A DNA stretch of 64,000 bases from Verrucomicrobiaceae bacterium. GTDB lineage: Bacteria; Verrucomicrobiota; Verrucomicrobiia; Verrucomicrobiales; Verrucomicrobiaceae. Below, in pieces: positions 1 to 64,000 of this stretch. The notes below the pieces were generated by a model, which saw only the letters and a program-made list of their open reading frames with translations, did not search any database and was not told the origin of the DNA. The position numbers were made by a program, and so were the translations under genes. How positions within the stretch are numbered: position 1 is the stretch's first letter; every line of letters begins with the position of its first letter. The DNA lies in assembly GCA_016795365.1 (NCBI GenBank), contig JAEUHN010000040.1, positions 62,001-126,000 of the forward strand. Direction: 5' to 3'.

Positions 1-282
1 TCGAAGCCCGAGGACTTCACCCCCGAGCCAGGCAAGCGCTACGCCTTACTCAGCTACCGCGGCGAACCCGATGACGGCTACCTGGAACTCGCCGACTGGG
101 TGGGCATCCACATCCTCAGCCCCGGCAAAGGCAAGATCATCGAGTGCGCCACACGCCTCTTCTACGCCATGCGCGAACTCGACAAGCTGGGTGCCGACGA
201 GATCGTCGCCGAGCCAGTCAGCGAGCAAGGCGTCGGCATGGCGGTGATGGATCGTCTGCGCCGCGCGAGTGCGAAGTGCTGA
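1..282 (+). CDS. Sua5-type L-threonylcarbamoyladenylate synthase, C-terminal part (partial)
   Basis: The reading frame is open from base 1 and stops at 280-282, so only the last 93 residues are present. The segment YALLSYR, then HILSP, LFYAMRELDKLGADEIVAEP and VMDRLRRAS matches the C-terminal Sua5 domain. In that family this domain follows the YrdC catalytic domain, which makes threonylcarbamoyl-AMP for the t6A37 modification of tRNA. The catalytic part lies left of the window, so the assignment rests on this accessory domain alone. It converges on the giant cytochrome gene three bases downstream. Confidence 0.72.
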   Translation, partial: SKPEDFTPEPGKRYALLSYRGEPDDGYLELADWVGIHILSPGKGKIIECATRLFYAMRELDKLGADEIVAEPVSEQGVGMAVMDRLRRASAKC

Positions 283-285
283 CGA

Positions 286-3200
286 TCAGCGTGCGTCGAG
301 CTTCACGTAGTCGATGCCGACCATGTAGCTCTTCACCGCCTGCGGGTTGGTGCCCTTGATCGTGAAGGTGAGCTTGTGCTCGCCGACGTTGAGGTCGTGG
401 GTGCCGAGGTCGAGTTCGTCGGTGACGATGACGGCAGGGTAGTTGTAGCCGTCGAAGTCGGTGAGCACAACCTTGCCATCGAGCGCGATGTCACAGATGC
501 CGTAGTCGCGCGCTTTGGTGAGCAACGTCTTCACGGCGAACTTGCCGGCTTTCGCCACGGGCAGCGCGAGTGTGAGCGTGTTGCTGGGCTTCGCGCCGGT
601 CCACCAGAGCTGCGAGCCGCTGCTCCACTTGTTGCCGAAGCCGCCCATGCCTTGCGGACGGGTGCTGCCACCGGTCTTGGACAAGACCGTCATCGTCTCG
701 GCTTCGATCGCGCCTTCGACTTTGATCGCAGGACCACTTCGACCGGTGTCAGCCTTCGCGGGCGTGGCGTTGGTTTGCAGGTAAGCCACGAGCTGGCGGA
801 GCTGCTCCACGGGCAAGGCATCGAACAAGCCCTCGGGCATCGTGCTCACCTTCGACACGGTGCGCTTCTTGATCTCGCTCGTCGTGATCGTCTGCTCCAG
901 ACCACCGGGCATCGCGATGCGCACCGCGCTGGGCGAGTCCTCCTTCACCACGCCGCTGGCCACGCGTCCGTCCTTCAGCTCGAAGATGTTGAGCTGGTAG
1001 TCCTTGCCGATCACGGCGTTGGGATCGAGCACGTTGTCGAGCAAGTAATCGAGGTTACCGCGATTCGAGCCGGTGAGATCGGGGCCGACCTTCTGCCCTT
1101 CGCCAAACATCGCGTGGCACTGGCCGCACACGGCACTGAACAAGACTTTTCCTTTGGCTTTGTCGGCGGCAGCGAGATCGCCCTTCGTGAGCAACGCGCG
1201 GAACTTCTTCTTCCGCTCTTCCAGATCGGCTTTCGGTGCGTTGAGATCGCCGAAGGTGTCCTTCAGCAAGGCGGCCACGTCGGCGTTGTTCAAGGTCGCG
1301 AGCTGTCGCGCGAGGAAAGGCGAGAGCATCGTGCTTGGGATCGTCTTCGCCTTCACGGCGGTGAGCAGCGCCTTCGCACCCGAGGCGGTGGTGGCGAGGG
1401 TGTTGACGGCGTCTTGTTGTTCGATGACATTCATGTTGCCGAAGGTCATCACTAGCCATTTGGCATTGTCCGGGTGCTGGAGAACCGCAAGGCTCTGGAT
1501 AGCGGCCCGCTTGAGAGGTGAACCTGGGCCGGTGCCAGCGAGGATGTCGTGAAGGCCGAATTCCATCATCGTCGGGGTGCTGAACTTGGTCTGGGTGACC
1601 ACTCGAATGGCATTCAGAGCGAGAGGAACGTCGGCACGTTGATGGACGATGATGTCAGCGAAGTGCTGTAGCGTTGCCGTATCGCCCATGAAGGCTTCGA
1701 GTTCGAGTAAAGTCGCTTCGACTTGAGTCGAAGGTTCTTTGGATTCGGCTAAAGCCGAAACCACTTTGGTGCGCAGCGCTGCCCAGTTCTCCGGCTTGCT
1801 GATCTTGTTCCCGGCGCGGGCAGACTTCAGCACGGTCTCGAGCAAGGCATCGCGCATGGCCGCGTCCTTGGTCTCAGCGGCCACCGTGAGCAACCCGGTG
1901 CGTCCCGATTCCTCGGCACCCATGCGACGGTAGATGAACTCGGTGACCTTCGGCATCTTCGACACCTTCGCTAGTTCGAGTCCCGCCTTCGGGTCCGCGC
2001 CGACCAGTGGCTCGATGCCATACCAGATCAGCAACGGGATGTAGGGATCGTCTTTGTCCTCGCCGTGGGCGAGAAGGGCGCGAGCGATGGGGGTGCGCTG
2101 GTCGTTGGGGAGACGCTGGAGCGCGGAGGCCAGTTCGCGGCGGACGATGGGGGAAGGATCGCTCTTCGCCACTTCTGCCATCGCTTTCAATTCACTAGCA
2201 TCAAGGTCGGCGACAACTGCCGTCACGCCTTGGCCAGGTTTCAAAGGGTTTCCCGGGTTGTCGCCAAGAAACACTTCAAACGGCAGTGACAACTGCCGAA
2301 CAGCAGCCACGCGCACTCGTTCGTCCGCATCTTTTAGTTGCTTCCCAACAAGATCGGACGTCCTCGCCACACCGAGTGAGTAGGCGAGCCACATCTTTCT
2401 CAGGCTGGAAGAACCCGACGACAACTCGGCGAGGTCAAAAAGCTTGTTGTTGAGTGCTGTGCCGCGCACAACCCGTTCCATCAATACCCTCCGCGCCTGC
2501 CTTGAGAACCACTCGTTCTCCGTCTGCACGGCGAGCTTGGCGAGGGTCTCGTCGCTTTCCTTGGCGAGATCGAACGGGGCTTTCGGGAAAGGAGCGCGGG
2601 CGCTCTTGCCCGCTTCATTGTTCTTCGCGGCTTCGCCGCCATTTGTTTGAGTGCGGACAGGAGTGTCCGCGCTCCTTTCCACGCCTTCGCTGCCGACGTA
2701 GCTCACCTTGTAGATGCGTCCGTTGCTGCGATCCCAGATCTCCACCGCACCGCTGCCGCGATGGCACACCTGCTTGTCGCTCCAGTCACTGACATACAAG
2801 GAGCCATCGGGACCGACCTTCTGCGTGACAGGAATAAAATTCATGTCGTTGCTGCGCATGAAGTCGCTGCCGTGCTTGCCGATGTAGGTGCTGCCGTGCG
2901 GGTCGAGGTAATCGGTCACGAGGCGGTGGCCGTGCAGGTTGCCGAAGATGAGCCGGTTCCGATAGGTGGCCGGGAACTGGTTGCTCTGATAAATCGCGAG
3001 GCCGCAGTGCGCGTGGCCGCCGCCAGCGGCGTTGGTGTCGTCTTGCACGAGGCTGCCGTGATCGCGACCGCCCCAGTGTGCGTTGTCGCGGATGTTCCCG
3101 GCGTAGTGCGCGTGATCGGCGATGGTTTCGATATCCTCGTAAGTGTAGGGATTGAAGTGCTGCCCGCCCTGCCGGTGATAGCGAGCGCCAGGGACGATGT

Positions 3201-5283
3201 GATACAGATGCGGGATGACGCAGGCGGTGACGAAGAACTCGCCGTTCTGATCATAATCGAGGCCCCAGGGATTCGATGTGCCGTGCGCAAAGACTTCAAA
3301 CACATGCCGCACGGGATGATAGCGCCACACACCCGCATTCATGAGCGTGCGCTGCTCGTCGGGCGTGCCAGGCTTGCCGATCTTGGAATGCGTGAAGACG
3401 CCGTGGCAGCCGTAGAGCCAGCCATCGGGTCCCCAGAGGAAGGAGTTCAGCGTCTCGTGCGTGTCCTGCGTGCCGAAGCCGTCGAGGAGGGCGTAGGCGG
3501 TGAAGCTGAGGCCGGGGACTTTGGTCAAGGCAGTCAAGTTGGTCAAGATTGGGGTCAAGTCTTGCTTCGAGGCACCCTTGACCTCTTGACCCTTTGACTC
3601 CTTGACCAAGCCTACCGGCTTGTCCCCATCTCTCGGAATGAACATCAAATACGGAGCCGCGCCGATCCACACACCGCCGAAGCCAACCTCGATGCCACTC
3701 GCGAGATTGAGGCCTTCGCAGAAGGTCTTCTTTGTCTCGTAGGTGCCGTCGCCGTCGCTGTCTTCGAGGATGCGGATGCGATCCTTTCCGGCGCCGACTT
3801 CGCGGGGCTGCGGGTAGCTGTTGCCCTCGACAACCCAGAGGCGACCACGCTCGTCGAAGCAGAAGGCAATCGGTTGCACGATGTCGGGCTCGGCGGCGAT
3901 GAGGTCGGCTTTGAAGCCGGTGGGGAGTTGCAGGTTCTTCAGCGCGTCTTGCGGCGGCTGGCCGCGGGCATATTCGATCTGCGGCTTCAAGCCGGGGCCA
4001 TACATCTTCACGGGCTTCGCCTCGGCGGTCGAGTCGGTGCGCTTTTGCGTGAGGATGAAGACGCCGCTTTTGTTCGCGGAGACGATGTCGGGCAGGCCAT
4101 CACCGTTCACATCGCCCACGGTGACATCGACGCCGACGCTGCTGACGGTATCGACGAGGTGCGGGATGAAATCGACGCCGCCCTTGCCATCGCGCTTCGT
4201 CTCATACCAATAGACCACACGCGCACCGCGCTCGTCGGGATCGTGGCCGTTGTGCGCCCAGTAGCGTTTGCCGGTGACGATGTCCTGGATGCCGTCGCCA
4301 TTGATGTCTGCAAGTGCTGCAGCATGAGGCTGGGAGAAGACGATGCCGTAGTCGTTGTCGGCGGGGTTCTCGCTGGCGAGCATGACTTGCTTCCAGTTGG
4401 GCAGAGGAGCGCGGGCACTCTTGCCCGCATCGTCATGCTTCGCGGCTTCGCCGCCAGGATCAGAAGAGCGGACAGGAGTGTCCGCGCTCCCTTGTGGCTT
4501 GTTCTGCAAATACACCGCCACACCATAGCGATGTGCCTGCAGACTCGTGAAGACATCGTTGGTGCCGTTGCCGTCGAAATCATACGCGAACATCTGTGCG
4601 CCACCGCCGACACCGGCGGCGAAGTTGTGCTGCTCCCAGAGGCCGCTGTCCTTGTGCTCCCACCAGCGACGTGCTTCGAGGAGGTCGAGTTTCCCATCGC
4701 CATTCACATCGCCGACACCGAGGCCGTGCGTGAACTTCGCCACCTTCATGTCCTCACTGACGGCTACGAACGGCCACTTCTCGGTCGGCTTGTCCCAGTT
4801 CGGTGCGAACCAGCCGAACTTGCCGCCCGTGCTGCACACGATCTCCGGTTTGCCATCGCCGGTGATGTCGGTGAAGACGGGCGACTCGTTGTCCACCACG
4901 TCGGCGACGATGCTCATCGGCCACGGCTTGTCGTCGTGAACGCCGGAGTTCAGGTAGAGCCGCGCTTCTTTGCCAGGGAAGCCAAGGATGAGGATGTCGT
5001 TCTTCTTGTCGCCGTTGAAGTCATGGACGTAGGCGAAGAAGTTGTCCGAGTAGCCATTGATGCTGAAGATCTTCGGCTCGTAGTAGGCGTGCTTCTTTTC
5101 AAAGGCGGGGCCTTCCCACCAGAATGGACCCGCCACGATGTCGGGCTTGCCGTCGCCATTGATGTCGCCAATCGCCGCGCCCTCGGAGTAAAAGTCGCCG
5201 TGGAGCTGCTTGCGTTCCCAGGTGATCTGGGTGGCCGCGTGCAGCGAGGTGGCCGCGAAGACTAGAGCGAGGAGAACTTTCAT
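286..5283 (-). CDS. Giant secreted PVC-type cytochrome c dehydrogenase with FG-GAP, HEAT and C-terminal carbohydrate-binding-like region
   Basis: 1665 residues from the ATG at 5283, which gives a clean signal peptide (MKVLLALVFAATSLHAA); a TTG five codons upstream is less likely. Order of parts: signal peptide; FG-GAP/VCBS propeller with many DINGDGKPD-type calcium loops (about 20-440); PVC-type beta-propeller dehydrogenase (about 450-850, with FDERGRLWVVE and DSDGDGTYE); HEAT-like helices (about 900-1330); one c-type heme site CGQCH near residue 1385 with GPDLTGS after it; and a C-terminal beta domain beginning IEAETM, resembling a carbohydrate-binding module. Such proteins are exported in Planctomycetes and Verrucomicrobia. 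Oxidation of a sugar or polysaccharide is inferred and the substrate is unknown. The frame is interrupted by several translated palindromic repeats, described separately at 1709, 2209, 2588, 3521 and 4403. There is no operon partner. Confidence 0.88.
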   Translation of the reverse strand: MKVLLALVFAATSLHAATQITWERKQLHGDFYSEGAAIGDINGDGKPDIVAGPFWWEGPAFEKKHAYYEPKIFSINGYSDNFFAYVHDFNGDKKNDILILGFPGKEARLYLNSGVHDDKPWPMSIVADVVDNESPVFTDITGDGKPEIVCSTGGKFGWFAPNWDKPTEKWPFVAVSEDMKVAKFTHGLGVGDVNGDGKLDLLEARRWWEHKDSGLWEQHNFAAGVGGGAQMFAYDFDGNGTNDVFTSLQAHRYGVAVYLQNKPQGSADTPVRSSDPGGEAAKHDDAGKSARAPLPNWKQVMLASENPADNDYGIVFSQPHAAALADINGDGIQDIVTGKRYWAHNGHDPDERGARVVYWYETKRDGKGGVDFIPHLVDTVSSVGVDVTVGDVNGDGLPDIVSANKSGVFILTQKRTDSTAEAKPVKMYGPGLKPQIEYARGQPPQDALKNLQLPTGFKADLIAAEPDIVQPIAFCFDERGRLWVVEGNSYPQPREVGAGKDRIRILEDSDGDGTYETKKTFCEGLNLASGIEVGFGGVWIGAAPYLMFIPRDGDKPVGLVKESKGQEVKGASKQDLTPILTNLTALTKVPGLSFTAYALLDGFGTQDTHETLNSFLWGPDGWLYGCHGVFTHSKIGKPGTPDEQRTLMNAGVWRYHPVRHVFEVFAHGTSNPWGLDYDQNGEFFVTACVIPHLYHIVPGARYHRQGGQHFNPYTYEDIETIADHAHYAGNIRDNAHWGGRDHGSLVQDDTNAAGGGHAHCGLAIYQSNQFPATYRNRLIFGNLHGHRLVTDYLDPHGSTYIGKHGSDFMRSNDMNFIPVTQKVGPDGSLYVSDWSDKQVCHRGSGAVEIWDRSNGRIYKVSYVGSEGVERSADTPVRTQTNGGEAAKNNEAGKSARAPFPKAPFDLAKESDETLAKLAVQTENEWFSRQARRVLMERVVRGTALNNKLFDLAELSSGSSSLRKMWLAYSLGVARTSDLVGKQLKDADERVRVAAVRQLSLPFEVFLGDNPGNPLKPGQGVTAVVADLDASELKAMAEVAKSDPSPIVRRELASALQRLPNDQRTPIARALLAHGEDKDDPYIPLLIWYGIEPLVGADPKAGLELAKVSKMPKVTEFIYRRMGAEESGRTGLLTVAAETKDAAMRDALLETVLKSARAGNKISKPENWAALRTKVVSALAESKEPSTQVEATLLELEAFMGDTATLQHFADIIVHQRADVPLALNAIRVVTQTKFSTPTMMEFGLHDILAGTGPGSPLKRAAIQSLAVLQHPDNAKWLVMTFGNMNVIEQQDAVNTLATTASGAKALLTAVKAKTIPSTMLSPFLARQLATLNNADVAALLKDTFGDLNAPKADLEERKKKFRALLTKGDLAAADKAKGKVLFSAVCGQCHAMFGEGQKVGPDLTGSNRGNLDYLLDNVLDPNAVIGKDYQLNIFELKDGRVASGVVKEDSPSAVRIAMPGGLEQTITTSEIKKRTVSKVSTMPEGLFDALPVEQLRQLVAYLQTNATPAKADTGRSGPAIKVEGAIEAETMTVLSKTGGSTRPQGMGGFGNKWSSGSQLWWTGAKPSNTLTLALPVAKAGKFAVKTLLTKARDYGICDIALDGKVVLTDFDGYNYPAVIVTDELDLGTHDLNVGEHKLTFTIKGTNPQAVKSYMVGIDYVKLDAR
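1709..1767. repeat. 59-bp intragenic palindromic element, family 2 (copy 1)
   Basis: Two adjacent hairpins lie within matching outer ends: CTTCGACT/AGTCGAAG (1716-1733) and TTCGGCT/AGCCGAA (1744-1759), bounded by AAAGT and ACTTT. Read in the host frame it encodes KVVSALAESKEPSTQVEATL. A second copy of exactly the same length lies at 27914-27972; by hand alignment about 46 of 59 bases agree. Confidence 0.8.
2209..2298. repeat. Candidate intragenic palindromic insertion, single copy
   Basis: An 8-bp perfect inverted repeat GGCGACAA/TTGTCGCC (2209-2216 and 2258-2265), a 7-bp hairpin CGGCAGT/ACTGCCG (2281-2298) and an 11-bp direct repeat GACAACTGCCG (2212 and 2288) fall together in the HEAT region. 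The encoded stretch (VFLGDNPGNPLKPGQG) looks unlike neighbouring HEAT helices. Only one copy is seen, so calling it an insertion is an inference. Confidence 0.45.
2588..2678. repeat. 91-bp three-hairpin palindromic element, family 1 (copy A)
   Basis: Outer 26-bp arms (2588-2613 and 2653-2678) are inverted copies agreeing at 22 of 26 bases. Each arm folds on itself (for example GCGGACA/TGTCCGC) and a GCGGC-TTC-GCCGC hairpin sits exactly at the centre (2627-2639). It is translated in the host gene with the peptides SADTPVR, GGEAAK and AGKSARAP. Copies B (4403-4493) and C (27515-27606) share length and architecture. Confidence 0.9.
3521..3609. repeat. 89-bp intragenic palindrome built of GGTCAAG units, family 3
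   Basis: On the + strand four (G)GTCAAG-type units (3523, 3532, 3541, 3553) face four CTTGACC-type units (3577, 3585, 3593, 3601). The ends are a perfect 10-bp inverted repeat TTGGTCAAGG/CCTTGACCAA. It is read through in frame inside the propeller dehydrogenase domain, giving a Lys/Leu/Thr-rich linker. Confidence 0.8.
4403..4493. repeat. 91-bp three-hairpin palindromic element, family 1 (copy B)
   Basis: Same length and symmetry as copy A, with arms 4403-4428 and 4468-4493 and the central GCGGC-TTC-GCCGC hairpin at 4442-4454. It has the same orientation and the same encoded peptide pattern (SADTPVR, GGEAAK, AGKSARAP). It lies in the FG-GAP propeller region, about residues 263-293. Confidence 0.9.
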
Positions 5284-5436
5284 GGTGGTGGGATGCAAAC
5301 GCTATCAGACGTGGGCAGCATCAGACAAGATTTGTGTCTAATCTGACAGCAGCCTTCGTGGGGCAGGACTAGCGATGTTATGCCCACAAATAATGCACTA
5401 CCAAGCGAGGCAAGTTACGCCACCGGATGTCATCTG

Positions 5437-6348
5437 CTACTGAACGTGCCAATCGCGCATCTTTGACATCGTAGCTGTAAACTCTGCATGAACCACATGG
5501 CTGGCGCTGGCGATGAGACGGCCCGCCTTGCCGAAGGTCCACTCGACGGCGTAGCTGAGGCTGGTCCATCCGTCCATCCAGGTGATCTTGTCGGAGGCGA
5601 TGATCAGCATCCCGGCGACGATGTAGAGATTGCACAGCATGATGAGCCAGCCGGAAAAGGAAGTGCCATTGCGCTTCAAGTCGCTCTGCTCGATGCGCAA
5701 GGTGCGCAGGGTATAGCTGAGATGAAACCACCAGGTGAATCCAATCAGGAAGCACAGAGTCTTCAGTGAATCGAATGGGATGGAAAATGAGCCAATCTGA
5801 ATCTGCTGGATCGCTTCCAGGTTACCGAACAAACCAGCGATGCCATACGCGACGATCACCATCACGGTGTAGGCCGGTATCAGGTAGGGAGCCAGTGAGA
5901 TGAAGGTGTTGCTCTTGTTGGTGTCCACCCAACCGCCGTCGTGGCCGACGTGCCAGTCATAGACCACAGCTCCACAGAGCTTGGCAGCGATGATGTGCGA
6001 CCACTCGTGACCGAAGACGTAGGCGATCATGAAGGTGTGCCTGGCAAAGGCGAAGATGGCGAGCCAGACGAGTCCGCCGAAGCCAAACCAAACGAACTCC
6101 GTAGTCGCCAGCAGGGCTCCTCCGCGACTGGCCTGCAGGAGCAGCTCAGCAAAGCTGAAAATGCTGATCACCGCCAAGGGGAGCAGGAACACCCATCCGA
6201 CCAGGGTCTTGCAATCGAGGATGAACTCCTGCCAGTCCGCGCCCGTCCGTCGCCTCGTATCCAGCCTAGAACGATCATCCTTGCGCTGTTTCTGGTCAGC
6301 GTGGGGCTTGTTGGAGCGCCGGGCGGCACGTTGGAGAGCGATGGCCAT
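5437..6348 (-). CDS. M50-like integral membrane metalloprotease homologue
   Basis: 303 residues. A basic hydrophilic N-terminus (1-45) is followed by about six hydrophobic segments (about 48-72, 84-112, 150-175, 187-210, 225-250). The zinc-binding motif HEWSH lies at 114-118 inside the segment YVFGHEWSHIIAAKLCG, with a Gly/Asp-rich stretch after it, as in M50-type intramembrane peptidases. The usual distal NPDG-like motif was not seen, so activity is uncertain. It lies 73 bp downstream of the ExbD-like pair on the same strand, but a palindrome at its 5' end (6355-6377) suggests separate control. The substrate is unknown. Confidence 0.65.
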   Translation of the reverse strand: MAIALQRAARRSNKPHADQKQRKDDRSRLDTRRRTGADWQEFILDCKTLVGWVFLLPLAVISIFSFAELLLQASRGGALLATTEFVWFGFGGLVWLAIFAFARHTFMIAYVFGHEWSHIIAAKLCGAVVYDWHVGHDGGWVDTNKSNTFISLAPYLIPAYTVMVIVAYGIAGLFGNLEAIQQIQIGSFSIPFDSLKTLCFLIGFTWWFHLSYTLRTLRIEQSDLKRNGTSFSGWLIMLCNLYIVAGMLIIASDKITWMDGWTSLSYAVEWTFGKAGRLIASASHVVHAEFTATMSKMRDWHVQ

Positions 6349-6354
6349 GAATTG

Positions 6355-6377
6355 TTCACATTGTTAACAAATGTGAA
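6355..6377. promoter_or_regulatory. Operator-like palindrome before the M50-like gene
   Basis: TTCACAT and ATGTGAA flank a central GTTAAC, making a near-perfect 23-bp palindrome that ends 6 bp before the start codon at 6348. A repressor bound there would cover the ribosome-binding or promoter region. The cognate regulator is not apparent. Confidence 0.45.
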
Positions 6378-6421
6378 GTAATTTGCCAACAAGCTTCCGT
6401 AACGATTTCCGTTACAAAACG

Positions 6422-7528
6422 CTAATCGAGCTGCTCCTTCGGTGCGGCAATGTCCACCCGCTGCACCGGCGCATTGGCGGGCGGCGGGGTGAAGGGCGAG
6501 ATGGTGACGCCAGGCAGGCGCGTGACAAAGAAGTCCTGGCCGTAGATCTGCCAGCCAACCGGCACCCCGATAGCATCGGCCACCTCACGTGCCGTGAGGT
6601 AGGTCTCCACGGAGTCCTTCACCACGTAGAGCCAAACGATCTTGTTGGGCTCGGTCTTGAGCTTGCGCATGTAGCGCTGGAAGAAGGAAGCCGGGTTCCG
6701 AAGGTCCTGGCTGGTCTCACCAGCCCCTTCCTGCGGAATCAGATTGAGATTCATCACCGGAGCGTTGGCGACAGGCACCAGCTTGGCCTGAAGAGATCGA
6801 TCGCCGATGCGCGCACGATCGAAGTAGGCCGTGAGCTTCTCCTTGGAATAGGTGATCTTCGCCGCCGGGGTGGTGGAAGTAACCTTGGGATGATTGGGCG
6901 ACAGCAGCGCGTCACGATTCTTCACGATCTCTTTCTGCACGATGTCGAGGTAGGAGCGATCGTTGAGGTAGAGGACGCGTCCCTTGGCGATGAGGAAATT
7001 CTCGCGCACGGCACCCTGGGGCACGGGACGTGGATTGGGAATGCGGACGTATTTGGGGGGCGGGGGCTTGAAGACGGGCGTGTCGTCCAGGAGCTTCTTC
7101 AGGCGGTCGAGTTCAGCGAAGAGCTTGTCGAGTTCCTTCTTCTCACCGTCGCGGTCGTATTTAGCGCGTTCGATCTTTTTGCGGATCTCATTGAGATCCA
7201 TGAACTTCATCTTCTGCTGCTCGTCGCTGAGGTCGATGGTCTTGAGTTCCTCGGCCAGTTTTTTGATCTGGGCGATGGAGTCATCGATCTTCTTCTCCAC
7301 CTGCTCTGGGGTTTCCGGCACCTTGGGGATGGCCATTTCCTGGATCAGCTTGGCCAGTTCCTCCTGCGTCACGGGCGGCAGATCGGAAAGGATCTTCTTC
7401 ACCGTGGTCGAAATGCTGAGGCCGACCATGACGAGCACGATAAGGAGCACGCCGACCACGTTGGTCATTGTGTCCATCAGAGCGACGAAAGGAAGCTCTT
7501 CGTCTTCGGCATGTCGTTTCTTGGCCAT
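6422..7528 (-). CDS. ExbD/TolR-like membrane-anchored coiled-coil protein (second copy)
   Basis: 368 residues. A short cytoplasmic N-terminus (MAKKRHAEDEELPFVALMDT) leads into one transmembrane helix (about 15-37), placed like the single helix of ExbD, TolR and MotB, with an Asp at its start (MDT). A long charged coiled coil follows (about 45-150), then a globular C-terminal domain with no recognisable OmpA peptidoglycan-binding motif. The N-terminus resembles that of the preceding gene (MAKRRHAS), suggesting duplication. It starts 9 bp after the other ExbD-like gene and shares an operon with the MotA-like channel gene. The role of this heteromeric pair is unknown. Confidence 0.65.
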   Translation of the reverse strand: MAKKRHAEDEELPFVALMDTMTNVVGVLLIVLVMVGLSISTTVKKILSDLPPVTQEELAKLIQEMAIPKVPETPEQVEKKIDDSIAQIKKLAEELKTIDLSDEQQKMKFMDLNEIRKKIERAKYDRDGEKKELDKLFAELDRLKKLLDDTPVFKPPPPKYVRIPNPRPVPQGAVRENFLIAKGRVLYLNDRSYLDIVQKEIVKNRDALLSPNHPKVTSTTPAAKITYSKEKLTAYFDRARIGDRSLQAKLVPVANAPVMNLNLIPQEGAGETSQDLRNPASFFQRYMRKLKTEPNKIVWLYVVKDSVETYLTAREVADAIGVPVGWQIYGQDFFVTRLPGVTISPFTPPPANAPVQRVDIAAPKEQLD

Positions 7529-7537
7529 GGTAAAAGA

Positions 7538-8437
7538 TTACTTGGGTGGAGGCGCTGCGGGCGGGGGCGGCGGCTGATACTCGGCAGGAACGGGACCCAC
7601 CTTGCCTTCGCGCTCGCCGAACAAGCTGGTGTCGATGTCACCTTGTCCAGGAATGAGCAGACGGCTGATCTTGATCCCGTATTTGTCCTGCGCCCAGCCA
7701 CCACCGCGCGTGTAGGCGGTGGTGCCATCGTCACGGAGCAAGAAGATGAGCTGCGCGTTATTTCGCTCCTTGGAGACCTGGGTGAGGAAGTAGTTGAGTG
7801 GCGCGCTGCCGATGATGGTCTCTGGCACAGCGGCAACGGTTTCTTTTTTGTCTCCCACCTTGAAGACGAGCTTGGCACCGCTGGCCTCGATAAAAAAGAG
7901 CTTCTCCGCCGCACTGGTGCCAGAACCACTTGGCTGCACGACCACTGGCGGCGGTTTTTTGTCAGGGGGAATCTGACGGGCTTTGATCTCAGCGAGGAGT
8001 TTGGCGATCTCGGGCTTGATCTCGGCGATCTGCTTTTTGAGGCCATCGATCTCGAGCAGCAAGTTATCTAGTTCCTTCAGTAGCGCCTGACTGAGTTCCT
8101 GGTTTTGTTTCTGCACCTCCTTTGAGGTGCTGAGCAGTTTGCGCAACTTGGCCAGGCGTTCCTCTTTCTCCTTTTGCTCCTGCTGGAGTTGCTGAAGTTT
8201 GGCCAGCAGCAGCTTCACCTGTTCGCTGGAGACATTCTGCTCCTGCTGCTCCTTCTTCAGGTCTTTATATTTTTGGGCACGCTCCAGCTCCTCCTGGGTG
8301 CGGCCTTCCGTCTGCTGCGTCTGCGAGATGGTAAGCACGACGATGATGAGGACGAGCACGCCAATGAGCGAGCACAAGATGTCCAGGAAGGGCACCAAGA
8401 GGATCTCGTCTTTGGAAGCGTGGCGGCGTTTAGCCAT
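7538..8437 (-). CDS. ExbD/TolR-like membrane-anchored coiled-coil protein (first copy)
   Basis: 299 residues. The N-terminus MAKRRHASKDEILLVPFLD is followed by a single transmembrane helix (about 15-38) with an Asp (FLD) at the position used by ExbD/TolR for proton coupling. Next come a Gln/Glu/Lys-rich coiled coil (about 42-160) and a C-terminal domain ending in a proline-rich tail. It is the middle gene of a minus-strand operon, 48 bp after the MotA/ExbB-like gene and 9 bp before its paralogue. An ion-driven membrane motor subunit is inferred from this pairing; the cargo or target is unknown. Confidence 0.65.
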   Translation of the reverse strand: MAKRRHASKDEILLVPFLDILCSLIGVLVLIIVVLTISQTQQTEGRTQEELERAQKYKDLKKEQQEQNVSSEQVKLLLAKLQQLQQEQKEKEERLAKLRKLLSTSKEVQKQNQELSQALLKELDNLLLEIDGLKKQIAEIKPEIAKLLAEIKARQIPPDKKPPPVVVQPSGSGTSAAEKLFFIEASGAKLVFKVGDKKETVAAVPETIIGSAPLNYFLTQVSKERNNAQLIFLLRDDGTTAYTRGGGWAQDKYGIKISRLLIPGQGDIDTSLFGEREGKVGPVPAEYQPPPPPAAPPPK

Positions 8438-8485
8438 CTCAGGAAGCGAAAGAGTGAGTGATGAGGTGTGTTAGACCAGCAATGA

Positions 8486-9919
8486 TCAAGAGAACCAGCC
8501 TTTCTTCTTCACCTGCTGAATCAGCACCTGCTTCTCGCCCAGGTCTTTGAGCACGCCGTTGAGACCCTGAAGGGCCGTCGCGAGGGTGCGGATGTAGTCC
8601 GTGGTCTTATTCGCAGAATCGGAAATGCCGCTCGTCACGTCCTCGCGCAGCTTGATCATCGTCTTGGTGAACTCCGTGGCCACGAGCGTAGCATGGGCAT
8701 CGGCGCGACGATCCAGATTCATCGCCTGCTCGTCGATCTTCGCCGTGAGCTGGCGAAGGTCGCGAAGAAACTCTTGCTGGGCCCCGGCCATCGCCTGGCT
8801 GAGAGCAGCGATGAAGGCACCCGTTTCGGTGCCAAGTGCGGCAACGAGGCTGTTGTTGGAACCGCCTCCGTCGTTGAGGCGCGGCAGAAGGACTTCATTA
8901 CAGAAGGCATCGATGGCGTTTAGATTATCATCCTCCGCCTTGATCATCGCATTCATGGGGAAGTTCAGCAGCAGGGCGAGGACGAGGCCGAGCAGGGTGG
9001 CATCGAAAGCAGTGCCCAAGCCGCCGACCACGTCGCCCAGTGTGGCTTTGATCTTGGTCAAATCATCCATGTCCAAATTCATGCCGCCAATGGCGTGCGA
9101 AAGACCAATAACGGTGCCGATGAACCCGAGAATCGGAATGGCCCAGAGGAAGGCTTTGACCATACTGAAGCTGGAACCAATGCGGGCGCTGTCGATGTCC
9201 GATTGGCTGGACATCATGGCGCTCACATCGGAGTTGCTGGGACGCACCTCGAAGAGTTCCAGACCCTTGCGGATGCGGTTCACCATGAGGCTGTCACGCA
9301 GGCGGTGATGGAAGGAATATAGATGGTCGATGAACTGGCCAACGTTCTCCGCGTTGATCTCCTTGGCGATGTCCATCGGCAGGATATCGAGCATCAGGGC
9401 GCGGCGCTGGTGGCGCAGCTTTTCCATCTTCAGATAGAGGATGGCCATCGCCCAGCAAAAGAAGATGGTGTTGGTGACAGAGACCAGCGCGTGCTTGAAG
9501 AACAAGGCCGCGAGCCATTCCATCGTCTTGTATTCCGCTGCCGGTTTGGCATCTGGCGGATTGAAAAGATAGAGCATGCCCAGCAACGTCAGCGCGGAGA
9601 CCAGACCCATGCCAAAGGCGACGAACGAATTGGGATTCGTGGGATCAGTCTCCACCCAGCCTTCACGCTGCGGTTTCTCAGGAGCCAATGGTCGTCCATC
9701 GGCACCCAGGCCCGTCTCCAGGTGCTGCTTCTCGCTATCCCAGACATTCGACACACCCGTGGGCTGTGGCACGCCTCCGTCCGTGGGAGCGGGTGCCTCG
9801 GCAGCTGAAAACTCAGGGATCTGCAGCTTGGAATCACAGGCAGGGCATCGAACCATCTTGCCTGCCATCTCGGTTTCGACTTGAAGCGTGGTGCTGCAGG
9901 ATGGGCATTTGAATTTCAC
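8486..9919 (-). CDS. MotA/TolQ/ExbB-family proton channel protein with N-terminal zinc ribbon
   Basis: 477 residues with a GTG start at 9919, supported by GGAGGA nine bases upstream. The N-terminus is a four-cysteine zinc ribbon of MJ0042 type (C5, C8, C24, C27), followed by a Pro/Gly linker. Hydrophobic helices lie near 95-116, 139-163, 255-280 and 300-325; the last two, with GFIGTVIGLSHAI and TAFDATLLGLVLALLL, form the MotA/ExbB channel signature. First gene of the operon with two ExbD-like partners. In known relatives such complexes couple ion flow to work in the envelope. The zinc ribbon suggests a cytoplasmic binding partner, which is inference. Confidence 0.78.
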   Translation of the reverse strand: MKFKCPSCSTTLQVETEMAGKMVRCPACDSKLQIPEFSAAEAPAPTDGGVPQPTGVSNVWDSEKQHLETGLGADGRPLAPEKPQREGWVETDPTNPNSFVAFGMGLVSALTLLGMLYLFNPPDAKPAAEYKTMEWLAALFFKHALVSVTNTIFFCWAMAILYLKMEKLRHQRRALMLDILPMDIAKEINAENVGQFIDHLYSFHHRLRDSLMVNRIRKGLELFEVRPSNSDVSAMMSSQSDIDSARIGSSFSMVKAFLWAIPILGFIGTVIGLSHAIGGMNLDMDDLTKIKATLGDVVGGLGTAFDATLLGLVLALLLNFPMNAMIKAEDDNLNAIDAFCNEVLLPRLNDGGGSNNSLVAALGTETGAFIAALSQAMAGAQQEFLRDLRQLTAKIDEQAMNLDRRADAHATLVATEFTKTMIKLREDVTSGISDSANKTTDYIRTLATALQGLNGVLKDLGEKQVLIQQVKKKGWFS

Positions 9920-9928
9920 GGTGGGGAG

Positions 9929-9934
9929 TCCTCC
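9929..9934 (-). promoter_or_regulatory. Ribosome-binding site supporting a GTG start
   Basis: Minus-strand GGAGGA lies nine bases before the GTG at 9919. It decides the start of the MotA/ExbB-like gene, which has no nearby ATG. Most genes in this window lack such a strong Shine-Dalgarno sequence. Confidence 0.7.
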
Positions 9935-10038
9935 AAAGTTGGGTGATAAACGTGGTAAGGGGAAATGAAGGGCAAAGCTAAGCGTCCGTTATCCGGGCGA
10001 TGTTTCACTGCGATTGACGTCAGCCGAGGAAGACGACA

Positions 10039-10830
10039 TCAACCTCGCTTTCTTGGAACGAGAGCAACGAAGTTTCTCACGGTGGCGATCTCGGGCGATG
10101 AGACCACGGAACCATCTACGAGGCGAGCCCAGAATCCGGTCGATTTTCCACCATCGAAATTCAATGCCCGGGCGATTTCCATACCCGGCACAAGACCAGG
10201 TGAAGCCAGGAGCTTCGCAAGCTCCGCGAGCGACACATGGCTTGTCGTGCCCAACAGCCATCTCCCAGCCACATCCGTGGCAATAAAAGTGCGCGGCCGA
10301 CTGGCCCGAACATCCAGCCCGCTTACTGGCTGCCCGTTGTTCACCAAGCGAGGACCCGCCTGGAGCAACTCCGTGACGGCCTCGCTGTCCTGGAACTCAT
10401 CCCGCCAAAGCAGCAACAAGCGACCGCTACGAACCACCACCACGCCTCCGAGCAGCGATGAGCGAGACCATGTTCCCACTCGCCGGCCACTGCTGATCGT
10501 AAGCCCCAGTGGCGTGAATTCGGGCGTGAAGAATCCACCATTGATTCCGGCAAGAGCACCAATGCGAGGCATCACCTCCTCAAGATCCTCAGCCGCAGAG
10601 CGAGATGGTTGATCAATGATGCGCAGCACGCACTGCCGTGCCTCGAAGTGCACCAGATTGAACTCCACCGAGTCGCCATCGTCTTCCCGCACAGTGAATT
10701 GAAGCAAGCGACAGCCGTTCGCCATGGACCGATCACGCTGCCTCTCCTCGATAAAGCTGGGCTCGGCGGCGATGGCGGACCACGCATTCAATAGGACAGC
10801 AATAAGAACAACGGGCAGGCGCAGCAGCAT
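10039..10830 (-). CDS. Secreted phosphodiester glycosidase family protein (NAGPA/DUF2233)
   Basis: 263 residues with an N-terminal signal peptide (about 1-21, ending AIAA). Motifs of the phosphodiester glycosidase family are visible in order: INGGFF, LLQAGPRLV, RTFIATDVAGRWLLG and LNFDGGKSTGFW. The family includes the human uncovering enzyme and removes N-acetylglucosamine-1-phosphate caps; bacterial members act on exported glycoconjugates. A paralogue is encoded at 39054-39779. The gene stands alone between the MotA-like operon and rplQ. The exact substrate cannot be read from the sequence. Confidence 0.82.
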   Translation of the reverse strand: MLLRLPVVLIAVLLNAWSAIAAEPSFIEERQRDRSMANGCRLLQFTVREDDGDSVEFNLVHFEARQCVLRIIDQPSRSAAEDLEEVMPRIGALAGINGGFFTPEFTPLGLTISSGRRVGTWSRSSLLGGVVVVRSGRLLLLWRDEFQDSEAVTELLQAGPRLVNNGQPVSGLDVRASRPRTFIATDVAGRWLLGTTSHVSLAELAKLLASPGLVPGMEIARALNFDGGKSTGFWARLVDGSVVSSPEIATVRNFVALVPRKRG

Positions 10831-10864
10831 GGTCGGGTCATTGTGATCAAGTCCTCGCGATAGT

Positions 10865-10901
10865 GCAAAACAAAGCGCGAAGGCCTCTCGACCTTCGCGC
10901 T
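10865..10901 (-). terminator. Rho-independent terminator of rplQ
   Basis: On the minus strand a perfect 10-bp stem AGCGCGAAGG/CCTTCGCGCT (10892-10901 and 10874-10883) with an 8-base loop is followed by TTGTTTTG. It lies about 40 bp beyond the rplQ stop codon. Confidence 0.88.
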
Positions 10902-10939
10902 CAGGGTTGGGTTGGAACTGTTATCGGACAGCGACCGGG

Positions 10940-11497
10940 CTATTCCTCCGCTTTCGGAGTCTTGGCCTTGCGCGTGCGCTTCTTGGGCGCAGCTTCCGGA
11001 GCTGTCTCTTCAGCAGCAGGAGCCGGAGCTTCTTCAGCCACGACTTCAGCTTCCGTAGGAGCGGCAGCTTCGAGGACTTTCAACGGCTTGGGCGTATCCA
11101 TCCACTCGATGTAAGCCATCGGAGCAGCGTCCGAACGGCGCTGACCGAGCTTCGTGATGCGGGTGTAACCACCTGGGCGGGCCTTGTGCGCCGGAGCGAT
11201 CTCATTGAAGAGAATGCGCACAGCTTTCACATTGTTGTCGAGCTGGGCGATCGCCAGACGGCGATAGTGAAGAGCCTTGGGAGTGTCGTTGGTGACATCC
11301 GTGCGGCCTTCGTTGGCGAGCATGGCCTTCTTGCCCAAAGTGAGGATCTTCTCGGCGAGGGGACGCACAGCCTTGGCCTTGGCCACTGTGGTGCGGATGC
11401 GGCGATGTTCGATCAGGCTGACGATCAGGTTCGACAGCAGCGCCTTACGATGGGCTGGCCGACGCTGAAGTTTGGTTGTTTTAAGTCTATGTCTCAT
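10940..11497 (-). CDS. rplQ: 50S ribosomal protein L17
   Basis: 185 residues. The start MRHRLKTTKLQRRPAHRKAL and the later segments IRTTVAKAKAVRPLAEKI and GGYTRITKLGQRRSDAAPMA are diagnostic for L17, a protein of the large ribosomal subunit near the exit tunnel. The conserved core ends near residue 120. After that comes an unusual 60-residue tail rich in Ala, Glu, Pro and Lys, ending KKRTRKAKTPKAEE; L17 usually has about 120-130 residues in all. It lies 25 bp after rpoA, the universal pairing, and is followed by a strong terminator. Confidence 0.97.
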   Translation of the reverse strand: MRHRLKTTKLQRRPAHRKALLSNLIVSLIEHRRIRTTVAKAKAVRPLAEKILTLGKKAMLANEGRTDVTNDTPKALHYRRLAIAQLDNNVKAVRILFNEIAPAHKARPGGYTRITKLGQRRSDAAPMAYIEWMDTPKPLKVLEAAAPTEAEVVAEEAPAPAAEETAPEAAPKKRTRKAKTPKAEE

Positions 11498-11522
11498 ATC
11501 CTTATTCTTCGGTCACGGGTGT

Positions 11523-12644
11523 TTAGTCGTCGTCGCCTTCGTCATCGCTCATGCTGGCGCCGATCAGTTTGGCGAAATCTTCTGCGTTGGCATCGTCCTC
11601 GTCGTCTTCCTTGAAGGTCGTGCTACGAGCGAGCAGCGAGACGCCGCCCGGGTTCGGGTCAAGCAGCGTGCTGTCGAACTTCATACCAAGAGACAGGCCC
11701 AGCTCGGCGAGCTTTTCCTTGATCTCGGTGAGGGACTTCTTGCCGAAGTTGCGGTAGCGCAGCATCTCGGCCTCGGTCTTCATGGCCAGCTGGCCCACGG
11801 AGGTGATGTTGGCGTTGTTGAGGCAGTTCGCGGCGCGGACGGAGAGTTCGATCTCGTTGACGCTCATGTTGAGCAGCTTGCGCAGCTCGCTGTTCTCTTC
11901 GGACTGAGCTTCCGGTGCGGCCTCGAATTCGATCTGGCTGTCGTCGTAGTTGACGAACACATCGAAGTGGTGGCGCAGGATGGCGGAGGACTGGGTGAGG
12001 GCGTCGCTCGGGTTGATGCGGCCGTCGGTCCAGATGTCGAGCACCAGCTTGTCAAAGTCGGTGTTCTGGCCCACACGGGTGGCCTCCACACCATACTTCA
12101 CGCGGGTGACCGGCGAGAAGATGGAGTCGATCGGAATCACGCCGATTGGAGTGTCGGGGCGCTTGTTTTCTTCCCAGGAGGAATAGCCGCGGCCCACGCG
12201 GACTTCGAATTCAGCCTCGAACTTGGCTTTGCGGTCCAGCGTGCAGATGATCTGATCCTTGTTCACCACGCTGTAGCGGTGGTCTTCCTTGATGTCGCCA
12301 GCGGTGACGACGCCTTCCTTGTCCACCGTGATAGAGAGCAGGGCGGCTTCCTTGTTGTCGCCGTGGCTGAACTTCACCTTCTTCAGGTTCAGCACGATCT
12401 GCGTGACGTCTTCAAGCACGCCAGGCAGGGTGGTGAATTCGTGTTCGGCTCCGCGGATTTTCACGGAGGTGATGGCCGCGCCTTCCAGTGAGGAAAGCAG
12501 AACGCGGCGGAGGGAGTTCCCGATGGTGTGACCGAATCCGCGATCAAACGGTTCGGCGACGAACTGGGCGTAGGTATCGGTGGCCGTCGCTTCGTTGCGA
12601 ACGAGGCGATTCGGCATTTCGAATCGTGCTAGACGTGTGGGCAT
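11523..12644 (-). CDS. rpoA: DNA-directed RNA polymerase subunit alpha
   Basis: 373 residues from the ATG at 12644 (MPTRLARFEMPNRLVRNE); an ATG 16 codons upstream would add an implausible leader. The N-terminal dimerisation domain is recognised by FDRGFGHTIGNSLRRVLLSS, and the C-terminal DNA-binding domain by ELSVRAANCLNNANI and TEAEMLRYRNFGKKSLTEIK. It is longer than the common 329 or so residues because of a C-terminal tail with a strongly acidic end (MSDDEGDDD). It is cotranscribed with rplQ. The usual upstream genes rpsM, rpsK and rpsD are absent; dsbD lies there instead. Confidence 0.98.
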   Translation of the reverse strand: MPTRLARFEMPNRLVRNEATATDTYAQFVAEPFDRGFGHTIGNSLRRVLLSSLEGAAITSVKIRGAEHEFTTLPGVLEDVTQIVLNLKKVKFSHGDNKEAALLSITVDKEGVVTAGDIKEDHRYSVVNKDQIICTLDRKAKFEAEFEVRVGRGYSSWEENKRPDTPIGVIPIDSIFSPVTRVKYGVEATRVGQNTDFDKLVLDIWTDGRINPSDALTQSSAILRHHFDVFVNYDDSQIEFEAAPEAQSEENSELRKLLNMSVNEIELSVRAANCLNNANITSVGQLAMKTEAEMLRYRNFGKKSLTEIKEKLAELGLSLGMKFDSTLLDPNPGGVSLLARSTTFKEDDEDDANAEDFAKLIGASMSDDEGDDD

Positions 12645-12742
12645 GTGTTTGGATGTGGCCGGGTTACCGCTGGGGCGAGTCCCTGAGTTCATCGTGAGAT
12701 GGCCCAGGCCCAGTGACCGACGGCGATTGACGTGGCTCGCGA

Positions 12743-12775
12743 GGGGCGTGCATTAGACACCACGCGCCTTTTTTT
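12743..12775 (+). terminator. Terminator-like hairpin pointing towards the dsbD 3' end
   Basis: An imperfect stem GGGGCGTG/CACGCGCC (one mismatch) is followed by seven T on the + strand. No + strand gene lies upstream, so it may limit antisense transcription or be a relic. It has no T-run for minus-strand transcription. Confidence 0.4.
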
Positions 12776-12788
12776 GCAACCAGGAATT

Positions 12789-14906
12789 CTAGCGGCTCAG
12801 AGCGGCGGAAACCGTGTCCACGGAAAGCAGTTCCGGCAGGATCACCGGGTCCTCCGCGCCGGGGGCGTAATACACATTCACCGGCACGGCAGCCTTCTTG
12901 TATTCGTCGCGCAGCACGGTGGTGATGCGGTCGTCGTAGTTGGTCCAGTCGGCTTTCAGCAACTGGATGCCCTTGTCGTGGATCAGCTTCTGGAGCGCTT
13001 CATTGTGATACACGCGCTTGTTGACCTGGCACGTCGCGCACCAGCGCGCGGTGAAGTCGATATACACCGGCTTGCCCGCGTCGCGCAGTTGCTTCACCAG
13101 CTCCGGCGACCAGGCCTGCCAGGTGATGTCTTGCACCGATCCCTTTTGTGGGGGCGGCTGCGGCCAGCCGATATACAACCCCGATGCCAGGGCCAGGACA
13201 GCGAAGCCCAGGCCCATCGTGCGCGCCTTCTTTGATTTGTGCGGCAGGCACCAGCGACCGTAGATCCAGCACGCCATCGCCACCAGCACCAGGCCGAAGA
13301 TGGTCATCAAAAGATGCCACTCATCCACCAGCCCGCCCAGCGTCCACAGCATGTAACCCACCGTGCCGAAGAGCAGGAAGCTCATGCCTTGCTTGAAGCT
13401 TTCCATCCACGCGCCCGGACGTGGCAGCATCTTCACCAGCGCTGGAGCGAGCGACAGAATCAGATACGGCGACGACAGTCCAAGGCCGATCACCGTGAAA
13501 ACGCCGAGCGCCAGCGCCGTGGGCAGCGACACCGCATACGCCAAGGCGGGTCCGAGGAACGGCGCCGAGCACGGCGTGGCCACCACGGTGGCGAGCAGCC
13601 CGGAGAAGAACGAGCCCTGCAAGCCGCTCTTGTTTTGCAGCCCCTGTCCAACTCCGACTGCCGACGTGCCGATCTCAAACACACCCGCCATGTTCAGGCC
13701 GAAGGCCATGAAGAAGTAGCACAGCGCCAGCACGAACAGCGGCGACTGCAGCTGCGCGCCCCAGCCCTTGCCCAGCGTGATCACGAACAGCGCCAGCGCC
13801 CAGAAGCACACCAGCACGCCCAGCGTGTAGGCCGCGCCGTGCAGGAAGATCTTCTTCCGATCATTCCCCGCCTGCTGCACAAAGCCCAGGATTTTTATCC
13901 CCAGCACCGGGAACACGCACGGCATCACATTCAAAATCAGCCCGCCAATGAAGGCGAAGAGCAACAGCGTCGCCGTGCTGTATTGCTGCGCCGGAGCGCT
14001 CACCGTGGAGCCCGTCGTCTTCGTCGGCGTGGAAGCCGGAGCCGCCTTGCTCGCGGAGCCTGCCGCCTGAATCGGCAGCTTTACCGTGAAGGCTTTCGTG
14101 TTGGCATCGCCGTCCAGCCAGCCATCCTCGGACACGAGCAAGCCATCGAGCGCCTCCTTCGGCGGATTGTCCTCGGTCGGTGGCAGGCTCAGCACCCAGC
14201 GCTCGCCGTCCTGCTTCAGCTCCTGCGGCTTCTGCGAGTCGATGTCCTGATCGGGATAGGCTGCGCTGAAGAAGTAAGCCTTCGCCAGCTTCGCATTCGC
14301 TCCCGCACCCGGCTGAAGCACGATGGAGAACGCCTTGTCCTTCTGCTCCGCCGTAAACGTCCAGCCCTTCGGTTCGATCGGCAAAGCCGCGCGCGCCTTG
14401 GCAAACAAGGCCGCTGTGCCCGCCTCGGGTGCGCCCGCTGCATCGGCCACGGTGACGGAAGCCTTCGCGACCAGACCCCGCACCGGTGTGCAGTTCTCGA
14501 TGCAGACCAGCGCATTGATCGAGACCTCGAGCGCAACCGAGTCGCCTGCCTTCACCGAGGCTGGCGGCGTGATGGTCACCAGTGGTGCGATCTCGCCTTC
14601 AAACAGATAGCCAATGAACCCCGCCGCACTCCCTACCTTCGGAGCCGGCCACTGCGGATCAGCCGCCGTGAAGCCCTCAGGCAGCGTCCACTTGAACTTC
14701 GTCGCCATGCCCGGCCCGCCCGGATTCTTCCAATACGAATGCCCGTGCTCGATGTGCTTCAGCTTCACCGCCACGGTGAAGGGCTTGCCCGCCGCGATGG
14801 TCGTCGTCTCCGGCACCAGCTCCGCCTTGAGCAGTTCATCAGGCGATTGCGCCGCCGCATTCAGCACGCAGGCGAGGAAGGAGAGACCGAGGAGCAAGGA
14901 TTTCAT
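12789..14906 (-). CDS. dsbD: Thiol:disulfide interchange protein DsbD
   Basis: 705 residues from the ATG at 14906, which gives a signal peptide (MKSLLLGLSFLACVLNAAA); an upstream extension of 55 codons lacks sense. The N-terminal periplasmic domain contains CIENC (the redox pair expected of DsbD-alpha). Eight or so transmembrane segments follow, with the paired cysteines in NVMPCVFPVLGIK and TPCSAPFLGPALAYA. The C-terminal thioredoxin-like domain has FTARWCATCQVNK. DsbD carries electrons from cytoplasmic thioredoxin to periplasmic thiol proteins, including the pathway for cytochrome c maturation. It is upstream of rpoA on the same strand but probably separately transcribed. Confidence 0.93.
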   Translation of the reverse strand: MKSLLLGLSFLACVLNAAAQSPDELLKAELVPETTTIAAGKPFTVAVKLKHIEHGHSYWKNPGGPGMATKFKWTLPEGFTAADPQWPAPKVGSAAGFIGYLFEGEIAPLVTITPPASVKAGDSVALEVSINALVCIENCTPVRGLVAKASVTVADAAGAPEAGTAALFAKARAALPIEPKGWTFTAEQKDKAFSIVLQPGAGANAKLAKAYFFSAAYPDQDIDSQKPQELKQDGERWVLSLPPTEDNPPKEALDGLLVSEDGWLDGDANTKAFTVKLPIQAAGSASKAAPASTPTKTTGSTVSAPAQQYSTATLLLFAFIGGLILNVMPCVFPVLGIKILGFVQQAGNDRKKIFLHGAAYTLGVLVCFWALALFVITLGKGWGAQLQSPLFVLALCYFFMAFGLNMAGVFEIGTSAVGVGQGLQNKSGLQGSFFSGLLATVVATPCSAPFLGPALAYAVSLPTALALGVFTVIGLGLSSPYLILSLAPALVKMLPRPGAWMESFKQGMSFLLFGTVGYMLWTLGGLVDEWHLLMTIFGLVLVAMACWIYGRWCLPHKSKKARTMGLGFAVLALASGLYIGWPQPPPQKGSVQDITWQAWSPELVKQLRDAGKPVYIDFTARWCATCQVNKRVYHNEALQKLIHDKGIQLLKADWTNYDDRITTVLRDEYKKAAVPVNVYYAPGAEDPVILPELLSVDTVSAALSR

Positions 14907-15049
14907 GGGTGTGGAAAAAACGACGCCGAGCACGATGACATACGCCTCGCCCGCCCGGCAATGCACATTACGAGTTGGTGACGCGGGGAATATTCCGAGG
15001 AATTGAGCGAGGACGATGCGTGTAGCGAGTGTTCGCCTCCGTCTATCGA

Positions 15050-15156
15050 CAGGATGAGCAGGATGTCTCATGATCGACAGGATGACTTTGCGCCCGAAAT
15101 CTATAATTCAGCCGAGGTGTGAGTCCTGATGATCCTGAAAATATCCTGACATCCTG
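15050..15156. repeat. Intergenic palindrome of CAGGATG units
   Basis: Three CAGGATG units (15050, 15059, 15078) face inverted (A)TCCTG units (15124, 15132, 15143, 15151), at about 8-11 bp spacing, separated by AT-richer sequence. It lies between the dsbD start and the rluA-type stop codon. Nothing else is recognised in this 279-bp gap. Confidence 0.65.
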
Positions 15157-15185
15157 TCTGAAGAACGGCACAACGCTTCGATTTG

Positions 15186-15941
15186 CTATGGGACAAAGCC
15201 AAGAAACGCCGCCAAATCCTCCGGCAGCGGCGCGTCCCAGCCGCACTCGCCTTCCAGCTCCAGCCGAGTCGAGTGCAGCGCCTGGCGCTTGAGCAGAAGT
15301 TTCTGCGCGAGCGCGTCGGTCCATCCGGTCTTGATGAACTCCAGGTAGCACTGCTCATCGCGCCCATACATCTTGTCGCCCACAAGCGGGTGGCCGAGGT
15401 GCGAGAGATGCACGCGGAGTTGATGCATGCGGCCGGTGTGCGGCTTGCACTCGATGACGGCAAAGCGTTGCCCATCGGCCTTCTCGAAGCGGCGCAGCAC
15501 ACGGAACGCCGTCTGGCATGGCGAGCCGCCTTCGTGCACGACTTGCTTCACGTAGATCGGGCAGTCCATGACATCGCCTTTACGCAAGATGGGCGCGTCG
15601 AGGTCGAGCGATTCCCACTCGGGCCAGTCGTGCGTGATGGCGACATAAGTCTTGCGAAACAACCGCGCCATCATCGCCTTGCCGAAGCGACTCGCGGTCT
15701 CGCCGTTCTTCGCCACCAGCGTGACGCCGCTGGTCTCACGGTCCAGCCGGTTCACGATGCTGACCTGCCCGCCCATCTGAATTTCATACGCGAGCAGGCC
15801 GCGCAGTTCGTCGTAGAGCGTGGGCGCGCCGTCGGGCGAACCCGGATGCACCTTGAGCGGCGCGGGTTTGTTGATGACGATGTAGTCGTCCGTCTCCTCG
15901 ATGATGTCGAAGCGCGGGTTGTTGGCGATCAGACCTTTCAT
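15186..15941 (-). CDS. RluA-family pseudouridine synthase
   Basis: 251 residues. The catalytic motif NRLDRETSG carries the essential aspartate (D67). Other family segments are INKPAPLKVHPG near residue 24, CKPHTGRMHQLRVHLSHLGHP, and VGDKMYG. There is no N-terminal S4 domain, unlike RluC or RluD, so it resembles RluA or TruC. The enzyme isomerises uridine in rRNA or tRNA; the target position cannot be told. The gene is monocistronic with a repeat-containing gap upstream of its stop. Confidence 0.9.
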   Translation of the reverse strand: MKGLIANNPRFDIIEETDDYIVINKPAPLKVHPGSPDGAPTLYDELRGLLAYEIQMGGQVSIVNRLDRETSGVTLVAKNGETASRFGKAMMARLFRKTYVAITHDWPEWESLDLDAPILRKGDVMDCPIYVKQVVHEGGSPCQTAFRVLRRFEKADGQRFAVIECKPHTGRMHQLRVHLSHLGHPLVGDKMYGRDEQCYLEFIKTGWTDALAQKLLLKRQALHSTRLELEGECGWDAPLPEDLAAFLGFVP

Positions 15942-16114
15942 GCGGAGTGGCGATCTGAAAGGTGGGCAGATTAAACGATGGGAAGATGGACCTTCATGTT
16001 GGGTTCCTGTGACTTCTGTCCCCAGAGACGCAGGTGCCGAGAACCATGATTGTTCTCCATCTTCCTAACTTCAAAACCAACACACCCATGACCTCGGTGC
16101 CGAGGCTTCAACCG

Positions 16115-17308
16115 CTACACAAGCGAAGGCACGGCGACGTTCGGGTCGGTGTCGGCTTCGTAATTGACGCCTTCGAGACCGAAGCCGAAGAGACGCAGGA
16201 AGCTAGACTGGTAGCCTTCGAAGTCGCCGAGCTGTGGGAAGTTTTCGGTGTTCACGTCGATCCAGCGCTGGCCGACGAGTTCCTGCACGGCGGGCTTCAT
16301 TTCCCAGTCATCGACGCGGATGCGACCGGCCTCATCGGGCTGCGGATTGCCGTTGTAGAGTCGGTCGCGGAAGAGGCGGTCCATCTGCTCGATGCAGTCC
16401 TCGTGCGTGCCTTCGGCCTTCATCACCTTGTAGAGCAGGGAGATGTAAAGCGGCACGACGGGAATGGCGGAGCTGGCTTGCGTGACGAGCGCCTTGTTGA
16501 CCGAGACCCAGGCCTTGCCGCCAAGGCTAGCGAGCTTGGTGTCGAGGGCACGCTGCACGCGTTCGAGGTCTTCCTTGGCCTTGCCGATGGTGCCGTTCTT
16601 GTAGATGGCCCAGGTGCATTCAGGTCCGATGTAGGAATACGCGACGGTCTGCACGCCGTTGGCCAGCACGCCTGCGCCTTGCAGCGCGTCGATCCACATT
16701 TCCCAATCCTCACCACCCATGACAGCGACGGTCTGCGCGATCTCGTCTTCGCTGGCAGGCTCGATGGTGACCTCGTTCACCACGCCGGTGCCGGTGTTGA
16801 GGTTCTTGTTGGTGAAGGCGGTGGAGCCGATCGGCTTGAGCACGGACTTGAAGACTTCGCCGGTCTTCGGGTGCGTGCGGCGCGGGGAGGCGAGCGAGTA
16901 GATCACGCAATCGACCTGACCGAGGTCGGCCTTGATCGCGTCGATGACGGTCGCCTTCATCGCATCAGAGAAGGCGTCGCCGTTGAACGACTTCGCATAC
17001 AAGCCAGCGGCCAGGGCTTCCTTTTCAAAGGCGGCGGAATTATACCAGCCAGCGGTGCCGCAGCGGTCGGCTTCGGCGGGCTTCTCGAAGAACACGCCAA
17101 TGGTGGCCGCATTCGATCCAAAGGCGGCGGCGATGCGCGAGGCGAGGCCGTAGCCGGTGGAGGAGCCGATCACGAGCACCTTCTTCGGTCCGTTGGCGAT
17201 CGGGCCGCGGCTCTTCACGACGGCGATCTGGTCGGCCACATGCTTGGCGCAACCTTCCGGGTGCGCGGTGGTGCAGATGAATCCACGAATCTTCGGTGCA
17301 ATGATCAT
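16115..17308 (-). CDS. fabV: Trans-2-enoyl-ACP/CoA reductase FabV
   Basis: 397 residues, the normal length for FabV. The start [20 protein letters not shown], the NADH-binding segment [17 protein letters not shown] and the active-site pair Y236-x8-K245 (in [12 protein letters not shown]) are diagnostic. FabV performs the last, NADH-dependent step of the fatty-acid elongation cycle and is typically insensitive to triclosan. No other fatty-acid elongation gene lies adjacent, though a FabZ-like dehydratase is encoded at 62281. Confidence 0.95.
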
Positions 17309-17404
17309 AGGCCGCGAGGCTTATGCGGACCGGGCGTGTCTCGCAAGGGTTTTTGCGGTGAAGCAGATTTGTCCAAACGAAGCCCAGCGCTGCGATTGCT
17401 TCAG

Positions 17405-17479
17405 TCTTACTCATACTCTGCCTCCTACTCTTACTCGTCGGCGAAGGGTCCTGCGGCGTCGAGTATGAGTAAGAGTAGG
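17405..17479. repeat. Intergenic palindrome of TACTC/GAGTA units
   Basis: CTTACTCATACTC and CCTACTCTTACTC on the left (17406-17436) face GAGTATGAGTAAGAGTAGG on the right (17461-17479). It fills much of the 221-bp gap between fabV and a glycosyltransferase. It could act as a weak terminator but lacks a T-run. Confidence 0.65.
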
Positions 17480-17529
17480 CCTGAAGCGTTTGGAGCGTCA
17501 CTGCGTGGCAGAGACTTCATCAGGACTCG

Positions 17530-18795
17530 CTACAACTGCTGAGCCTCGCGACGCAGAGTCCGCGCGATGCCGGAACCAAGGGCCGCGCCGAGCTTGAGCC
17601 AGCGGGATTGCAGCAGGGCGTTGTGCATCTTTTGCAGCTTCTCGATGGCTCCCTTGCCTTCGTTGCGGCGCAAGGTTTTGCCCAGGCCGAAAGCGGCTCC
17701 GAGACCCACCCAGTGCGAGTCCTGGAGCTGCTGCTTGATGCGATGCAGCTCATTCCAGGCATGGCGCTCGGCACTCCACTGCTCCTTCTCTTCACGAAGG
17801 ATATCCAGCTTGCGACAAAGCTTGGCGACGGAGAGCGGTTCCGTGCCGTCGTAGCCACCGGCGAGCGCACGGTTGGGCGACGTGTCGAATTCCTGGCCGG
17901 TCAGCGCAGCCGCCAGGGCCTCGCGTTCCTGCTCTGAAATCCCGGCGACGACCTGCGCGAGCGCGACCTGAAACATCCCGGCGTGGAAGCTGGAAATGTT
18001 GTCCCACAAGGTGCGGCAGTAATCGGCGAAGCGCGTGCGCATCCCGTGATCGACCGCCAGCTCGGCAGCGAAGTCGTGATACAAATCGAGGTGCATGCGC
18101 AGCATCTCACGGATCAGCGGCTCGGGCTTGGTGGTGATCGTGTTGCTGCCGTGGATACGATACTGCATCAGCACCTCGGGGAGCAGCAGCAGCACATCGC
18201 GCCACGCAGAGGACGCGAGAAAGTAGTAGTCGTGATTGAACCGGTAGGGCCGGAATGGATTGGCCAGCAGATAGTCGGTGCGGGCGAAGACGTTGCTGGT
18301 GGTGGCGATGAAGTTCGCCTTGCCGATGAGTTCGGCCACGCTGTGATCGCCGGTTTCGGTGAGGCTCTGAGCGCCATAGAACCATCGTGCCCTTGGACGG
18401 TCGGGAGGCATGACCTCGCCCGAATCATCAATGACTTCGAGCCTGCCGCTGATCACCTGCTTGTCAGGGTTGGCCCGTGCCGCAGCGGCGCACATCTCCA
18501 GCTTGCGCGGGAGGTAGCGGTCGTCGCTGTTGAGCACGTTGACCCAGTCACAACCCTCTGCCTTCGCCCATTGGACGAGTTCATTGATCGTGTTGTGCGC
18601 TCCACGATTCTCCCGTCCCCGTGCCTGCACGCCGCGATTGGCGTAACGCTGACAAACCGCGAGCGACTGGTCCTTCGATCCGTCATCGATACAGAGAATG
18701 CGGTCGGCCCGGCGCGTTTGCGCCAGCACAGACTCGATCGCTTCGCCGACGAAGTGGGCGTGGTTATAGACCGGGATGATGACGGCAATGCGCAT
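17530..18795 (-). CDS. Family 2 glycosyltransferase
   Basis: 421 residues from the ATG at 18795 (MRIAVIIPVYNHAHFVGEAI); a start seven codons earlier is possible. GT-A fold features are seen: IPVYNHAHF, CIDDGSKDQS and VLNSDDRYLP, the latter carrying the metal-binding acidic pair. A C-terminal extension (about 320-421) has two similar LG-rich stretches (HWVGLGAAFGLGKTLRR and RWLKLGAALGSGIARTLRR), perhaps membrane-associating amphipathic helices. It probably builds surface polysaccharide or glycolipid. Neighbours on the same strand are a membrane-anchored unknown and a GT4 enzyme. Confidence 0.85.
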   Translation of the reverse strand: MRIAVIIPVYNHAHFVGEAIESVLAQTRRADRILCIDDGSKDQSLAVCQRYANRGVQARGRENRGAHNTINELVQWAKAEGCDWVNVLNSDDRYLPRKLEMCAAAARANPDKQVISGRLEVIDDSGEVMPPDRPRARWFYGAQSLTETGDHSVAELIGKANFIATTSNVFARTDYLLANPFRPYRFNHDYYFLASSAWRDVLLLLPEVLMQYRIHGSNTITTKPEPLIREMLRMHLDLYHDFAAELAVDHGMRTRFADYCRTLWDNISSFHAGMFQVALAQVVAGISEQEREALAAALTGQEFDTSPNRALAGGYDGTEPLSVAKLCRKLDILREEKEQWSAERHAWNELHRIKQQLQDSHWVGLGAAFGLGKTLRRNEGKGAIEKLQKMHNALLQSRWLKLGAALGSGIARTLRREAQQL

Positions 18796-18880
18796 GGCGG
18801 CGGAAGGCGGGCGCATCCTTGCTGTGGATGGTCGGGGTTTGCATCCAGAAAGTTCCCTTATGCTGGGGCCTTTTTGTGAC

Positions 18881-19879
18881 CTAGCGGACCAATAGCCAGC
18901 GATTCGCCACCACGCCGACGATCCGGACGCAGTGATCGGACTCGGATTTCTCGGGATAGGCGATGCGCAGCGTCAGCGCGGCCCGGCCCCGCACCTGCGC
19001 GAAGATCGACTTCAGCGTGTTCTCCATTTCCGACCCCTTCTCGCAGTAGCCGTAGATGAAGAAGTTTCCGTCCGGCGAGGTGAGGTGGACCGCGGACCAT
19101 CGCTTGTCATCGCTGAACTCGTAATTGAAGTAGTCGTCCTGACGGGCAAACACGCGCAGCAAGGTGGGCTGGGTAGGCCGGTTTTTCTTGAGGACAGCCC
19201 AGGGGACGTCGCTAGCACCGATCATGCTCTCCCAGTCGATGAGGAATTTCCCGTCGCGCTGCGCAATCATCGCCACATCAAGGGTGCCGCTGGGCCGGAC
19301 ACTGCTGTAGCTAAAGAGCAGCACCTCGGTGTTGTTGATCTTGAAATGAGCCTGCCGGGCAGACCCGCCCATCATGGGATCGAGCAGCTGATGCGTCTCA
19401 TAGTAGTCGCGCATGAGGGGAAGCACACGCTCCGCATCGTGGACAAAGGGCAGTTTTTCCTTCCAGGTGGTGGCCTGCCAGAAACGCTGCTGCGTGCTCT
19501 GGGCATCCGCCTGTCGCTCAGGGCTGACTTCTTCGGTCAGCGGCACCGGATCGGGGAAGGCGCTGCCTTCATTCACATGGGACATCTCCACCAGACTAAC
19601 GGCGGACTTCTCCGGCTGGGGAACAGGCGCTTCCTTCACCTCGATGGTGCTAAGCACAGACTTCCGGACCGTTTCCGCGCGAAACGCCGCACGCTCAGCG
19701 ATGCCTTCGTCCGCCTTGCGACTGATGCGGGCCAGCTCCAGGCGCTTGTTGATTTCCCCAAAATACCATCGCCATCCAATGAAGAGCACAAAGCTCAGGA
19801 CGATCACCATGACAAAGCCAATCAACATGAGCGCCACATGCGGCTTGAACGACGATGGGTGATGTTGAGAGAACGGCAT
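18881..19879 (-). CDS. Membrane-anchored protein of unknown function
   Basis: 332 residues, not recognised. One transmembrane helix near 15-36 (VALMLIGFVMVIVLSFVLFI) anchors a largely extracytoplasmic protein. A charged and proline-containing linker (40-130) leads to a mixed alpha/beta domain (about 135-332) with aromatic motifs such as IDWESMIG and FFIYGYCEKG. It lies between two glycosyltransferase genes on the same strand (64 and 34 bp gaps). A role in the same surface-glycan process is only a guess. Confidence 0.6.
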   Translation of the reverse strand: MPFSQHHPSSFKPHVALMLIGFVMVIVLSFVLFIGWRWYFGEINKRLELARISRKADEGIAERAAFRAETVRKSVLSTIEVKEAPVPQPEKSAVSLVEMSHVNEGSAFPDPVPLTEEVSPERQADAQSTQQRFWQATTWKEKLPFVHDAERVLPLMRDYYETHQLLDPMMGGSARQAHFKINNTEVLLFSYSSVRPSGTLDVAMIAQRDGKFLIDWESMIGASDVPWAVLKKNRPTQPTLLRVFARQDDYFNYEFSDDKRWSAVHLTSPDGNFFIYGYCEKGSEMENTLKSIFAQVRGRAALTLRIAYPEKSESDHCVRIVGVVANRWLLVR

Positions 19880-19913
19880 GGACGGGTCGGAACGGCGAAT
19901 GGCCGCGAATTCT

Positions 19914-21083
19914 CTACAATTCGTGGCTCTGCATCAAGCCTTTGTAGAAACTGATCAACTCCTGGTCCTGGGCTGCCCGATCGTATTTCCTGCCCACAGC
20001 CTCCCGTCCGCCCAGCGCAATCCTTTGCCGCAAGGCCGGATCTTCGATGATTCGAAGCGTCGCCGCCGCCAGCCCCTCCGCATCATTTTCATCCACCAGC
20101 AAGCCGCTTTCACCGTCGGTGATCGCCTCGGGAATGCCACCGTGGCGTGTGGCCACCACCGGAATGCCCGTCGCCATCGCCTCCAGCATCGCGTTCGGCA
20201 CACCCTCCCGATTGCCATCCGCACCTGTGCGGCTGGGGTGGAGGTAGATGTGGGCATCGTAAAGCACTCGCGCCAGGGTTCCGTGGGAGGCGAAGCCCGT
20301 GAAGGTGACCCTCTCAGCCACGCCCAAGTCACGCGCCTGCTGCTCCAGCGCTTGGCGCAGAGGGCCGTCACCCACCAGAGTGAGCCGGGCCTGTGGAAAC
20401 CTCTTCACCACGGTGGCAAAGGTGCGCAGCGTCAGATCGAGACCCTTCTTCTCGATGAACCGGCAGCTCTGCATCAGGTGCCAGGCACCGTCCGCAGGAG
20501 CGATCCGCTCCCGCAACGGCCAGTCCTCCATCGGCACGCCCGTGCGCTGCAGCACCACTTTCTCGGGCGGGCAGCCCAGCCTGATCAAATCCGCATTGAG
20601 CGCCTCCGAGCGGCTCTGAATTTTCGTCGCGAGCCGAAACACCTCCTGCATGGCCGCCAAATACCGCGGCTGGTCCAGGTAGCCGCCCGCGTCTGCTCCG
20701 TGAAAGGACACGACGATGGGCTTGGGCCACACCTTCATGAGGGGAATGAACTGCGGGGCCACGTGCCCGAAGTAGATGTGCAGCAGCTGCGCATCAATGC
20801 GCGCCAGGTCCAAAATCCAGCGCCGCAACTCCCAGCGATAAATCTGCCAGGGCTCGTTGCGCAGCTGCGTGTGAATCAGCCGCCGCAGCCAGCGCAGCCG
20901 GGGCCGGGGCAGAACGTGCAGCCATTTCTCGTGGTAAGGGAAGTGCTCAGGATACTCCCGCTTGTGCGTGAAAACGTGAGCATCCAGCTCGTGCCGCAGG
21001 CCCGTGATCTGGCGATAGACGTGGAGCTGGTCCAGCTTCAGGAAATCGGCCACATAGCTGGCCACCACGGGGTTCTTCGGCAT
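19914..21083 (-). CDS. Family 4 glycosyltransferase
   Basis: 389 residues. The C-terminal half carries the GT4 nucleotide-sugar signature: TLVGDGPLRQALEQ, GFASHGTLARVLYDAHIYL, and REGVPNAMLEAMATGIPVVA followed by GGIPEAITDGESGLLV. The N-terminal acceptor domain begins with PVVASYVADFLKL and contains the loop SFHGADAGGY. It transfers a sugar from an activated donor, probably in surface polysaccharide assembly. The gene is divergent from kdsD, sharing a 68-bp intergenic region. Confidence 0.88.
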   Translation of the reverse strand: MPKNPVVASYVADFLKLDQLHVYRQITGLRHELDAHVFTHKREYPEHFPYHEKWLHVLPRPRLRWLRRLIHTQLRNEPWQIYRWELRRWILDLARIDAQLLHIYFGHVAPQFIPLMKVWPKPIVVSFHGADAGGYLDQPRYLAAMQEVFRLATKIQSRSEALNADLIRLGCPPEKVVLQRTGVPMEDWPLRERIAPADGAWHLMQSCRFIEKKGLDLTLRTFATVVKRFPQARLTLVGDGPLRQALEQQARDLGVAERVTFTGFASHGTLARVLYDAHIYLHPSRTGADGNREGVPNAMLEAMATGIPVVATRHGGIPEAITDGESGLLVDENDAEGLAAATLRIIEDPALRQRIALGGREAVGRKYDRAAQDQELISFYKGLMQSHEL

Positions 21084-21151
21084 TGATCGGGAAAGGCGGG
21101 TTGAGTAGTGTCGGGGCCGCCCAGTTTGCCGGAGTGCCCCCGCCTTGCCAC

Positions 21152-22123
21152 ATGAATTATCCCGAAAAAGCCCGCCGCGTCATCGACCTCGAAATCGAGG
21201 AACTCCAACGCCTGCGCGAGCGCATCGGTGATCCGTTTTCCCAGACCATCCAGCGCATCATGGAAACGCTGAACGAGCGGCGCAAGCTGGTCGTCTGCGG
21301 CGTGGGCAAGAGCGGCAACATCGGCCGCAAGCTCGCCGCCACACTCAATTCCACCGGTGCCACCACCGTCCTGCTCAATGCCCAGGACGCCCTCCACGGG
21401 GACCTCGGCATGATCGACGAGGGTGACCTCGCCATCCTCCTGAGCTACTCGGGCGAGACCTCCGAGCTGCTCAACCTCCTGCCCCACCTGCGCCGCCAGA
21501 GTCTCACCTTGATCGCCATCACCGGCAACGCCGAGAGCACCCTCGCCCGCAATGCCGATCTCACCCTCGATGTGAACGTGTCCCGGGAAGCCTGCCCGCT
21601 CAACCTCGCGCCCACCTCCAGCACCACCACCATGCTCGTCCTCTGCGATGCGCTCGCCATGGTGCTGCTCGAAGCCCGCGGCTTCCAGCAAGAGGACTTC
21701 GCCAAGCTGCATCCCGGCGGCTCCCTCGGACGCGTGCTGCTCACCAAGGTCAGCGACCTCATGCGCAGCGGCGATGCCCTCGCGCTCATCACGCCCGAAA
21801 CAACCGTGCGCGACGCCCTCCAGGCCATGACCCGCGCCCGCGCCGGAGCCGCCATTGCCACGAATCCCGATGGCACGCTCGCAGGCGTCTTTACCCATGG
21901 CGACTTCGTCCGCGCCTTCCAAAAAGACGCCGCCATCGCCGACCGCCCGGTCTCGGACTACATGACGCGCAAGCCCATCCACATCAGCGCCCACAAGCTC
22001 GCCGCCGAAGTCCTCGCCACCCTCGAGCACGCCCGGATCGATGACTTGGTCGTCGTCGATGACGAAGGCAAACCCGTGGGCCTCGTCGATACCCAGGACC
22101 TCACAAGATTGCGGGTGGTTTAG
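21152..22123 (+). CDS. kdsD: Arabinose-5-phosphate isomerase (KpsF/GutQ family)
   Basis: 323 residues from ATG 21152 (MNYPEKARRVIDLEI). An N-terminal SIS sugar-isomerase domain shows VCGVGKSGNIGRKLAATLNSTG, LNAQDALHGDLGM and SYSGETSELL. Two CBS domains follow (about 195-323, with THGDFVRAF and VVDDEGKPVGLVDTQDL). The enzyme interconverts ribulose-5-phosphate and arabinose-5-phosphate, the first step to Kdo for lipopolysaccharide, which implies an LPS-type outer membrane. It is divergent from a glycosyltransferase and 41 bp before the dGTPase gene. Confidence 0.93.
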   Translation: MNYPEKARRVIDLEIEELQRLRERIGDPFSQTIQRIMETLNERRKLVVCGVGKSGNIGRKLAATLNSTGATTVLLNAQDALHGDLGMIDEGDLAILLSYSGETSELLNLLPHLRRQSLTLIAITGNAESTLARNADLTLDVNVSREACPLNLAPTSSTTTMLVLCDALAMVLLEARGFQQEDFAKLHPGGSLGRVLLTKVSDLMRSGDALALITPETTVRDALQAMTRARAGAAIATNPDGTLAGVFTHGDFVRAFQKDAAIADRPVSDYMTRKPIHISAHKLAAEVLATLEHARIDDLVVVDDEGKPVGLVDTQDLTRLRVV

Positions 22124-22164
22124 TTCGCTTCGTTCCCGTTCCCCCGTCACACTGCCTGCTCCTC

Positions 22165-23430
22165 ATGCCCGCCAATCGCTTCTACTCCGCCTTCGATACG
22201 GAAACGCTGGCTCCTCGTCGGACCTCCGAAGGCGAGTATCGCAATGCGTTCCAAATCGACCGCGATCGCATCATTCACAGCTCTGCGTTCCGTCGTTTGC
22301 AGAGCAAGACGCAGGTCTTCCTCTCCGGCGAGTATGACTTCTACCGCACGCGGCTCACGCACAGCATCGAAGTGGCGCAGATCGGCCGCAGCATCTGCTC
22401 CTACCTTCAGCAAAGTGACTTGCTCGCGGACGACTGTTTCATTGATCCCGACCTCGTCGAAAGCGCCTGCCTGGCTCACGATCTCGGTCACCCACCCTTC
22501 GGCCACACGGGTGAGCGCACCCTGCACGCACTGATGCAGCCCTATGGCGGCTTTGAAGGCAATGCGCAGACGCTGCGCATCCTTACGCAGACGATCTTCA
22601 GCGAAGGTCGTGATGGCATGAACCCCACGCGGGCTCTGCTCGATGGCGTGCTCAAATACAAGACGCTGCAAGCCGAGACACCCACCGCGCCGAATCACTT
22701 CCTCTACAACGACCAGGAGCACTGGCTCGACTTCGTGGTCGCGGGCCAAGCCTTCCCTGCGGAACTCACACCAGGCAAGGTGCGCAATGGCTTCAAGTCC
22801 ATCGAATGCCAGATCATGGACTGGGCGGATGACACCGCGTATTCGCTCAACGACGTAGCCGATGGCATCCGCGCCGGATTCATCAGCCTGGAAAAACTCG
22901 AGCGCTGGGCCTCCTCGCAGTCGCTGGATACGGCGGGTGCCGAGCACGTCGCCTACCTCTGCAAGGCCATCCGCGATCAGCGTGTGGAAGCCCGCTTGAA
23001 CCGCATGATCGGCGAGTGCATCCGCGCGGTGAGCTTGCGCGCGACCAGCAACTTCCTCAGCCCGCAAAGCCAACGCCATGCCCATGAGTTGGTGATTGAT
23101 CCCACGGTGAAGACGCGCACGAAACTGAACAAACGCATCTCCCTCGAACTCGTCTTCCAGGCACCCGCCCTTCAACAGCTCGACCACAAGGCCGACGTCA
23201 TCCTGCGCAAACTTTTCGGCGTGCTGCGCGATCGCTACATCGAGCGCACCGGCGGCAAGCTCCACCTCCTTCCCGGCGATGTGGAGAAGGTGCTCGAAGC
23301 CACCGAAGACAAGACCGCGCGCGCCCGCCTCGTCTGCGATTGGGTGGCCAACATGACGGACTCCTTCGCGTTCCGCACGTATCGCCGGCTCTTCGATGCC
23401 GAGTTCGGTTCGATCACCGATCTCGTCTGA
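22165..23430 (+). CDS. dgt: Deoxyguanosinetriphosphate triphosphohydrolase-like protein
   Basis: 421 residues. The HD phosphohydrolase motif is complete: RLTHSIEVAQIGRSI (H66), LAHDLGHPPFGHTGE (H105, D106), and a later D in MDWADDTAYSLND. The dGTPase-like family removes triphosphate from deoxynucleotides and influences dNTP pools and phage resistance. The N-terminal motif SSAFRRLQSKTQVF is typical. It follows kdsD with a 41-bp gap and abuts the convergent yceH gene, stop codon to stop codon with no spacer. Confidence 0.9.
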   Translation: MPANRFYSAFDTETLAPRRTSEGEYRNAFQIDRDRIIHSSAFRRLQSKTQVFLSGEYDFYRTRLTHSIEVAQIGRSICSYLQQSDLLADDCFIDPDLVESACLAHDLGHPPFGHTGERTLHALMQPYGGFEGNAQTLRILTQTIFSEGRDGMNPTRALLDGVLKYKTLQAETPTAPNHFLYNDQEHWLDFVVAGQAFPAELTPGKVRNGFKSIECQIMDWADDTAYSLNDVADGIRAGFISLEKLERWASSQSLDTAGAEHVAYLCKAIRDQRVEARLNRMIGECIRAVSLRATSNFLSPQSQRHAHELVIDPTVKTRTKLNKRISLELVFQAPALQQLDHKADVILRKLFGVLRDRYIERTGGKLHLLPGDVEKVLEATEDKTARARLVCDWVANMTDSFAFRTYRRLFDAEFGSITDLV

Positions 23431-24123
23431 TCAGGCTTCGCCGAGCTTGGCCTTGAGGTCCGCGAGCTGGGCGCGCAGATCGGCGATCTCGCCCTCGATT
23501 CGCGCCCGCCACAGCTGGTCATCCTCGCGCGCCGATGCACTAGGAGCGAAACTCTCGGTCACCACGGTCCCGCCTTGAACCGTCGGAGCCTCGGGCACGC
23601 CAGACAAGATGTGAACGTAGAGCGGTGACTTCCGTCCGGGGCCCGGGGGAAAAAGCACGACAGTAGGCTCATTGCCATCGCCTGTGATCATCGTCTGCAA
23701 CGTGGCCTCCAGCGCAGCCAGATCAGGGAACGTGTAGAGCCGCTCGGTGCGCTGCCGCAGCTCGCCAATGGTCTGCGCACCCCGCAGCATGAGCACGCAC
23801 AGCACCGCGATCTGCGGCTTCTCCAGCCAGGGCAGCTTGCGGTCCAGGTTGTGCTTGAACTTCTGCACCCGGGAACCGGCCAGCGTGACCTGCAAGGCGA
23901 ACTGCCGCGCTTTCAAACCCTCCAGCGCCTCCATGACCGTCTCTTCGGCAAAGGCCACCACCGGCTCGCGATTGGTCGATTGATTGCACGCCGTGGTCAG
24001 GCCATTCAGCGTCATCGGATAGTAGTCCGGTGTGGTCGCTTCCTTTTCGAGCAAGCAGCCAAGCACACGGACTTGCTCAAAGGTCAGGGGCACAAAGGCG
24101 GAGTTGGTCGCAGTTTCTTCCAT
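23431..24123 (-). CDS. YceH family protein (DUF480)
   Basis: 230 residues. The conserved YceH start LTFEQVRVLGCLLEKEATTPDYYPMTLN is visible in parts, followed by NQSTNREPVV and a tandem winged-helix body with VLMLRGAQTIGELRQRTERL. A coiled-coil C-terminus (about 200-230) ends the protein. The family has a double winged-helix fold, but its function is not established. The gene is convergent with dgt and divergent from the small lipoprotein gene. Confidence 0.85.
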   Translation of the reverse strand: MEETATNSAFVPLTFEQVRVLGCLLEKEATTPDYYPMTLNGLTTACNQSTNREPVVAFAEETVMEALEGLKARQFALQVTLAGSRVQKFKHNLDRKLPWLEKPQIAVLCVLMLRGAQTIGELRQRTERLYTFPDLAALEATLQTMITGDGNEPTVVLFPPGPGRKSPLYVHILSGVPEAPTVQGGTVVTESFAPSASAREDDQLWRARIEGEIADLRAQLADLKAKLGEA

Positions 24124-24297
24124 GGTCTTGAGGGATGTGGGACGGTGCCAGCGGCCCCGCCCTTGTCAAACCACCGCCCCGGAAGTCCTGCGGCAGCGCA
24201 AAGTCGGTTCTGGCACTCGACGCGGAAAAATGCCAGACTCCCCGCCGATTGAATGAAAGCCGCCTGATCGCGGTCCATAGCACCCGAACGCTTCTCC

Positions 24298-24939
24298 ATG
24301 AAAACCAAGACACTCCTTCAGTTCTCGCTCGCCTGTGCCATCACCTTGCTCACCTCGTGCGTGGCCTATGATGCCGGATTCGATGGCGGTGGCTACAGCT
24401 CCGGGCCCGCGTATGGCAGCGGACCTGGCTACTACGGCAGCCCTGGCTACAGCTACAGCGACGACGACTTCTACTATTACGACGGCTACTCCAGGCCCAA
24501 CTACTACGGCCGACCATATGGCAGCTACACCGCAGGCTACTCCTACTATCGCGGCTCCGGTCTGTGCCCCATCTGCCATCACAGCACCTGCTCGGGCCAC
24601 AGCGGACGCCACCCTTCGAGCAGTGGCTCGCACAATCACTATGACTGGGATCGAGACCGCGATCACGATCACGATGATCACCGCAGCTACAGCAGCAGCC
24701 ACAACTCCTCCAGCAGCAATCACAAGAGCAGCGGAAGCAGCAGCCACAAAAGCAGCGGCGGCAATTCCTCCAGCTCCCACAAGAGCGGTGGATCTTCCTC
24801 ATCTCGAAGCAGCAATGACTTCCGGTCCTCCATCGAATCTGCACGCACCTCTTTACAACAGCGCATCAGCGGCGGCTCATCCTCCAACCATAGTCACAGC
24901 AGTTCCAAAAAGGACGATGACAAGAAGCACAAGCGCTAA
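24298..24939 (+). CDS. Low-complexity Ser/His/Gly/Tyr-rich lipoprotein
   Basis: 213 residues. A signal peptide ends in the lipobox LTSC (C21). A Tyr/Gly/Ser-rich stretch (25-85) precedes CPICHHSTCSGHSGRHP (about 88-106), whose three Cys and several His could bind metal. A long Ser/His/Lys/Asp repeat region follows, with many SSHKSSG-type units. No known domain is seen. The low-complexity composition suggests a surface or matrix role, but this is inference. It is monocistronic with a strong terminator just downstream. Confidence 0.7.
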   Translation: MKTKTLLQFSLACAITLLTSCVAYDAGFDGGGYSSGPAYGSGPGYYGSPGYSYSDDDFYYYDGYSRPNYYGRPYGSYTAGYSYYRGSGLCPICHHSTCSGHSGRHPSSSGSHNHYDWDRDRDHDHDDHRSYSSSHNSSSSNHKSSGSSSHKSSGGNSSSSHKSGGSSSSRSSNDFRSSIESARTSLQQRISGGSSSNHSHSSSKKDDDKKHKR

Positions 24940-24972
24940 CTCGCTTGTCTCCTGAACCGGTCTATCCACCCA

Positions 24973-25007
24973 CGCCGGAATCGCGCCTGCGGTTCCGGCG
25001 TTTTTCT
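24973..25007 (+). terminator. Rho-independent terminator of the low-complexity lipoprotein gene
   Basis: A perfect 8-bp stem CGCCGGAA/TTCCGGCG (24973-24980 and 24993-25000) with a 12-base loop is followed by TTTTTCTT. It lies 33 bp after the stop codon and just before the end of the convergent giant cytochrome gene. Confidence 0.88.
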
Positions 25008-25008
25008 T

Positions 25009-28000
25009 CTACCCTTTTAGCGTCATCAGGTAGCTGATTAGATCCGTCGCCTGCTGATCGTTCAAGCCATCGATCAATCCCTCGGGCATCAGTGAGCGAC
25101 GGATGTAGCGCGTGCTGCGCACATCCTTCTTCGCGATGCGGCGATCCTGCACGCCGGGCTGGCGCACGACGAAGGCTTCCTTGTCTTCGCTGACGAAGAG
25201 CGCGTCCACGATGTCGCCCGACTTCAGTTCCACGCGGAAGATGCGATAGCCGGATTCCATCGCCGCGTTTGGCGTGAGGATGTTGCGCAGCACGCCTTCA
25301 AGTCCCATCGCCCCGGCGCCACTGAGGTTCGGACCGATCTGGCCGCCTTCGGGTCCGATCATGTGGCAGGCCTTGCAGATCATCGAGAGCGCCTTGCCTT
25401 GAGCGAGGCTGCCTTTCTTCAAGTCGAGCGTGCTGAGATGCGCGAACTTCTTGTCGAGCGCATCAGCTTGCTCAGCAGTGAGCAGCGGCGGCGTGTCGAT
25501 GGCCTTCGCGAGACGAGCACCCGTCCGACGAGGCTGTGGCTGGACCTTGGAGGGGACAAAGGTGCCTTGTCTTGGCTCAGAATCACTCATGACAATATCT
25601 CCGATCACTTTAATCCACGTTTCTCGCTCGAGCTTGCTGCCGGCATTGAGCACGCGGTCAAAGTTTTGCCGAATCTCCTGAGCCGTGCGCTCCTTCTTCC
25701 AGATGCGGAATTCCGTCATCACGCCTTCCGTGCCTTTCTTCGGACCGCTCCAACCAATGCGGCAGTTCTCCCACTTGTCCGGCGCGGGCACTTTCGACAC
25801 GGCATCGAGTTCGCCGTTCTGGTAGATCTTGATGAAGCCTTTCTCGTCGCGCGTCACAGCGATGTGTGTCCACAAGTCCGGTGTCATCGGCTTCTTCGCC
25901 ACCGCCACGTCATGCAGTTTGGGTCCGGCGAACACGCGGAACGTCGAGCCAAAGAAGTTCATCTCCACACCACCGGGCACGCCGAGGATGTCGTCCTCGT
26001 TGCCGATGCCGGGCGCGAGCTTGATCCAGGTCTCGACGGTGAAGGTGCCATCCAATGTGATCTTCGAATCAATCCACGCCTCCTCGCTGCCATCAAAGGC
26101 GAGCACATCGTGGAAGACGTGGCCGAGGCTGGCCATGAGCTTGTTCAGCTCCGCATCGTTGCCGAGCACGAGCGACAAACGCTCGGCTGTCGGCCCATCG
26201 AGATCGGTCTTCGGAATCTTGTTCGACGCGAGCGCAGCGACGATGGCCTTCGCGCCGGGCTTCGATGCGGAGAGCGCATTCAAAGCCGCATGTTGCTGTG
26301 CGCTGCTAAGCGTTGGATAAAGTGCGAAAAGCTGCTCGGCGGCGCTCGGATTCTTCGAGACGGCGAGAGCTGCGAGGGCTTCGTCGCGGATTGTCGGCCC
26401 AAATGTCGAGAGACTCACAAACAGCTCTGCCGCAGTGGAGCGAAGCTCTTTGAGAGCTTGAAGAAGCGAAACCATGGTTGCTTGCGAAAGCCGGTCATCA
26501 GGCGTGAATTCAACGCGGCGCGTTGCACGATCCCATAACTTTTCTTTAAGCTGAGTCAGCGCTGTGACGAGATCGCTCTCCAACGACGCCAACTGAAACC
26601 CGCCGATCAAACTCACGCTCAGCGCGCGCTCGTCATCCTTGCCACTGAGCAATGCCTTCGCCGCCTCGCTGAGCAAGGGCGCGATCTTCGTGGGATCTAG
26701 CTTGGTCTTCTGCGCGAGCAGCTTCTCCGCCACCGACGTGCGCGACTTGGGATTCGACAGCAACGCCTTCAAGGCATCGCCGCAACCCGCCTCCTCCGGG
26801 AACTGCGCGAGGCGCAGGAGTTCTTCATCGTTCGGTGCGCGATCCAACTGCGGCAGCAGCTTCGCCACGCGCGATGCACTCGCTTTCGGTTCCAGCGCGA
26901 GCGACGCGAGCACACGTGCTTCGACGGGAAGCTTCGCGGCCTCATCGGTGTCGAGGAACTTCACGACCACATCAGGATGCCGTTCCAGGAACATGCGCAC
27001 GAGGAAGCGCTCGAACTCACGATCATAGGCTTCGCCAACGGGGATGGGCTTGCCGGTGCGACCGGGGGCGGTGGGCTGTGTTAGGGAGGGTTTGGCGAAA
27101 GAGAGAAGTGACGACAGAACGCCCAAATGATCTGCTCGCTTGTCTTGAAGATATTTTGCAAGTCTCTGGATAGCAGCTTGCCGGACCTCTGGCGCTTCAC
27201 TAGTGGGCACTTCGCCAAAATCAGCCTCAAACTCAAAAGTCGAATCGGGAGTATCCGCAATCACCGTTCGCAGTAGCGGCGGTGAAGCAGACTTCTCAGG
27301 TGACGAAACAGAATTAGGTGCGGTCCAGTGAGCTTGGACACGTTTGGATACACTCTGGTTTCCATCATTTACCAGCTTCCAAAGACGCTCGCTTCCTTCG
27401 ATGTCACCTCGATCTGCCAACGTCTGCCACGCCAGATGCGCCCGCGCCGTTGGCTTCGTCCCGAGCAACGCGATCAACTCCTCCGTGCTCAGCTTCGTGA
27501 AGTCGGGGATCGTCATAGGAGCGCGGACACTCCTGTCCGCTTCTTTAGAATCAGGCGGCGAAGCCGCGTTGCTGTTCGATGCGGACAGGAGTGTCCGCGC
27601 TCCTTTCGCGTCGTCGCTTGCCTTCGGCTTCACGCGCCAGATGCGACCGCGAATCTTGTCACGATCTGGATGATTCCGCGGCACCTCGTTGTGACTGATG
27701 ATCTTGTTATACCAGTCCACGATGTAGAGGCAGCCATCGGGACCTTGCGTCATGGCGACGGGACGGAAGAACGGATCGTCGCAGGTCACGAGGTCGGCGG
27801 CTTGCTCGTAGCGCCAGCCGTTCGGGGCGCGCTGCGGATCTTTGCGACTGTCTTCGCGATGCATCGCGAGCGTTTGCACCTTCGAGATGATCGGGTTGGC
27901 GACGAACATGCACAACGTGGGTTCGGCTTTAGTCGAATCTTTCTGACCTTCGGCTGAAGCCGAAGCCACTTTCTTCAACTCCCCCTCGCCGAGCGCGAGT

Positions 28001-29595
28001 CCGCTCAGTCCCGTGCCACCCATCTTGAAGTCGGGTGTCTGCACCGGGAACTCCGGCTGGTAGCTCTTCCGCAACGCCTCCATGCCTCCCGGATAATACG
28101 CATACTCGTGGAAGGGCATGACCGGGTAGCCGTAGTCGTTCGCTTCCTGGATGAAGGCCTCGCCTTCGCCCGTGATCACGAGGCCCCAGATGTTGTTCGG
28201 GCCGAGGCTGGTGACTTCGAACTCACTGCCATCCGGCCTCATGCGCGCCATGCTGCACTTCGGGTAGTCGATGACATTCGCGTCCTCGCCGGGCTTGTGA
28301 ACCTTGCTGTTGTTGAACAGGCCCTGCGCCATCCAGATCCAGCCGCCGGGCGCACGCGTGAACTGATGCGGAAACAAATGCGAGTCCTGCACGCCGAAGC
28401 CGGTGAGGATCACCTTTGATTCGTCGGCCTTGCCATCGCTGTTCGTGTCCTTCATCAACAGGACGTCGTGACCGTGCAGCACGTAAGCGCTGTCGCCATT
28501 GCCCCACGGCAGCAGGCCGAGCGGAATGGCGAGACCATCGGCGAAGACAATCGGATTGGTGAGTCCGCCCGCGGGAAGCGTCGTATTCAACGCCTCGCGC
28601 GGATAGACCAGCACCTTGTCCTTGCCCTTCGCGGCATACACCGCCTCAGCAGCGGCGGGGTTCTCATTGCCATCGACAGGATACTCCAGCGCGGTCTGCG
28701 TCCACAGACGGCCGCGCTGATCGAAATACACGCTGACGAACTTGCCGATGCCGGGCGATTCCTTCACCACGAGTTCAATCTCGTAGCCCTCGGGCAGGTG
28801 GAACTTCTTGATCTGTTCTTCAGCGGTCAAAGGCGTGCCCTGGACGTTGTTGTAGCTGATGTCGCGCTTCGCTGGCTTGCCTGCATCGGCTTGCGTCTTC
28901 TTCGGCGGAGCGACCTTGGCACGCGCGGCATCAATGCCACCGAGCGATTGCCAGGTTGGTGCGTTCGGCGTGGCGGGCAGTTCTTCGATGGTCACGTCTT
29001 TGACCTGCACGAGACAAACCCCGCCGCTGTGAACCTGCGGTCCGATCAGACCATCGAGCGCGACGTTCTTGTCCTCCTCGACGTAATCCATGCACAGCAC
29101 GCCATTGATCCAGGTTTGAATGCGCGGCCCTTCTGCACGGATGCGATACTCGTTCCAGCCGAAGACATCGATCACTTTGTCGAGCGCGGTCTGCTGCTCA
29201 GGCGTGGGAGCCCAGATCACCTTGTTGCGACGGAACTCATCATAAATCTTCCCGAACCAACCCGCGCCACAGTCCACCTGATAGCCGCACATGTGGGCTG
29301 TGCCCGGCACACGCAGACTGCGGATTTGAATGCCGCTGTTCAACATTCCCGTCTTCGGATCGCCGCTGACCTTGATCTTGAGCTTCAGCTCGAAGTTCTG
29401 GTAGCTCTTCTTGGTGCAGATGAAGTAGTTCTCTTTGATCTTCTCCGTCGTGGAGCCGCCGGTGATCATGCCGTCTTCGACACGCCAGATCGCGGGATCG
29501 AAGTCCCAGCCGTCGAGCGACTTGCCGTCAAACAGAGAGACCGGCTGCGCGAAGGCAGCCGTCGAGAGCAGGAGAAGAGCGAGGAGTGAACGCAT
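25009..29595 (-). CDS. Giant secreted PVC-type cytochrome c dehydrogenase with N-terminal DUF1080 and LamG-like domains
   Basis: 1528 residues from ATG 29595, which gives a clean signal peptide (MRSLLALLLLSTAAFAQ). Order of parts: DUF1080/3-keto-disaccharide hydrolase domain (about 20-215, starting SLFDGKSLDGWDF); PVC-type propeller dehydrogenase (about 255-700); HEAT helices (about 720-1125); a LamG/concanavalin A-like domain (about 1140-1320, with TFTVETWIKL); and one cytochrome c site CKACH near residue 1405 followed by GPNLSGAG. DUF1080 relatives bind or cleave glycans, and at least some act on 3-keto-sugars, so oxidation and cleavage of a polysaccharide is a reasonable inference. Two palindromic repeats (27515 and 27914) are translated within it. 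An AraC regulator gene lies 74 bp upstream on the same strand. Confidence 0.88.
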   Translation of the reverse strand: MRSLLALLLLSTAAFAQPVSLFDGKSLDGWDFDPAIWRVEDGMITGGSTTEKIKENYFICTKKSYQNFELKLKIKVSGDPKTGMLNSGIQIRSLRVPGTAHMCGYQVDCGAGWFGKIYDEFRRNKVIWAPTPEQQTALDKVIDVFGWNEYRIRAEGPRIQTWINGVLCMDYVEEDKNVALDGLIGPQVHSGGVCLVQVKDVTIEELPATPNAPTWQSLGGIDAARAKVAPPKKTQADAGKPAKRDISYNNVQGTPLTAEEQIKKFHLPEGYEIELVVKESPGIGKFVSVYFDQRGRLWTQTALEYPVDGNENPAAAEAVYAAKGKDKVLVYPREALNTTLPAGGLTNPIVFADGLAIPLGLLPWGNGDSAYVLHGHDVLLMKDTNSDGKADESKVILTGFGVQDSHLFPHQFTRAPGGWIWMAQGLFNNSKVHKPGEDANVIDYPKCSMARMRPDGSEFEVTSLGPNNIWGLVITGEGEAFIQEANDYGYPVMPFHEYAYYPGGMEALRKSYQPEFPVQTPDFKMGGTGLSGLALGEGELKKVASASAEGQKDSTKAEPTLCMFVANPIISKVQTLAMHREDSRKDPQRAPNGWRYEQAADLVTCDDPFFRPVAMTQGPDGCLYIVDWYNKIISHNEVPRNHPDRDKIRGRIWRVKPKASDDAKGARTLLSASNSNAASPPDSKEADRSVRAPMTIPDFTKLSTEELIALLGTKPTARAHLAWQTLADRGDIEGSERLWKLVNDGNQSVSKRVQAHWTAPNSVSSPEKSASPPLLRTVIADTPDSTFEFEADFGEVPTSEAPEVRQAAIQRLAKYLQDKRADHLGVLSSLLSFAKPSLTQPTAPGRTGKPIPVGEAYDREFERFLVRMFLERHPDVVVKFLDTDEAAKLPVEARVLASLALEPKASASRVAKLLPQLDRAPNDEELLRLAQFPEEAGCGDALKALLSNPKSRTSVAEKLLAQKTKLDPTKIAPLLSEAAKALLSGKDDERALSVSLIGGFQLASLESDLVTALTQLKEKLWDRATRRVEFTPDDRLSQATMVSLLQALKELRSTAAELFVSLSTFGPTIRDEALAALAVSKNPSAAEQLFALYPTLSSAQQHAALNALSASKPGAKAIVAALASNKIPKTDLDGPTAERLSLVLGNDAELNKLMASLGHVFHDVLAFDGSEEAWIDSKITLDGTFTVETWIKLAPGIGNEDDILGVPGGVEMNFFGSTFRVFAGPKLHDVAVAKKPMTPDLWTHIAVTRDEKGFIKIYQNGELDAVSKVPAPDKWENCRIGWSGPKKGTEGVMTEFRIWKKERTAQEIRQNFDRVLNAGSKLERETWIKVIGDIVMSDSEPRQGTFVPSKVQPQPRRTGARLAKAIDTPPLLTAEQADALDKKFAHLSTLDLKKGSLAQGKALSMICKACHMIGPEGGQIGPNLSGAGAMGLEGVLRNILTPNAAMESGYRIFRVELKSGDIVDALFVSEDKEAFVVRQPGVQDRRIAKKDVRSTRYIRRSLMPEGLIDGLNDQQATDLISYLMTLKG
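27515..27606. repeat. 92-bp three-hairpin palindromic element, family 1 (copy C, inverted)
   Basis: Arms 27515-27540 and 27581-27606 match those of copies A and B. The central hairpin is GCGGC-GAA-GCCGC (27555-27567), the reverse complement of the centre in A and B. Relative to its host gene the element is therefore inverted. It is still open and encodes a different peptide (GARTLLSA, NAASPP, ADRSVRAP). Confidence 0.9.
27914..27972. repeat. 59-bp intragenic palindromic element, family 2 (copy 2)
   Basis: The same 59-bp architecture as 1709-1767, with hairpins TTCGGCT/AGTCGAA and TTCGGCT/AGCCGAA and ends resembling AAAGTGG/CCACTTT. In the host frame it encodes KVASASAEGQKDSTKAEPTL, closely matching the peptide of copy 1. 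Confidence 0.8.
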
Positions 29596-29669
29596 GATAG
29601 GCAGAAGAACGCCGCTCATTGCAGCAGGTTCGCACGATCATGTCCACATGGAGGTGACTGAAACGCACC

Positions 29670-30506
29670 TCACACCCGCGCCCGATACTCCGACGGGAAG
29701 CACCCGGCCCAGCGCTTGAACGCACGCGAGAAGGCGATGGGGCTCTGATACCCGACGAGCTTGGCGATGGTCTCTTGCTTGTCATTGGTCGAGGCAAGCA
29801 AGTGCTGCGCGGCCTGCACACGCAGCGAAGTAAGATGCGCGATGGGGCTGCGGCCCAACTCCTTCCAGCACAGGCGGCGGAAGTGCTCTTCGCTCACATG
29901 CGCTTCGTGCGCGAGCGTGGCGACGCTCCAGTCCTCGGCGATGCGTTGCTCGACTTTAGCCCACAGCTTGCGCAGGCGTTCATCGCGACGCCACGGTTCG
30001 GCAAGCCGACGCGCGTGATGTTGAATGAGTTCAATCCAATGATGCAGCGCCTTCGCATCACGCGTGGTTTCCCATTCGGCACGCAGACCTTCCCAAACAT
30101 GGAGCAACTGATCGACATCGACTTTCACCTTCACCGGCGATGACGCACTCACCAGCGGCGTAACGAATGCAGGCTCCTCGTAGCGCAGCCAGAGGAAGCG
30201 CCACGCTTTGCCAGGCAGCGCATGGAACGCATTCGGCACACGCGGTGGTGCCATGCAGGCGGTGCCTTTGCCAATCGTCTGCCAGCGACCATCCAGCAGC
30301 ACACGGCCACTGCCTTCCACACAGATCATGAGAAAGCTGCCATGCGGGTGAAGTCGCACGCGCTCATACGGTGCGACGGCGTTGTCGATGCCCAGCCGTG
30401 CGATGCGCTGCACGGCGAGCGGCTTGCAATCACTTGCCTCCAGCACCCAACGTGTGGTCTTGGGACCGTCGATGGTGGTTTCACGGAGCGGAGGTGCGTC
30501 TGGCAT
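29670..30506 (-). CDS. AraC family transcriptional regulator
   Basis: 278 residues from ATG 30506; ATG 30530 is an alternative. The N-terminal cupin-like sensor half has VRLHPHGSFLMICVEGSGRVLL. The C-terminal half carries two helix-turn-helix motifs, WSVATLAHEAHVSEEHFRRL and ETIAKLVGYQSPIAFSRAFKRWAG, the classic AraC/XylS arrangement. It lies just upstream of the DUF1080 giant cytochrome on the same strand and is divergent from the ceramidase-like gene, with 91 bp between the two starts. Control of one or both neighbours by a sugar or related ligand is inferred. Confidence 0.88.
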   Translation of the reverse strand: MPDAPPLRETTIDGPKTTRWVLEASDCKPLAVQRIARLGIDNAVAPYERVRLHPHGSFLMICVEGSGRVLLDGRWQTIGKGTACMAPPRVPNAFHALPGKAWRFLWLRYEEPAFVTPLVSASSPVKVKVDVDQLLHVWEGLRAEWETTRDAKALHHWIELIQHHARRLAEPWRRDERLRKLWAKVEQRIAEDWSVATLAHEAHVSEEHFRRLCWKELGRSPIAHLTSLRVQAAQHLLASTNDKQETIAKLVGYQSPIAFSRAFKRWAGCFPSEYRARV

Positions 30507-30597
30507 CGTCGTTTGATTTGTGGCGCCCATCAGTGCCGCAGTCAGGCCCGCAGGCAAGGAGCGAGAGAGGCCGTCCTTCGCGCGTATTCTGCGGCCT

Positions 30598-32697
30598 ATG
30601 ATCCGACCTCTACTACTGGTGACCACCGTGTGCGGCGTGATGGCTGCGACTTCCCTCCATGCGGAACTCAAGGCCGGTGCGGCGGTGATCGATATCTCGC
30701 CGCCCAAGCTGCCCGTGCTGGTCAATGGCGGGATGCTGAGCCGCTACGTGGACAAGATCAACACGAAGGTCCATGCGCGCGCGATCGTGGTCAGCGATGG
30801 CAAGGAGCAACTCGCGATCGTGGTCGCGGACAGCTGCATGATGGGCCGCGACTTGCTTGATGAGGCCAAGGCGATGGCTGCCAAGAAGACCGGCATCGCG
30901 ACCGATCGCATGCTGATCTCGGCCACTCATGCGCACTCGGCGCCGGCGTCGATGGGCTGTCTCGGCACCGATGCCGATCCGAGCTATGTGCCTTTTCTCA
31001 AAGAGAAACTCGTGGAAGCCATCGCTGCCGCCCAGGCCGCGCAGAAGCCCGCGCGCATTGGCATGGGCAAGGCGGATGCGGCGGAGTTCACGGCGCTGCG
31101 TCAGTGGATTCGTCGGCCTGATCGCCTCGCGGAAGATCCCTTCGGCAACCTGACCGTGCGCGCCAACATGCACGCGGGTGCGAAGTGGGATGATGCCGTG
31201 GGCGAAGCTGGCCCCGAGGACCCTGATCTCTCGCTCATCTCGATTCAATCGAAGGACGGCAAGCCGATCGCGGTGCTCGGCAATTTCTCGATGCACTACT
31301 TCGGTGACAAGGACATCAGCGCCGACTACTTCGGGCTGTTCTCCGAAGGCCTGAAGCAACGCATCTCGCCGGACACCAACTTCGTCGGCATCATGTCGCA
31401 CGGGTGCAGCGGAGACATCTACCGCGTGGACTACACGGTGCCTGTGGATCAGCGTCCGAAGCCGACCATCGATGAATACACCAACGCACTGCTCGACCGT
31501 GCGATGCAGGCGTATGCGTCCATCCAGTATCGCGACGACGCCGACATCGCGATGGCTGAGAAGCGCATGACGATGAAGTATCGCGTGCCCGACAAGCAGC
31601 GCCTCGAATGGGCGCAGCGCGTGATGACCGAGGTCGGTGACCGTCTGCCCAAGACGCAGCCGGAGGTCTATGCGCGTGAGCAGATTCTCCTGCACGAGCG
31701 CCAGCAAACCGAGATCGTGGTGCAGGCCCTGCGCATCGGCGATGTCGCGATCGCAACGACTCCGTGCGAGACCTATGCGATCACGGGGCTCAAGATCAAA
31801 GCCGCAAGCCCGCTGCCGAAGTGCATCGTGATCGAACTCGCCAACGGCGGCGACGGCTACATTCCACCACCAGAGATGCATGCCTTCGGCGGCTACAACA
31901 CCTGGGCCGCGCGTTCCGCAGGACTCGAGGTGCAAGCCGAGCCGAAGATCACGCAGGCCGCGATCGACTTGCTGGAAACGGTGAGCGCCAAGCCGCGTCG
32001 TCCATGGACTTTGAGTGAAGGCGCTGCCACGCAGGCGATCCAAGCCGCGAAGCCGCTCGCCTACTGGCGTCTCAACGAGTTCACCGGTCCGCACGCGGTG
32101 GATGCGAGCGGTCATCATCGCGACGCGACGTATGAAGTCGCGAGCGTTTACTACCTGGAAGGTCCGCAATCGAAAGCCTTCTGCGCGAAGGGCGAGAAGA
32201 ACCGTGCACCGCATTTCGTCGGTGGTCGCTTGCGTGCGGAGCTCAACGACCTCGGTGCCAACTACAGCGTCTCGATGTGGCTATGGAACGGCATGCCCAA
32301 TGATGGCCGCGAGGTGAGCGGCTGGTTCTTCTCCCGCGATCACGATCAAGGGCTTAGCGCCTTCGGAGAGCACGTCGGCATCGGCGGCAAGAGCGGCCAC
32401 ACGGGGCAGCTCATCTTCCAGTCCGGCAAGGACGCGACGACGATCATCGCAGGCAAAACGGAGATCCCACGCTGGCAGTGGCAGCATGTGGTGCTGGTGC
32501 ATGAAGGCACGAAGGTGCGAGTGTATCTGAACGGCGCCCTGGAGATCGAAGGCAACGCCACCGCGTGCAACATCGCTCAGTGCTTCTTCGCTGGTCGCAG
32601 CGACAACGACTCGAACTGGGAAGGGCGCATTGACGAGGTCGCGGTCTTCGATCGTGCGCTGTCAAATGCCGAAGTCGCGAAGCTGGTGGTGAAGTAG
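30598..32697 (+). CDS. Secreted neutral ceramidase-like protein with C-terminal LamG domain
   Basis: 699 residues from ATG 30598, which gives a signal peptide (about 1-22, ending SLHA). The N-terminal domain begins LKAGAAVIDISPP and contains ATHAHSAPASMG, FSMHYFGDKDIS and IMSHGCSGDI. These His and Ser motifs are those of the neutral/alkaline ceramidase superfamily, which hydrolyses amide bonds in ceramide or related lipids. From about residue 500 a LamG-like domain follows (AYWRLNEFTG, WQHVVLVHEG, GRIDEVAVFDRALSNAEV). Verrucomicrobia carry many such homologues whose true substrate is unproven. It is divergent from the AraC gene. Confidence 0.8.
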   Translation: MIRPLLLVTTVCGVMAATSLHAELKAGAAVIDISPPKLPVLVNGGMLSRYVDKINTKVHARAIVVSDGKEQLAIVVADSCMMGRDLLDEAKAMAAKKTGIATDRMLISATHAHSAPASMGCLGTDADPSYVPFLKEKLVEAIAAAQAAQKPARIGMGKADAAEFTALRQWIRRPDRLAEDPFGNLTVRANMHAGAKWDDAVGEAGPEDPDLSLISIQSKDGKPIAVLGNFSMHYFGDKDISADYFGLFSEGLKQRISPDTNFVGIMSHGCSGDIYRVDYTVPVDQRPKPTIDEYTNALLDRAMQAYASIQYRDDADIAMAEKRMTMKYRVPDKQRLEWAQRVMTEVGDRLPKTQPEVYAREQILLHERQQTEIVVQALRIGDVAIATTPCETYAITGLKIKAASPLPKCIVIELANGGDGYIPPPEMHAFGGYNTWAARSAGLEVQAEPKITQAAIDLLETVSAKPRRPWTLSEGAATQAIQAAKPLAYWRLNEFTGPHAVDASGHHRDATYEVASVYYLEGPQSKAFCAKGEKNRAPHFVGGRLRAELNDLGANYSVSMWLWNGMPNDGREVSGWFFSRDHDQGLSAFGEHVGIGGKSGHTGQLIFQSGKDATTIIAGKTEIPRWQWQHVVLVHEGTKVRVYLNGALEIEGNATACNIAQCFFAGRSDNDSNWEGRIDEVAVFDRALSNAEVAKLVVK

Positions 32698-32703
32698 CTT
32701 GGA

Positions 32704-33546
32704 CTACTTCTTGGCTTCGGCAGCAATGGCGGACAGCTGAGCTGCTTTGGCTTTGAGGGCCTTCACTTCTTCGGGCTTCAGCACACGACCTTCTTCACCT
32801 TCGACGAGAGGCATGAGTTCCTGAAGTCCTTGGATGATCTTCTTCATCGTGGGGATCTCCCGAGCTGCGTCACTCAATCCTTCGAGACTGGCGAGGTAAT
32901 ACTCGACGATGTCCTTCCGGGCCAGGTTGCGGGTCTTTTCGGGATTGTAGTTGGCATCGACGGCCGAGGTCGCGATCTCGAAGGCGCGCAGCCAGCCGCC
33001 GAGGCTGACGAGATGCGCGATATCGACGTCGCGTAGCTGCACCATTTCAGCTTCCACATCGAACTGGGTCTTTGCGAGTTCCTTGCGCAAGGTCTTCCAG
33101 TCACCCTTCAGGCTGTGCTCCAGCAAGCTCTGGCTGTGGCGATTCATGCGAGTGCCAGCGCCGAGCACCTTGGCGTGCTTGAGCAGGGCACGACCGATGT
33201 CGGTCATCTCTTCCACCTTCTCGCACTGCACGATGAGGAACCCATCTGCGATGAGGGCTCCAAGGTTGAGCGAGACGGCCACGCGATCACCGGGGGTCTT
33301 GTCGGAGATCTCGCGCTTGAGCTTGTCGTAATGCAGGGTGCCGAGGGTATCGAGCAATTCGAAGAGAGCCTCGATGGACGGTGTGGTCACACCATTCACG
33401 CCGAACTCCTCGCGCAGGTGCTCGTCGCCTAGCAGGTCATCGGGGATGACTGCTTTGCGAACTTCGGGTGCGGGAGCCTGAGCTTGCGCAGAAGGAAATG
33501 GCAGGCACGCCACCGCCAATAGGCAAGCAAGGCCGGAACGCAGCAT
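32704..33546 (-). CDS. Secreted helical protein of unknown function
   Basis: 280 residues from ATG 33546, chosen because it begins a clean signal peptide (MLRSGLACLLAVACLPFPSA); ATG 33591 is an alternative. The mature part is alpha-helical by composition and has no recognised domain. Motifs include EEFGVNGVTTPSIEALFELL and RNLARKDIVEYYLASLEGL. The C-terminus is Ala/Lys/Glu-rich. It is convergent with the ceramidase-like gene (6-bp gap). Confidence 0.65.
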   Translation of the reverse strand: MLRSGLACLLAVACLPFPSAQAQAPAPEVRKAVIPDDLLGDEHLREEFGVNGVTTPSIEALFELLDTLGTLHYDKLKREISDKTPGDRVAVSLNLGALIADGFLIVQCEKVEEMTDIGRALLKHAKVLGAGTRMNRHSQSLLEHSLKGDWKTLRKELAKTQFDVEAEMVQLRDVDIAHLVSLGGWLRAFEIATSAVDANYNPEKTRNLARKDIVEYYLASLEGLSDAAREIPTMKKIIQGLQELMPLVEGEEGRVLKPEEVKALKAKAAQLSAIAAEAKK

Positions 33547-33648
33547 CCAGGGAGGGCAGACTAGCGGGAAGGACTTCACGGGGGCGAGCATACGGTGCGT
33601 GATTCCTTTTTCCAGCACGAGTCCTGCCAAACGTGGTTTTGATTCCGG

Positions 33649-35403
33649 CTAGCGAAGCTGGCTGCGAATCGCAGGCACCAGGAGTTCCGCCACGAGCTGA
33701 TGGCCGAGGTCGCCGGGGTGCATGCCGTCGAGGAGCATCTCGTCGATGGTCTTCTGATGCTTCTGAGCAAAGGCGGGGTAGGCCGCGCGCACATCCACCA
33801 GCGGCACATCGAGTTCCTTCGCGAGCTTGCGCAGGGCCTCGTTGTAGGCGGCGAGGAAAGGCGAATCAAAGCCGTCCTCGGCGTCCCGAAGGTAGGGCGG
33901 CTTGCCATACATTTCCCTCAGGCGCGAGGTCCAGCGCAGCGGGTTGGTGGTCATGAGAATCACTTTGGCCTTCTGTTTCCGGGCCTCGGCGATCATGAAC
34001 CGCATGTTGTCCAGGTATTCGGCCAGCGGCACGCGGGGCTCGGTAGCGGGCGGCGTCTTCCACACATCGACCGCCGCATCGTTGATGCCGAACTGCATGA
34101 TCACGATTCTCGGTTTGTATTGGAGCGCATCTTTGACGAGGCGCTTGCGAGCCTCGCGGGTGGTGTTGCCACCGAGTCCAGCATTGGCCACGCTGAGGCT
34201 GGAGCCGATGCCTTGCAGGGCCTCGTCCACGCGCTGGGAATAGACTTTGTTCACCGCACCCGGGCGGAGCGCTGTGGTGGAATCGCCAAATGCGATGATG
34301 CCACCGGGCCTCGGTGGCGCTGGCACAGACGTCTTGGCCACCGGAATCTCGCCCGCGCTCAGGTCCGCCACGTGGACTTTCATGCGCAGCCCGCCCTGCA
34401 TCGTGGTGATCCACAGCTCACCCGGTTTCCGCTCGTAGAGGTAGGGATACGAGACGCGTCCGGCGGGACCGTAGTTGGCCGCCACGATCACCGGCTTGCT
34501 CCAGGTGCGGGCCTCGTCTTCTGAGAAGGCGAGCGAAAGCTCTGCCCGGCTGGTGCCATTCGTGGGCGAGTGGCGTGGCGGCGCATTCCAGAGCAAGGCG
34601 ATACGACCATCAGCCAGTCGTGCCATCTGAGGGCAGCAGGTGACGGATTTGATCGAGGTCTGCTGCAGCTTCTCCCACAGCAATCCATCGCGCGAGGTGG
34701 CCTCCCAGAGGTAACCGGACTCGGTCCTCAGCAACAAGTAGAGCGTGCCGTCCTTGCGCTCGACCACCGATCCTTCGATCGAGCCCGCGTGGTCATGCTC
34801 GCCCACGCCGTAGTCCAGCACATTGCTGCGCTGCCAGGTCTTGCCTTGATCATCGGAGACAAACATCACCGTCGCATGACGCCACGCCGGAATGATCTCC
34901 TGACCTACGAGCACGAGGCGTCCGGTGCTCGTCTCGATCAAGGAGTGAATGCAACCACACCACGGCTTGTTAAGGAAGATCGGAGCTTCCCAGGTCTTGC
35001 CATCATCGAGGCTGCGACACACGTAGGTGGGCAGCACGAAGTCCTGCCAGTTCGCGGTTTTCTCACCCCAGTTCCAGGGCTTGGGTGCCTTCATCTCCGC
35101 CCCATTCATCCAGGCTGAGATGATGATGCCGCTCTTGGTTCTCAGCAGCGCCCGCTCGTTGCTGACATTGAACTTCGCAGGTTCGGCAAACAAGGGCGTC
35201 TGGCTCCACGTCTTGCCCTCGTCCGTGCTGCGGAGCGCGTGTTTGGAGTCGATGCACAGCACGCCGCCATCGGCGGTGGTGACAAAGGGTCCCTGATGAT
35301 TGGAAGGCAACGCCTGCGCCTTCGGGTGCAGCGTGGGAGGCTTCGAGTCCGCCGCCCAAACCTGAACGAGACCGAGCACGAGAAGTGCGAGAGTGAGTTT
35401 CAT
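33649..35403 (-). CDS. Secreted sialidase-like (BNR) and SGNH hydrolase fusion
   Basis: 584 residues with a signal peptide (about 1-17). The N-terminal half is a sialidase-type six-bladed propeller with Asp-box repeats STDEGKTW, SLDDGKTW, SDDQGKTW and SEDEARTW. The C-terminal half is an SGNH esterase domain: AFGDSTTAL (nucleophile Ser), NAGLGGNTTREA (Gly), QFGINDA (Asn) and DGMHPGDLGH (Asp and His). All SGNH blocks are present. Deacetylation coupled to glycan recognition or cleavage, for example on O-acetylated sialic acid or similar sugars, is plausible but unproven. The gene is divergent from the toxin-antitoxin-like pair. Confidence 0.85.
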   Translation of the reverse strand: MKLTLALLVLGLVQVWAADSKPPTLHPKAQALPSNHQGPFVTTADGGVLCIDSKHALRSTDEGKTWSQTPLFAEPAKFNVSNERALLRTKSGIIISAWMNGAEMKAPKPWNWGEKTANWQDFVLPTYVCRSLDDGKTWEAPIFLNKPWCGCIHSLIETSTGRLVLVGQEIIPAWRHATVMFVSDDQGKTWQRSNVLDYGVGEHDHAGSIEGSVVERKDGTLYLLLRTESGYLWEATSRDGLLWEKLQQTSIKSVTCCPQMARLADGRIALLWNAPPRHSPTNGTSRAELSLAFSEDEARTWSKPVIVAANYGPAGRVSYPYLYERKPGELWITTMQGGLRMKVHVADLSAGEIPVAKTSVPAPPRPGGIIAFGDSTTALRPGAVNKVYSQRVDEALQGIGSSLSVANAGLGGNTTREARKRLVKDALQYKPRIVIMQFGINDAAVDVWKTPPATEPRVPLAEYLDNMRFMIAEARKQKAKVILMTTNPLRWTSRLREMYGKPPYLRDAEDGFDSPFLAAYNEALRKLAKELDVPLVDVRAAYPAFAQKHQKTIDEMLLDGMHPGDLGHQLVAELLVPAIRSQLR

Positions 35404-35496
35404 CGCGCAGAGCTACGGGGCGAAGGGGAGCGTTTAGGCAAGCAAGTTGCACGGCGGATTCCTTGCGTGTCGGAGGTCGGCACGTAGAATGCGCGC

Positions 35497-35694
35497 ATGA
35501 GTCTGCAACAGCTTGAAAAGCAAGTCGCCGAACTGCCGCCGGAAGAATTGAAAGCCTTCTCCCAGTGGTTCGATGACTTCATTGCCGAGGCCTGGGATCA
35601 GCAGATCGAACGCGACTCTGCGGCAGGCAAGTTTGACAAGGTGCTCGCCCGTCTGGATGCGGACTTCAGTGCCGGCAAATGCCAGGAACTATGA
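35497..35694 (+). CDS. Small antitoxin-like protein
   Basis: 65 residues, acidic and helical, beginning MSLQQLEKQVAELPPEELKA and ending KCQEL. Its layout resembles small antitoxin components that sit before RelE/ParE-type toxins. The stop codon overlaps the start of the next gene in an ATGA, implying translational coupling. No DNA-binding motif is evident. The assignment comes mainly from the partner. Confidence 0.65.
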   Translation: MSLQQLEKQVAELPPEELKAFSQWFDDFIAEAWDQQIERDSAAGKFDKVLARLDADFSAGKCQEL

Positions 35695-35945
35695 AGCACT
35701 TCGCGCATCCTGACTTCTGGGCAGCTCTCCACTCGCTGCCTCCAGAGGTTCAGGAACTGGCCCACAAGAATTTCGAGCTGATGAAGGCCGACGAACGGCA
35801 TCCATCGATCCGATTGAAGAAAGTGGGTCAGCTTTGGTCTGGCCGTGTCGGACGTGACTACCGCGCACTGGCGCAGGATCGAAAAGAGGGCCTGCTCTGG
35901 TTTTGGATCGGGCCGCACCAGGAATACGACAAGCTCCTGGGCTAA
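35691..35945 (+). CDS. RelE/ParE-like toxin family protein
   Basis: 84 residues from ATG 35691. The C-terminal part shows the RelE/ParE superfamily pattern: PSIRLKKVGQLWSGRVG, RDYRALAQD and WFWIGPHQEYDKLL. Members act as mRNA interferases or gyrase poisons; which applies here cannot be read. It overlaps the antitoxin-like gene by 4 bp. Alanine racemase begins 55 bp downstream. Confidence 0.75.
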   Translation: MKHFAHPDFWAALHSLPPEVQELAHKNFELMKADERHPSIRLKKVGQLWSGRVGRDYRALAQDRKEGLLWFWIGPHQEYDKLLG

Positions 35946-36000
35946 TGCTTGCGATGCGTCCCGGCGAGGTTTTGGTTCTGTCTTGTTGAACCCCAGCACC

Positions 36001-37137
36001 ATGGCCCCTGCAGACATCGTCCGCCCCACGCATGTGGAGGTGAACTTGTCGTGCCTGGAGCGCAACTTCACAGCCATTCGTCAGCACGTCGGCTCCGCCA
36101 AGGTGATGCCCGTGCTGAAGGCGAACGCGTATGGCCACGGCCTCGTCGAGGTCGCACGGCTGATGGTGGGTCTGGGTGCCGATTATCTCGGCGCTGCGTT
36201 CCTGGAGGAGGGTCTGCTGCTTCGTCAGGCAGGCATCACCGCCCCGGTGCTCGTGCTCGGCAGCCTCGCGGGTGAGCAGATTCCACGGTTCATCCAGAAC
36301 GATCTCACGCTCACCGCCTCGTCCATCGACAAGCTGAAGCTCATCGATGAAGCCGCCGCCGCCTTGAAGCTTCGGGCCAAGGTGCATCTCAAGGTGGACA
36401 CGGGCATGGAGCGCGTGGGCATTCACTACTACAGCGCGACGAAGCTGCTCGAGGCCTCCCTGCTCTGCCGCCACCTCGAAGTGGAAGGCATCTACTCGCA
36501 CTTCGCCAATGCCGATGCCACGGACCTCAGGCACGCGCAGCTCCAACTCGAACGCTTCCTGGACGTGCTCGCCTTTTACGAGCGCCGCAGCCTGCCCGCC
36601 CCCATGCGTCACATTGCCAACAGCGCCGGCGTGCTGCAGCTCCCCGAAAGCCACCTCGATCTCGTGCGCCCCGGCATCATGCTCTACGGCGTGTATCCAT
36701 CAGCCGAGTGCCAGCGCACCGTGAAGGTGGAGCCCGCCTTGCAATGGAAGAGCCAGGTCTGTTACTTCAAAGTGGTGCAACCCGGCAGCCCTGTGAGCTA
36801 TGGCTCCACCTGGCAGTCCGATCATCCCGTGCGCATCGTCACCGTGCCCGTTGGTTACGGCGATGGCTACTTCCGCGCGCTCTCCAATCAAGCCCAGGTG
36901 CTCATCCGTGGTCAGCGCTACCCCATCGTGGGCCGCGTGTGCATGGATCAGTTCATGGTGAACATCGAGTGGGACTCCGCCTACAACGGCGACGTGGTCA
37001 CCCTCCTCGGGAGCGACGGCAGCGAAACCATCACGGCTGACGACCTCGCCCGCTGGGCCGGCACCATCCCTTATGAAGTGCTGACCAACATCAACACGCG
37101 CGTGCCGCGGGTTTATGTGCGGGACGCTGAAGTGTGA
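36001..37137 (+). CDS. alr: Alanine racemase
   Basis: 378 residues from ATG 36001 (MAPADIVRPTHVEVNLS). The pyridoxal-phosphate lysine is K40 in VLKANAYGHG and the second catalytic residue is Y267 in PVSYGSTW. Other family segments are KVDTGMERVGI, LVRPGIMLYGVYP and GRVCMDQFMVNI. It supplies D-alanine for peptidoglycan. It is followed by recN 64 bp downstream on the same strand and preceded by the toxin-antitoxin-like pair. Confidence 0.96.
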   Translation: MAPADIVRPTHVEVNLSCLERNFTAIRQHVGSAKVMPVLKANAYGHGLVEVARLMVGLGADYLGAAFLEEGLLLRQAGITAPVLVLGSLAGEQIPRFIQNDLTLTASSIDKLKLIDEAAAALKLRAKVHLKVDTGMERVGIHYYSATKLLEASLLCRHLEVEGIYSHFANADATDLRHAQLQLERFLDVLAFYERRSLPAPMRHIANSAGVLQLPESHLDLVRPGIMLYGVYPSAECQRTVKVEPALQWKSQVCYFKVVQPGSPVSYGSTWQSDHPVRIVTVPVGYGDGYFRALSNQAQVLIRGQRYPIVGRVCMDQFMVNIEWDSAYNGDVVTLLGSDGSETITADDLARWAGTIPYEVLTNINTRVPRVYVRDAEV

Positions 37138-37201
37138 TTCTGCGGCTGCACCTTGCGCATTGTCTGCGCTTGCTCATACTCCGCGCACCCTCCGCCCCGC
37201 C

Positions 37202-38863
37202 ATGCTTTCCTTCCTCAAGATCAAGAACCTCGCGCTCGTCGAAGACGTCACCTGGGAGCTGGGCAAGGGTCTCGTCGGCGTAACGGGCGAAACCGGCGCA
37301 GGCAAGTCGATCATCGTGGGCGCGCTCAAGCTCATCCTCGGCGAACGCGCCGACCGCTCACTGATCCGCACCGGCCAGGAGCAGTGCAGCGTGGAAGCCA
37401 GCTTCCAGCTCGACAACGTGAAGGCCATCGACGCCATCCTCGACGACGCGGGCATCGACAAGTGCGAGGACGCCACATTGCTGCTGAAGCGCGTGGTCAG
37501 CAGCAGCGGATCGAACAAGCAATTCGTCAACGGCTCACCCGCCACCACGCAGGTGCTCAAAGCGGTCGGCGAGTTCCTCGTCGATCTGCACGGGCCGCAC
37601 GATCATCAGTCGCTCAACTCACGCGAACGCCAGCTCGAGATGCTCGACAAGTATGCGGGCAACGAAGCTGCGCTCGATGCGTATCGCGCCGCGTGGAAGC
37701 AATGGCACAGCACCGTGCTCGAACTCGATGACCTCCAGAACTCCGACCGCGCGAGCCAGCAGGCGATTGATGTGCTGAAGTTCCAGGTCAACGAGATCGG
37801 CAGCGCCAAACTCAAGCCCGGCGAGGACGACGAGATTGATGCGCGCCATCGCTTGGTGGCCAACAGCGCACGGCTCGGCGAGTTGTGCAGCGGCATCGCG
37901 GACCGCCTGGGCGAAGGCAACACCAGCGTGCTCGACGCGCTGCGCGACGTGGCCAAGATGATTCACGAACTGGAGAAGATCGACCCTGCGAGCAGCAAGC
38001 TCTTCGAGGAGTTCGAGAGCGCGCAGATCGCGCTGCGCGAGATGGAATCCAGCGTGCGCGATTATGCGGACGAGTTGGAACTCGATCCGAAGGAATTCGC
38101 CGCGCTCGAAACCCGCCTGAGCCAGATCCAGATGCTCAAGCGCAAGTATGCACCCAGCGTGAACGGCATCTTGGAGCACCTCGCCGAGTGCGAGTCGAAG
38201 CTCGCGAAGATGGAAGGCCGCGGCGAAGAGATCGAGCGCCTCACGAAGCTCGTCGCCGATCAGCGAAAAGACGTCGAGAAGCTCGGCAAAGCCCTCGGCA
38301 AGAAACGCGCCGACGCCGCCCCGAAGCTCGCCAAGGAAATCGCAGGTCACCTCAAGGACCTCGGCTTCAAGCAAAGCGTCTTCGAGGTGCAACTCAGTGC
38401 CCTCGCCGAGCCGCAGCGCGATGGCTTGGAGGAAGTCGATTTCCAATTCGCCCCAAACCCCGGCGAGCCACTCAAGCCGCTGCGCCTCACCGCTTCCTCC
38501 GGCGAGATGAGCCGCGTGCTCCTCGCCGTGAAGAGCGCCCTCGCCAAGCAGGACGCCGTGGGCCTGCTCGTGTTCGACGAGATCGACGCCAACGTCGGCG
38601 GCAACATCGCCGAGGCCGTGGGCCGCAAGATGGCCGCCATCGGCGCGAACCGCCAGGTCATCGCCATCACCCACTTCCCGCAGGTCGCCAGCCTCGCCCA
38701 GCATCACTTCGTCGTGAGCAAGGAAGTCGAAGCCAACCGCACCCGCTCCACCATCCGCGCCATCGAAGGCAACGAGCGCATCGAAGAACTCGCCCGCATG
38801 CTCGGCGGCAGCGCCGCGAGCGCGAGAGAGCACGCAAAGAGTTTGCTGGCGGGGGCAAATTAG
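37202..38863 (+). CDS. recN: DNA repair protein RecN
   Basis: 553 residues from ATG 37202 (MLSFLKIKNLALVEDVTWEL). The Walker A motif GETGAGKS is at 29-36. A central coiled-coil region (about 160-370) follows, then the SMC-like signature ASSGEMSRVLLAVKSAL and the Walker B motif LLVFDEIDANVGG, with ITHFPQVASLAQHHFVV after it. RecN is an SMC-like ATPase acting in double-strand break repair. It is about the usual length. Three bases later a DUF433 gene starts. Confidence 0.95.
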   Translation: MLSFLKIKNLALVEDVTWELGKGLVGVTGETGAGKSIIVGALKLILGERADRSLIRTGQEQCSVEASFQLDNVKAIDAILDDAGIDKCEDATLLLKRVVSSSGSNKQFVNGSPATTQVLKAVGEFLVDLHGPHDHQSLNSRERQLEMLDKYAGNEAALDAYRAAWKQWHSTVLELDDLQNSDRASQQAIDVLKFQVNEIGSAKLKPGEDDEIDARHRLVANSARLGELCSGIADRLGEGNTSVLDALRDVAKMIHELEKIDPASSKLFEEFESAQIALREMESSVRDYADELELDPKEFAALETRLSQIQMLKRKYAPSVNGILEHLAECESKLAKMEGRGEEIERLTKLVADQRKDVEKLGKALGKKRADAAPKLAKEIAGHLKDLGFKQSVFEVQLSALAEPQRDGLEEVDFQFAPNPGEPLKPLRLTASSGEMSRVLLAVKSALAKQDAVGLLVFDEIDANVGGNIAEAVGRKMAAIGANRQVIAITHFPQVASLAQHHFVVSKEVEANRTRSTIRAIEGNERIEELARMLGGSAASAREHAKSLLAGAN

Positions 38864-38865
38864 CC

Positions 38866-39057
38866 ATGAGCAGGATCACCACCGATCCGAAACAATGCGG
38901 CGGCCAGCCTTGTATCAGAGGCATGAGGATTCGCGTGATGGATGTGCTCGACCTTCTCGCCGCAGGTTCGAGCCAAGAAGAAATCCTCGAAGACTATCCC
39001 TACCTCGAAGCCGAGGACATTGTGGCATGTGTTGAATTCGCCGCCCCGACACCATGA
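38866..39057 (+). CDS. DUF433 family protein (orphan antitoxin-like)
   Basis: 63 residues starting MSRITTDPKQCGGQPCIRGM, with RIRVMDVLDLLAAG and EILEDYPYLEAEDI, the DUF433 pattern. Members are usually the antitoxin in front of a PIN-like DUF5615 toxin. Here no toxin follows. The protein ends soon after the AACVEFAAP-like helix start, a few residues short, and its stop overlaps the start of a phosphodiester glycosidase gene by 4 bp (ATGA). It appears to be a remnant or recruited gene. Confidence 0.8.
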   Translation: MSRITTDPKQCGGQPCIRGMRIRVMDVLDLLAAGSSQEEILEDYPYLEAEDIVACVEFAAPTP

Positions 39058-39779
39058 AGTTGCTCGTGACCATTGTTCTCGCTCTCTGCTCGACAACCCA
39101 AGCCGTCGATTTCAAAGCCATTGTTCATGCCGGCAAGAAGTTCACCGTCTGTCGTGTGGACCTGAGGAAGGAGAAGCTGCAGCTGTTCCTGAAGGACGAC
39201 CAAGATCAGCCGCTGAGGTCCTTCGCCACTCTCGATGCATGGCTCCAAAAGAAGGGCGAGAAACTCACCTTAGCGATGAACGCAGGCATGTATCACGGCG
39301 ACTTCTCGCCGGTCGGTCTGTGCGTCGCGGACAGGAAGCAGCTCGCGCCCGTGAACCTGGCGAACGGGGAAGGCAACTTTTTCCTCAAGCCGAACGGCAT
39401 CTTCTTGATCTCGGATCAGGGTGCCAAGGTCATCAAATCTGAAGAGTATCCGACCCTGAAGGAGAAGGTGGAGCTAGCCACGCAGTCGGGTCCGCTATTG
39501 CTTCGAAATGGCGTGGAACATCCGGCGTTCAATCCAGAGTCCAAGAACCAACTGTTTCGTAACGGTGTCGGAGTCGCATCGCCGCACGAAGTCATCTTCG
39601 CCATCAGCGAGGAGATCGTGAGCTTCCACGAACTGGCGACGTTGTTCCGCGACGTCCTGAAGTGCCCGGACGCTCTCTTCCTGGATGGCACCGTGTCGTC
39701 GCTCTACGCGCCTCCATTGAAGCGCAGCGACAAGAAGATGGATCTCGGACCGATGATCGGCGTCACCACCAAACCCTGA
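39054..39779 (+). CDS. Secreted phosphodiester glycosidase family protein (DUF2233)
   Basis: 241 residues with a signal peptide (about 1-17, ending TQA). Family motifs in order: LTLAMNAGMYHGDFSPVGL, KPNGIFLI, ATQSGPLLLRNG, VIFAISEEIVSFHELATLF and CPDALFLDGTVSSLYAP. The pattern MNAGM/LDGTVSSLY is that of the YigE/DUF2233 branch, distinct from the paralogue at 10039-10830. It starts within the end of the DUF433 gene (4-bp overlap) and is convergent with the L,D-transpeptidase gene. Confidence 0.82.
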   Translation: MKLLVTIVLALCSTTQAVDFKAIVHAGKKFTVCRVDLRKEKLQLFLKDDQDQPLRSFATLDAWLQKKGEKLTLAMNAGMYHGDFSPVGLCVADRKQLAPVNLANGEGNFFLKPNGIFLISDQGAKVIKSEEYPTLKEKVELATQSGPLLLRNGVEHPAFNPESKNQLFRNGVGVASPHEVIFAISEEIVSFHELATLFRDVLKCPDALFLDGTVSSLYAPPLKRSDKKMDLGPMIGVTTKP

Positions 39780-39784
39780 ACAAA

Positions 39785-40516
39785 CTACCGATGCGCCACA
39801 GTGATGCCGTTGAGCTTGATCTTCAGAGGGCGATCAGCGGGGGAGCGTTGCTGCTGCTGGGCAGGGGGCTGGCTGGCGGGAACGGGTTGAGCTTGTTGCA
39901 CGGGTTGGGCGGCCGGGACTGACTGCGGCTGAGCAGCCACGGCAGCGGGGGCGGTCGTGCCGGTGTTGCCGGGCAATCCGTCCTGAGTGATGACGACGGA
40001 GGCTCCGATCGACACTCGCTCGAAGACGCGAATCACGTCGCGCATAGCCATGCGCACGCAGCCGTAGCTGGCGGGAGTGCCGAGGCGGTTCTCTTCGGGT
40101 GTGCCGTGGATGTAGATGAAGCGACCATAGGCATTGCGGTTGGTGCGTTCGCAGCCACTGAGCCAGAGGATGCGGGAGACGATGGGATCGCGGCCAGGGG
40201 CATTGGGCCGAAGGACTTCACCATTCCACTGCCGGCTCTTCAACACGGCCCCTGCAGGGAGCCCATGCCCGATTTTGGCCACGACCTCGTGCTTGCCGAG
40301 CGGCGTGCAGTTGGATCCAGGACGATCACCGACACCGAATTTCGAGGTGGAGATACGATAAGTGCCGACGAGCTGGCCGGAACGATAGATGCCGAGTTTT
40401 TGATCTTTGACGCTGACAACCACGTCGGCTCCTCGCGTCTTGGGAGACGAGGACGAGCAGTGGCAAAGCACGAGCGTGGCAGCGGTGGCGGCGATGGCAC
40501 GGAGGGCGAGTTTCAT
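39785..40516 (-). CDS. L,D-transpeptidase (YkuD family)
   Basis: 243 residues from ATG 40516 (MKLALRAIAATAATLVL). An N-terminal export signal is present; two cysteines (C18, C20) suggest a lipoprotein, but the lipobox is poor. The YkuD catalytic site is complete: IHGTPEENRLGTPASYGCVRM with H137, S150, C153 and R155. These enzymes make 3-3 crosslinks in peptidoglycan or attach envelope proteins. A Pro/Gln/Ala-rich tail (about 185-225) follows the domain, perhaps spanning the envelope. The gene is divergent from the sugar isomerase gene. Confidence 0.9.
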   Translation of the reverse strand: MKLALRAIAATAATLVLCHCSSSSPKTRGADVVVSVKDQKLGIYRSGQLVGTYRISTSKFGVGDRPGSNCTPLGKHEVVAKIGHGLPAGAVLKSRQWNGEVLRPNAPGRDPIVSRILWLSGCERTNRNAYGRFIYIHGTPEENRLGTPASYGCVRMAMRDVIRVFERVSIGASVVITQDGLPGNTGTTAPAAVAAQPQSVPAAQPVQQAQPVPASQPPAQQQQRSPADRPLKIKLNGITVAHR

Positions 40517-40553
40517 TGAAAACAAATTAAGAGAAACGAAATAACGCGCAACT

Positions 40554-40612
40554 GCTAGAATTGCCGGAACACCTTTTTGGAGAAGATCCGAGAGGTATCC
40601 AACAATTCTAGC
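40554..40612. repeat. Intergenic 10-bp inverted repeat spanning 59 bp
   Basis: GCTAGAATTG (40554-40563) and CAATTCTAGC (40603-40612) form a perfect inverted repeat in the 157-bp divergent region between the L,D-transpeptidase and sugar isomerase genes. It may be a paired operator or another small palindromic element. The total length equals that of family 2, without sequence similarity. Confidence 0.5.
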
Positions 40613-40673
40613 GCAGGCTCGGGTGGTGGGGCGCAACACCCGTGCCAGCGACACCGTCTTGTGAGCCAAGACG

Positions 40674-41651
40674 ATGAGCACTTCTCCATTACGTTTTGGC
40701 CTTTGCACTTTCTCATGCCATCGACACTGGGAGGCGGTCAGGGCGAAGCAGCCGGGCACTCAGTTCACGGGGCCAGTGAGCTTTTTGGACTACGGCCATC
40801 GTCTCGGGGCGGCTGGCGTGCAGACCCGGGTGCAGAACGACGAGTTCGCCCGCCAGATGCGGGAGCGCTGCGACGCTCTGGGAGCCTACTACGAAGGCGA
40901 TGTTCGTCTGCCCAGGAAGCCGGAGGACGTGGCCGCCTTCGATTCGGACGTGCGGTGGGCGAAGGCCGCCGGTGCATCCGTCGCGCGGGCGGTGCTGATG
41001 GGCGGCCGACGCTACGAGGTGTTCAAGAGCCTAACAGAGTTCCGCAACTACCAGACCGGGTGCCGCCGGACGCTGCAGCTGGTGGAGCCGGTGCTTCGCA
41101 AGCACGGCCTGAAGCTGGCGATCGAGAATCACAAGGATCAGCTGATCCATGAAATGATTCCCATGCTGCGTGAGCTAGGCAGCGAATGGGTAGGCGTGTG
41201 CGTGGACACGGGGAACAACATCGCCTTGCTCGAGGAGCCCCACGCCGTGGTCGAGGCGCTCGCGCCCATGGCTTTCAGCGTTCATCTCAAGGACATGGCG
41301 GTGCAGCCAGCACCCGATGGATTCCTCCTCAGCGAAGTGCCCCTAGGCACGGGTTTTCTCGATCTACCGAAGATCATCAAAGCCCTCCACGCGGCGAATC
41401 CGTCCATCGTGTTCAACATTGAAATGGGCACCCGTGATCCGTTGCATGTGCCGTGCCTCACTCAGGCGTATTGGGCGACCTTTCCGCAGCGCCCGGCGTC
41501 GGAACTCGCGAAGGCAATGGCGAGTGTGCATGACCATCCTCCCAAGGCAGACCCGCCGAGCATCACGGGCAAACCCATGGCGCAACAAATCGGTGACGAG
41601 GAGGCGAACAATCGTCGGTGCATCGAATGGATGAAGGCGGTCCAAGCGTAA
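40674..41651 (+). CDS. Sugar phosphate isomerase/epimerase family (TIM barrel) protein
   Basis: 325 residues. The xylose isomerase-like barrel is indicated by FGLCTFSCHRHWE at the first strand, IENHKDQL, CVDTGNNIALLEEP, FSVHLKDM and FNIEMGTRDP, where Glu, Asp, His and Glu provide metal ligands. Such proteins isomerise or epimerise sugars, inositols or keto acids; the substrate is not evident. It is followed 10 bp later by a small membrane protein gene. Confidence 0.82.
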   Translation: MSTSPLRFGLCTFSCHRHWEAVRAKQPGTQFTGPVSFLDYGHRLGAAGVQTRVQNDEFARQMRERCDALGAYYEGDVRLPRKPEDVAAFDSDVRWAKAAGASVARAVLMGGRRYEVFKSLTEFRNYQTGCRRTLQLVEPVLRKHGLKLAIENHKDQLIHEMIPMLRELGSEWVGVCVDTGNNIALLEEPHAVVEALAPMAFSVHLKDMAVQPAPDGFLLSEVPLGTGFLDLPKIIKALHAANPSIVFNIEMGTRDPLHVPCLTQAYWATFPQRPASELAKAMASVHDHPPKADPPSITGKPMAQQIGDEEANNRRCIEWMKAVQA

Positions 41652-41661
41652 TGGGAGACAC

Positions 41662-42273
41662 ATGATTCGCTCTCTCCTCATCGGCAGTCTCGGCTTCGCC
41701 GCCGTCAGTGTGCTCGCCTTCTCCGTGTGGGCCTTCGGCGGGCGTTGGTTTCACTTTCCGGGCGGCGAACTGACAATGTATGCGGTCATCGCGGTGGTGT
41801 TCCTCGGGCTCAGCGGGCTGGTGTTGGGTCGCCTGGTGCAGGGGGAACGTGCGATCGCACGATTCTATGGAGCCTTCCTGCCCGCGTTCCTGGCGTATGC
41901 GGTGCTCTGGTGCTTGGCGTGGTTTCTGGTGAAGGGAAGAACGGGTGAGTGGGTCGGCTCGCTGGCTGGGAGTCTGGCCTTTGCCGCTGTCGTTCATGCG
42001 CGGTTGGGCAGGCTCAACACGTTCGCGTGGTCCGGCCTGATCGTTTTCGTGGCTCACTCGCTCGGTTACTTCATCGGCGGCGAGTGGATGTATGGCGTGC
42101 TGGAGCACGGCCTGGCAGACCTGAAAAAGCCGCAGGTGGCACTCGCTGCCAAGCTGGGCTGGGGATTGTTCTATGGGCTCGGCTTCGGTGCCGGCATCGG
42201 AGCAGCGTTTCATCACGCTCAACGCGATGGGCGATCCAATCATGATGCGACATCGACGAATGAGCCTTCGTAA
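41662..42273 (+). CDS. Integral membrane protein of unknown function
   Basis: 203 residues, not recognised. About five hydrophobic segments (4-25, 38-57, 70-90, 97-113, 124-143) and a glycine-rich sixth (163-182). The C-terminus is hydrophilic. It lies 10 bp after the sugar isomerase gene and before the cupredoxin gene. Confidence 0.65.
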   Translation: MIRSLLIGSLGFAAVSVLAFSVWAFGGRWFHFPGGELTMYAVIAVVFLGLSGLVLGRLVQGERAIARFYGAFLPAFLAYAVLWCLAWFLVKGRTGEWVGSLAGSLAFAAVVHARLGRLNTFAWSGLIVFVAHSLGYFIGGEWMYGVLEHGLADLKKPQVALAAKLGWGLFYGLGFGAGIGAAFHHAQRDGRSNHDATSTNEPS

Positions 42274-42316
42274 TTGCATTCCCGCTCGCCACTGGTCACA
42301 CTTCGCGACTCCAACC

Positions 42317-42895
42317 ATGATCCGATCCCTCACCACTGCCCTTGTCCTTTGCTCCACGTTTGCGCCTGCCCAAGCCCCTGCCGATCACGGTCACGGAGCC
42401 GTCATTCCCGGGCTGAAGACGGAAATGTTCGCCGGCATCACGGTCGATGATTTGCTCAAGCTGGGTGACAAGCCGAACAGCGTGAAGGTGGTGCTGGTGG
42501 CCAGCTTCAATGGCGCAAACGCTGGCATGAACTTCAATGGCTACTCCCACGGCAAAGCGATCCTCACCGTGCCCAAGGACTGGACGGTGAACGTCTCGTT
42601 CATCAACCCGAGCCCGATCCCGCACAGCGCCATCGTGATCGACAAGGCGGACACCAAGAAGCTCCAGGTGCCCGAGCCCTACTTCGCTGGTGGAGCGTCA
42701 CCCAAACACATCACGGGCATGAGCATGGGTAAGGCGGACTTCAGCTTCGTTGCTGATGAGGCAGGCGAGTTTGCTCTCGCTTGCGGCTTTCCTGCCCATG
42801 CCGCCACCGGCCACTGGATCACGCTGAACGTCAGCGCTGACGCCAAGGTGCCCACGCTCCAACTCGGCGAACTTGCTCCCAAAGAGATCAAGTAA
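42317..42895 (+). CDS. Sulfocyanin-like cupredoxin, exported
   Basis: 192 residues from ATG 42317 with a signal peptide (about 1-18). The cupredoxin domain begins near 55 with VVLVASFNGANAG and NFNGYSHGKAILTVP, matching sulfocyanin (SoxE) blue copper proteins. Copper ligands are placed as H103 (PHSA), C156 and H161 (CGFPAHA). The axial position, commonly Met (GMW), is H166 (ATGHW) here. That could shift the redox potential. An electron-transfer role is inferred. A DUF5069 gene follows 45 bp later. Confidence 0.75.
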   Translation: MIRSLTTALVLCSTFAPAQAPADHGHGAVIPGLKTEMFAGITVDDLLKLGDKPNSVKVVLVASFNGANAGMNFNGYSHGKAILTVPKDWTVNVSFINPSPIPHSAIVIDKADTKKLQVPEPYFAGGASPKHITGMSMGKADFSFVADEAGEFALACGFPAHAATGHWITLNVSADAKVPTLQLGELAPKEIK

Positions 42896-42940
42896 CGTTT
42901 TTCCTCCCTAACAACCAAACCCAACCCAACAAACCAGACC

Positions 42941-43381
42941 ATGGCTCAAATCGTCCCCCTCATCTCCTCCGGCATCGCTGGCCCGCTCGGCGTCCTTCAT
43001 CTCCCACGCCTCTGGCAGAAAGCCTCGCTGGCCAATGCTGGCAAACTTCACTCCGACTATCCCGGCATCGGCTGTGGCTACGATCAGATGACGCTCGACG
43101 CGCTCGGCATCAAGATCGACGACTTCAAGGCCTTCATCGCCACCAAGCCCACCTACGTGCAGACCGAAGCCTGGGTGAAAGCCTATCCGGGTGTGAACCT
43201 CACGCAGGCCGCCATCCACAAGCACAACGTGGCCATCCAGGGCTACATCCACACCGACGACACTCGCAAGAGCATCCTCGCCGCCGTAGGTCTGCCTGAT
43301 GACGGCAGCTGCAACACCGGCGCCGTTGACCTGAACAACCTGGACGACTGGCACACCTTCTGGGCCACCGAACTGAAGTAA
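42941..43381 (+). CDS. DUF5069 domain-containing protein
   Basis: 146 residues with the DUF5069 layout: LPRLWQKASLANAGKLH, GCGYDQMTLDALGI, PTYVQTEAWV, IHKHNVAIQGY and VDLNNLDDWHTFW. The family is small, common in Planctomycetes and Verrucomicrobia, and has no established function. It has no signal peptide, so it is cytoplasmic. A strong terminator follows. Confidence 0.85.
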   Translation: MAQIVPLISSGIAGPLGVLHLPRLWQKASLANAGKLHSDYPGIGCGYDQMTLDALGIKIDDFKAFIATKPTYVQTEAWVKAYPGVNLTQAAIHKHNVAIQGYIHTDDTRKSILAAVGLPDDGSCNTGAVDLNNLDDWHTFWATELK

Positions 43382-43403
43382 TCTCACCGCTTAACCCATG
43401 ATC

Positions 43404-43442
43404 GAACCACCACGGCGCCACGCTGTGGTGGTTCTTTTGTTT
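43404..43442 (+). terminator. Rho-independent terminator after the DUF5069 gene
   Basis: A perfect 10-bp stem GAACCACCAC/GTGGTGGTTC (43404-43413 and 43425-43434) with an 11-base loop is followed by TTTTGTTT. It ends the run of + strand genes beginning at the sugar isomerase. Confidence 0.88.
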
Positions 43443-43477
43443 GCGGCGCGAGGCACCTTCGATAGCCATCGGACATC

Positions 43478-44089
43478 ATGGACGTTCGCGCCTCACGCAC
43501 CAAGAATCCCGATGCCTGGATGGACTCCTGCCCGGAGTTTTCAAAACCCATCTGCGAGCAATTGCGCGAGTGGATGTTTCGCTGGCAGCCCGATCTCAAG
43601 GAAACGATCAACACCAACATGCTCTGCTACTCGGGGCGCAAGCGTGTGGTGGCCATCGCGGGCTTCAAGAAGCACGCCCAGATGGTGTTCTTCCGCGGCA
43701 TGGAGTTGGAAGATCCAGCGGGCTTGTTCTTCGGCGGCGAGAACAATACGAGCATTCGCAACGTGAACCTCCACACGCTCGACGGCTTCCCCACATCAGC
43801 CCTACGCCGCCTTGTGGAATCTGCAGTCCAACTGGATGCCAATCCCGATCTGCCACCGCCGCCGCCCAAGAAACGCGAGGAGTGGCCGATGCCTGAAGTG
43901 CTCGCGCAGGCGCTCAAGAAAAACAAAGCCGCCGCCGCAGGTTACGAGTCCCTCAAGCCCACGTATCAACGCGAGTGGAAAGTCCACGTCAGCACCGCCA
44001 AGCAGCCCGAGACCATCGCCCGACGTCTCGCCGAAGCGATCAAGGCGCTGGAACGCGGCCGGAAGTGGGCGCAGCGAAATGATCCGTAG
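43478..44089 (+). CDS. DUF1801/YdeI (OmpD-associated) family protein
   Basis: 203 residues. The N-terminal part (about 15-115) resembles DUF1801: CEQLREWMFRWQPDL, MLCYSGRKRVVAIAGFKKHAQMVFF. The C-terminal part (about 135-203) resembles the YdeI/OmpD-associated bacteriocin-protection family: PEVLAQALKKNKAAAAGYES, YQREWKVHVSTAK and RRLAEAIKALERGRK. Fusions of this sort are widespread and of unclear function. It is convergent with the acyl synthetase gene. Confidence 0.8.
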   Translation: MDVRASRTKNPDAWMDSCPEFSKPICEQLREWMFRWQPDLKETINTNMLCYSGRKRVVAIAGFKKHAQMVFFRGMELEDPAGLFFGGENNTSIRNVNLHTLDGFPTSALRRLVESAVQLDANPDLPPPPPKKREEWPMPEVLAQALKKNKAAAAGYESLKPTYQREWKVHVSTAKQPETIARRLAEAIKALERGRKWAQRNDP

Positions 44090-44096
44090 CGTTCGA

Positions 44097-46289
44097 TCAC
44101 GGAGGCGTGCCCGCCTTGGCGATCTTCTCGCAGTTCTTCACGTCGAGCTTGCCCGACGCGAGCACAGGAATCTCGGTGACGCGGATCATCTTCTTGGGAA
44201 TCCATAACGGCGGCACACCGCGCTCGATGAGGCGATAGCGCAGCTGCACGATCTCCTGGGACTCAGGTCCGCCGGTGAGCGTGGTGAGCATCACCAGCGC
44301 CTCGCCTTTGTCCACGTCCGGCACACCTACGATGGCGATGCGACGAGTGCTTTCGCCTTCAAGGCCGAGCGCACGAACGAGCGACTCCTCCACGGTCTCG
44401 TGGGGCACCATTTCACCAGCGATCTTGGAGAACCGCGAGAGGCGGCCTTCGATGTAGAGGAAACCATCGAGGTCCACACGACCCACATCGCCCGTGCGGA
44501 ACCAGCCATCCTTGTCGAGCACTTCGGCGCTGCGTTTCGGATCGTTGAGATAGCCAGTGAAGATGTTCGCGCCTTTGAACCAGATGATGCCGGACTGGTG
44601 GATGGACTGGGGCTCGTTCGTGTCGGGGTGCGTCATACGCACAGCCAGACCGGGCAGAAGCTGACCCACGGAACCAAAGCGATAGCTGGGGATGACCGGA
44701 TGGGCATCCTCGTTGCCAATCGGTGCCGCGTCCGGGAGATTCACATTGCTCACAGGCGAGGTCTCCGTCAGGCCGTAGCCTTCGAAGATCTGCTTGCCGA
44801 AACGGTTCTCGAACGATTCCGCGAGTGCCTTGGGCAGTTTTTCGGCGCCAGTGACCACCAGCTTGATGCTGGCGAGCTGCTCGCGATTGACGCCTTTGAG
44901 GTAGCCGCGCAGGAAAGTCGGCGTGGCGATCATGACGGAGATCTTGTGCTTCTGGATCAGCTCCGCGAGCTTCTTCACCTCCAGCGGCGTGGGGTAATAG
45001 ACGAGATCGAGTCCGAAGATGACGGGATACCAAAGCGTGACCGTGCAGCCGAAACTATGGAACAAGGGCAGGCATCCAAGGACGCTGTCATTCGGAGCGA
45101 GGTTCAGCCGCGTGCCGAATTGAATCACGTTGCCCAGCAGATTGCGATGCGTGAGCACCACGCCCTTCGGATCACCGGAGCTGCCACTGGTGAAGAGCAG
45201 CGTGGCCTCCTTGTTTCCTCCATCGCGCGCGACACCAAGAATCATGGCGAGCAGCGATGCGGGCAGGATCTTGCTGAGCACGAACCAGATGCCAATCTTC
45301 ACCTTCAAGGTGGGCATCAGACGCTCGAGCAGAATGAGATTCTTCATCGGCGGCCATGGGAAGCTCTGCACTTTGCGCACAAAGGTGTCTGCGGTGAGGA
45401 ACTTGTCGAGGTCAGCCTGCTTGATCGCACTCTCGGTAGCGGCACGACCTGCAGTGAAGTTCAAATTGACCGGCGTCTTGCCAGCGAAGACGACTGCCAG
45501 ATTGGCAATCAGACCGATAGGCGAAGGCGGCAGCACAATGCCCACGCGCGGCTTCTTGGTCTCGGCCTTGACCACCTTGCTCAATGCGATGGCAGCAGCC
45601 AGGATCTTGTCGAAAGTCAGCACGCTGTCGTCCTTGCCGTCGATCACCTGGTTGCGCGTCGAGTGCTTCTTTAGACCTTTGATCAAGGCATAGCCCAAGC
45701 TGTGGCCGAGTGCTGGCATGGCGGAGAAGCACTGCTCCGCGAGCGCGAAAAGGCTCTCCTGATAGCTGGCGAGCGAGAGTTCATCATCGGCCAGAGGCTT
45801 GCCAAACGCGATCGTCGCGGAATCAGCAGCTGGCGTGTGAATGATCGGAGGGCACACCTGGCGATCGAGCTGCACATAACAAGGCAGCACTGGCACGTCG
45901 GCCTTGATCAGGAAATCCAGCTTGGCTCCCGGCACTGTCGTCACTGGCGCATTCGCACTGGCTGCCTGGGCGGGCAGATAGAAAATCACCGCCCCACCTT
46001 TCACGGCGCCGCGCAGGGCAGCCCGATAAGACGCGATGTCCGTGGTCTCGGGCACGATTGCCAGCGCATTGGCGTGCTCGTTCTCAAGGTGGGCCTTCAC
46101 CTCGGGATCGATGCCCGCGCCTTCTTCCAAAAGATAAACAATCGAGCGCCCATCCAGCAGGTGCTCAAGCCGACGCAGGGTAAGGTAGTCCAGCTGGCTG
46201 GGCAGGAGCATGAAGCCCTCTTTGGCAGGGATATGCTCGGCACCGAGGACGGTGAGATGCTTGAAGCTGGGGGGAGGCGTTTGAGACAT
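44097..46289 (-). CDS. Acyl-acyl-carrier-protein synthetase with degenerate lysophospholipid-acyltransferase domain (Aas-like)
   Basis: 730 residues from ATG 46289 (MSQTPPPSFKHLTVLG). The C-terminal two thirds is an AMP-dependent synthetase: LLFTSGSSGDPKGVVLTHRN, EGYGLTETSPVSNV, WFRTGDVGRVDLDGFLYI and ASGKLDVKN (catalytic Lys). The N-terminal 200 residues align in layout with the PlsC-type acyltransferase of Aas, but LLPSQLDYLTL replaces the NHxxxxD motif and FYLPAQ replaces FPEG, so acyl transfer is unlikely. It probably activates fatty acids for lipid recycling. It follows a different gene, with its own terminator between them. Confidence 0.8.
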   Translation of the reverse strand: MSQTPPPSFKHLTVLGAEHIPAKEGFMLLPSQLDYLTLRRLEHLLDGRSIVYLLEEGAGIDPEVKAHLENEHANALAIVPETTDIASYRAALRGAVKGGAVIFYLPAQAASANAPVTTVPGAKLDFLIKADVPVLPCYVQLDRQVCPPIIHTPAADSATIAFGKPLADDELSLASYQESLFALAEQCFSAMPALGHSLGYALIKGLKKHSTRNQVIDGKDDSVLTFDKILAAAIALSKVVKAETKKPRVGIVLPPSPIGLIANLAVVFAGKTPVNLNFTAGRAATESAIKQADLDKFLTADTFVRKVQSFPWPPMKNLILLERLMPTLKVKIGIWFVLSKILPASLLAMILGVARDGGNKEATLLFTSGSSGDPKGVVLTHRNLLGNVIQFGTRLNLAPNDSVLGCLPLFHSFGCTVTLWYPVIFGLDLVYYPTPLEVKKLAELIQKHKISVMIATPTFLRGYLKGVNREQLASIKLVVTGAEKLPKALAESFENRFGKQIFEGYGLTETSPVSNVNLPDAAPIGNEDAHPVIPSYRFGSVGQLLPGLAVRMTHPDTNEPQSIHQSGIIWFKGANIFTGYLNDPKRSAEVLDKDGWFRTGDVGRVDLDGFLYIEGRLSRFSKIAGEMVPHETVEESLVRALGLEGESTRRIAIVGVPDVDKGEALVMLTTLTGGPESQEIVQLRYRLIERGVPPLWIPKKMIRVTEIPVLASGKLDVKNCEKIAKAGTPP

Positions 46290-46391
46290 ACGTGGGGCAG
46301 GCAGAGGACGAGGAAGCGTGGGGCAAACTTCACGCCGGGCGGGCAGCGGCGCAAATGGAGCGCGCAAATGTTAGCATCGACTCGCTCGATA

Positions 46392-46427
46392 ACAAAAAAA
46401 ACGCCGTGGCCTTTGCAGACCACGGCG
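46392..46427 (-). terminator. Rho-independent terminator of the MocA-family oxidoreductase gene
   Basis: On the minus strand CGCCGTGG/CCACGGCG (46420-46427 and 46402-46409) forms the stem, followed by a run of eight T. It lies 22 bp after the stop codon of the oxidoreductase gene. Confidence 0.87.
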
Positions 46428-46449
46428 GTGAATCGGTCACGATGACGGG

Positions 46450-47823
46450 CTAGATCTTGTCGGCGCTGTATTCCCAGCCCTGGCGGTAGGCCACGCGCTT
46501 GAGCAGGTTGTTGGCTTCGCCGCCGTTCTTGATCTGCTGCGTAGCGCTGTCCCACTCGATCACCTTCCCGGGGTTGGCGATGGCGAGGTTGCCGAAGAGG
46601 CAGAGCTTGGTCAGCGGCACGGAGTAGTCGAAGTTGCTGCCTGCGGTCTTGTTCTGCTCGATGGCCTTCACGAGTTCGAGCTGCGGCTTGCCAGGGGCAA
46701 GGCTGCGCTCAAGAGTCTTCGGCGTTTCCTGGAGGAACTTGATCATCTTCTCCCGCTTGCCCACCACTTCGAGGTGCTCGCAGTAGTCGCCTGCATTGAG
46801 GATCGTGTCTTCGTCGCCCACGATCATGAAACCGCCGATCATCTTCTTGAAGTCGCGGCTGGCTTCCAGCTTGGCCGGGCGCTCGGGCTTCACGGGGTTC
46901 TCACCATTCTTGCCTTCATACCAGTGCAGCTTGATCTCGCCGAACTTAGCGTGCTTGAAGTAGCAGATGACGTGCGACCACGCGGGCCAGCTGACGTCCG
47001 TGAGTTCACCCACTTCGGCTTCCAGCTTGTAGGGTTCGCCCAGATCGCAGCCCCAGAAGGGACCATCCATGATGTGGCAGCCCATGTCGCCCATGGCACC
47101 GGCACCGAACTCGCGATGGCCACGCCACTTGAAGGGGTGCACGCCATCAAAGTATTCCACGTCAGGAGTCGCAGCCAGCCAGTTGGTCCAGTTCAGGGAC
47201 TGAGGCACGGGAGCGGGCTTGTAGCTGTCCTTGGCTCCCTGACCCTGCGGCCAGATCGGACGATTGGTCCAGACGTGAACTTCCTTCACATTGCCCACCA
47301 CGCCTGCCTGGATCCATTCCTTGAGCTGACGGATCTGCTCACCGGTGTGGCCCTGGTTGCCCATGTTGGTTTTCACGCCCTTCTTCTTGGCGGCTTCATG
47401 AAGCTGGTTGGCTTCCCAGATGCGGTTCACGAGAGGCTTCTGCACGCAGACGTGCTTGCCGCGCTTGATCGCTTCCATCGCCGCAGGGTAGTGCGCGTGG
47501 TCGGGGGTGGAGACGGTGACCATGTCAATCTGGTCGCCCATGGCGTCGAACATCTCGCGGAAGCTCTCGAAGGCCTTGGCGTTCGGATACTTCTGCTTCG
47601 CGGCTTCGAGGGTCTTGCGATCCACATCGCAGAAAGCGACGATGTTCGCGCCTTCGGCAGCGATCGCGATATCAGACGCGCCTTTGCCGCCGGCACCAAT
47701 GCCTGCGACGTTAATCTTCTTCGCACCGCCTTCCTGGCCGATGAGAATATTGGGGGCAAAGATGGAGCCTGCGGCGACTGCGGAGCGCTGGAGGAATTGA
47801 CGACGGGACGTGTGGTTACTCAT
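46450..47823 (-). CDS. Tat-exported Gfo/Idh/MocA family oxidoreductase
   Basis: 457 residues. The N-terminus SRRQFLQRSAVAAGSIFAP is a twin-arginine signal. The Rossmann domain shows VAGIGAGGKGASDIAIA and IVAFCDVDRKTL; the family signature KHVCVQKPL follows near residue 130. Members are NAD(P)-dependent dehydrogenases of sugars or inositols; in this phylum many are exported with tightly bound cofactor. The substrate is unknown. It is separated from the acyl synthetase gene by a terminator and lies next to the histidine kinase gene in the same direction. Confidence 0.88.
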   Translation of the reverse strand: MSNHTSRRQFLQRSAVAAGSIFAPNILIGQEGGAKKINVAGIGAGGKGASDIAIAAEGANIVAFCDVDRKTLEAAKQKYPNAKAFESFREMFDAMGDQIDMVTVSTPDHAHYPAAMEAIKRGKHVCVQKPLVNRIWEANQLHEAAKKKGVKTNMGNQGHTGEQIRQLKEWIQAGVVGNVKEVHVWTNRPIWPQGQGAKDSYKPAPVPQSLNWTNWLAATPDVEYFDGVHPFKWRGHREFGAGAMGDMGCHIMDGPFWGCDLGEPYKLEAEVGELTDVSWPAWSHVICYFKHAKFGEIKLHWYEGKNGENPVKPERPAKLEASRDFKKMIGGFMIVGDEDTILNAGDYCEHLEVVGKREKMIKFLQETPKTLERSLAPGKPQLELVKAIEQNKTAGSNFDYSVPLTKLCLFGNLAIANPGKVIEWDSATQQIKNGGEANNLLKRVAYRQGWEYSADKI

Positions 47824-47914
47824 AAGGGATGGAAAGGAAGCGAATCAAAGGCCCCCTTGCCACCATTCTTTCACGGGAACTCCCTTACTGGTCATCTGGC
47901 TAACAACCCCGCAC

Positions 47915-50200
47915 TCAGGCCGAACGAGGCACCGTGAGCTTGAAGCACGCGCCTGCGTCCGAGGACTCCAGCGCCAGATCCCCGCCCAGCTCACGCGCCA
48001 GCCTGCGGCACAAGGCGAGCCCCAAGCCCACGCCCGGAGCGCTGTGCGCGGCCTCGGTTGCCGACTTCTCAAACGGGCGGAACAGCCGCTTCAGCTGCTG
48101 CCGCGTCAGCCCCGGCCCATGATCCCGCACGCGCACCACGGCCTGCCGGGGCTCCACGGTCACTTCCACGCGCAGGCACTTTTCCTTGCTGGCCGGAGCC
48201 GCGTATTTGCAGGCGTTATCGACCAGATTGAAAACGATCTGCTCCACGGCCAGTGCATCCACATTGACCCTCGTCTCTGCTGCCTCGGGAGCCACGCTAA
48301 CGAGCAAGTCGAGCCCCGTGGGCTGCGTGCGCTGCCGCAACCGTGGCTCGATGCGCGCCAGCAGATCCGACACCAACAAATCTTCCCGCCGGGCCGAGGC
48401 ACGACCGCGCTCGATGCGCGAGTAGGACAGCACGTTCTCCACCAAGTGCGTCAGCCGGGTCGATTCATCACACAAGGTGCGCAGGTATTCGCGGCGTTTC
48501 ACAGGATCGGGCACCATGTCATCCGCCAGCATCTCCGAGTAGAGCTGGAAGGTGGTGAGCGGCGTCCGCAACTCATGCGTCACGGCCGATACGAAGGCCC
48601 CGCGTCGCTCGCTGAGCACCATCGCACGATTGAGCACCACGCCCACCGACGTGGCTGCGATGAAGAAGCAGGCCCAGGCGATTAGCAACGAGCGGCGCAG
48701 CGGCGACGGTTCCAGCATGCCCAACTCCACCTTGCCCGGGAGCAGGCGCACAGGCAGCGTCACCATCGAAGTGGCATCCAGCCAACTCGGATCGGTGGCG
48801 GAGAGTTCCGCATGCGGGAGCAGATCCTTGATCGTCTCCAGCAGCTTGGTCCGCAGCCCAGGCCAGTCCAGCCACAAGCCTTGCACCCGTGGCTGCCCAT
48901 CCAGCTTCACCGTGCGCAGCAGCAGCAACTGATCCTCCAGCCAGCGCGGCTTGAGATCCTCCGGCGTGGCAGGCGTGAAAACCACGGGGGCATTGCCGAT
49001 GGCAGCTCGTCCATTCGAATCCGAAAACAAGGCAGCTCCAGGCAGCGCACCCTGAGGCACGATTTCTCTCACCGCTGTATCCTTCTGCATCAATGCTACT
49101 TCTGTAGCAGCTGCTGCTGGCGCAGGAACCACGGGGGTTGGTGCCGGTGCAAGAGATTCGTTTTTCATGCTCTTCCCCACTGCCGTTTTATTCTCTTCGT
49201 CAGCCGGTGCCTGCGACTTCCTCCATGCCTGATCAATGATCTTCTCTGCGCGTGCTCGACTCTCGGAGTCCATCGTTGGCTTCGCGGGAGCTGCGGGTGC
49301 TTTCACGCCGCGAGTGGCGGGTGCCGATTTCGTTGTCACCGCCGATTCGGGTGCGGTGCTGCTCGTTGCCCGTGTGGAGGCGGGCATCGACGCAGGCTGC
49401 GGTAACGCCTTGGGAGGGCTGGGTTCCGGACTGCGGACGCGCTTCAGACTGGAGGTCGCATCCGCCACTTTCTTCTTCGTCAGTTCCAGCACGTTTGAGG
49501 TCCGTCCGCCGTTGAACGTGTTGCTCGTCACCAGTGCGCGCTGTTGGAGTTCCTGCACATTCGCCACTTGCTGAGCGTCATCCATTTTCTGCTGCTCAGC
49601 ATTCATCGCCGTGGCGGCTTTCACCGGCGGAGGAACAGCTGCGGGCATCGCCGTCTGCTTGGCTTCATGTCCCGCCATAAATACACCAGGATGGCGGCCC
49701 AGGATCGCGTTGAGCCGGTCGAGCCGCTGGCGTGCTTGCTCGAGCTGGGGGCTGATCGCATACCAGTTGCTCGCCAGGGACAAATCCTTGCCCGTGGGCA
49801 CCTGCGGACTCGTGCAGCTCATCGGCGACTGCGCGGTCTCGAGCTGAAAGTGCAGATTCACAAACTCCGGCGCTTCGCCGAGCAGGGGCGAAGGCATCAC
49901 CGCCTCGCCCTTCGGCAGCTCGCGCTGGCTGCGATTCGAGAACAAATCCTCCGGCGAATGAAACGGCGTGTAGTGCCCTGGTGGCCGCGAGTTTTCACGA
50001 ATCAAAAGCGTGCTCACCAGCGAGTCCATGCGCCACAGCGCCAGACGCATCTTTTCCTGCACCTGCGCGTCCCGCTCGCTCGCCTCGCGCTGACGATCCA
50101 TACCGATCATGCGATGCGTCACCCACGCCATGGCCGCGACGAAGATCGCCACGCACAAAGCGAAGAGCAGCCAGCGAAAGATCGAGCGCGAGAAGATCAT
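47915..50200 (-). CDS. Membrane sensor histidine kinase with long Ala/Pro-rich sensor region
   Basis: 761 residues. Transmembrane helices at about 9-28 and 504-523 enclose a 475-residue extracytoplasmic region, much of it Ala/Pro/Lys/Thr-rich (about 180-400) and probably disordered. The kinase core has the H-box VTHELRTPLT (H542), N-box NLVDNACKYA, and G-boxes VRDHGPGLTRQQ and GVGLGLALCRRLARELGG. It phosphorylates the response regulator encoded 32 bp upstream. The signal it senses is unknown; a VWA protein gene further upstream may be connected. Confidence 0.92.
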   Translation of the reverse strand: MIFSRSIFRWLLFALCVAIFVAAMAWVTHRMIGMDRQREASERDAQVQEKMRLALWRMDSLVSTLLIRENSRPPGHYTPFHSPEDLFSNRSQRELPKGEAVMPSPLLGEAPEFVNLHFQLETAQSPMSCTSPQVPTGKDLSLASNWYAISPQLEQARQRLDRLNAILGRHPGVFMAGHEAKQTAMPAAVPPPVKAATAMNAEQQKMDDAQQVANVQELQQRALVTSNTFNGGRTSNVLELTKKKVADATSSLKRVRSPEPSPPKALPQPASMPASTRATSSTAPESAVTTKSAPATRGVKAPAAPAKPTMDSESRARAEKIIDQAWRKSQAPADEENKTAVGKSMKNESLAPAPTPVVPAPAAAATEVALMQKDTAVREIVPQGALPGAALFSDSNGRAAIGNAPVVFTPATPEDLKPRWLEDQLLLLRTVKLDGQPRVQGLWLDWPGLRTKLLETIKDLLPHAELSATDPSWLDATSMVTLPVRLLPGKVELGMLEPSPLRRSLLIAWACFFIAATSVGVVLNRAMVLSERRGAFVSAVTHELRTPLTTFQLYSEMLADDMVPDPVKRREYLRTLCDESTRLTHLVENVLSYSRIERGRASARREDLLVSDLLARIEPRLRQRTQPTGLDLLVSVAPEAAETRVNVDALAVEQIVFNLVDNACKYAAPASKEKCLRVEVTVEPRQAVVRVRDHGPGLTRQQLKRLFRPFEKSATEAAHSAPGVGLGLALCRRLARELGGDLALESSDAGACFKLTVPRSA

Positions 50201-50232
50201 GGCATCAACTTTCAGTCTTCATACTTCATCAT

Positions 50233-50928
50233 TCATCCTTCCCCAAGCATGTAGCCCTTGCCACGCACGGTCAGCAGAATACGCGGCGCGGAAGCATCAT
50301 CGCGCAGCTTCGAGCGCAGGTTGGCGATGTGCATGTCGATGGTGCGCGTCTCGGTTTGATGAGGTTCGATGCGCCACACGCGACGTAGCAATTCATCGCG
50401 AGCGATGGCCCGGCCACGATGCGCCGCGAGGTATTGAATCAACTGCACCTCACGCTCCGAAAGCTCCGTGCGGGTGCCGTCTTGAAAGCGCAGCTCCAGC
50501 CGCGCGAAGTCCGCCACGCCGCCCTCGAAGGGCAGCTCCTTCACCGGAGCCGGGCGCTCGGGCGTGCGCCGCAGCACCGCCTCCACGCGCGCCAGCAGCT
50601 CGCGCACGCTGAAGGGCTTCACCACATAATCATCGGCCCCGAGCTTCAAGCCCTTCACCCGATCCGCCTCCTCGCCGCGCGCTGACAAGATGATCACCGG
50701 CGTGCCCGGACGATGCTCCTTCAGCGCGGCGAGGATCTCGAAGCCTGAGAAATTCGGCAGCACCAGATCGAGCAGCAGCAGGTCAAAGGTGGCCCGCAGC
50801 GCGGTCTCCATCCCGGTCTTCCCCTCGCCCGCCTCGATCACCTCGAAGCCCGAGAACCGCAACGCATCCACCACCCCGCGACGGATGGAGCTGTCGTCTT
50901 CAATCACAAGGATGGTGCGTGAGGTCAT
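50233..50928 (-). CDS. OmpR/PhoB family response regulator
   Basis: 231 residues. The receiver domain has the acidic pair D11/D12, phosphoacceptor D54 (LLLLDLVLP), and K104 (DDYVVKPFS). The C-terminal winged helix shows LSEREVQLIQYLAAHRGRAI and RTIDMHIANLRSKL. It is cotranscribed with the sensor kinase 32 bp downstream and should act as its DNA-binding partner. Upstream lies a palindromic repeat, then a VWA gene in the same direction. Confidence 0.95.
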   Translation of the reverse strand: MTSRTILVIEDDSSIRRGVVDALRFSGFEVIEAGEGKTGMETALRATFDLLLLDLVLPNFSGFEILAALKEHRPGTPVIILSARGEEADRVKGLKLGADDYVVKPFSVRELLARVEAVLRRTPERPAPVKELPFEGGVADFARLELRFQDGTRTELSEREVQLIQYLAAHRGRAIARDELLRRVWRIEPHQTETRTIDMHIANLRSKLRDDASAPRILLTVRGKGYMLGEG

Positions 50929-50936
50929 GTCTGGCG

Positions 50937-51040
50937 AAAAGCTAAGAGCTTAGAGCGAAGAGTGTAAACCCGGGATTCGAGAGCTGCGGGTGCGAACGAA
51001 GGATGCCAACCATCTCTTCGCTCCACGCCCTTAGCTCTTT
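50937..51040. repeat. Intergenic inverted repeat of TAAGAGC/GAGCGAAGAG units
   Basis: A 26-bp left arm (50937-50962) containing AGCTAAGAGCTTAGAGCG and a 27-bp right arm (51014-51040) are imperfect inverted copies around a 51-bp centre. It fills the gap between the VWA gene and the response regulator gene, so a shared transcript would carry a large hairpin. Confidence 0.65.
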
Positions 51041-51048
51041 GCTTGAAC

Positions 51049-52203
51049 TTACTCGAAACGAATCTCCTTCTTCGCCGCTTGTTCGCGAAGCGTGGTGGCG
51101 ATGGCAGTGTCGAGAGTCTTGGCTTCGCCCGAAGCTTTCTGTTTTTCAGCAACAAACTGCTGACGCTCCTTGTTGAGTTCCTGGATGCGTTTCTGGAGGC
51201 GCTCACGCTCGGCCTGCTTCTGGTCGATGAAGGCCTGGCGATCCGCTGGCGCGAGCTTGCGGAGTTCCTCAGGCAGCTCGGATTCCTTCACGGACTCCAG
51301 CTTCATCTTGCCGCGCTTGGTCGCGTCCACGAGGTCCCAGGACGTGTTGTAGTAGTTCGCGCTCGACTTCGTAATCGCGCGCTGCACCGCTGCTCCCGCA
51401 GGTGCTTTGGCAAAGGCGTTGCTGTCCTGCGCGGTCTGATTGCTCAGGCCCTCCTTGCCTTTGGCACCATAGCAAACATAGGTCGCATTGAGTTCGATGC
51501 TGAGCTTGGAAATCTCCTTGTCCTGCGGGGCCTCAATGTGAGCCACCGCCTTGTCCTGGTCGATGGTGAGGAACTTGCCCTCGGCCAGCGCCGCGCCCCG
51601 TCGCCAGCCGCCATTCGCACCATCGCTTTCGTTACCGCAGTGGATCGTGTTGACCACGATGCCCTTGTTGATGGAAGAGCGGCACACCTCATCCGGCTGC
51701 ACCGGCCCTTGAGTGAAAGGCTCGTTGCCCGCGATGAAGACCGTCTTATAAACCTTCGAAGACTTGTCCCACTCCAGCTTGTCGATCGCCTCACGAATCA
51801 CCGCGCCGCAGAACTCGCTGCCACCATTGGTCGTGAGCTTGAAGAGTTCCGCCGAGACCTTGTCCAGATCGCGCGTGAGCGGCAGCACCTGTCGGATGTA
51901 GTTCGTGCCCGCGCTGAGATTGTTGTTGCCATACTCGTAGAGCGCCACCTGCACGACGGGCACCTTGTCGCCTTGCTTCGCGTTGTTGAACTCATTAACG
52001 ACTTTCCAGAGCTGGGTCTTCGCCTGCTCGATGAGGCCGTCCATGCTGTTGCTCGTGTCCAGCAGCAGCGCGATCTGGACCAAAGATTCAGCCTTGGGCG
52101 GGTCATCCACCACAGGCTCTGCAGCACGAGCGACAACGGACAAAACGCCTGCACAGGCAGAGGCAAGCAGGCAACGACGAAGGAGGAAACGATGTGTTTT
52201 CAT
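51049..52203 (-). CDS. Secreted VWA-domain protein with C-terminal coiled coil
   Basis: 384 residues with a signal peptide (about 1-28, ending VARA). The von Willebrand A domain carries the metal-ion site DTSNS at 49-53 (LLLDTSNSMDGL), followed by TTNGGSEFCGAVI and FIAGNEPFTQGP. A C-terminal coiled coil (about 310-375) is rich in Gln, Glu and Lys. VWA proteins bind partners in a metal-dependent way. It is upstream of the response regulator and kinase on the same strand, separated by a palindrome; a functional link is inferred only from position. Confidence 0.8.
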   Translation of the reverse strand: MKTHRFLLRRCLLASACAGVLSVVARAAEPVVDDPPKAESLVQIALLLDTSNSMDGLIEQAKTQLWKVVNEFNNAKQGDKVPVVQVALYEYGNNNLSAGTNYIRQVLPLTRDLDKVSAELFKLTTNGGSEFCGAVIREAIDKLEWDKSSKVYKTVFIAGNEPFTQGPVQPDEVCRSSINKGIVVNTIHCGNESDGANGGWRRGAALAEGKFLTIDQDKAVAHIEAPQDKEISKLSIELNATYVCYGAKGKEGLSNQTAQDSNAFAKAPAGAAVQRAITKSSANYYNTSWDLVDATKRGKMKLESVKESELPEELRKLAPADRQAFIDQKQAERERLQKRIQELNKERQQFVAEKQKASGEAKTLDTAIATTLREQAAKKEIRFE

Positions 52204-52436
52204 GACGCCAGGAAGCTGTCAGGCCTCGCGTCGGGCGTCTGTAAGCGCTCTGTAAACCGTCACGCACTCCAATGCCCGGCTCTCTAAACCCGGTCGAGTC
52301 CCACAGCGCTGTCAAAGGCACCACATGGTCCATCCATCGTGCGCCATCCAGATTTCTCTGCCTCACGGGCACGCGATCTGCTTTTCCTAGATCGGTTCGC
52401 GAGACCTTTCCAACCACCTCGCGATGTCCGTGCCCA

Positions 52437-54254
52437 ATGAAATCCCCCATCCTCGCCTTCCTGCAGGACCTTCACGCTCGCTACGCGCCCCTCACCGAAG
52501 GGAAGGTGGCTGACTACATCCCCGAACTTTCCAAAGCCAATCCGAACTGGTTCGGCATCTGCATCGCCACCCGCGATGGCCAGCTCTATGAGGTGGGTGA
52601 CACGCGTCAGCGCTTCACCATTCAGTCGATTTCCAAGGCCCTGTCGTATGGACTCGCCCTCGAAGATCGGGGCGAGGACCATGTGCTCTCGCGCATCGGA
52701 GTGGAGCCCTCTGGCGAAGCCTTCAATGCGATCAGCCTGAAGCCGGGATCGGGCACTCCTTTCAATCCGATGATCAACGCGGGTGCGATCGCGACCTGTG
52801 GCCAGGTCTTGCCCAAAGACGGCGAGTCCCGCATTCAACGCATCGCCGCCTACCTCTCGCGCTGCGCAGGCGAGACCCTGGAGGTGGACGAGGAAGTGTA
52901 TCGCTCGGAAAGCGAGACCGGACATCGCAATCGCGCCATCGGCTGGATGCTGCGCAACTTCGGCATCGTTGACGAGGACCCGCACGACATCCTGGAGACC
53001 TACTTCCAGCAGTGCTCGCTGAAGGTGACCTGCGCTGACCTCGCTGTCATGGCCGCGACGCTTGCCAATCAAGGTATCAACCCCACCACGGGAGAGCGCG
53101 CCATCGCTCAGGAGTATGTGGACAATGTGCTTGGCGTCATGGCCACCTGCGGGATGTATGACTGGTCGGGCGAGTGGATCTATCGCGTGGGACTTCCGGC
53201 CAAGAGCGGCGTCGGCGGCGGCATCATGGCCGTGCTGCCCGGACAGCTGGGCATCGGCGTGTTCTCACCGCCTCTCGATGCTCAAGGCAACAGCGTGCGC
53301 GGCATCAAGGTCTGCATGGATCTCGCCCGCGAGCTGGCCCTGCATTTGTTCAACCCCAGCGCCTCACCTCAGCCCGCGCTGCGCCTGGGTTACAACGCTT
53401 CGCAAGTCGTGTCCCGTCGCCGACTTCCACCTGCCGCCTCCCAGGCCGTGCGTCGCTACGGCGAGCGCATCCGCGTGCTGGAACTGCAAGGGCCGCTCAT
53501 CTTCTCCACCTTCGAGCCCGTGGTGCGCACGCTCGTGCGGCAGGCCGCGTATTGCCAGCAAGTGGTGCTCAACTTCAAGCACGTCGTCAGTGCCGATCCC
53601 GTGAGCCTGCGGCTGCTCAGCCAGATTCGCACCCAACTGGCCGCCAGTGGTGTGACCTTGTTCTGCTGCCATGTGGGCCGATTCAACCGTGCTCTGCTCT
53701 CGAATGGCTTTGATGAAAAGGCCATCTTTGCGGACACGGATTCCGCTCTCGAGGCCTGTGAAAACTCTCTCCTCGGCGAAGTGCTCGGCCAGGACTGGCG
53801 ACTGCCCGAGCCCGTGCCCCTTCCGGGTTGCCTGCTCTTCCGCGAATGCAATCAAGATGACTTGAAGGCGCTCGACCAGCACATGGACGAGCGCACCTAC
53901 GCCACTGGCTCGATCATCATCGAAAGGGGCAGCCAAGCTGATCAACTCTTCGTGCTGACCGCCGGCTCGGTTGAAATATGTCTTCCCACCGAGGGCAATC
54001 GCAAACGTCAGCGCCTCGATGTCCTCTCGGCCAGCATGAGCTTCGGTGAGATGGCGTTCATTGAGGAAGCCCCACGCTCGGCCGATGTCGTAGCCCTGGA
54101 GCCTGTCACCTGCCGCATCTTGAGCCGTGGAGCCCTTGCCGTTCTCGAAACCCAGTGCCCAGGGCTGACGACCAAGCTGCTCACACAACTCGTCCGCCAG
54201 CTCTCCAGCCGTCTGCGCATCGCCAACAACGAAGTCTCAGCCTTGCGCGGCTAG
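52437..54254 (+). CDS. glsA: Glutaminase with C-terminal STAS and cyclic nucleotide-binding domains
   Basis: 605 residues from ATG 52437 (MKSPILAFLQDL). The glutaminase A domain (about 1-310) is a serine-dependent beta-lactamase-like fold with the S64-x-x-K67 pair in FTIQSISKAL, plus NPMINAGAIAT, SETGHRNRAIGWML and KSGVGGGIMAV. Residues about 340-445 form a STAS-like domain (RIRVLELQGPLIFSTF). Residues about 465-590 form a cyclic nucleotide-binding domain with FGEMAFIEEAPRSADVVA. Glutamine hydrolysis may therefore be regulated by a bound nucleotide. The stop codon shares CTAG with the convergent bioB stop. Confidence 0.9.
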   Translation: MKSPILAFLQDLHARYAPLTEGKVADYIPELSKANPNWFGICIATRDGQLYEVGDTRQRFTIQSISKALSYGLALEDRGEDHVLSRIGVEPSGEAFNAISLKPGSGTPFNPMINAGAIATCGQVLPKDGESRIQRIAAYLSRCAGETLEVDEEVYRSESETGHRNRAIGWMLRNFGIVDEDPHDILETYFQQCSLKVTCADLAVMAATLANQGINPTTGERAIAQEYVDNVLGVMATCGMYDWSGEWIYRVGLPAKSGVGGGIMAVLPGQLGIGVFSPPLDAQGNSVRGIKVCMDLARELALHLFNPSASPQPALRLGYNASQVVSRRRLPPAASQAVRRYGERIRVLELQGPLIFSTFEPVVRTLVRQAAYCQQVVLNFKHVVSADPVSLRLLSQIRTQLAASGVTLFCCHVGRFNRALLSNGFDEKAIFADTDSALEACENSLLGEVLGQDWRLPEPVPLPGCLLFRECNQDDLKALDQHMDERTYATGSIIIERGSQADQLFVLTAGSVEICLPTEGNRKRQRLDVLSASMSFGEMAFIEEAPRSADVVALEPVTCRILSRGALAVLETQCPGLTTKLLTQLVRQLSSRLRIANNEVSALRG

Positions 54255-55255
54255 ACTGAGGCGCTGCACATCGGATAGCGAGGACGCTCTCCGTCGGCGG
54301 ACGGGGCTGTCATCGTGGGATTGGGTGCCAGCGGAGCAAGGCCGAGTTCACGGAGCAGTTCCATGTCTTCGTTTGCACGCGGATTGGCCGCCGTGAGAAG
54401 CTTGTCGCCGTAGAAGATCGAGTTGGCTCCCGCGAAGTAGCACAGGGCCTGGGTCTCCTTGCTCATCTGCGTGCGCCCGGCGCTGAGGCGGACCTTGGCC
54501 TTCGGGATCGCAATGCGAGTGATGGCGATCATGCGGATCAGATCAAAGGTGTCCACGTTCTCATTGTCCTGCATCGGCGTGCCCTTCATCGCCATCAGCG
54601 TGTTGATTGGCACGGACTCCGGCTGTGGGTTGAACTCGCTGAGCACTTCCAGCATTTTCAGGCGGTCGTCATTCGTCTCGCCCAGACCCAGAATGCCACC
54701 ACAGCAAACGCTCATCCCTGCATCCTGCGCGTGACGAATCGTGCGCAGACGATCGTCGAAGGTGTGCGTGGTCACCACGTTCTTGTAGTGCTCGGGCGAG
54801 GTGTCGATGTTGTGATTGTAAGCCGTGACACCCGCTTCCTTGAGCGCGACCGCTTCTTCGGAACCGATCTCACCCAAGGTGACACAGACTTCCATGCCGA
54901 GGGTGCTCACCTCACGAACGATGTCGCAGACCTGATCGAACTTCTGCGTGCCCATGCGCACCCCTTTCCAAGCTGCGCCCATGCAGAAGCGTGTGCTACC
55001 GGAGTCACGCGCCGCACGCGCGCGCTCCATGACCTGCTCCTTCTCCATCAGCCGCTCAGCCTGCACGCCCGTCGAGTAGCGGGCGCTCTGGGCGCAGTAG
55101 CCGCAGTCCTCGGAGCAACCGCCGGTCTTGATGCTCAGCAAGGTGCAGAGCTGCACCTCGCGCTCAGGCCAGTTCTCCTCGTGCACGGCACGGGCTTGCT
55201 TGAGCAGATCAAAGAAGGGCTGGTGGTAGAGGCGATGGAGTTCGGCGTATTTCAC
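54251..55255 (-). CDS. bioB: Biotin synthase
   Basis: 334 residues from a GTG at 55255 (MKYAELHRLYHQPFFDLLKQ). No ATG occurs in a sensible place; the upstream open frame is non-family sequence. The radical SAM motif CSEDCGYC has C47, C51 and C54. Other BioB segments are FCMGAAWKGVR, YNHNIDTSPEHY, GGILGLGET and FAGANSIFYGDKLLT. It inserts sulfur into dethiobiotin. No other biotin gene is adjacent. The gene is convergent with the glutaminase, whose stop shares the CTAG palindrome. Confidence 0.94.
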   Translation of the reverse strand: MKYAELHRLYHQPFFDLLKQARAVHEENWPEREVQLCTLLSIKTGGCSEDCGYCAQSARYSTGVQAERLMEKEQVMERARAARDSGSTRFCMGAAWKGVRMGTQKFDQVCDIVREVSTLGMEVCVTLGEIGSEEAVALKEAGVTAYNHNIDTSPEHYKNVVTTHTFDDRLRTIRHAQDAGMSVCCGGILGLGETNDDRLKMLEVLSEFNPQPESVPINTLMAMKGTPMQDNENVDTFDLIRMIAITRIAIPKAKVRLSAGRTQMSKETQALCYFAGANSIFYGDKLLTAANPRANEDMELLRELGLAPLAPNPTMTAPSADGERPRYPMCSASV

Positions 55256-55398
55256 GGCGCTGGCTATAGCGGCAGCGACGGCGGGTTTCAAAGGGAAAGC
55301 CGGGGGTGCGGAGTTGTAGCCCGCCCCATTAAGGTGGGACCTGAGGCGCTTCCTTCTCGTGCCACACCTTCGTTGGGGAAGCGCTGAACCATGTTTTT

Positions 55399-55496
55399 GA
55401 ACCACTAATGCACACGGATAGACACTAATAATCCCTGACGAGGAAAGGCATTCTGACACTTCATTATTAGTGTGGATGAGTGTCCATTAGTGGTTC
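55399..55496. repeat. 34-bp inverted repeat with CACTAAT units
   Basis: Left arm 55399-55432 (GAACCACTAATG at its outer end, ACTAATAAT inside) and right arm 55463-55496 (ATTATTAGTG inside, CATTAGTGGTTC outside) are near-complete inverted copies around a 30-bp loop. It is markedly more AT-rich than its surroundings. Related CACTAATG repeats occur in intergenic DNA of many bacteria. Confidence 0.75.
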
Positions 55497-55596
55497 AGCA
55501 GCTTCAATCAGCGCCTCCCTAGCTATGACGCGCAGCACCTCGCCGTGACGAAACGCTGCGTCTCCCACCTCGCTGAGGTCGGCTGCAACCATCATC

Positions 55597-55640
55597 CGAC
55601 ACATGTAGGATTTCTTTCTCGACAAATCCGACAAATGTCG
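55597..55640. promoter_or_regulatory. Probable BlaI operators
   Basis: CGACACATGTAG (55597-55608) and the perfect palindrome CGACAAATGTCG (55629-55640) are spaced 32 bp apart start to start, about three helical turns, with a half site CGACAAAT at 55620. They end 17 bp before the blaI start codon. BlaI/MecI repressors bind comparable dyads with a TACA/TGTA core, so autoregulation is inferred. Confidence 0.6.
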
Positions 55641-55657
55641 TCAACCTCGCGAAATCT

Positions 55658-56065
55658 ATGGCAAAAAAATCTCCCCCTGCCCTCTCGGCGGCCGAACAGG
55701 CCATCATGGATGCGCTTTGGAAATCGCATCCTGTCTCAGTGCTCGATCTGCTGGAAGCCGTGAACGCGGGCCGCAAGGAACCGATCACGCGCAACACGTT
55801 GCAGACCCAACTCACGCGGCTAGAAGCCAAGGGCTGGATCAAGCGCGATGACTCGGGCCGCACGCATCTCTACGATCCGGTGGTGCAGGAGACGCATGGC
55901 CGCACGAGCGTGCTGGCGGAACTGAAGAAGCGCTTCTTCGGCGGCAGCAGTCTGGCGCTGGTGCGCTGCCTGGTGGAGAGCGGCGACATCTCGGAAACGG
56001 AACTCGCGGAACTGCGCAAGCTGGTGCGCGATCACGGCAAAACCAAACCCACGACGAAGCCATGA
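55658..56065 (+). CDS. blaI: BlaI/MecI/CopY family transcriptional repressor
   Basis: 135 residues with a winged helix: LSAAEQAIMDALWKSHPVSV, ITRNTLQTQLTRLEAKGWIKR and a dimerisation tail with RCLVESGDISETELAEL. BlaI-type repressors are cleaved or released when a membrane M56 sensor detects its signal. The next gene, overlapping by 4 bp (ATGA), encodes such an M56 protein, so the pair is a complete repressor-sensor unit. Operator-like dyads lie just upstream. No beta-lactamase gene is near, so the signal need not be a beta-lactam. Confidence 0.9.
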   Translation: MAKKSPPALSAAEQAIMDALWKSHPVSVLDLLEAVNAGRKEPITRNTLQTQLTRLEAKGWIKRDDSGRTHLYDPVVQETHGRTSVLAELKKRFFGGSSLALVRCLVESGDISETELAELRKLVRDHGKTKPTTKP

Positions 56066-59043
56066 ACACGGTCACACTCTTCAGTTTCGCGCTGCATACG
56101 TTGGTCATCGCAGGCATCGGCTGGCTGCTGGTTCGCTGGGGTCTGCGCGATGCGCGGCATCGCTCCTGGGCTGCCTTGGTGATGGCCCTCAGCGCACTGC
56201 TTCAACCGCTGGCCTTCACCTTGGGTCGTGGACCCGCAACTCCGGACATCCAGGAGGCAGCGATCGCTGATCCAGTGCCCGCGTGGAAGCCTGAGTGGAC
56301 GGTGAAACTCGCTCCCGTCAGACCGGCACCCATCTTGATGGAGCAAGCAACTGTTGATGCCCCTCGATTCGACTGGCGCGATCATTTAGACGACGCGCTG
56401 GGGATCTGGCTGAGTGGCACGCTCGTGCTCGGGCTAGTTCATGCGGCGCGTTCATGGCGCGCCTGGCGCTGGCGCAAAGGGCTGCGTCGTGGCACTCGCG
56501 CAGGTGTGTGGGTCTTCGATGGCGATGGCGGTCCCTGTGTCGTGGGTCTGTGGCGTCCGGTGATCGCTGTGCCACAATCGGTGCACGAAGCATGGACCGA
56601 AGATCAGTGGCGCTGGCTCATGGCCCACGAAGGCGAGCATGTGCGTGAACGTGATCCACTGATGGCGTGGCTGCTCAGCTGGGTGCGTGCGTGCCTGTGG
56701 TGGAATCCGTTTGTCCACTCGTTGATCAGTCACTGGTCCCAAGCGCGCGAGGAAGTCTGCGATGCGGTCGCTGTGGCACGCACGGACGACAGCGAACGCT
56801 ACGCGAGCTTCCTGGTGGACATCGCCTCGCGTGGATCGCGTTCCTTTGCTATCGCGATGGCAGCCTCACGTCCGGCGCGACGGTTGCGAGCACGGCTACT
56901 CGCTCTGCTGGAGCGTCGGCCCGTGCGCGAGCGATTGAGCTGGGGCTTCCGCTCAGTGATGGCGGTGATTTTTGCCACCGGCACGGTGCTGGTGAGCTGT
57001 GTGGGTGTGGAGCAGCCGGAAGATCCTCCACTCAGCAGCACGGGCGTCGAGACGCGGAGTTCCAGCACCCTCCAGCTCACGACCAAGTTCGTGAAGTGGA
57101 AGGACTTTGAAGCGCAGATTCGGCGGCAACTCGAAGACGGTGGCACCTTGAACGATGGACGTCCCGAGGAGTTGGGCGATCGGGAGGGAGCTAGCATCAC
57201 GACGAAGTCGGGTGAGGTGATCGAGTTCATTCGCGTGCCTGGTCCTGAGCAGATGGTGACGCGCGCGTTCAAGGTGGCTCCCGACTTCCTCACGCGACTG
57301 GCGGGCAACCGACAAACCGCGAAGCAAGGGCTCGAGGCGCGCGGCATCAAGTTCTGGCAAGGCGCGACCGTTGTCTTCAATCCGACCACGTCCCAGCTCA
57401 TCGTGAAGCACTCACCCGCCACGCTGCGCAAGATCGCAGCCCTCATCGACCAGGTGCAGCAGGGACAGACGCAGGTGTATTTGCAATCGAAGCTCATCGA
57501 AGCGCCGGAGCTGCTGGGCAAGGATGGTGCCACGATGCAGGAGGCGGAGTATCAGTCGCTGTTGAAGGCCGCGAGTCAGAAGAAGGGATTCGATCTGCTT
57601 TCGGCTCCGAGCATCACCACGCGGCTCGGTCAGCAGGCCACTGTCGAGGTCTCGAAGGAACGCGGCCAGAGCGATGACTTTGTGGGCCTGCGCATCGAGC
57701 TGGAACCAGAGCTGGGCACGAAGGGCACGCTGAAACTGCAAAGCCATGTGGTCATCGCACACGAGTTCACGCCAGACACATCGACGCTGCATAACCTGTC
57801 CAAGCCGGTCAACGAGATCGACTGGCCGAAGGTGAAGCGCTGGGAGCACCGGACGACCTCCACGCTCAAGCACGGCGAAACCGCTGTCATTCACCTTGGC
57901 GAGACGCAGAAAGGGCGGTTCGTTACCGTCTTTATCACCGCGAAAGCACTGCTGCCCACCGGGGAGAACGCGAAGGAGTTCAGCGCAACCATACCCACCA
58001 GCCATCATGCCGATGAACCCAACCCTTCAACGAATGGCGTTGTCGCTGTGGTCGATGGACGCGTGATCACGAAGAGTGACGTGCGCGACTTCGTCAGCTA
58101 TGAGCGGCTGCGTCTGGCGCATGTGTATCGCGACAATCCTCGCAAGGCTGACCCTGAGATGAAGAAGCTGGAAGCTCAGGCTACCGACCTGCTGGTGCAA
58201 CGCTTGACGAGCATCAGCGACTACTTCCGCTATGCGAAGGACGCCGAACTCAACAAGTTGATCGATCAGGAGGTGAAGGCGATCCTTGGTGCCGATGAAA
58301 AAGCAGCGGCCGCAACGCTGGCTCGTGGAGGACTCACCCTGGAGAGGTTCCGCTGGCTGGCGAAAGCATCCGTGATCGCGCGGGCTCTGGATGACTACCG
58401 CGTGGGCAGACTGACGACTGACGCCTTCAAGGCGATCAACTGGCCAGCGAAGAAGGTCTTCATCAGCGCCAAGGTGGTCGAGGTGACGAGTGATGACGAA
58501 AGCTTCTGGCTGAATTTCATGACCAGCAATCTCGCAACGGAAGCGGCCAAGCCTGGAGATCAGCGCGAGGAATCCACGAAGGCTGAAAACCGCACTCCGG
58601 CATTGGTTCCAGCTGACCCCGACGGCAAGCCGATCGTGGTCGCTCCTGGGATCATGGCACTAACGGGCATCTTCACCGATCCACAGTTCCAAGTCGTCAT
58701 GCGTGCGTTGAGTCAGATGAAAGGCATGAGCTTGGTTTCGATGCCAAGCGCTTCGGTGAACTCCGCTCAAGCCGCCAGCATGAAGGCCGGTGCTGTAGAG
58801 TGTGAGGTGACGCCAGCCATCGGGGCGGATGGTTACACGATTGATTTGACCATCGCTGTCAGCGAGAAACTCGGCGGCGCTGGCGAGCCTCAGCAGCGAA
58901 AAGTCTCCACTGCGGTCACGATCTGGAACGGCCAAACCGTGGTGCTGGGTGGACGCCTCTCGAAGGACGGCGAAAAGCCTGCGCACCATCGGCTGATTTT
59001 TGTCACCGCGCAGCTGATCAAGCCGCAGGACGAGGCGAAGTAG
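56062..59043 (+). CDS. M56 (BlaR1-like) membrane metalloprotease fused to secretin-like and SurA-like regions
   Basis: 993 residues. The N-terminal membrane region has the zinc site HEGEH at 189-193 followed by RERDPLMAW and an AREEVCDAVAVA segment, as in BlaR1/MecR1. A last hydrophobic segment lies near 300-315. Beyond it, residues about 390-640 resemble secretin N- and core-type sequence (TLRKIAALIDQVQQGQTQVY, LSAPSITTRLGQ). Residues about 658-770 resemble the SurA chaperone N-domain (VVAVVDGRVITKSDVRDFV). Residues about 800-993 again look secretin-like (WNGQTVVLGGRLS, LIFVTAQLI). No penicillin-binding sensor domain is seen. It overlaps blaI by 4 bp and the convergent ctaA end by 26 bp. Confidence 0.78.
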   Translation: MNTVTLFSFALHTLVIAGIGWLLVRWGLRDARHRSWAALVMALSALLQPLAFTLGRGPATPDIQEAAIADPVPAWKPEWTVKLAPVRPAPILMEQATVDAPRFDWRDHLDDALGIWLSGTLVLGLVHAARSWRAWRWRKGLRRGTRAGVWVFDGDGGPCVVGLWRPVIAVPQSVHEAWTEDQWRWLMAHEGEHVRERDPLMAWLLSWVRACLWWNPFVHSLISHWSQAREEVCDAVAVARTDDSERYASFLVDIASRGSRSFAIAMAASRPARRLRARLLALLERRPVRERLSWGFRSVMAVIFATGTVLVSCVGVEQPEDPPLSSTGVETRSSSTLQLTTKFVKWKDFEAQIRRQLEDGGTLNDGRPEELGDREGASITTKSGEVIEFIRVPGPEQMVTRAFKVAPDFLTRLAGNRQTAKQGLEARGIKFWQGATVVFNPTTSQLIVKHSPATLRKIAALIDQVQQGQTQVYLQSKLIEAPELLGKDGATMQEAEYQSLLKAASQKKGFDLLSAPSITTRLGQQATVEVSKERGQSDDFVGLRIELEPELGTKGTLKLQSHVVIAHEFTPDTSTLHNLSKPVNEIDWPKVKRWEHRTTSTLKHGETAVIHLGETQKGRFVTVFITAKALLPTGENAKEFSATIPTSHHADEPNPSTNGVVAVVDGRVITKSDVRDFVSYERLRLAHVYRDNPRKADPEMKKLEAQATDLLVQRLTSISDYFRYAKDAELNKLIDQEVKAILGADEKAAAATLARGGLTLERFRWLAKASVIARALDDYRVGRLTTDAFKAINWPAKKVFISAKVVEVTSDDESFWLNFMTSNLATEAAKPGDQREESTKAENRTPALVPADPDGKPIVVAPGIMALTGIFTDPQFQVVMRALSQMKGMSLVSMPSASVNSAQAASMKAGAVECEVTPAIGADGYTIDLTIAVSEKLGGAGEPQQRKVSTAVTIWNGQTVVLGGRLSKDGEKPAHHRLIFVTAQLIKPQDEAK

Positions 59044-60010
59044 TGAGCGCGCTGGACCGAGCCCGGCGGCTAGCGAGCAACCACAGGCAGAGGCCGCTGA
59101 CGAGCAGGGAGGACAAACCAATGTGCAGAATCTGGGCAACGGCGAGAATGCCCACGCGGGCGAGCACGATGCCGAGGAACATCTGAGCGAAGACGAGGCC
59201 GACGATGCTCTTTTCCAGCCAGGTGGTCTGCGAGGCTTTGCGATAGAAGAGCATGGCCGTGCCCACGATCAGCCACGAGAAGCTGCGATGGGCCAGATAC
59301 ACCCAGCTTTGCTCCAGCTCCGCCACCCAGGTAGGACGCGGCTGACCGGTGTGAACACGGGCGAGTTCGTCCGTGAGTTCGCGCACCTGGCTGCCCATGA
59401 TGCCTTCGATGACGACGAGGAAAAAGAGTGCGCCCGCGAGCTTGATCGAGGGGTGCGTGGTATCGAATCGCCAGGGTTGATCACAGCCCCGCCAGGCGGC
59501 GAAAACGATCACGCACTGCATGAGAATGGCGAGGGCCATGTGCAGGGTGATGGTGCCGGGCTGGAGACCACTGAGCACGACGCGCGCACCCAGCCAGGCA
59601 TTGACCAGCAGGAGCACGAAGGCGGCGAAGGTCGCCCAGCGAACGCTCCGCGCTGGCTGCCAGAAGGAGGCGATGAGCATCACGAGCACACTGAGGCTGA
59701 TGGGGAGGCTGCTGAGGCGATTGCCATACTCGATCCAGGTGGCCACAGGATCGAACTCGGCACGCAGGAGTTCAGGTGTGATGGTGGCGGGATCGCGACC
59801 ATGCTGCGCGGCCTTCTTCTTGAACTTCTCGATGTTGAGCTTGGTGAAGTCGATCTGGTCCGCGCTCGTGGGAGGGATCATGCGCCCGTAGCAGAAAGGC
59901 CAGTCCGGGCAGCCGAGTCCCGAGCCTGTGGCGCGCACGGCAGCGCCGATGAAGATGAGGGCTTCGAGACAGATGAAGGCAGTCAGGGCGATGCGTTGGA
60001 AACGGGTCAT
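59018..60010 (-). CDS. ctaA: Heme A synthase (CtaA/COX15 family)
   Basis: 330 residues from ATG 60010 (MTRFQRIALTAFICLEALIF). About eight transmembrane segments are visible. Family motifs include ATGSGLGCPDWPFCYGR with its paired cysteines, EYGNRLSSL, HMALAILMQC, GSQVRELTDE and the second-half heme histidine region LAHRSFSW. The enzyme oxidises heme O to heme A for aa3-type cytochrome oxidases. It lies 28 bp after the methyltransferase gene on the same strand and overlaps the end of the M56 fusion gene by 26 bp. Confidence 0.93.
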   Translation of the reverse strand: MTRFQRIALTAFICLEALIFIGAAVRATGSGLGCPDWPFCYGRMIPPTSADQIDFTKLNIEKFKKKAAQHGRDPATITPELLRAEFDPVATWIEYGNRLSSLPISLSVLVMLIASFWQPARSVRWATFAAFVLLLVNAWLGARVVLSGLQPGTITLHMALAILMQCVIVFAAWRGCDQPWRFDTTHPSIKLAGALFFLVVIEGIMGSQVRELTDELARVHTGQPRPTWVAELEQSWVYLAHRSFSWLIVGTAMLFYRKASQTTWLEKSIVGLVFAQMFLGIVLARVGILAVAQILHIGLSSLLVSGLCLWLLASRRARSSALTTSPRPAA

Positions 60011-60038
60011 GGAGGTGATGGGAATTACGCGACAGCGA

Positions 60039-60710
60039 TCACGAGGCCGCCTCCGATTTTGCGCTTTGCGCGACGATGAGGTGATTGTTGAAGGGGGTCC
60101 CGCCCCAGAGCGGTCGGATGGAAACACTCAAGCCCGCCTCGCCCAACACACGTCGGAACTGGTCGGCGGTCGGATAGGCCACAGGGCCGGCCTTCATCCA
60201 AAGCGTGGCCTTGGCAAACCAATCGCCCATCGTGGTGGTGCGAAAGCGCCAGGACTCATCGGCCAGACAGTTGCGGATGATCAGCTTGCCTTGGGGGGCG
60301 AGGCGCACGGCGGCAGCACGAAGAAGCACGTCTTGTTCATCAGGGGTGAAGAATTGCAGAATGTCGAGGATCACGACATGCCCGCAGTGCTCGGGCAAAT
60401 CAACGCGTGCATCGCCCACGCTGAAGCTGACATCGCTCATGCCCGCTGCCATGGCGCGAGCGCTGGCGATCTTGCGATCATCGTAATCGAATCCGGTCAT
60501 GGGCACCTGGTATCCCAGCTCACGCAAGTAATGGGTGAGCAATCCGATGCCGCATCCGATGTCGAGCACGGGCAGGGCCGACGCGTGCAACTCTGTGGCC
60601 ACAGCTTCATAAACGGGATCGGATGCCAGCTTGGACGGCACATAGTGTCGATCCCAGCGAGTCGATGCCCGGCTGGCGATACGCTTCAGGGATTGCGGCG
60701 ATAGCTTCAT
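60039..60710 (-). CDS. Class I SAM-dependent methyltransferase
   Basis: 223 residues. The SAM-binding motif I is VLDIGCGIGLLTHYL, with GFDYDDRKI as motif II and VVILDILQFFTPDEQ as post-II. No specific substrate can be assigned. Its start overlaps the stop of the GT2 gene by 4 bp, in an operon PlsC - GT2 - methyltransferase - ctaA. A role in modifying a lipid or glycan made by these neighbours is inferred. Confidence 0.85.
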   Translation of the reverse strand: MKLSPQSLKRIASRASTRWDRHYVPSKLASDPVYEAVATELHASALPVLDIGCGIGLLTHYLRELGYQVPMTGFDYDDRKIASARAMAAGMSDVSFSVGDARVDLPEHCGHVVILDILQFFTPDEQDVLLRAAAVRLAPQGKLIIRNCLADESWRFRTTTMGDWFAKATLWMKAGPVAYPTADQFRRVLGEAGLSVSIRPLWGGTPFNNHLIVAQSAKSEAAS

Positions 60711-61477
60711 GTCGCACCGCGAAGGGGGTTGCCGCCCCGCAGCAATCGCCAGGTGAGCAGCGGCAGCCGGATGAGAAAACCAAAGAGCAGTCGTGCATGC
60801 ATCCAGGTGAGCAGGGTATTGTCGCGCAGATAGCGGAACTGCGAGACGCCGCCTTCCTCGCGGCTGAGATACTTCACGGGTGTGGGCACATTGATGATCG
60901 GCACACCCTGCCAGGCGATGCGCACGGCCATCTCGGTATCGAAGTCAAACCGGCGGGCGAAACGCGTGCTCGCAAACGCCTTGAGCAGCGCCGCGACGGG
61001 ATACACACGCATGCCGAACAACGAATCGCCGATGCCCCAGCCGAGCGTCTCCAGATTGGACCACGCATTGGAAATCTTCCGGCCTTGCACCCGCACCTGC
61101 GGGGCCTCGGGGCCGAACTGCGGACAACCGAGCAGCATGGCCTCAGGGTATTTCTCGCTCAGCGCGATGAACTGCGGAATGCGCTCTGCAGGATGCTGCC
61201 CATCCGCATCCATCGCGAGAATATGGGTGTAGCCCGCACGCTGCGCCTCCTGCGCGCCCTGCAGCACCGCCGCGCCCTTGCCTTGATTCACCGGCAGATG
61301 GATCAGCCGCAACCCAGAATGCTCCGCGAGCATGGCCTGCACCGCCTTGTCGCTGCTGTCCGTGCTGCCATCGATCACTACCCACACGTCTAGCCACTGT
61401 GCCAGCGCTCCACGCACCGTGCGCTCCAGGAGTTCGGAGCCGGTGTTGTAGCTAGGGATCAGCAGGAGCAACTTCAT
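60707..61477 (-). CDS. Family 2 glycosyltransferase, dolichyl-phosphate mannose synthase-like
   Basis: 256 residues from ATG 61477 (MKLLLLIPSYNTGSELLERT). GT-A motifs: VIDGSTDSSDKAV and AMDADGQHPAERIPQFI, the latter with the metal-binding Asp pair. A hydrophobic C-terminus (about 220-250) suggests membrane contact. It probably transfers a sugar to a lipid or polyprenyl phosphate. It overlaps the PlsC gene by 26 bp upstream and the methyltransferase gene by 4 bp downstream. Confidence 0.87.
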   Translation of the reverse strand: MKLLLLIPSYNTGSELLERTVRGALAQWLDVWVVIDGSTDSSDKAVQAMLAEHSGLRLIHLPVNQGKGAAVLQGAQEAQRAGYTHILAMDADGQHPAERIPQFIALSEKYPEAMLLGCPQFGPEAPQVRVQGRKISNAWSNLETLGWGIGDSLFGMRVYPVAALLKAFASTRFARRFDFDTEMAVRIAWQGVPIINVPTPVKYLSREEGGVSQFRYLRDNTLLTWMHARLLFGFLIRLPLLTWRLLRGGNPLRGAT

Positions 61478-62219
61478 CTGGCGGCGCGGAGAGTGCCGCG
61501 ATATACGCCGCCCGCAACCTTTCGAGGAAGGCGTGCGATGATTCTTCGGGTCCGCAGACCAATGGCTCGCCCAGGACCATGCGAATGCGAACCGTCTCCA
61601 GCGGCGGCTTCCAGGCGGGCCAGCCCTTGCTGCCGTAGTCACTATTCGTGGTGATGAAGACGGGAAACACGGGTGCTCTCGTCTGGTGGGCGATGATGGC
61701 CACGCCCCCACGGAAGGGATTCAAGATACCCTCATTCTTGCGTGTCCGCGTGCCTTCGGGAAAGAGCAGGAGTTGTGCCCCCTGGTGGAGTTCCGCCACA
61801 CAGCGCTTCACCATCTCGAACGGCGGATCATTGGGAATGAACCGCGCCAATCGTGCACCGCCCGCGAGCAGCGGGTTCTTCAGAATCGCAGTCTTCAGGA
61901 TGCACGTCAGCCCACCGACATGCGCCATGATAAAGACCACATCCCAGATGGCCGGATGATTCGGAGCAACGATGGCACCACCCCAATGCCGCGCCAAACG
62001 ATCAAAGCCAACCATCTCGCACTCGGCGATGCGGAAGACGCGCAACAACTTCGTAAAGCCCTGGAACGCCATCTGCATCAAGCGCAGACCGATGCGGCGA
62101 GCCGTGGCAGCAGGCAAAATCGGACGCAGCACCGCTGCAATCACGAGGAACGAGAAGCCCCCCACCCCCCAGTAAACGGCACTAGCCACCGCAGCCGCCC
62201 ATGGACGAACGTGCTTCAT
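61452..62219 (-). CDS. 1-acyl-glycerol-3-phosphate acyltransferase family protein (PlsC-like)
   Basis: 255 residues. An N-terminal membrane helix (about 10-35) precedes the acyltransferase motifs NHPAIWD (NHx4D) and LFPEGTRTRKNEG (EGTR), both intact. It transfers an acyl chain to a lipid or glycan. First gene of a four-gene minus-strand operon with GT2, methyltransferase and ctaA, divergent from a FabZ-like dehydratase. The mix suggests an acylated glycolipid, by inference. Confidence 0.88.
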   Translation of the reverse strand: MKHVRPWAAAVASAVYWGVGGFSFLVIAAVLRPILPAATARRIGLRLMQMAFQGFTKLLRVFRIAECEMVGFDRLARHWGGAIVAPNHPAIWDVVFIMAHVGGLTCILKTAILKNPLLAGGARLARFIPNDPPFEMVKRCVAELHQGAQLLLFPEGTRTRKNEGILNPFRGGVAIIAHQTRAPVFPVFITTNSDYGSKGWPAWKPPLETVRIRMVLGEPLVCGPEESSHAFLERLRAAYIAALSAPPDEVAPADP

Positions 62220-62280
62220 CCTGGCAGCCGTGCAGGAGGTTGTCGTTTGCCGCGCCCGCGCATCATGCGTATGGCCGAGT

Positions 62281-62721
62281 ATGTCTCACGAGATCACTCT
62301 TTTCCAAGCGCTTTCCAGCCTGCCGCACGGCCCTGAATTTCGATTTATCGACGCTGTGACAGAACTCGATCCCGGAGTCTCGGCTAAGGCCATGTGGACG
62401 CTCAAAGGCACCGAAGAATTCCTGCGCGGGCACTTCCCAGGTTCGCCCCTGTTACCCGGCGTCATCATGATCGAGGCCCTGGCCCAGCTCGGCGGCATCC
62501 TCGCTCAAACCCGCCCTGGCATCGCCCCTATGAGCAACCTCCGCCTCACCGCCGTGCGCCAGTTCAAAATCCTCGGCAGCATCACACCGGGACAAAGCCT
62601 TGTGCTTGAAGCCAAGATCGAAGGCGCACTCGATGGCGTGGTGCAGGTGAGCGGATCAGTGCTGGATGACCAGGGCAACAAGCTGGCCATGGGCGGCGTG
62701 CTGCTCGCCGGCCAGCTGTGA
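62281..62721 (+). CDS. FabZ-like 3-hydroxyacyl-ACP dehydratase
   Basis: 146 residues from ATG 62281 (MSHEITLFQALSSLP). The hot-dog fold active site is LRGHFPGSPLLPGVIMIEALAQ, with the His of GHFPG and Glu of EALAQ as catalytic residues. FabZ proteins dehydrate 3-hydroxyacyl-ACP in fatty-acid synthesis. Since it is divergent from the PlsC-GT2-methyltransferase operon and away from other fab genes, a specialised role in that lipid pathway is possible. Confidence 0.85.
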   Translation: MSHEITLFQALSSLPHGPEFRFIDAVTELDPGVSAKAMWTLKGTEEFLRGHFPGSPLLPGVIMIEALAQLGGILAQTRPGIAPMSNLRLTAVRQFKILGSITPGQSLVLEAKIEGALDGVVQVSGSVLDDQGNKLAMGGVLLAGQL

Positions 62722-62725
62722 TCCG

Positions 62726-64000
62726 CTACAACCGCCGCAGCAAGATGCTGCCCAGCAGCGCTGCGAGGGCCGTCAGGTAACTCCACGATTGCACCGGCAC
62801 CGGATACGTAACGGCGGCGAGTCCCTCGGTGGGCTTGGCAGCATCGAAGGCATTCGCTTTGGCAAGGACAGGCGCGGGATCGACGCCGAGCTGATACTCG
62901 TTCGGATACGGCGCGCGGTAGTGCTTCACGATGAGCTTGTTGTGCAGCGTGTCGTGCAGACGAACGGTGAAGGCGGATCGTCCGGCGAGCGGGATGGCGA
63001 CTTCGTAACGCCCGAGGCCCGACTCATTGACGGTGAGCTTTTCGGATGCGCCGTTCTCATCGGCAATCGCTGCGTCCCAAGGGATCGCGCTGAGCGGACT
63101 GCCGCTCGTATCGGTGCGGTCGATGCGCAGATGCCAGATGTTGTTCGCGATGGTGGACTTCACATCCACGCCTTCCACATCGGCCTTACGCGCCGCGCCG
63201 CGAAGGACCTGAGCCCAGAACGACCCGCACGACTCCCAGCCCAACCACTCCGCTCCCCATTTGTCCGTGAGGTCGCTGGTGAAGCACAAGCCGGTGCCCA
63301 AGCCAAACCTGCCCACCGAGAGCAGCGGATCGCCGGTTTCCAGCGAGAGCACGGTCTGCGCCGTCGGCTTCGCCTGCGTCATCACAAAACCTAGCACCGC
63401 GGGCAACGCATCCTGACGCACGCCGCTGATCAGCGGATGCTCCATCGACACGATGGGCGGAAACAAGTCTTCCTGAATCGCGCTCTTGCTCGCCTGCATC
63501 GTCTCGCGCGTGAAGATCTGCGGCACATTCGCGGGATCAGCCGTTTCGTAATAGCGACCACGCCCTGCCTCGGCGATCTGCGACAAGATTTCGCGCGCCG
63601 CTCCATCACCCAGTGCCACGCAGGACACGGTCACACCTTCATCCACCAGCCGTTGCGTGAGCCCGAGGAAGTCCGATTCCTGCGACACACCATCTGTGAG
63701 CAGGATCATGTGTTTCACCTTGGCTGAGGCATTGCGTAGCATCTCGCCGCCAATGTCCATGCCTGGATACATGTTCGTGCCGCCACCAGCCTCCAGGGAA
63801 TCAATCGCTGCCTGAATGCTGCCTACATCGCTCGCAGGCGTCATCTCGCAGATCGTCTGCGCTTCAGAGTCAAAGCCAACCACCGCGACCTGATCGCGAC
63901 CCGTGAGCAGCTCGACCGCCATCTTCGCCGCCTGCCGCGCCAACTGAATCGGCACGCCCGACATCGAGCCCGACTTGTCCATCACCAGCGCGAGCGCCAT
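62726..64000 (-). CDS. VWA-domain membrane protein, C-terminal part (partial)
   Basis: The frame runs to base 64000 without a real start, leaving the last 424 residues. A VWA domain with LVMDKSGSMSG (metal-ion site DKSGS) begins at the edge, followed by GGGTNMYPG and LLTDGVSQESD. After a middle region with WGAEWLGWESCG, the protein ends in a transmembrane helix (WSYLTALAALLGSILLRRL). In this phylum such proteins often carry a glutamine amidotransferase-like region and N-terminal helices, beyond this window. Its role is unknown. It is convergent with the FabZ-like gene. Confidence 0.8.
   Translation of the reverse strand: MALALVMDKSGSMSGVPIQLARQAAKMAVELLTGRDQVAVVGFDSEAQTICEMTPASDVGSIQAAIDSLEAGGGTNMYPGMDIGGEMLRNASAKVKHMILLTDGVSQESDFLGLTQRLVDEGVTVSCVALGDGAAREILSQIAEAGRGRYYETADPANVPQIFTRETMQASKSAIQEDLFPPIVSMEHPLISGVRQDALPAVLGFVMTQAKPTAQTVLSLETGDPLLSVGRFGLGTGLCFTSDLTDKWGAEWLGWESCGSFWAQVLRGAARKADVEGVDVKSTIANNIWHLRIDRTDTSGSPLSAIPWDAAIADENGASEKLTVNESGLGRYEVAIPLAGRSAFTVRLHDTLHNKLIVKHYRAPYPNEYQLGVDPAPVLAKANAFDAAKPTEGLAAVTYPVPVQSWSYLTALAALLGSILLRRL

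Follow-up and report, generated by a model that had tools for sequence, protein, structure and literature searches.

Two palindromes in the window, a 64,000-nucleotide stretch from the genome of a Prosthecobacter-like bacterium, are members of a REPIN-like family. The members of this family share one structure and are dispersed over the genome; copies within genes are read in frame, orthologous sites in related genomes are empty, a RAYT gene is linked to the same repeats, and linkers of one host protein have been used repeatedly. We estimate at about 90% the probability that these palindromes represent a mobile family that is moved by a RAYT and whose genic copies survive in frame in tolerant linkers.

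Both palindromes lie in the open reading frame at 286-5298 on the minus strand, which encodes a 1670-aa protein with FG-GAP repeats, a DUF7133 domain and cytochrome c. The first-pass annotation of this DNA had described two 91-bp palindromes of equal length, at 2588-2678 (copy A) and 4403-4493 (copy B), each composed of three hairpins and read in frame. Coordinates, equal length and frame were confirmed, and both copies are GGAG-tagged REPINs on the minus strand; their strictly shared part is 85 bp long (GGAG...CTCC; 2591-2675 in copy A and 4406-4490 in copy B), and a third copy, a REPIN of 86 bp at 27518-27603 on the minus strand, had been overlooked. The shared unit consists of a REP, in full GGAG-C-GCGGACA-CTCY-TGTCCGC (the tag, a C, the 7-bp stem GCGGACA and the loop CTCY), a variable spacer that holds a central GGCGGCgaaGCCGC hairpin, and a second REP in inverted orientation. 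Each arm forms a short hairpin on its own, as had been noted, but the best fold of the full unit is a single long hairpin whose tip is formed by the central one. The fold z-scores of copies A and B were -8.7 and -7.2 (0 of 200 dinucleotide shuffles were as stable), and the REP core was found 6 times in the window compared with 0.00 expected by chance. Copy A encodes ERSADTPVRTQTNGGEAAKNNEAGKSARAP (host residues ~873-905) directly past the DUF7133 domain, and copy B encodes QGSADTPVRSSDPGGEAAKHDDAGKSARAP (~269-300) between FG-GAP repeats. The third copy (fold z -11.1) is also in frame, in a second DUF7133/cytochrome c gene (ORF 25009-29637, minus strand), and is read in a phase other than that of A and B, giving the peptide GARTLLSA...RSVRAP.

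The two window genes contain additional palindromes, all on the minus strand. An inverted repeat of the GGTCAAGG type at 3523-3610 (z -6.3) occupies a third variable linker of the A/B host protein (residues ~562-592); no second copy of it was found in this genome. The same gene carries a degenerate GTGG-tagged REP doublet, GTGGTTTCGGCTTTAGCCGAA, at 1709-1763 (z -2.9), which encodes KVVSALAESKEPSTQVEAT, and the ORF at 25009-29637 carries a GTGG-tagged doublet of the GTGGTTTCGGCTTTAGCCGAA family at 27917-27969, which reads KVASASAEGQKDSTKAEPT. These two doublets are in frame and in a common phase in both genes, and this second REP family, with the canonical GTGG tag, had 10 matches in the genome. 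In an AlphaFold model of the A/B host protein, for which mean pLDDT was only moderate (66), the inserts of copy A (model residues 671-703), copy B (70-98) and the 3523-3610 palindrome (369-384) occupy low-confidence loops with pLDDT <50 between strands or domains; further low-confidence segments are present elsewhere in the model.

A search of the whole genome for the REP pattern, in line with a check proposed in the first-pass annotation, identified 73 REP matches in ~39 clusters, mostly inverted pairs, to which 34 regions read individually and the window were added for a census that strongly decayed copies escape. The reversed control pattern had 0 genome matches. That annotation had recognised a mobile palindrome and had missed the REP doublet of which it is made. 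In the regions read, the pairs fell into three size classes: 84-89 bp, in which the central hairpin is present or absent, 111-113 bp, and ~165-187 bp; 13 REPINs and one single REP were intragenic, while most of the remaining clusters were located outside genes. The genomes of relatives contained between 0 and 103 REPs. The consensus is [GC]ANN-GGAG-C-GCGGACA-CTCY-TGTCCGC, with A at -3 in 99-100% of copies, and the tag was GGAG in 133 of 150 REP copies and GTGG in 2. It is placed 1 nt from a short stem-loop with a 7-bp stem and a 4-nt loop, in which paired positions change together: among the 150 copies, pair 9/18 was A-T in 91, G-C in 52 and T-A in 2, and pair 10/17 was C-G in 139 and G-C in 6. 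This covariation suggests that the structure of the DNA itself has been constrained or inherited, and in coding copies it is visible as ADTPVR versus AGTPAR. The family has the canonical REPIN features of an inverted, hairpin-forming doublet, a compensated stem-loop 0-2 nt past the tag, dispersal and a REP-flanked RAYT, and lacks the canonical 5' tetranucleotide GTAG/GTGG.

The RAYT gene is located on contig C30 at about 2256-2915, with REPINs on either side, and a REP overlaps its final codons. It encodes a Y1/HUH transposase of 219 aa in which we read the HUH motif MPNHVHV as well as YIEDNP. The protein matched the Y1_Tnp profile with 41 bits (cut-off 23), is similar to solved Y1 transposases and to TnpArep 4er8, and scored 60.8 bits (E 1.3e-16) against NCBIfam REP_Tyr_transpos (NF047646), which is below the 80-bit equivalog cut-off. 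Of 12 RAYT relatives with 51-66% identity to the C30 protein, 10 have the same REP close to them. When the C30 gene itself was counted, the association held for 11 of 13 RAYTs with ≥51% identity (on both flanks in 8 genomes), compared with 0 of 17 for diverged RAYTs with 42-47% identity (Fisher p 1.4e-6), and none of the nine further Y1 genes in this genome adjoins a REP of the GGAG family. The median number of REPs was 14 in genomes that have a close RAYT and 4 in those that do not (own genome included), an excess with p 0.0009 when the own genome was removed; some REP-rich genomes are without a close RAYT match, e.g., G010 with 30 REPs. These data support that the GGAG REPINs are most likely copied or moved by the C30 RAYT, the activity of which we infer.

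Comparison with related genomes supports that the GGAG REPINs are mobile. The congener G001 is empty at the sites of copy B, of the copy at 27518 and of the copies at L043 and L060, with conserved flanks, and the closest relatives of the window genome have no insert at the copy B site either. Along a segment in which G003 and its congener G013 are collinear, all 11 REPINs read in G003 are absent from G013. Together with the dispersed copies and the linked RAYT, these empty sites support the earlier suggestion of an inserted mobile element. The first-pass annotation had also called for an alignment of orthologues for exact boundaries and a target duplication. In our boundary comparison of G001, G011, other orthologues and the 11 presence/absence pairs of G003 and G013, the insertion ends could not be fixed because the length difference between filled and empty sites is not constant (81, 93, 75 and 30 nt) and because the flanks are too diverged (~73-87% DNA identity). 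The 81-nt gap at copy B had been considered as 85 minus 4, in the manner of an IS200-like target overlap; this idea was dropped since the other sites give 75, 93 and 30 nt. In G003 (G003:C1, L171-L181), there are ~50 very uniform REPINs of ~159 bp, while the congener G013 has ~13 REPs; the uniformity apparently reflects a recent burst.

Based on these data, we propose that two inverted REPs would fold as one hairpin in single-stranded DNA and that the C30 RAYT-type HUH/Y1 transposase would copy or move REPINs in this single-stranded form. Insertion would not be aimed at genes, and insertions that do fall into genes would survive only if the frame is kept, no stop is introduced and the site is a loop or linker that tolerates them. 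In the phase that survives, the insert would then add a short, presumably neutral Ala/Gly/Pro/Ser/Lys-rich peptide to the protein.

Orthologues of the A/B host gene (~50, mostly from Verrucomicrobiaceae and Prosthecobacter MAGs) provided a view of what has happened at the two linkers. The first-pass annotation had reasoned that distant orthologues that all contain the segment, with a conserved protein sequence and no conserved palindrome, would speak against insertion. The opposite was observed: the protein is conserved on either side, while the insert itself is missing, decayed or a member of a different palindromic family. At site A, most orthologues lack an insert and read DGWKPWKGDL or near it, and the others contain GGAG REPINs, GTGA-tagged elements, elements of two GTAG-tagged families or at least two further palindromes, each of them in frame. 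Site B is likewise filled by several palindromic families; at least six palindromic families occupy these two linkers across the ~50 orthologues, always in frame. Among control windows of the same genes, 2 of 282 had z<-4, of which one is a site-A insert and the other is itself palindromic. By parsimony on the gene tree, the GGAG type changed at least four times at site A and at least five times at site B, counts that rest on this tree and that recombination could inflate. At site A, one of the orthologues L079 and L082 has GTPVRAPL and the other a full insert; it seems that one of the two has lost the middle of the REPIN in frame.

Instead of being inserted repeatedly, the elements at these sites could have spread among species through homologous recombination of the host gene. 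Identical GTGAT-type inserts are present in L204, L226 and L239, of which L204 and L226 are distant on the gene tree, and conservation is unequal between the two halves of the A/B host gene, which would fit recombination. However, at least six unrelated families at site A imply several insertions whatever the history of the gene, and copy B is missing from the closest relatives of the window genome; we therefore consider recombination an unlikely substitute for repeated insertion. On a broader scale, and tentatively, RAYT-driven REPINs of unrelated families may be a recurrent, family-wide source of new linker sequence in the Verrucomicrobiaceae, with the same inter-domain sites being refilled by different families, always in frame. 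If so, REPINs would take an active part in protein evolution instead of being extragenic passengers, and the length and phase of the GGAG family would suit translation.

The first-pass annotation had called the element coding-compatible and had likened it to Rickettsia palindromic elements (RPEs) in behaviour and not in sequence. The likeness in behaviour was substantiated, in that 13 REPINs are open across the element in 12 genes and encode similar peptides, and nearly all copies are flanked on either side by sequence with coding-like codon use. The term coding-compatible calls for caution: most clusters are non-genic, and the element has several open frames in any case. By Pfam, the host proteins include PSCyt1/PSCyt2/PSD1 and DUF7133 proteins, an N6_N4 methylase, an MmeI-like enzyme, Ser/Thr kinase-FGE proteins, a GH5-CBM protein and an SMEK/NB-ARC protein; L067 (173 bp, near the N-terminus) was left out of the coding count. 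A single GGAG REP is present in frame in a Cas4-Cas1 fusion gene (L053:1881-4199; G000 C23). One codon phase is common to 11 of the 13 coding REPINs (p 2e-4), and a length of 1 mod 3 was observed for 10 of 13 coding copies and for 2 of 9 non-coding copies of similar size (p 0.027), small counts in which two copy pairs share one gene or sit in paralogues. In the preferred phase, the Cys-rich frame is avoided and hydrophobicity is lower than in phase 0. Phase 0 is stop-free as often as phase 1, and stops alone do not explain the preference.

This bias, together with the repeated filling of the same linkers, is what would be expected of elements specialised for coding regions in the manner of RPEs, with a sequence shaped to be harmless in translation and with genes as a main habitat. 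We consider such specialisation quite unlikely, given that phase 0 is equally often free of stops, that purifying selection after random insertion would leave the same bias and that most clusters lie outside genes. Selection for a harmless peptide after insertion can account for the coding bias and is its simplest reading. It is still less probable that the inserts are kept as RNA hairpins, acting as mRNA stabilisers or as translation speed bumps between domains. The folds are very stable, many inserts sit at domain borders, and an RNA role of REPs has been proposed elsewhere (PMC3733652); yet the same sites are short linkers without an insert in most orthologues, a decayed insert without a strong hairpin persists at site B of L222, and no Rfam family matched. 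That the repeats are a conserved protein motif, i.e., a duplicated linker peptide with the DNA palindrome as a by-product, would fit the similar peptide and single phase of 11 of the 13 coding copies and is nevertheless highly improbable, as more than half of the clusters are non-genic, some genes translate the element in a different phase, stem bases covary, and flanks are conserved where the insert of the orthologue is absent or of another family.

REPINs or BIMEs with RAYT (TnpAREP) transposases are well described (PMC3116915, PMC8266576, PMC6006769), and the elements reported here resemble them in the inverted REP doublet hairpin, the tag 5' of a short stem-loop, the many copies and the partner Y1 transposase, whose gene has the same REPs on its flanks. 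They differ in that GGAG, at 1 nt from the stem, takes the place of GT[AG]G as the tag, that a third of the clusters is coding, and that the RAYT scores under the NCBIfam equivalog cut-off. Because the canonical REP definition requires a GT[AG]G tag (PMC3686654), to which GGAG does not conform, we treat the GGAG family as a variant that behaves as a REPIN. IS200/IS605 elements also have an HUH/Y1 transposase, and their subterminal hairpins are accompanied by a guide tetranucleotide on the 5' side (PMC6006769), whereas the elements here are short doublets without a transposase gene of their own.

In-frame translated REP dimers are a known kind, since intragenic REP dimers (PMC3733652) and RPEs (PMC10969869) have been described. 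In 2013, REP dimers encoding 20-30 aa within ORFs were reported, with the greatest abundance in the verrucomicrobium Opitutus terrae; for these intragenic GTAG/CGTC REPs, tolerance in flexible linkers or loops was proposed, and recB of two Xanthomonas species has different REPs at about one site (PMC3733652). The copies described here are likewise dimers inside ORFs, for which we also propose tolerance in linkers or loops, and differ from those of O. terrae in tag and sequence, in having a matched RAYT clade and congener empty sites, in the phase and length bias and in the reuse of linkers by several families over ~50 orthologues. RPEs are in-frame palindromes in many unrelated genes with a conserved peptide (reviewed in PMC10969869), and the GGAG family shares this in-frame insertion in many unrelated genes and a common peptide; it belongs to another phylum, and a partner RAYT was identified. 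New here are the GGAG tag, the RAYT partner, the repeated use of linkers, and the phase and length bias of coding copies. GGAG as a term was absent from the REP papers searched for it, and an earlier report is possible in the subscription literature, most of which lay outside this search.

REPs are named as extragenic, and GGAG REPINs are translated in a dozen proteins, among them a DNA methylase and a restriction enzyme of the MmeI type; the linkers of one protein have been hit repeatedly across a bacterial family. Two questions can thereby be put to the test: the range of tags that a RAYT can read, and whether mobile palindromes give rise to new protein sequence in free-living bacteria, like RPEs in Rickettsia. 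With regard to tags, inserts in L204, L226 and L239 (site B), in L233 and L234 (site A) and in L167 have the same stem on the foot AGTGAT or AGTGAA in place of GGAGC, which possibly represents a tag switch inside one stem family.

Follow-up and report, generated by a model that had tools for sequence, protein, structure and literature searches.

The palindromic elements of Rickettsia (RPEs) are about 150 bp long, and we know of no dedicated transposase for them. They lie in frame as palindromes within unrelated genes, where they encode a recurrent peptide (Ogata 2000; PMC10969869), and RPE-4 and RPE-6 are counted among the CGTC repeats, which have no dedicated transposase (PMC3733652). The REPINs described in Pseudomonas fluorescens together with their RAYTs (REP-associated tyrosine transposases) are extragenic and reach high copy numbers (Bertels and Rainey 2011; PMC3116915). 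In Opitutus terrae, intragenic REP dimers encode 20–30 residues; intragenic GTAG repeats are most numerous in this species, GTGG heads predominate among its GTAG-20 elements, different REPs occupy about one site in Xanthomonas recB, and flexible linkers are suggested to tolerate intragenic REPs (Di Nocera 2013; PMC3733652). The TnpA-REP (REPtron) systems of E. coli, S. maltophilia and Marinomonas recognize a GTAG head, GTGG being a less efficient variant tested with one enzyme (PMC8266576). Here, a stretch of 64,000 nucleotides (the window) from the 6.7 Mb genome of a Verrucomicrobiaceae bacterium (G000) was analysed, in which an element resembling these occurs twice within genes.

The paired palindrome and its copies

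Both copies are 59 bp in length and are read through in frame by their host genes. The features are as follows.

286..5298, minus strand: host gene 1, FG-GAP / DUF7133 / HEAT-like / cytochrome c protein, 1670 aa
1709..1767, minus strand: REPIN copy 1, 59 bp, peptide KVVSALAESKEPSTQVEATL, in frame in host gene 1
1744..1767, minus strand: REP unit 1a, AAAGTGGTTTCGGCTTTAGCCGAA
1709..1732, plus strand: REP unit 1b, inverted partner, AAAGTCGCTTCGACTTGAGTCGAA
25009..29619, minus strand: host gene 2, 3-keto-disaccharide hydrolase domain / DUF7133 / laminin-G-like / cytochrome c protein, 1536 aa
27914..27972, minus strand: REPIN copy 2, 59 bp, peptide KVASASAEGQKDSTKAEPTL, in frame in host gene 2
27949..27972, minus strand: REP unit 2a, AAAGTGGCTTCGGCTTCAGCCGAA
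27914..27937, plus strand: REP unit 2b, inverted, degenerate, AACGTGGGTTCGGCTTTAGTCGAA

Each copy consists of two inverted 24-base units, AAA-GTGG-(T/C)-TTCGRCTnnAGYCGAA, with a 7-bp hairpin stem in each unit; one unit of copy 1 has AAAGTCG in place of AAAGTGG, and one unit of copy 2 is imperfect (AACGTGG, TTCGGCTTTAGTCGAA). Both copies are read on the minus strand in codon phase 0 with AAA as the first codon. The length, frame and recurrent peptide proposed in the first-pass annotation all hold. Its description of two adjacent hairpins is exact for copy 1 alone, because the two halves of copy 2 pair with each other and the lowest-energy fold is one long hairpin, a fold that is open to any inverted REP pair. 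The single-strand fold energies of the copies are lower than after dinucleotide shuffling (z −3.6 to −6.5).

The copy 1 peptide is located C-terminal to the DUF7133 match and ahead of the cytochrome c match of host gene 1, whose HEAT-like label comes from the first-pass annotation and is absent from the Pfam result, and the copy 2 peptide is located within the DUF7133 match of host gene 2. In an AlphaFold model of host gene 2 based on a seven-sequence alignment, the peptide (about residues 310–329) is mostly coil; because pLDDT is below 50 over residues 281–328 and the alignment is shallow (mean 59.6), the model gives no more than a hint of a loop. Another palindrome family, G(C)GGACAnnnnTGTCCGC with a GAGC head, is also present in both host genes (window positions 2653, 4468, 27523 and 27581), encoding for example SADTPVR and GKSARAP, and its hairpins also border a Y1 transposase at G000:C30:2583 (L024).

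Further copies in the genome were found by a DNA search with an 81-base query (E down to 4e-8), by a pattern search with the core TTCGGCTnnAGCCGAA (eight places versus none for the reversed control; 18 versus one when three mismatches were allowed) and by a covariance model built from an alignment of seven copies, which recovered the remaining copies at E values of 1e-20 to 1e-3 and one weak half-copy at 0.18. The DNA search, the two pattern searches and the covariance model gave the same tally of about ten copies, namely seven full copies, one longer and degraded copy (C46) and two half-elements. In eight of the ten, the reading frame of a gene runs through the element: the two window genes, a DUF1549/1553-type gene with two copies, a sulfatase gene and a C18 lectin-like/DUF7133-type gene, with the half-copies in another HEAT/cytochrome c gene and a DapA-like gene, the names beyond the two Pfam-searched host genes being taken from a reading of the translations. 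The C25 and C46 copies are best taken as extragenic.

The covariance-model search proposed in the first-pass annotation showed that the element recurs in 33 of 77 relatives. An exact 23-base pattern was found in 26 stretches when 84,980 species genomes were scanned, all in Verrucomicrobiota records and mainly in Verrucomicrobiaceae, including Prosthecobacter. The structure is that of a REPIN, with two inverted REP units, each a head tetranucleotide followed by a palindrome, and a spacer; the head is GTRG in 90% of units and is preceded by AAA in 90%. The stems vary in a compensatory manner, with pairing of 0.90 in unique in-gene units compared with 0.72 when the arms are shuffled. A literature search on Prosthecobacter palindromic repeats and transposases returned no paper.

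The transposase flanked by the element

At three loci in Prosthecobacter and other Verrucomicrobiaceae (L093, L103 and L111), copies in opposite orientation lie on both sides of one transposase gene, with hairpins identical to those of the window element, and the intact locus has a full REPIN on each side. The identical hairpins on both sides mark this RAYT as the probable cognate mobilizer. Its L103-type protein matches the NCBIfam model 'REP-associated tyrosine transposase' (NF047646) with an E value of 1.7e-21 and 76.7 bits against a curated cut-off of 80, matches Pfam Y1_Tnp weakly, and contains HLH and YRRYI motifs in its translation; the flanked gene is thus predicted, at a score just under the cut-off, to encode a Y1/HUH transposase of the REP-associated type. 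The ends of its ORF extend through the hairpins, giving a protein terminus of KVASALAEVLQQ... and a start region of SAKAEATF.

The relatives of the cognate RAYT at 100%, 69% and 62% identity each carry GTGGCTTCGGCT or closely related GTAGCTTGGGCT REPs, those of the next closest, the G008 RAYT at 69%, being the same as the cognate's. RAYTs at about 40–62% identity have other REPs in an unchanged layout, and the REPs of the more distant RAYTs are GTAGCTTGGGCT in G040, GTAGCCCAGTTGCGCC in G001 and G025, GTAGTCCAGTTGCGCC in G029 and GTGGTCCGCACAG in G066.

Among the ten Y1 transposases checked in the window's genome there is no close cognate, the best being 42% identical with different REPs; the copies in this genome are therefore probably old, immobile residents. 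As candidate cognates, the C20 RAYT was ruled out since it carries GTAGCTTCGAGTG REPs, the C30 Y1 transposase since it carries the first palindrome family of the window, and two further Y1 transposases since they carry their own GTAG REPs. The L017 and L018 RAYTs (G000:C30:62891 and C38:50660) have the GTAG REPs CCCGGCCTT..AAGGCCGGG and CCGTGGGTT..AACCCACGG, and tandem repeats lie beside the C20 RAYT (L043 1–577; G000:C20:61500–62076), two frames of which give degenerate repeats such as ESGEGSLREVKSRVELG. In the copy-rich genomes G028 and G047, whose assemblies are incomplete, no cognate RAYT was found at the threshold used, and a plasmid collection yielded only distant RAYT relatives of less than 60% identity.

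Orthologous sites and competing explanations

As the first-pass annotation had suggested, the orthologues were compared for presence and absence, and both window sites are empty in many of them. The host gene 1 site holds full copies in G000, G001, G039 and G028 (decayed in its second hairpin), a single collapsed hairpin in G008, and other hairpin-like inserts in G004, G011, G014, G005, G017 and G024; it is empty in G009, G016, G020, G023 and G027. The host gene 2 site is empty in 16 of the 30 orthologues aligned. It holds the family of the window in G000, G008, G011, G014 and, decayed, in G030, GTAGTTCGGGCT REPINs in G010, G040 and G046, the GTAGTCCAGTTGCGCC family in G045, G031 and G001, and still other inserts in G027 and G039, with G038 left unclassified. 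The C18 gene is a third site with a similar pattern, empty in many orthologues and with other fillings elsewhere.

Two of the replacing REP families were confirmed as repeated families and two match REPs flanking RAYTs. Pattern searches recovered GTAGYCCAGTTGCGCC repeatedly in G000, G001, G045 and G025 and as a single near-match in G031; for GTAGTTCGGGCT, there are repeats in G040, G046 and G010 and no match in G000, G009 or G020. Since different REP families lie at one linker, several of them appear from the alignments to have inserted there independently; some are tied to RAYTs. Three genomes (L101, L211 and L227) share a site occupied by mosaic REPINs, in which one half is GTRGTTCGAGCT and the other belongs to the GTGGCTTCGGCT family. 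The DNA around the host gene 2 site is about 91% identical to that of G011, which belongs to another genus (L216/L239), and the congener G001 has a different REPIN family at this site with 74% protein identity; the similarity to G011 may possibly reflect transfer of host gene 2 (25009–29619).

Among the sampled copies, 14 lie at one site and nine at another in DUF1549/1553-type genes, eight at the C18-type site and four in one shared linker of different sulfatases, counts that pool inherited copies with separate insertions. The whole dimer is present or absent at orthologous sites, a pattern consistent with mobility as a dimeric unit. Exact junctions cannot be read against the empty sites because these are too diverged, and the insert lengths modulo 3 are inconsistent with one fixed insertion unit, so no exact unit is claimed.

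The element is repeated and dimeric, its presence at orthologous sites is patchy, and RAYT-flanking repeats are identical to it; we consider it highly probable that both window sites hold one REPIN family, a non-autonomous element of two inverted AAA-GTGG units that was spread by a RAYT and kept in tolerant linkers. The shared mobile origin proposed in the first-pass annotation, which would account for the common length, frame and consensus of the two copies, is borne out by recurrence in unrelated genes, by the empty orthologous sites and by the exact hairpins flanking the RAYT of relatives. The REPIN would move in single-stranded form through the action of its cognate Y1/HUH transposase, the RAYT that sits between two REPINs of the window's family in relatives. 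An insertion within a gene would persist only where both hairpins leave the frame open and where a tolerant linker takes up the roughly 20 extra residues. Since other REPIN families occupy the same linkers in other genera, these linkers may be recurrently tolerated landing sites. No transposition event was seen in the genomes compared.

The inserts might now be kept by selection, either for the peptide or for a DNA or RNA hairpin. The sister species G001 has the element at five of the same sites, and there the elements are 92% identical and the flanks 76% (Fisher p 1e-11); the REP units differ at 4% of bases (9/240), compared with 29% in the spacers (14/48; p 6e-7) and 24% in the flanks, figures that come from one species pair with bases treated as independent. 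At the C18 site, the spacer is largely changed and the hairpins are nearly unchanged. A neutral insert inherited by simple descent would not give this pattern, for which conversion, re-insertion at the same spot and selection on the hairpin are all possible. However, conversion or re-insertion accounts for the same data from this single pair, the insert is widely absent from close orthologues, its phase varies, and unrelated peptides occupy the same host position in other genera, all of which make maintenance by selection unlikely.

Repeated occupancy of a linker could instead reflect the target choice of RAYTs, that is, a hotspot of sequence or structure, and not what the protein tolerates. 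Different families with similar AAA-GTRG heads share a linker, and the flanks show weak preferences; however, the 130 in-gene flanks examined for an insertion-target motif have no strong motif in common, the RAYTs concerned are only about 40–60% identical, and the sites are length-variable linkers, as selection after insertion predicts. Target choice is thus also doubtful as the cause. More tentatively, though with somewhat better prospects, a fixed set of linkers may act as long-lived REPIN 'docks' that unrelated families enter in succession, where they replace one another or undergo conversion in place; if so, divergence between species would affect spacers and host gene and leave the hairpins nearly identical, and a protein would repeatedly gain new peptides of 18–25 residues.

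The gene context bears on the remaining alternatives. At most 72 of about 115 distinct copies lie within an ORF of at least 200 aa running through the element, our definition of 'in gene'; this is an upper estimate, a few such ORFs (for example L047 and L178) being probably spurious. Random positions in the same loci fall in such ORFs in 85% of cases, so that genes are under-represented among the copies, as expected if many insertions have been removed. About a third of the sampled copies are extragenic, and the element is thus not gene-specific. The in-gene phases are 46/21/5; a TTTAG loop would yield a stop in phase 2, and with the exception of one degenerate half-copy all phase 2 copies have TTCAG or TTGAG loops. 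In-gene copies use five of nine phase/length combinations, partly as a consequence of the definition, and extragenic lengths modulo 3 (18/13/12) show no clear bias. Of the 43 extragenic copies, 32 have a long ORF terminating within 25 bp, which agrees with other REPs (PMC3733652) and could suggest an RNA-level regulatory hairpin, such as a terminator, attenuator or riboregulator, in place of a mobile element; given the in-frame position of most copies within genes, the RAYT association and the inconsistent gene context, this is very improbable. The least credible reading, that of a conserved structural Ala/Glu-rich linker with a fortuitous palindrome, agrees with the Ala/Ser/Glu-rich peptides and their fixed positions within gene families but is refuted by the empty orthologues at all three sites, with unrelated hairpins in others, and is further opposed by the same DNA outside genes and beside a RAYT and by the use of three reading phases; a family-wide motif whose synonymous codons break the palindrome, named in the first-pass annotation as the counter-case, is the opposite of what was found.

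Any role for the encoded peptide is putative. With its transposase and its empty and differently filled orthologous sites, the family provides a natural before-and-after series of proteins in which to study the gain of peptides from miniature mobile DNA, and bears on whether the host tolerates REPINs as passengers or retains them. For annotation and structure modelling, variable inserts in DUF7133, DUF1549/1553-type and sulfatase proteins of Verrucomicrobiaceae can be mobile DNA.

Comparison with known systems

The element shares with the P. fluorescens REPINs an inverted REP pair, a predicted single-stranded hairpin, a RAYT, many copies and a variable spacer. It differs in its few copies per genome, about two thirds of them in genes and in frame, and in a head that is mostly GTGG after AAA; extragenic location is a description of the first REPINs and not a structural criterion. 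Like TnpA-REP, the enzyme, recognized here from its sequence, would be a transposase for a tetranucleotide plus hairpin whose gene is flanked by REPs, although the head is GTAG there and mostly GTGG here. The likeness to RPEs, in-frame intragenic palindromes with a recurrent peptide, is one of functional analogy; the element is 52–66 bp long with GTRG heads and a RAYT. A classical MITE has a DDE transposase and a fixed-length target-site duplication. In the present flanks there is no strong motif, and the junctions are unreadable against diverged empty sites.

The GTAG-20 elements of Opitutus terrae are likewise from Verrucomicrobiota, with GTGG heads and head–head dimers in ORFs that encode 20–30 residues; the present family, from Verrucomicrobiaceae, is probably a different one. 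Since intragenic REP dimers had already been reported (Di Nocera 2013), the REPIN family is new but its setting is known. To the account of Verrucomicrobia in the text consulted (PMC3733652), the empty sites and the switching of families at one site are additions; also new are the cognate RAYT, the orthologue tests and the reuse of the same linkers by unrelated families.

Follow-up and report, generated by a model that had tools for sequence, protein, structure and literature searches.

The window analysed here, a stretch of 64,000 nucleotides from a Verrucomicrobiaceae genome, holds three copies of one near-palindromic element, all of them within minus-strand genes for PVC-type heme-binding proteins. 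The first host gene (286..5298, minus strand) encodes a CxxCH protein with FG-GAP repeats and carries copies A (2591..2675, minus strand) and B (4406..4490, minus strand), each 85 nt long and GAA-sense; copy B lies at host residue 270 and copy A at residue 875, in the corresponding linker, which follows the propeller. The second host gene (25009..29619, minus strand) encodes a protein of 1536 residues with 3keto-disac_hyd, DUF7133/TIGR02604, laminin-G-like and cytochrome c (TIGR02603) regions, and carries copy C in the linker joining its propeller and helical domain. The first-pass annotation had placed copy C at 27515-27606; the element is indeed found there, with its ends now refined to 27518..27603 (86 nt, minus strand, TTC-sense relative to the host gene). 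Copy C is a complete REPIN that starts with GGAGC and finishes with GCTCC. Its 23-nt REP (27518..27540, plus strand), composed of a GGAG tag and the hairpin GCGGAC-ACTCCT-GTCCGC (GCGGACACTCCTGTCCGC), is followed by a 40-nt spacer and by the inverted REP (27581..27603, minus strand). The spacer contains the central hairpin GCGGC-GAA-GCCGC (GCGGCGAAGCCGC; 27555..27567, plus strand), which gives a direction to the otherwise near-palindromic element. The host reading frame crosses copy C uninterrupted, the REPIN peptide beginning at residue 673 and reading GARTLLSASNSNAASPPDSKEADRSVRAP. Translation confirmed the peptides GARTLLSA, NAASPP and ADRSVRAP that had been reported earlier for this copy, and it is likewise correct that copy C is the same element as A and B, lies in frame within its host gene and is inverted with respect to it, the host-sense centre being TTC in copy C but GAA in A and B. 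The peptides read from copies A and B are RSADTPVRTQTNGGEAAKNNEAGKSARAP and GSADTPVRSSDPGGEAAKHDDAGKSARAP; compared with these, copy C uses a different frame in its 5′ arm and the same frame in its 3′ arm.

Six REP arms are present in the window, where 0.39 would be expected, and 71 (at no more than 2 mismatches) in the genome to which the window belongs (6.74 Mb, 55 contigs), with 0 for a reversed-pattern control; the REP doublets of this genome show several spacer types. Matches to the R1 covariance model, which finds the element independently of reading frame, occur in at least 61 of the 68 family genomes, and the REP is present in 62 of 115 related genomes. The minimum-energy fold of copies A, B and C is a long hairpin. 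Despite being the lowest-energy fold, the full-length palindrome was rejected as the conserved structure on the basis of covariation, in which the full-length hairpin falls below its own shuffles. Three separate hairpins, by contrast, have 98.1% of cells paired in an alignment of 44 copies, with 38 double-change cells, and 0 of 500 shuffles scored as high. The element is a REPIN: two GGAG-tagged, inverted REP hairpins flank a spacer with the central hairpin, and the genome contains many copies. We class it as a new family of this known kind of element. Its hairpin foot is GGAG plus one C ahead of the stem, where a GTAG-type tetranucleotide is usual.

REPIN anatomy and recognition by RAYTs have been described previously (PMC3116915 and PMC8266576, in the parts available), and the present family is also linked to such a gene. 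Relatives carry an IS200-like transposase gene of ~205 codons with the element on both sides (e.g. L177). Counted by hand, an R1 match lies no more than 250 bp from the gene, on one side or both, at 21 of the best 30 RAYT loci; at 13 of the best 16, both sides have one. The best NCBIfam match of the transposase is the REP-associated tyrosine transposase (NF047646), although with 60.8-64.3 bits the proteins score below the curated cut-off of 80; the RAYT of the window genome exceeds the PF01797 cut-off. This homologue lies on contig 30, is flanked by a long-spacer REP type, and its RAYT-like frame terminates within a REP (KERGHSCPPAGAT; L058 2256-2915, G000:C30). Judging from these sequences, the RAYT, an IS200-like HUH tyrosine transposase, probably moves the REPIN. 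Another REP family, GGAGTGACGG, also adjoins RAYT-like genes (G056:C25 ~23884-24615 and G017:C4 ~62405-63137), which suggests that there may be one RAYT for each REP family. Rickettsia palindromic elements (PMC2229807, PMC10969869) are likewise palindromic, in frame, translated and found in many unrelated genes, and the present element could be a relative of these, unrelated to RAYT. As described in the available parts of those reports, the Rickettsia elements are longer (105-146 bp), and no RAYT association is seen there. The GGAG-tagged REP hairpins and the flanking RAYT genes found here make such an identity barely credible.

It had been proposed that an element open in both directions would tolerate random orientation within coding sequence. 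The premise is sound, as copy C has four of its six frames open, on both strands. To describe orientation in genes, we read 113 places in the 68 family genomes, which were hits of the REP or doublet patterns or stood among the best R1 matches listed, a sample that favours well-preserved copies and under-represents weak and decayed ones. ORF length and codon score assigned 37 places to genes, or 36 after one of them (L343; 283 aa, low score, TTC phase 1) was dropped before the sites were counted. Among these 36 in-gene copies, 34 are GAA-sense and 2 are TTC-sense (34 to 3 with L343 included). The GAA-sense copies comprise 32 in phase 1 and 2 scored as phase 0; L375 was left at phase 0 as scored by the script, though its peptide GTPAR sits in the usual frame. 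The TTC-sense copies, both in phase 0, are copy C and a relic, matched weakly (59 bits), at L173 470-554. This relic has the frame of copy C and directly follows a CAICH heme motif in a cytochrome-like stretch. The script grouped the copies into 16 site clusters, and 17 were obtained once copy C had been separated by hand from site A, which lies in another gene with a similar linker. By host site, 15 of 17 are GAA (P about 4e-4) and 14 of 17 are GAA phase 1 (P 6e-9), and in the window genome alone GAA exceeds TTC by 7 to 1 (P 0.035); these P values are set against a rough null, the frames that are open in copies located outside genes, with the in-gene copies being open by sample selection and related sites partly dependent. 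Tabulation thus finds a strong single-orientation bias, the very outcome that had been named as refuting evidence, and the proposal of random orientation did not survive it. Stop codons are depleted relative to shuffles (3.51 open frames of six versus 2.60-2.83), but the effect is modest and comes from 43 non-independent copies outside genes. Despite this depletion and the open frames of copy C itself, the ratios of 34:2 (copies) and 15:2 (sites) leave very little probability that orientation in genes is random. We rejected the idea that stop-free arms reflect adaptation to coding: half of the shuffled arms do equally well (P 0.49). A length of 1 mod 3 is found in 33 of the 36 in-gene copies versus 28 of 76 outside genes, which is partly a consequence of the open-frame requirement.

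Stops were also rejected as the reason for the preferred orientation, because the mirror reading, in which the phase is retained, the peptides of the arms hardly change and only the spacer is reversed, is mostly open (in 25 of 36 in-gene and 45 of 76 other copies). Since the arms are mirror images, inversion in the same phase swaps the spacer only. In the in-gene copies, the mean GRAVY of the spacer is -1.35 in the GAA sense (polar) versus +1.50 in the mirror reading (hydrophobic), examples being NNGGEAAKNE and, on inversion, FILRGFAAIIF. As the mirror reading is mostly open yet has a hydrophobic spacer, we infer that the bias in orientation and frame results from selection acting on the peptide, with one orientation and phase dominating because its spacer is polar rather than hydrophobic. 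Hydropathy alone leaves part of the bias unexplained: 13 of 18 copies are open in TTC phase 2, a frame that is polar (GRAVY -1.16) and yet unused. In several copies both arms, read in this frame, contain cysteines (GHSCP, GQECP), a possible reason for its disuse. In copy C itself, the mirror phase-1 reading contains two stops, and this copy escapes the hydrophobic reading through the different phase of its 5′ arm.

Alternatively, the bias could arise at insertion, if the RAYT targeted, on the strand that replication exposes, a short motif (a 5′ flank of roughly GAAR) whose codon phase is fixed. Indeed, many in-gene copies have GAAA or GAAG immediately 5′ of GGAG, and at site B near-intact REPINs occur in five genomes, that of the window and four others, and are absent from a genome of the same genus. 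However, in many copies the 3′ flank, as judged by eye, mirrors the 5′ flank, and the ends therefore carry no information on the centre; moreover, copies outside genes have no fixed length mod 3. We regard targeted insertion as unlikely. The explanation that we favour, with considerable confidence, is that a REPIN spread by RAYT is inserted in any phase and direction, and that selection then keeps the copies that form in-frame linkers of polar peptide. According to this explanation, the REPIN would be a non-autonomous pair of inverted REP hairpins mobilised by RAYT and inserted at the DNA level without preference for phase or direction. Selection would purge most in-gene insertions, and the survivors would be those in flexible linkers that keep the frame and contribute a polar peptide of ~28-29 residues, which is presumably made in the cell. 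Copy C would then represent an uncommon second solution, with the 5′ arm in another phase and the inverted centre read as the polar peptide NAASPP.

The structural setting of copy C is consistent with a linker. The AlphaFold model covers host residues 255-900; in it, the insert (model residues 419-447) has a pLDDT of ~50 over most of its length, rising above 90 just past it, and its neighbours are the well-modelled propeller and the helical domain; copy C is thus predicted to sit in a disordered linker. Most of the 78 orthologs have a short linker at this place, and fourteen have a long one. Among the fourteen, seven form strong hairpins (z -7 or lower) with sequences other than that of the REPIN, and one further long linker (L113) holds this REPIN, read in the frame of copy C. 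The palindromes of two ortholog linkers, GTAGTTCGGGCTTCAGCCCG and GGAGTGACGGCTTCCAGCCGTCA, are repeated in 32 and 16 of the 68 family genomes, respectively, and represent family-wide REP families of their own. At site A, decayed REPINs are found in several species with the usual frame retained, and relics at site B keep the same frame. The spacer of the window copy at site B has an identity of 0.64-0.69 to those of other species, similar to the 24/39 to 30/39 of unrelated sites. Such divergence is compatible with repeated insertion, and under shared descent an unconstrained spacer could diverge equally fast. It is conceivable, though we advance it only tentatively, that the linkers of these giant heme-binding proteins are standing landing pads, entered in different species by several unrelated REPIN families, from which one orientation and frame survives and in which the hairpin decays into ordinary linker peptide. 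If so, REPINs would provide a steady supply of new linker sequence, with arms and spacer fitted to translation. Orthologs of the copy C host (L132, L121, L103, L107, L136 and L099) have a second insertion site near host residue 993, occupied by short REP doublets of 61-64 nt that carry a GTGATG/GTAACG-type end and are all in phase 1. Elsewhere, a single in-frame REP (L053 3161-3183, G000:C23) separates the domains of a cas4-cas1 fusion gene and encodes GARTLLSA.

REPs are regarded as extragenic. The commonest REP 16-mers of Pseudomonas fluorescens SBW25 occur 1,067 times, and only 14 of these occurrences overlap genes (PMC3116915, available part). With the REPINs/BIMEs of SBW25, as described in the same part, the present element shares the inverted REP doublet, the short spacer, the high copy number and the link to RAYT, whereas GGAG in place of the usual GTAG, a third, central hairpin and the many in-gene copies set it apart. 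The intragenic GTAG REPs of Opitutus terrae (PMC3733652) come from the same phylum and also form in-gene REP dimers, with inserts coding for 20-30 residues, but they belong to another REP family, and no frame or orientation rule is seen in the available part of that report. In-frame REPs, for which linkers or loops were suggested, also characterize the tnpA-REP gene insertions of subclass 2.4 (PMC6006769, available part); in contrast to these, the present hosts are metabolic, kinase and methylase genes, and the RAYT frame of the window genome ends in a REP. Within the literature searched, which lay mostly outside subscription papers, we came across neither a rule of one frame and one orientation nor a shared hot spot in linkers. 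In-gene repeats are already known from Opitutus and Rickettsia, and it is the frame and orientation rule together with the linker hot spot that look new. The present family has repeatedly been retained in genes, in one frame and in linkers common to several species. Owing to the near mirror symmetry of the element, inversion changes almost only the spacer peptide, and the natural copies therefore constitute a built-in test of which linker sequences are tolerated. Furthermore, intact, partly decayed and relic copies represent stages on the way from mobile DNA to ordinary protein sequence.

Other repeats were noted in the window and its genome. A separate A+T-rich inverted repeat with 57-nt arms occupies 55376-55519 of the window, and a 33-base piece of its arm has three occurrences in the genome, two of which are within this repeat. 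REP arms or clusters are located near the ends of several contigs of the window genome (C3, C8, C24 and C30), and these ends are probably assembly breaks at repeats.
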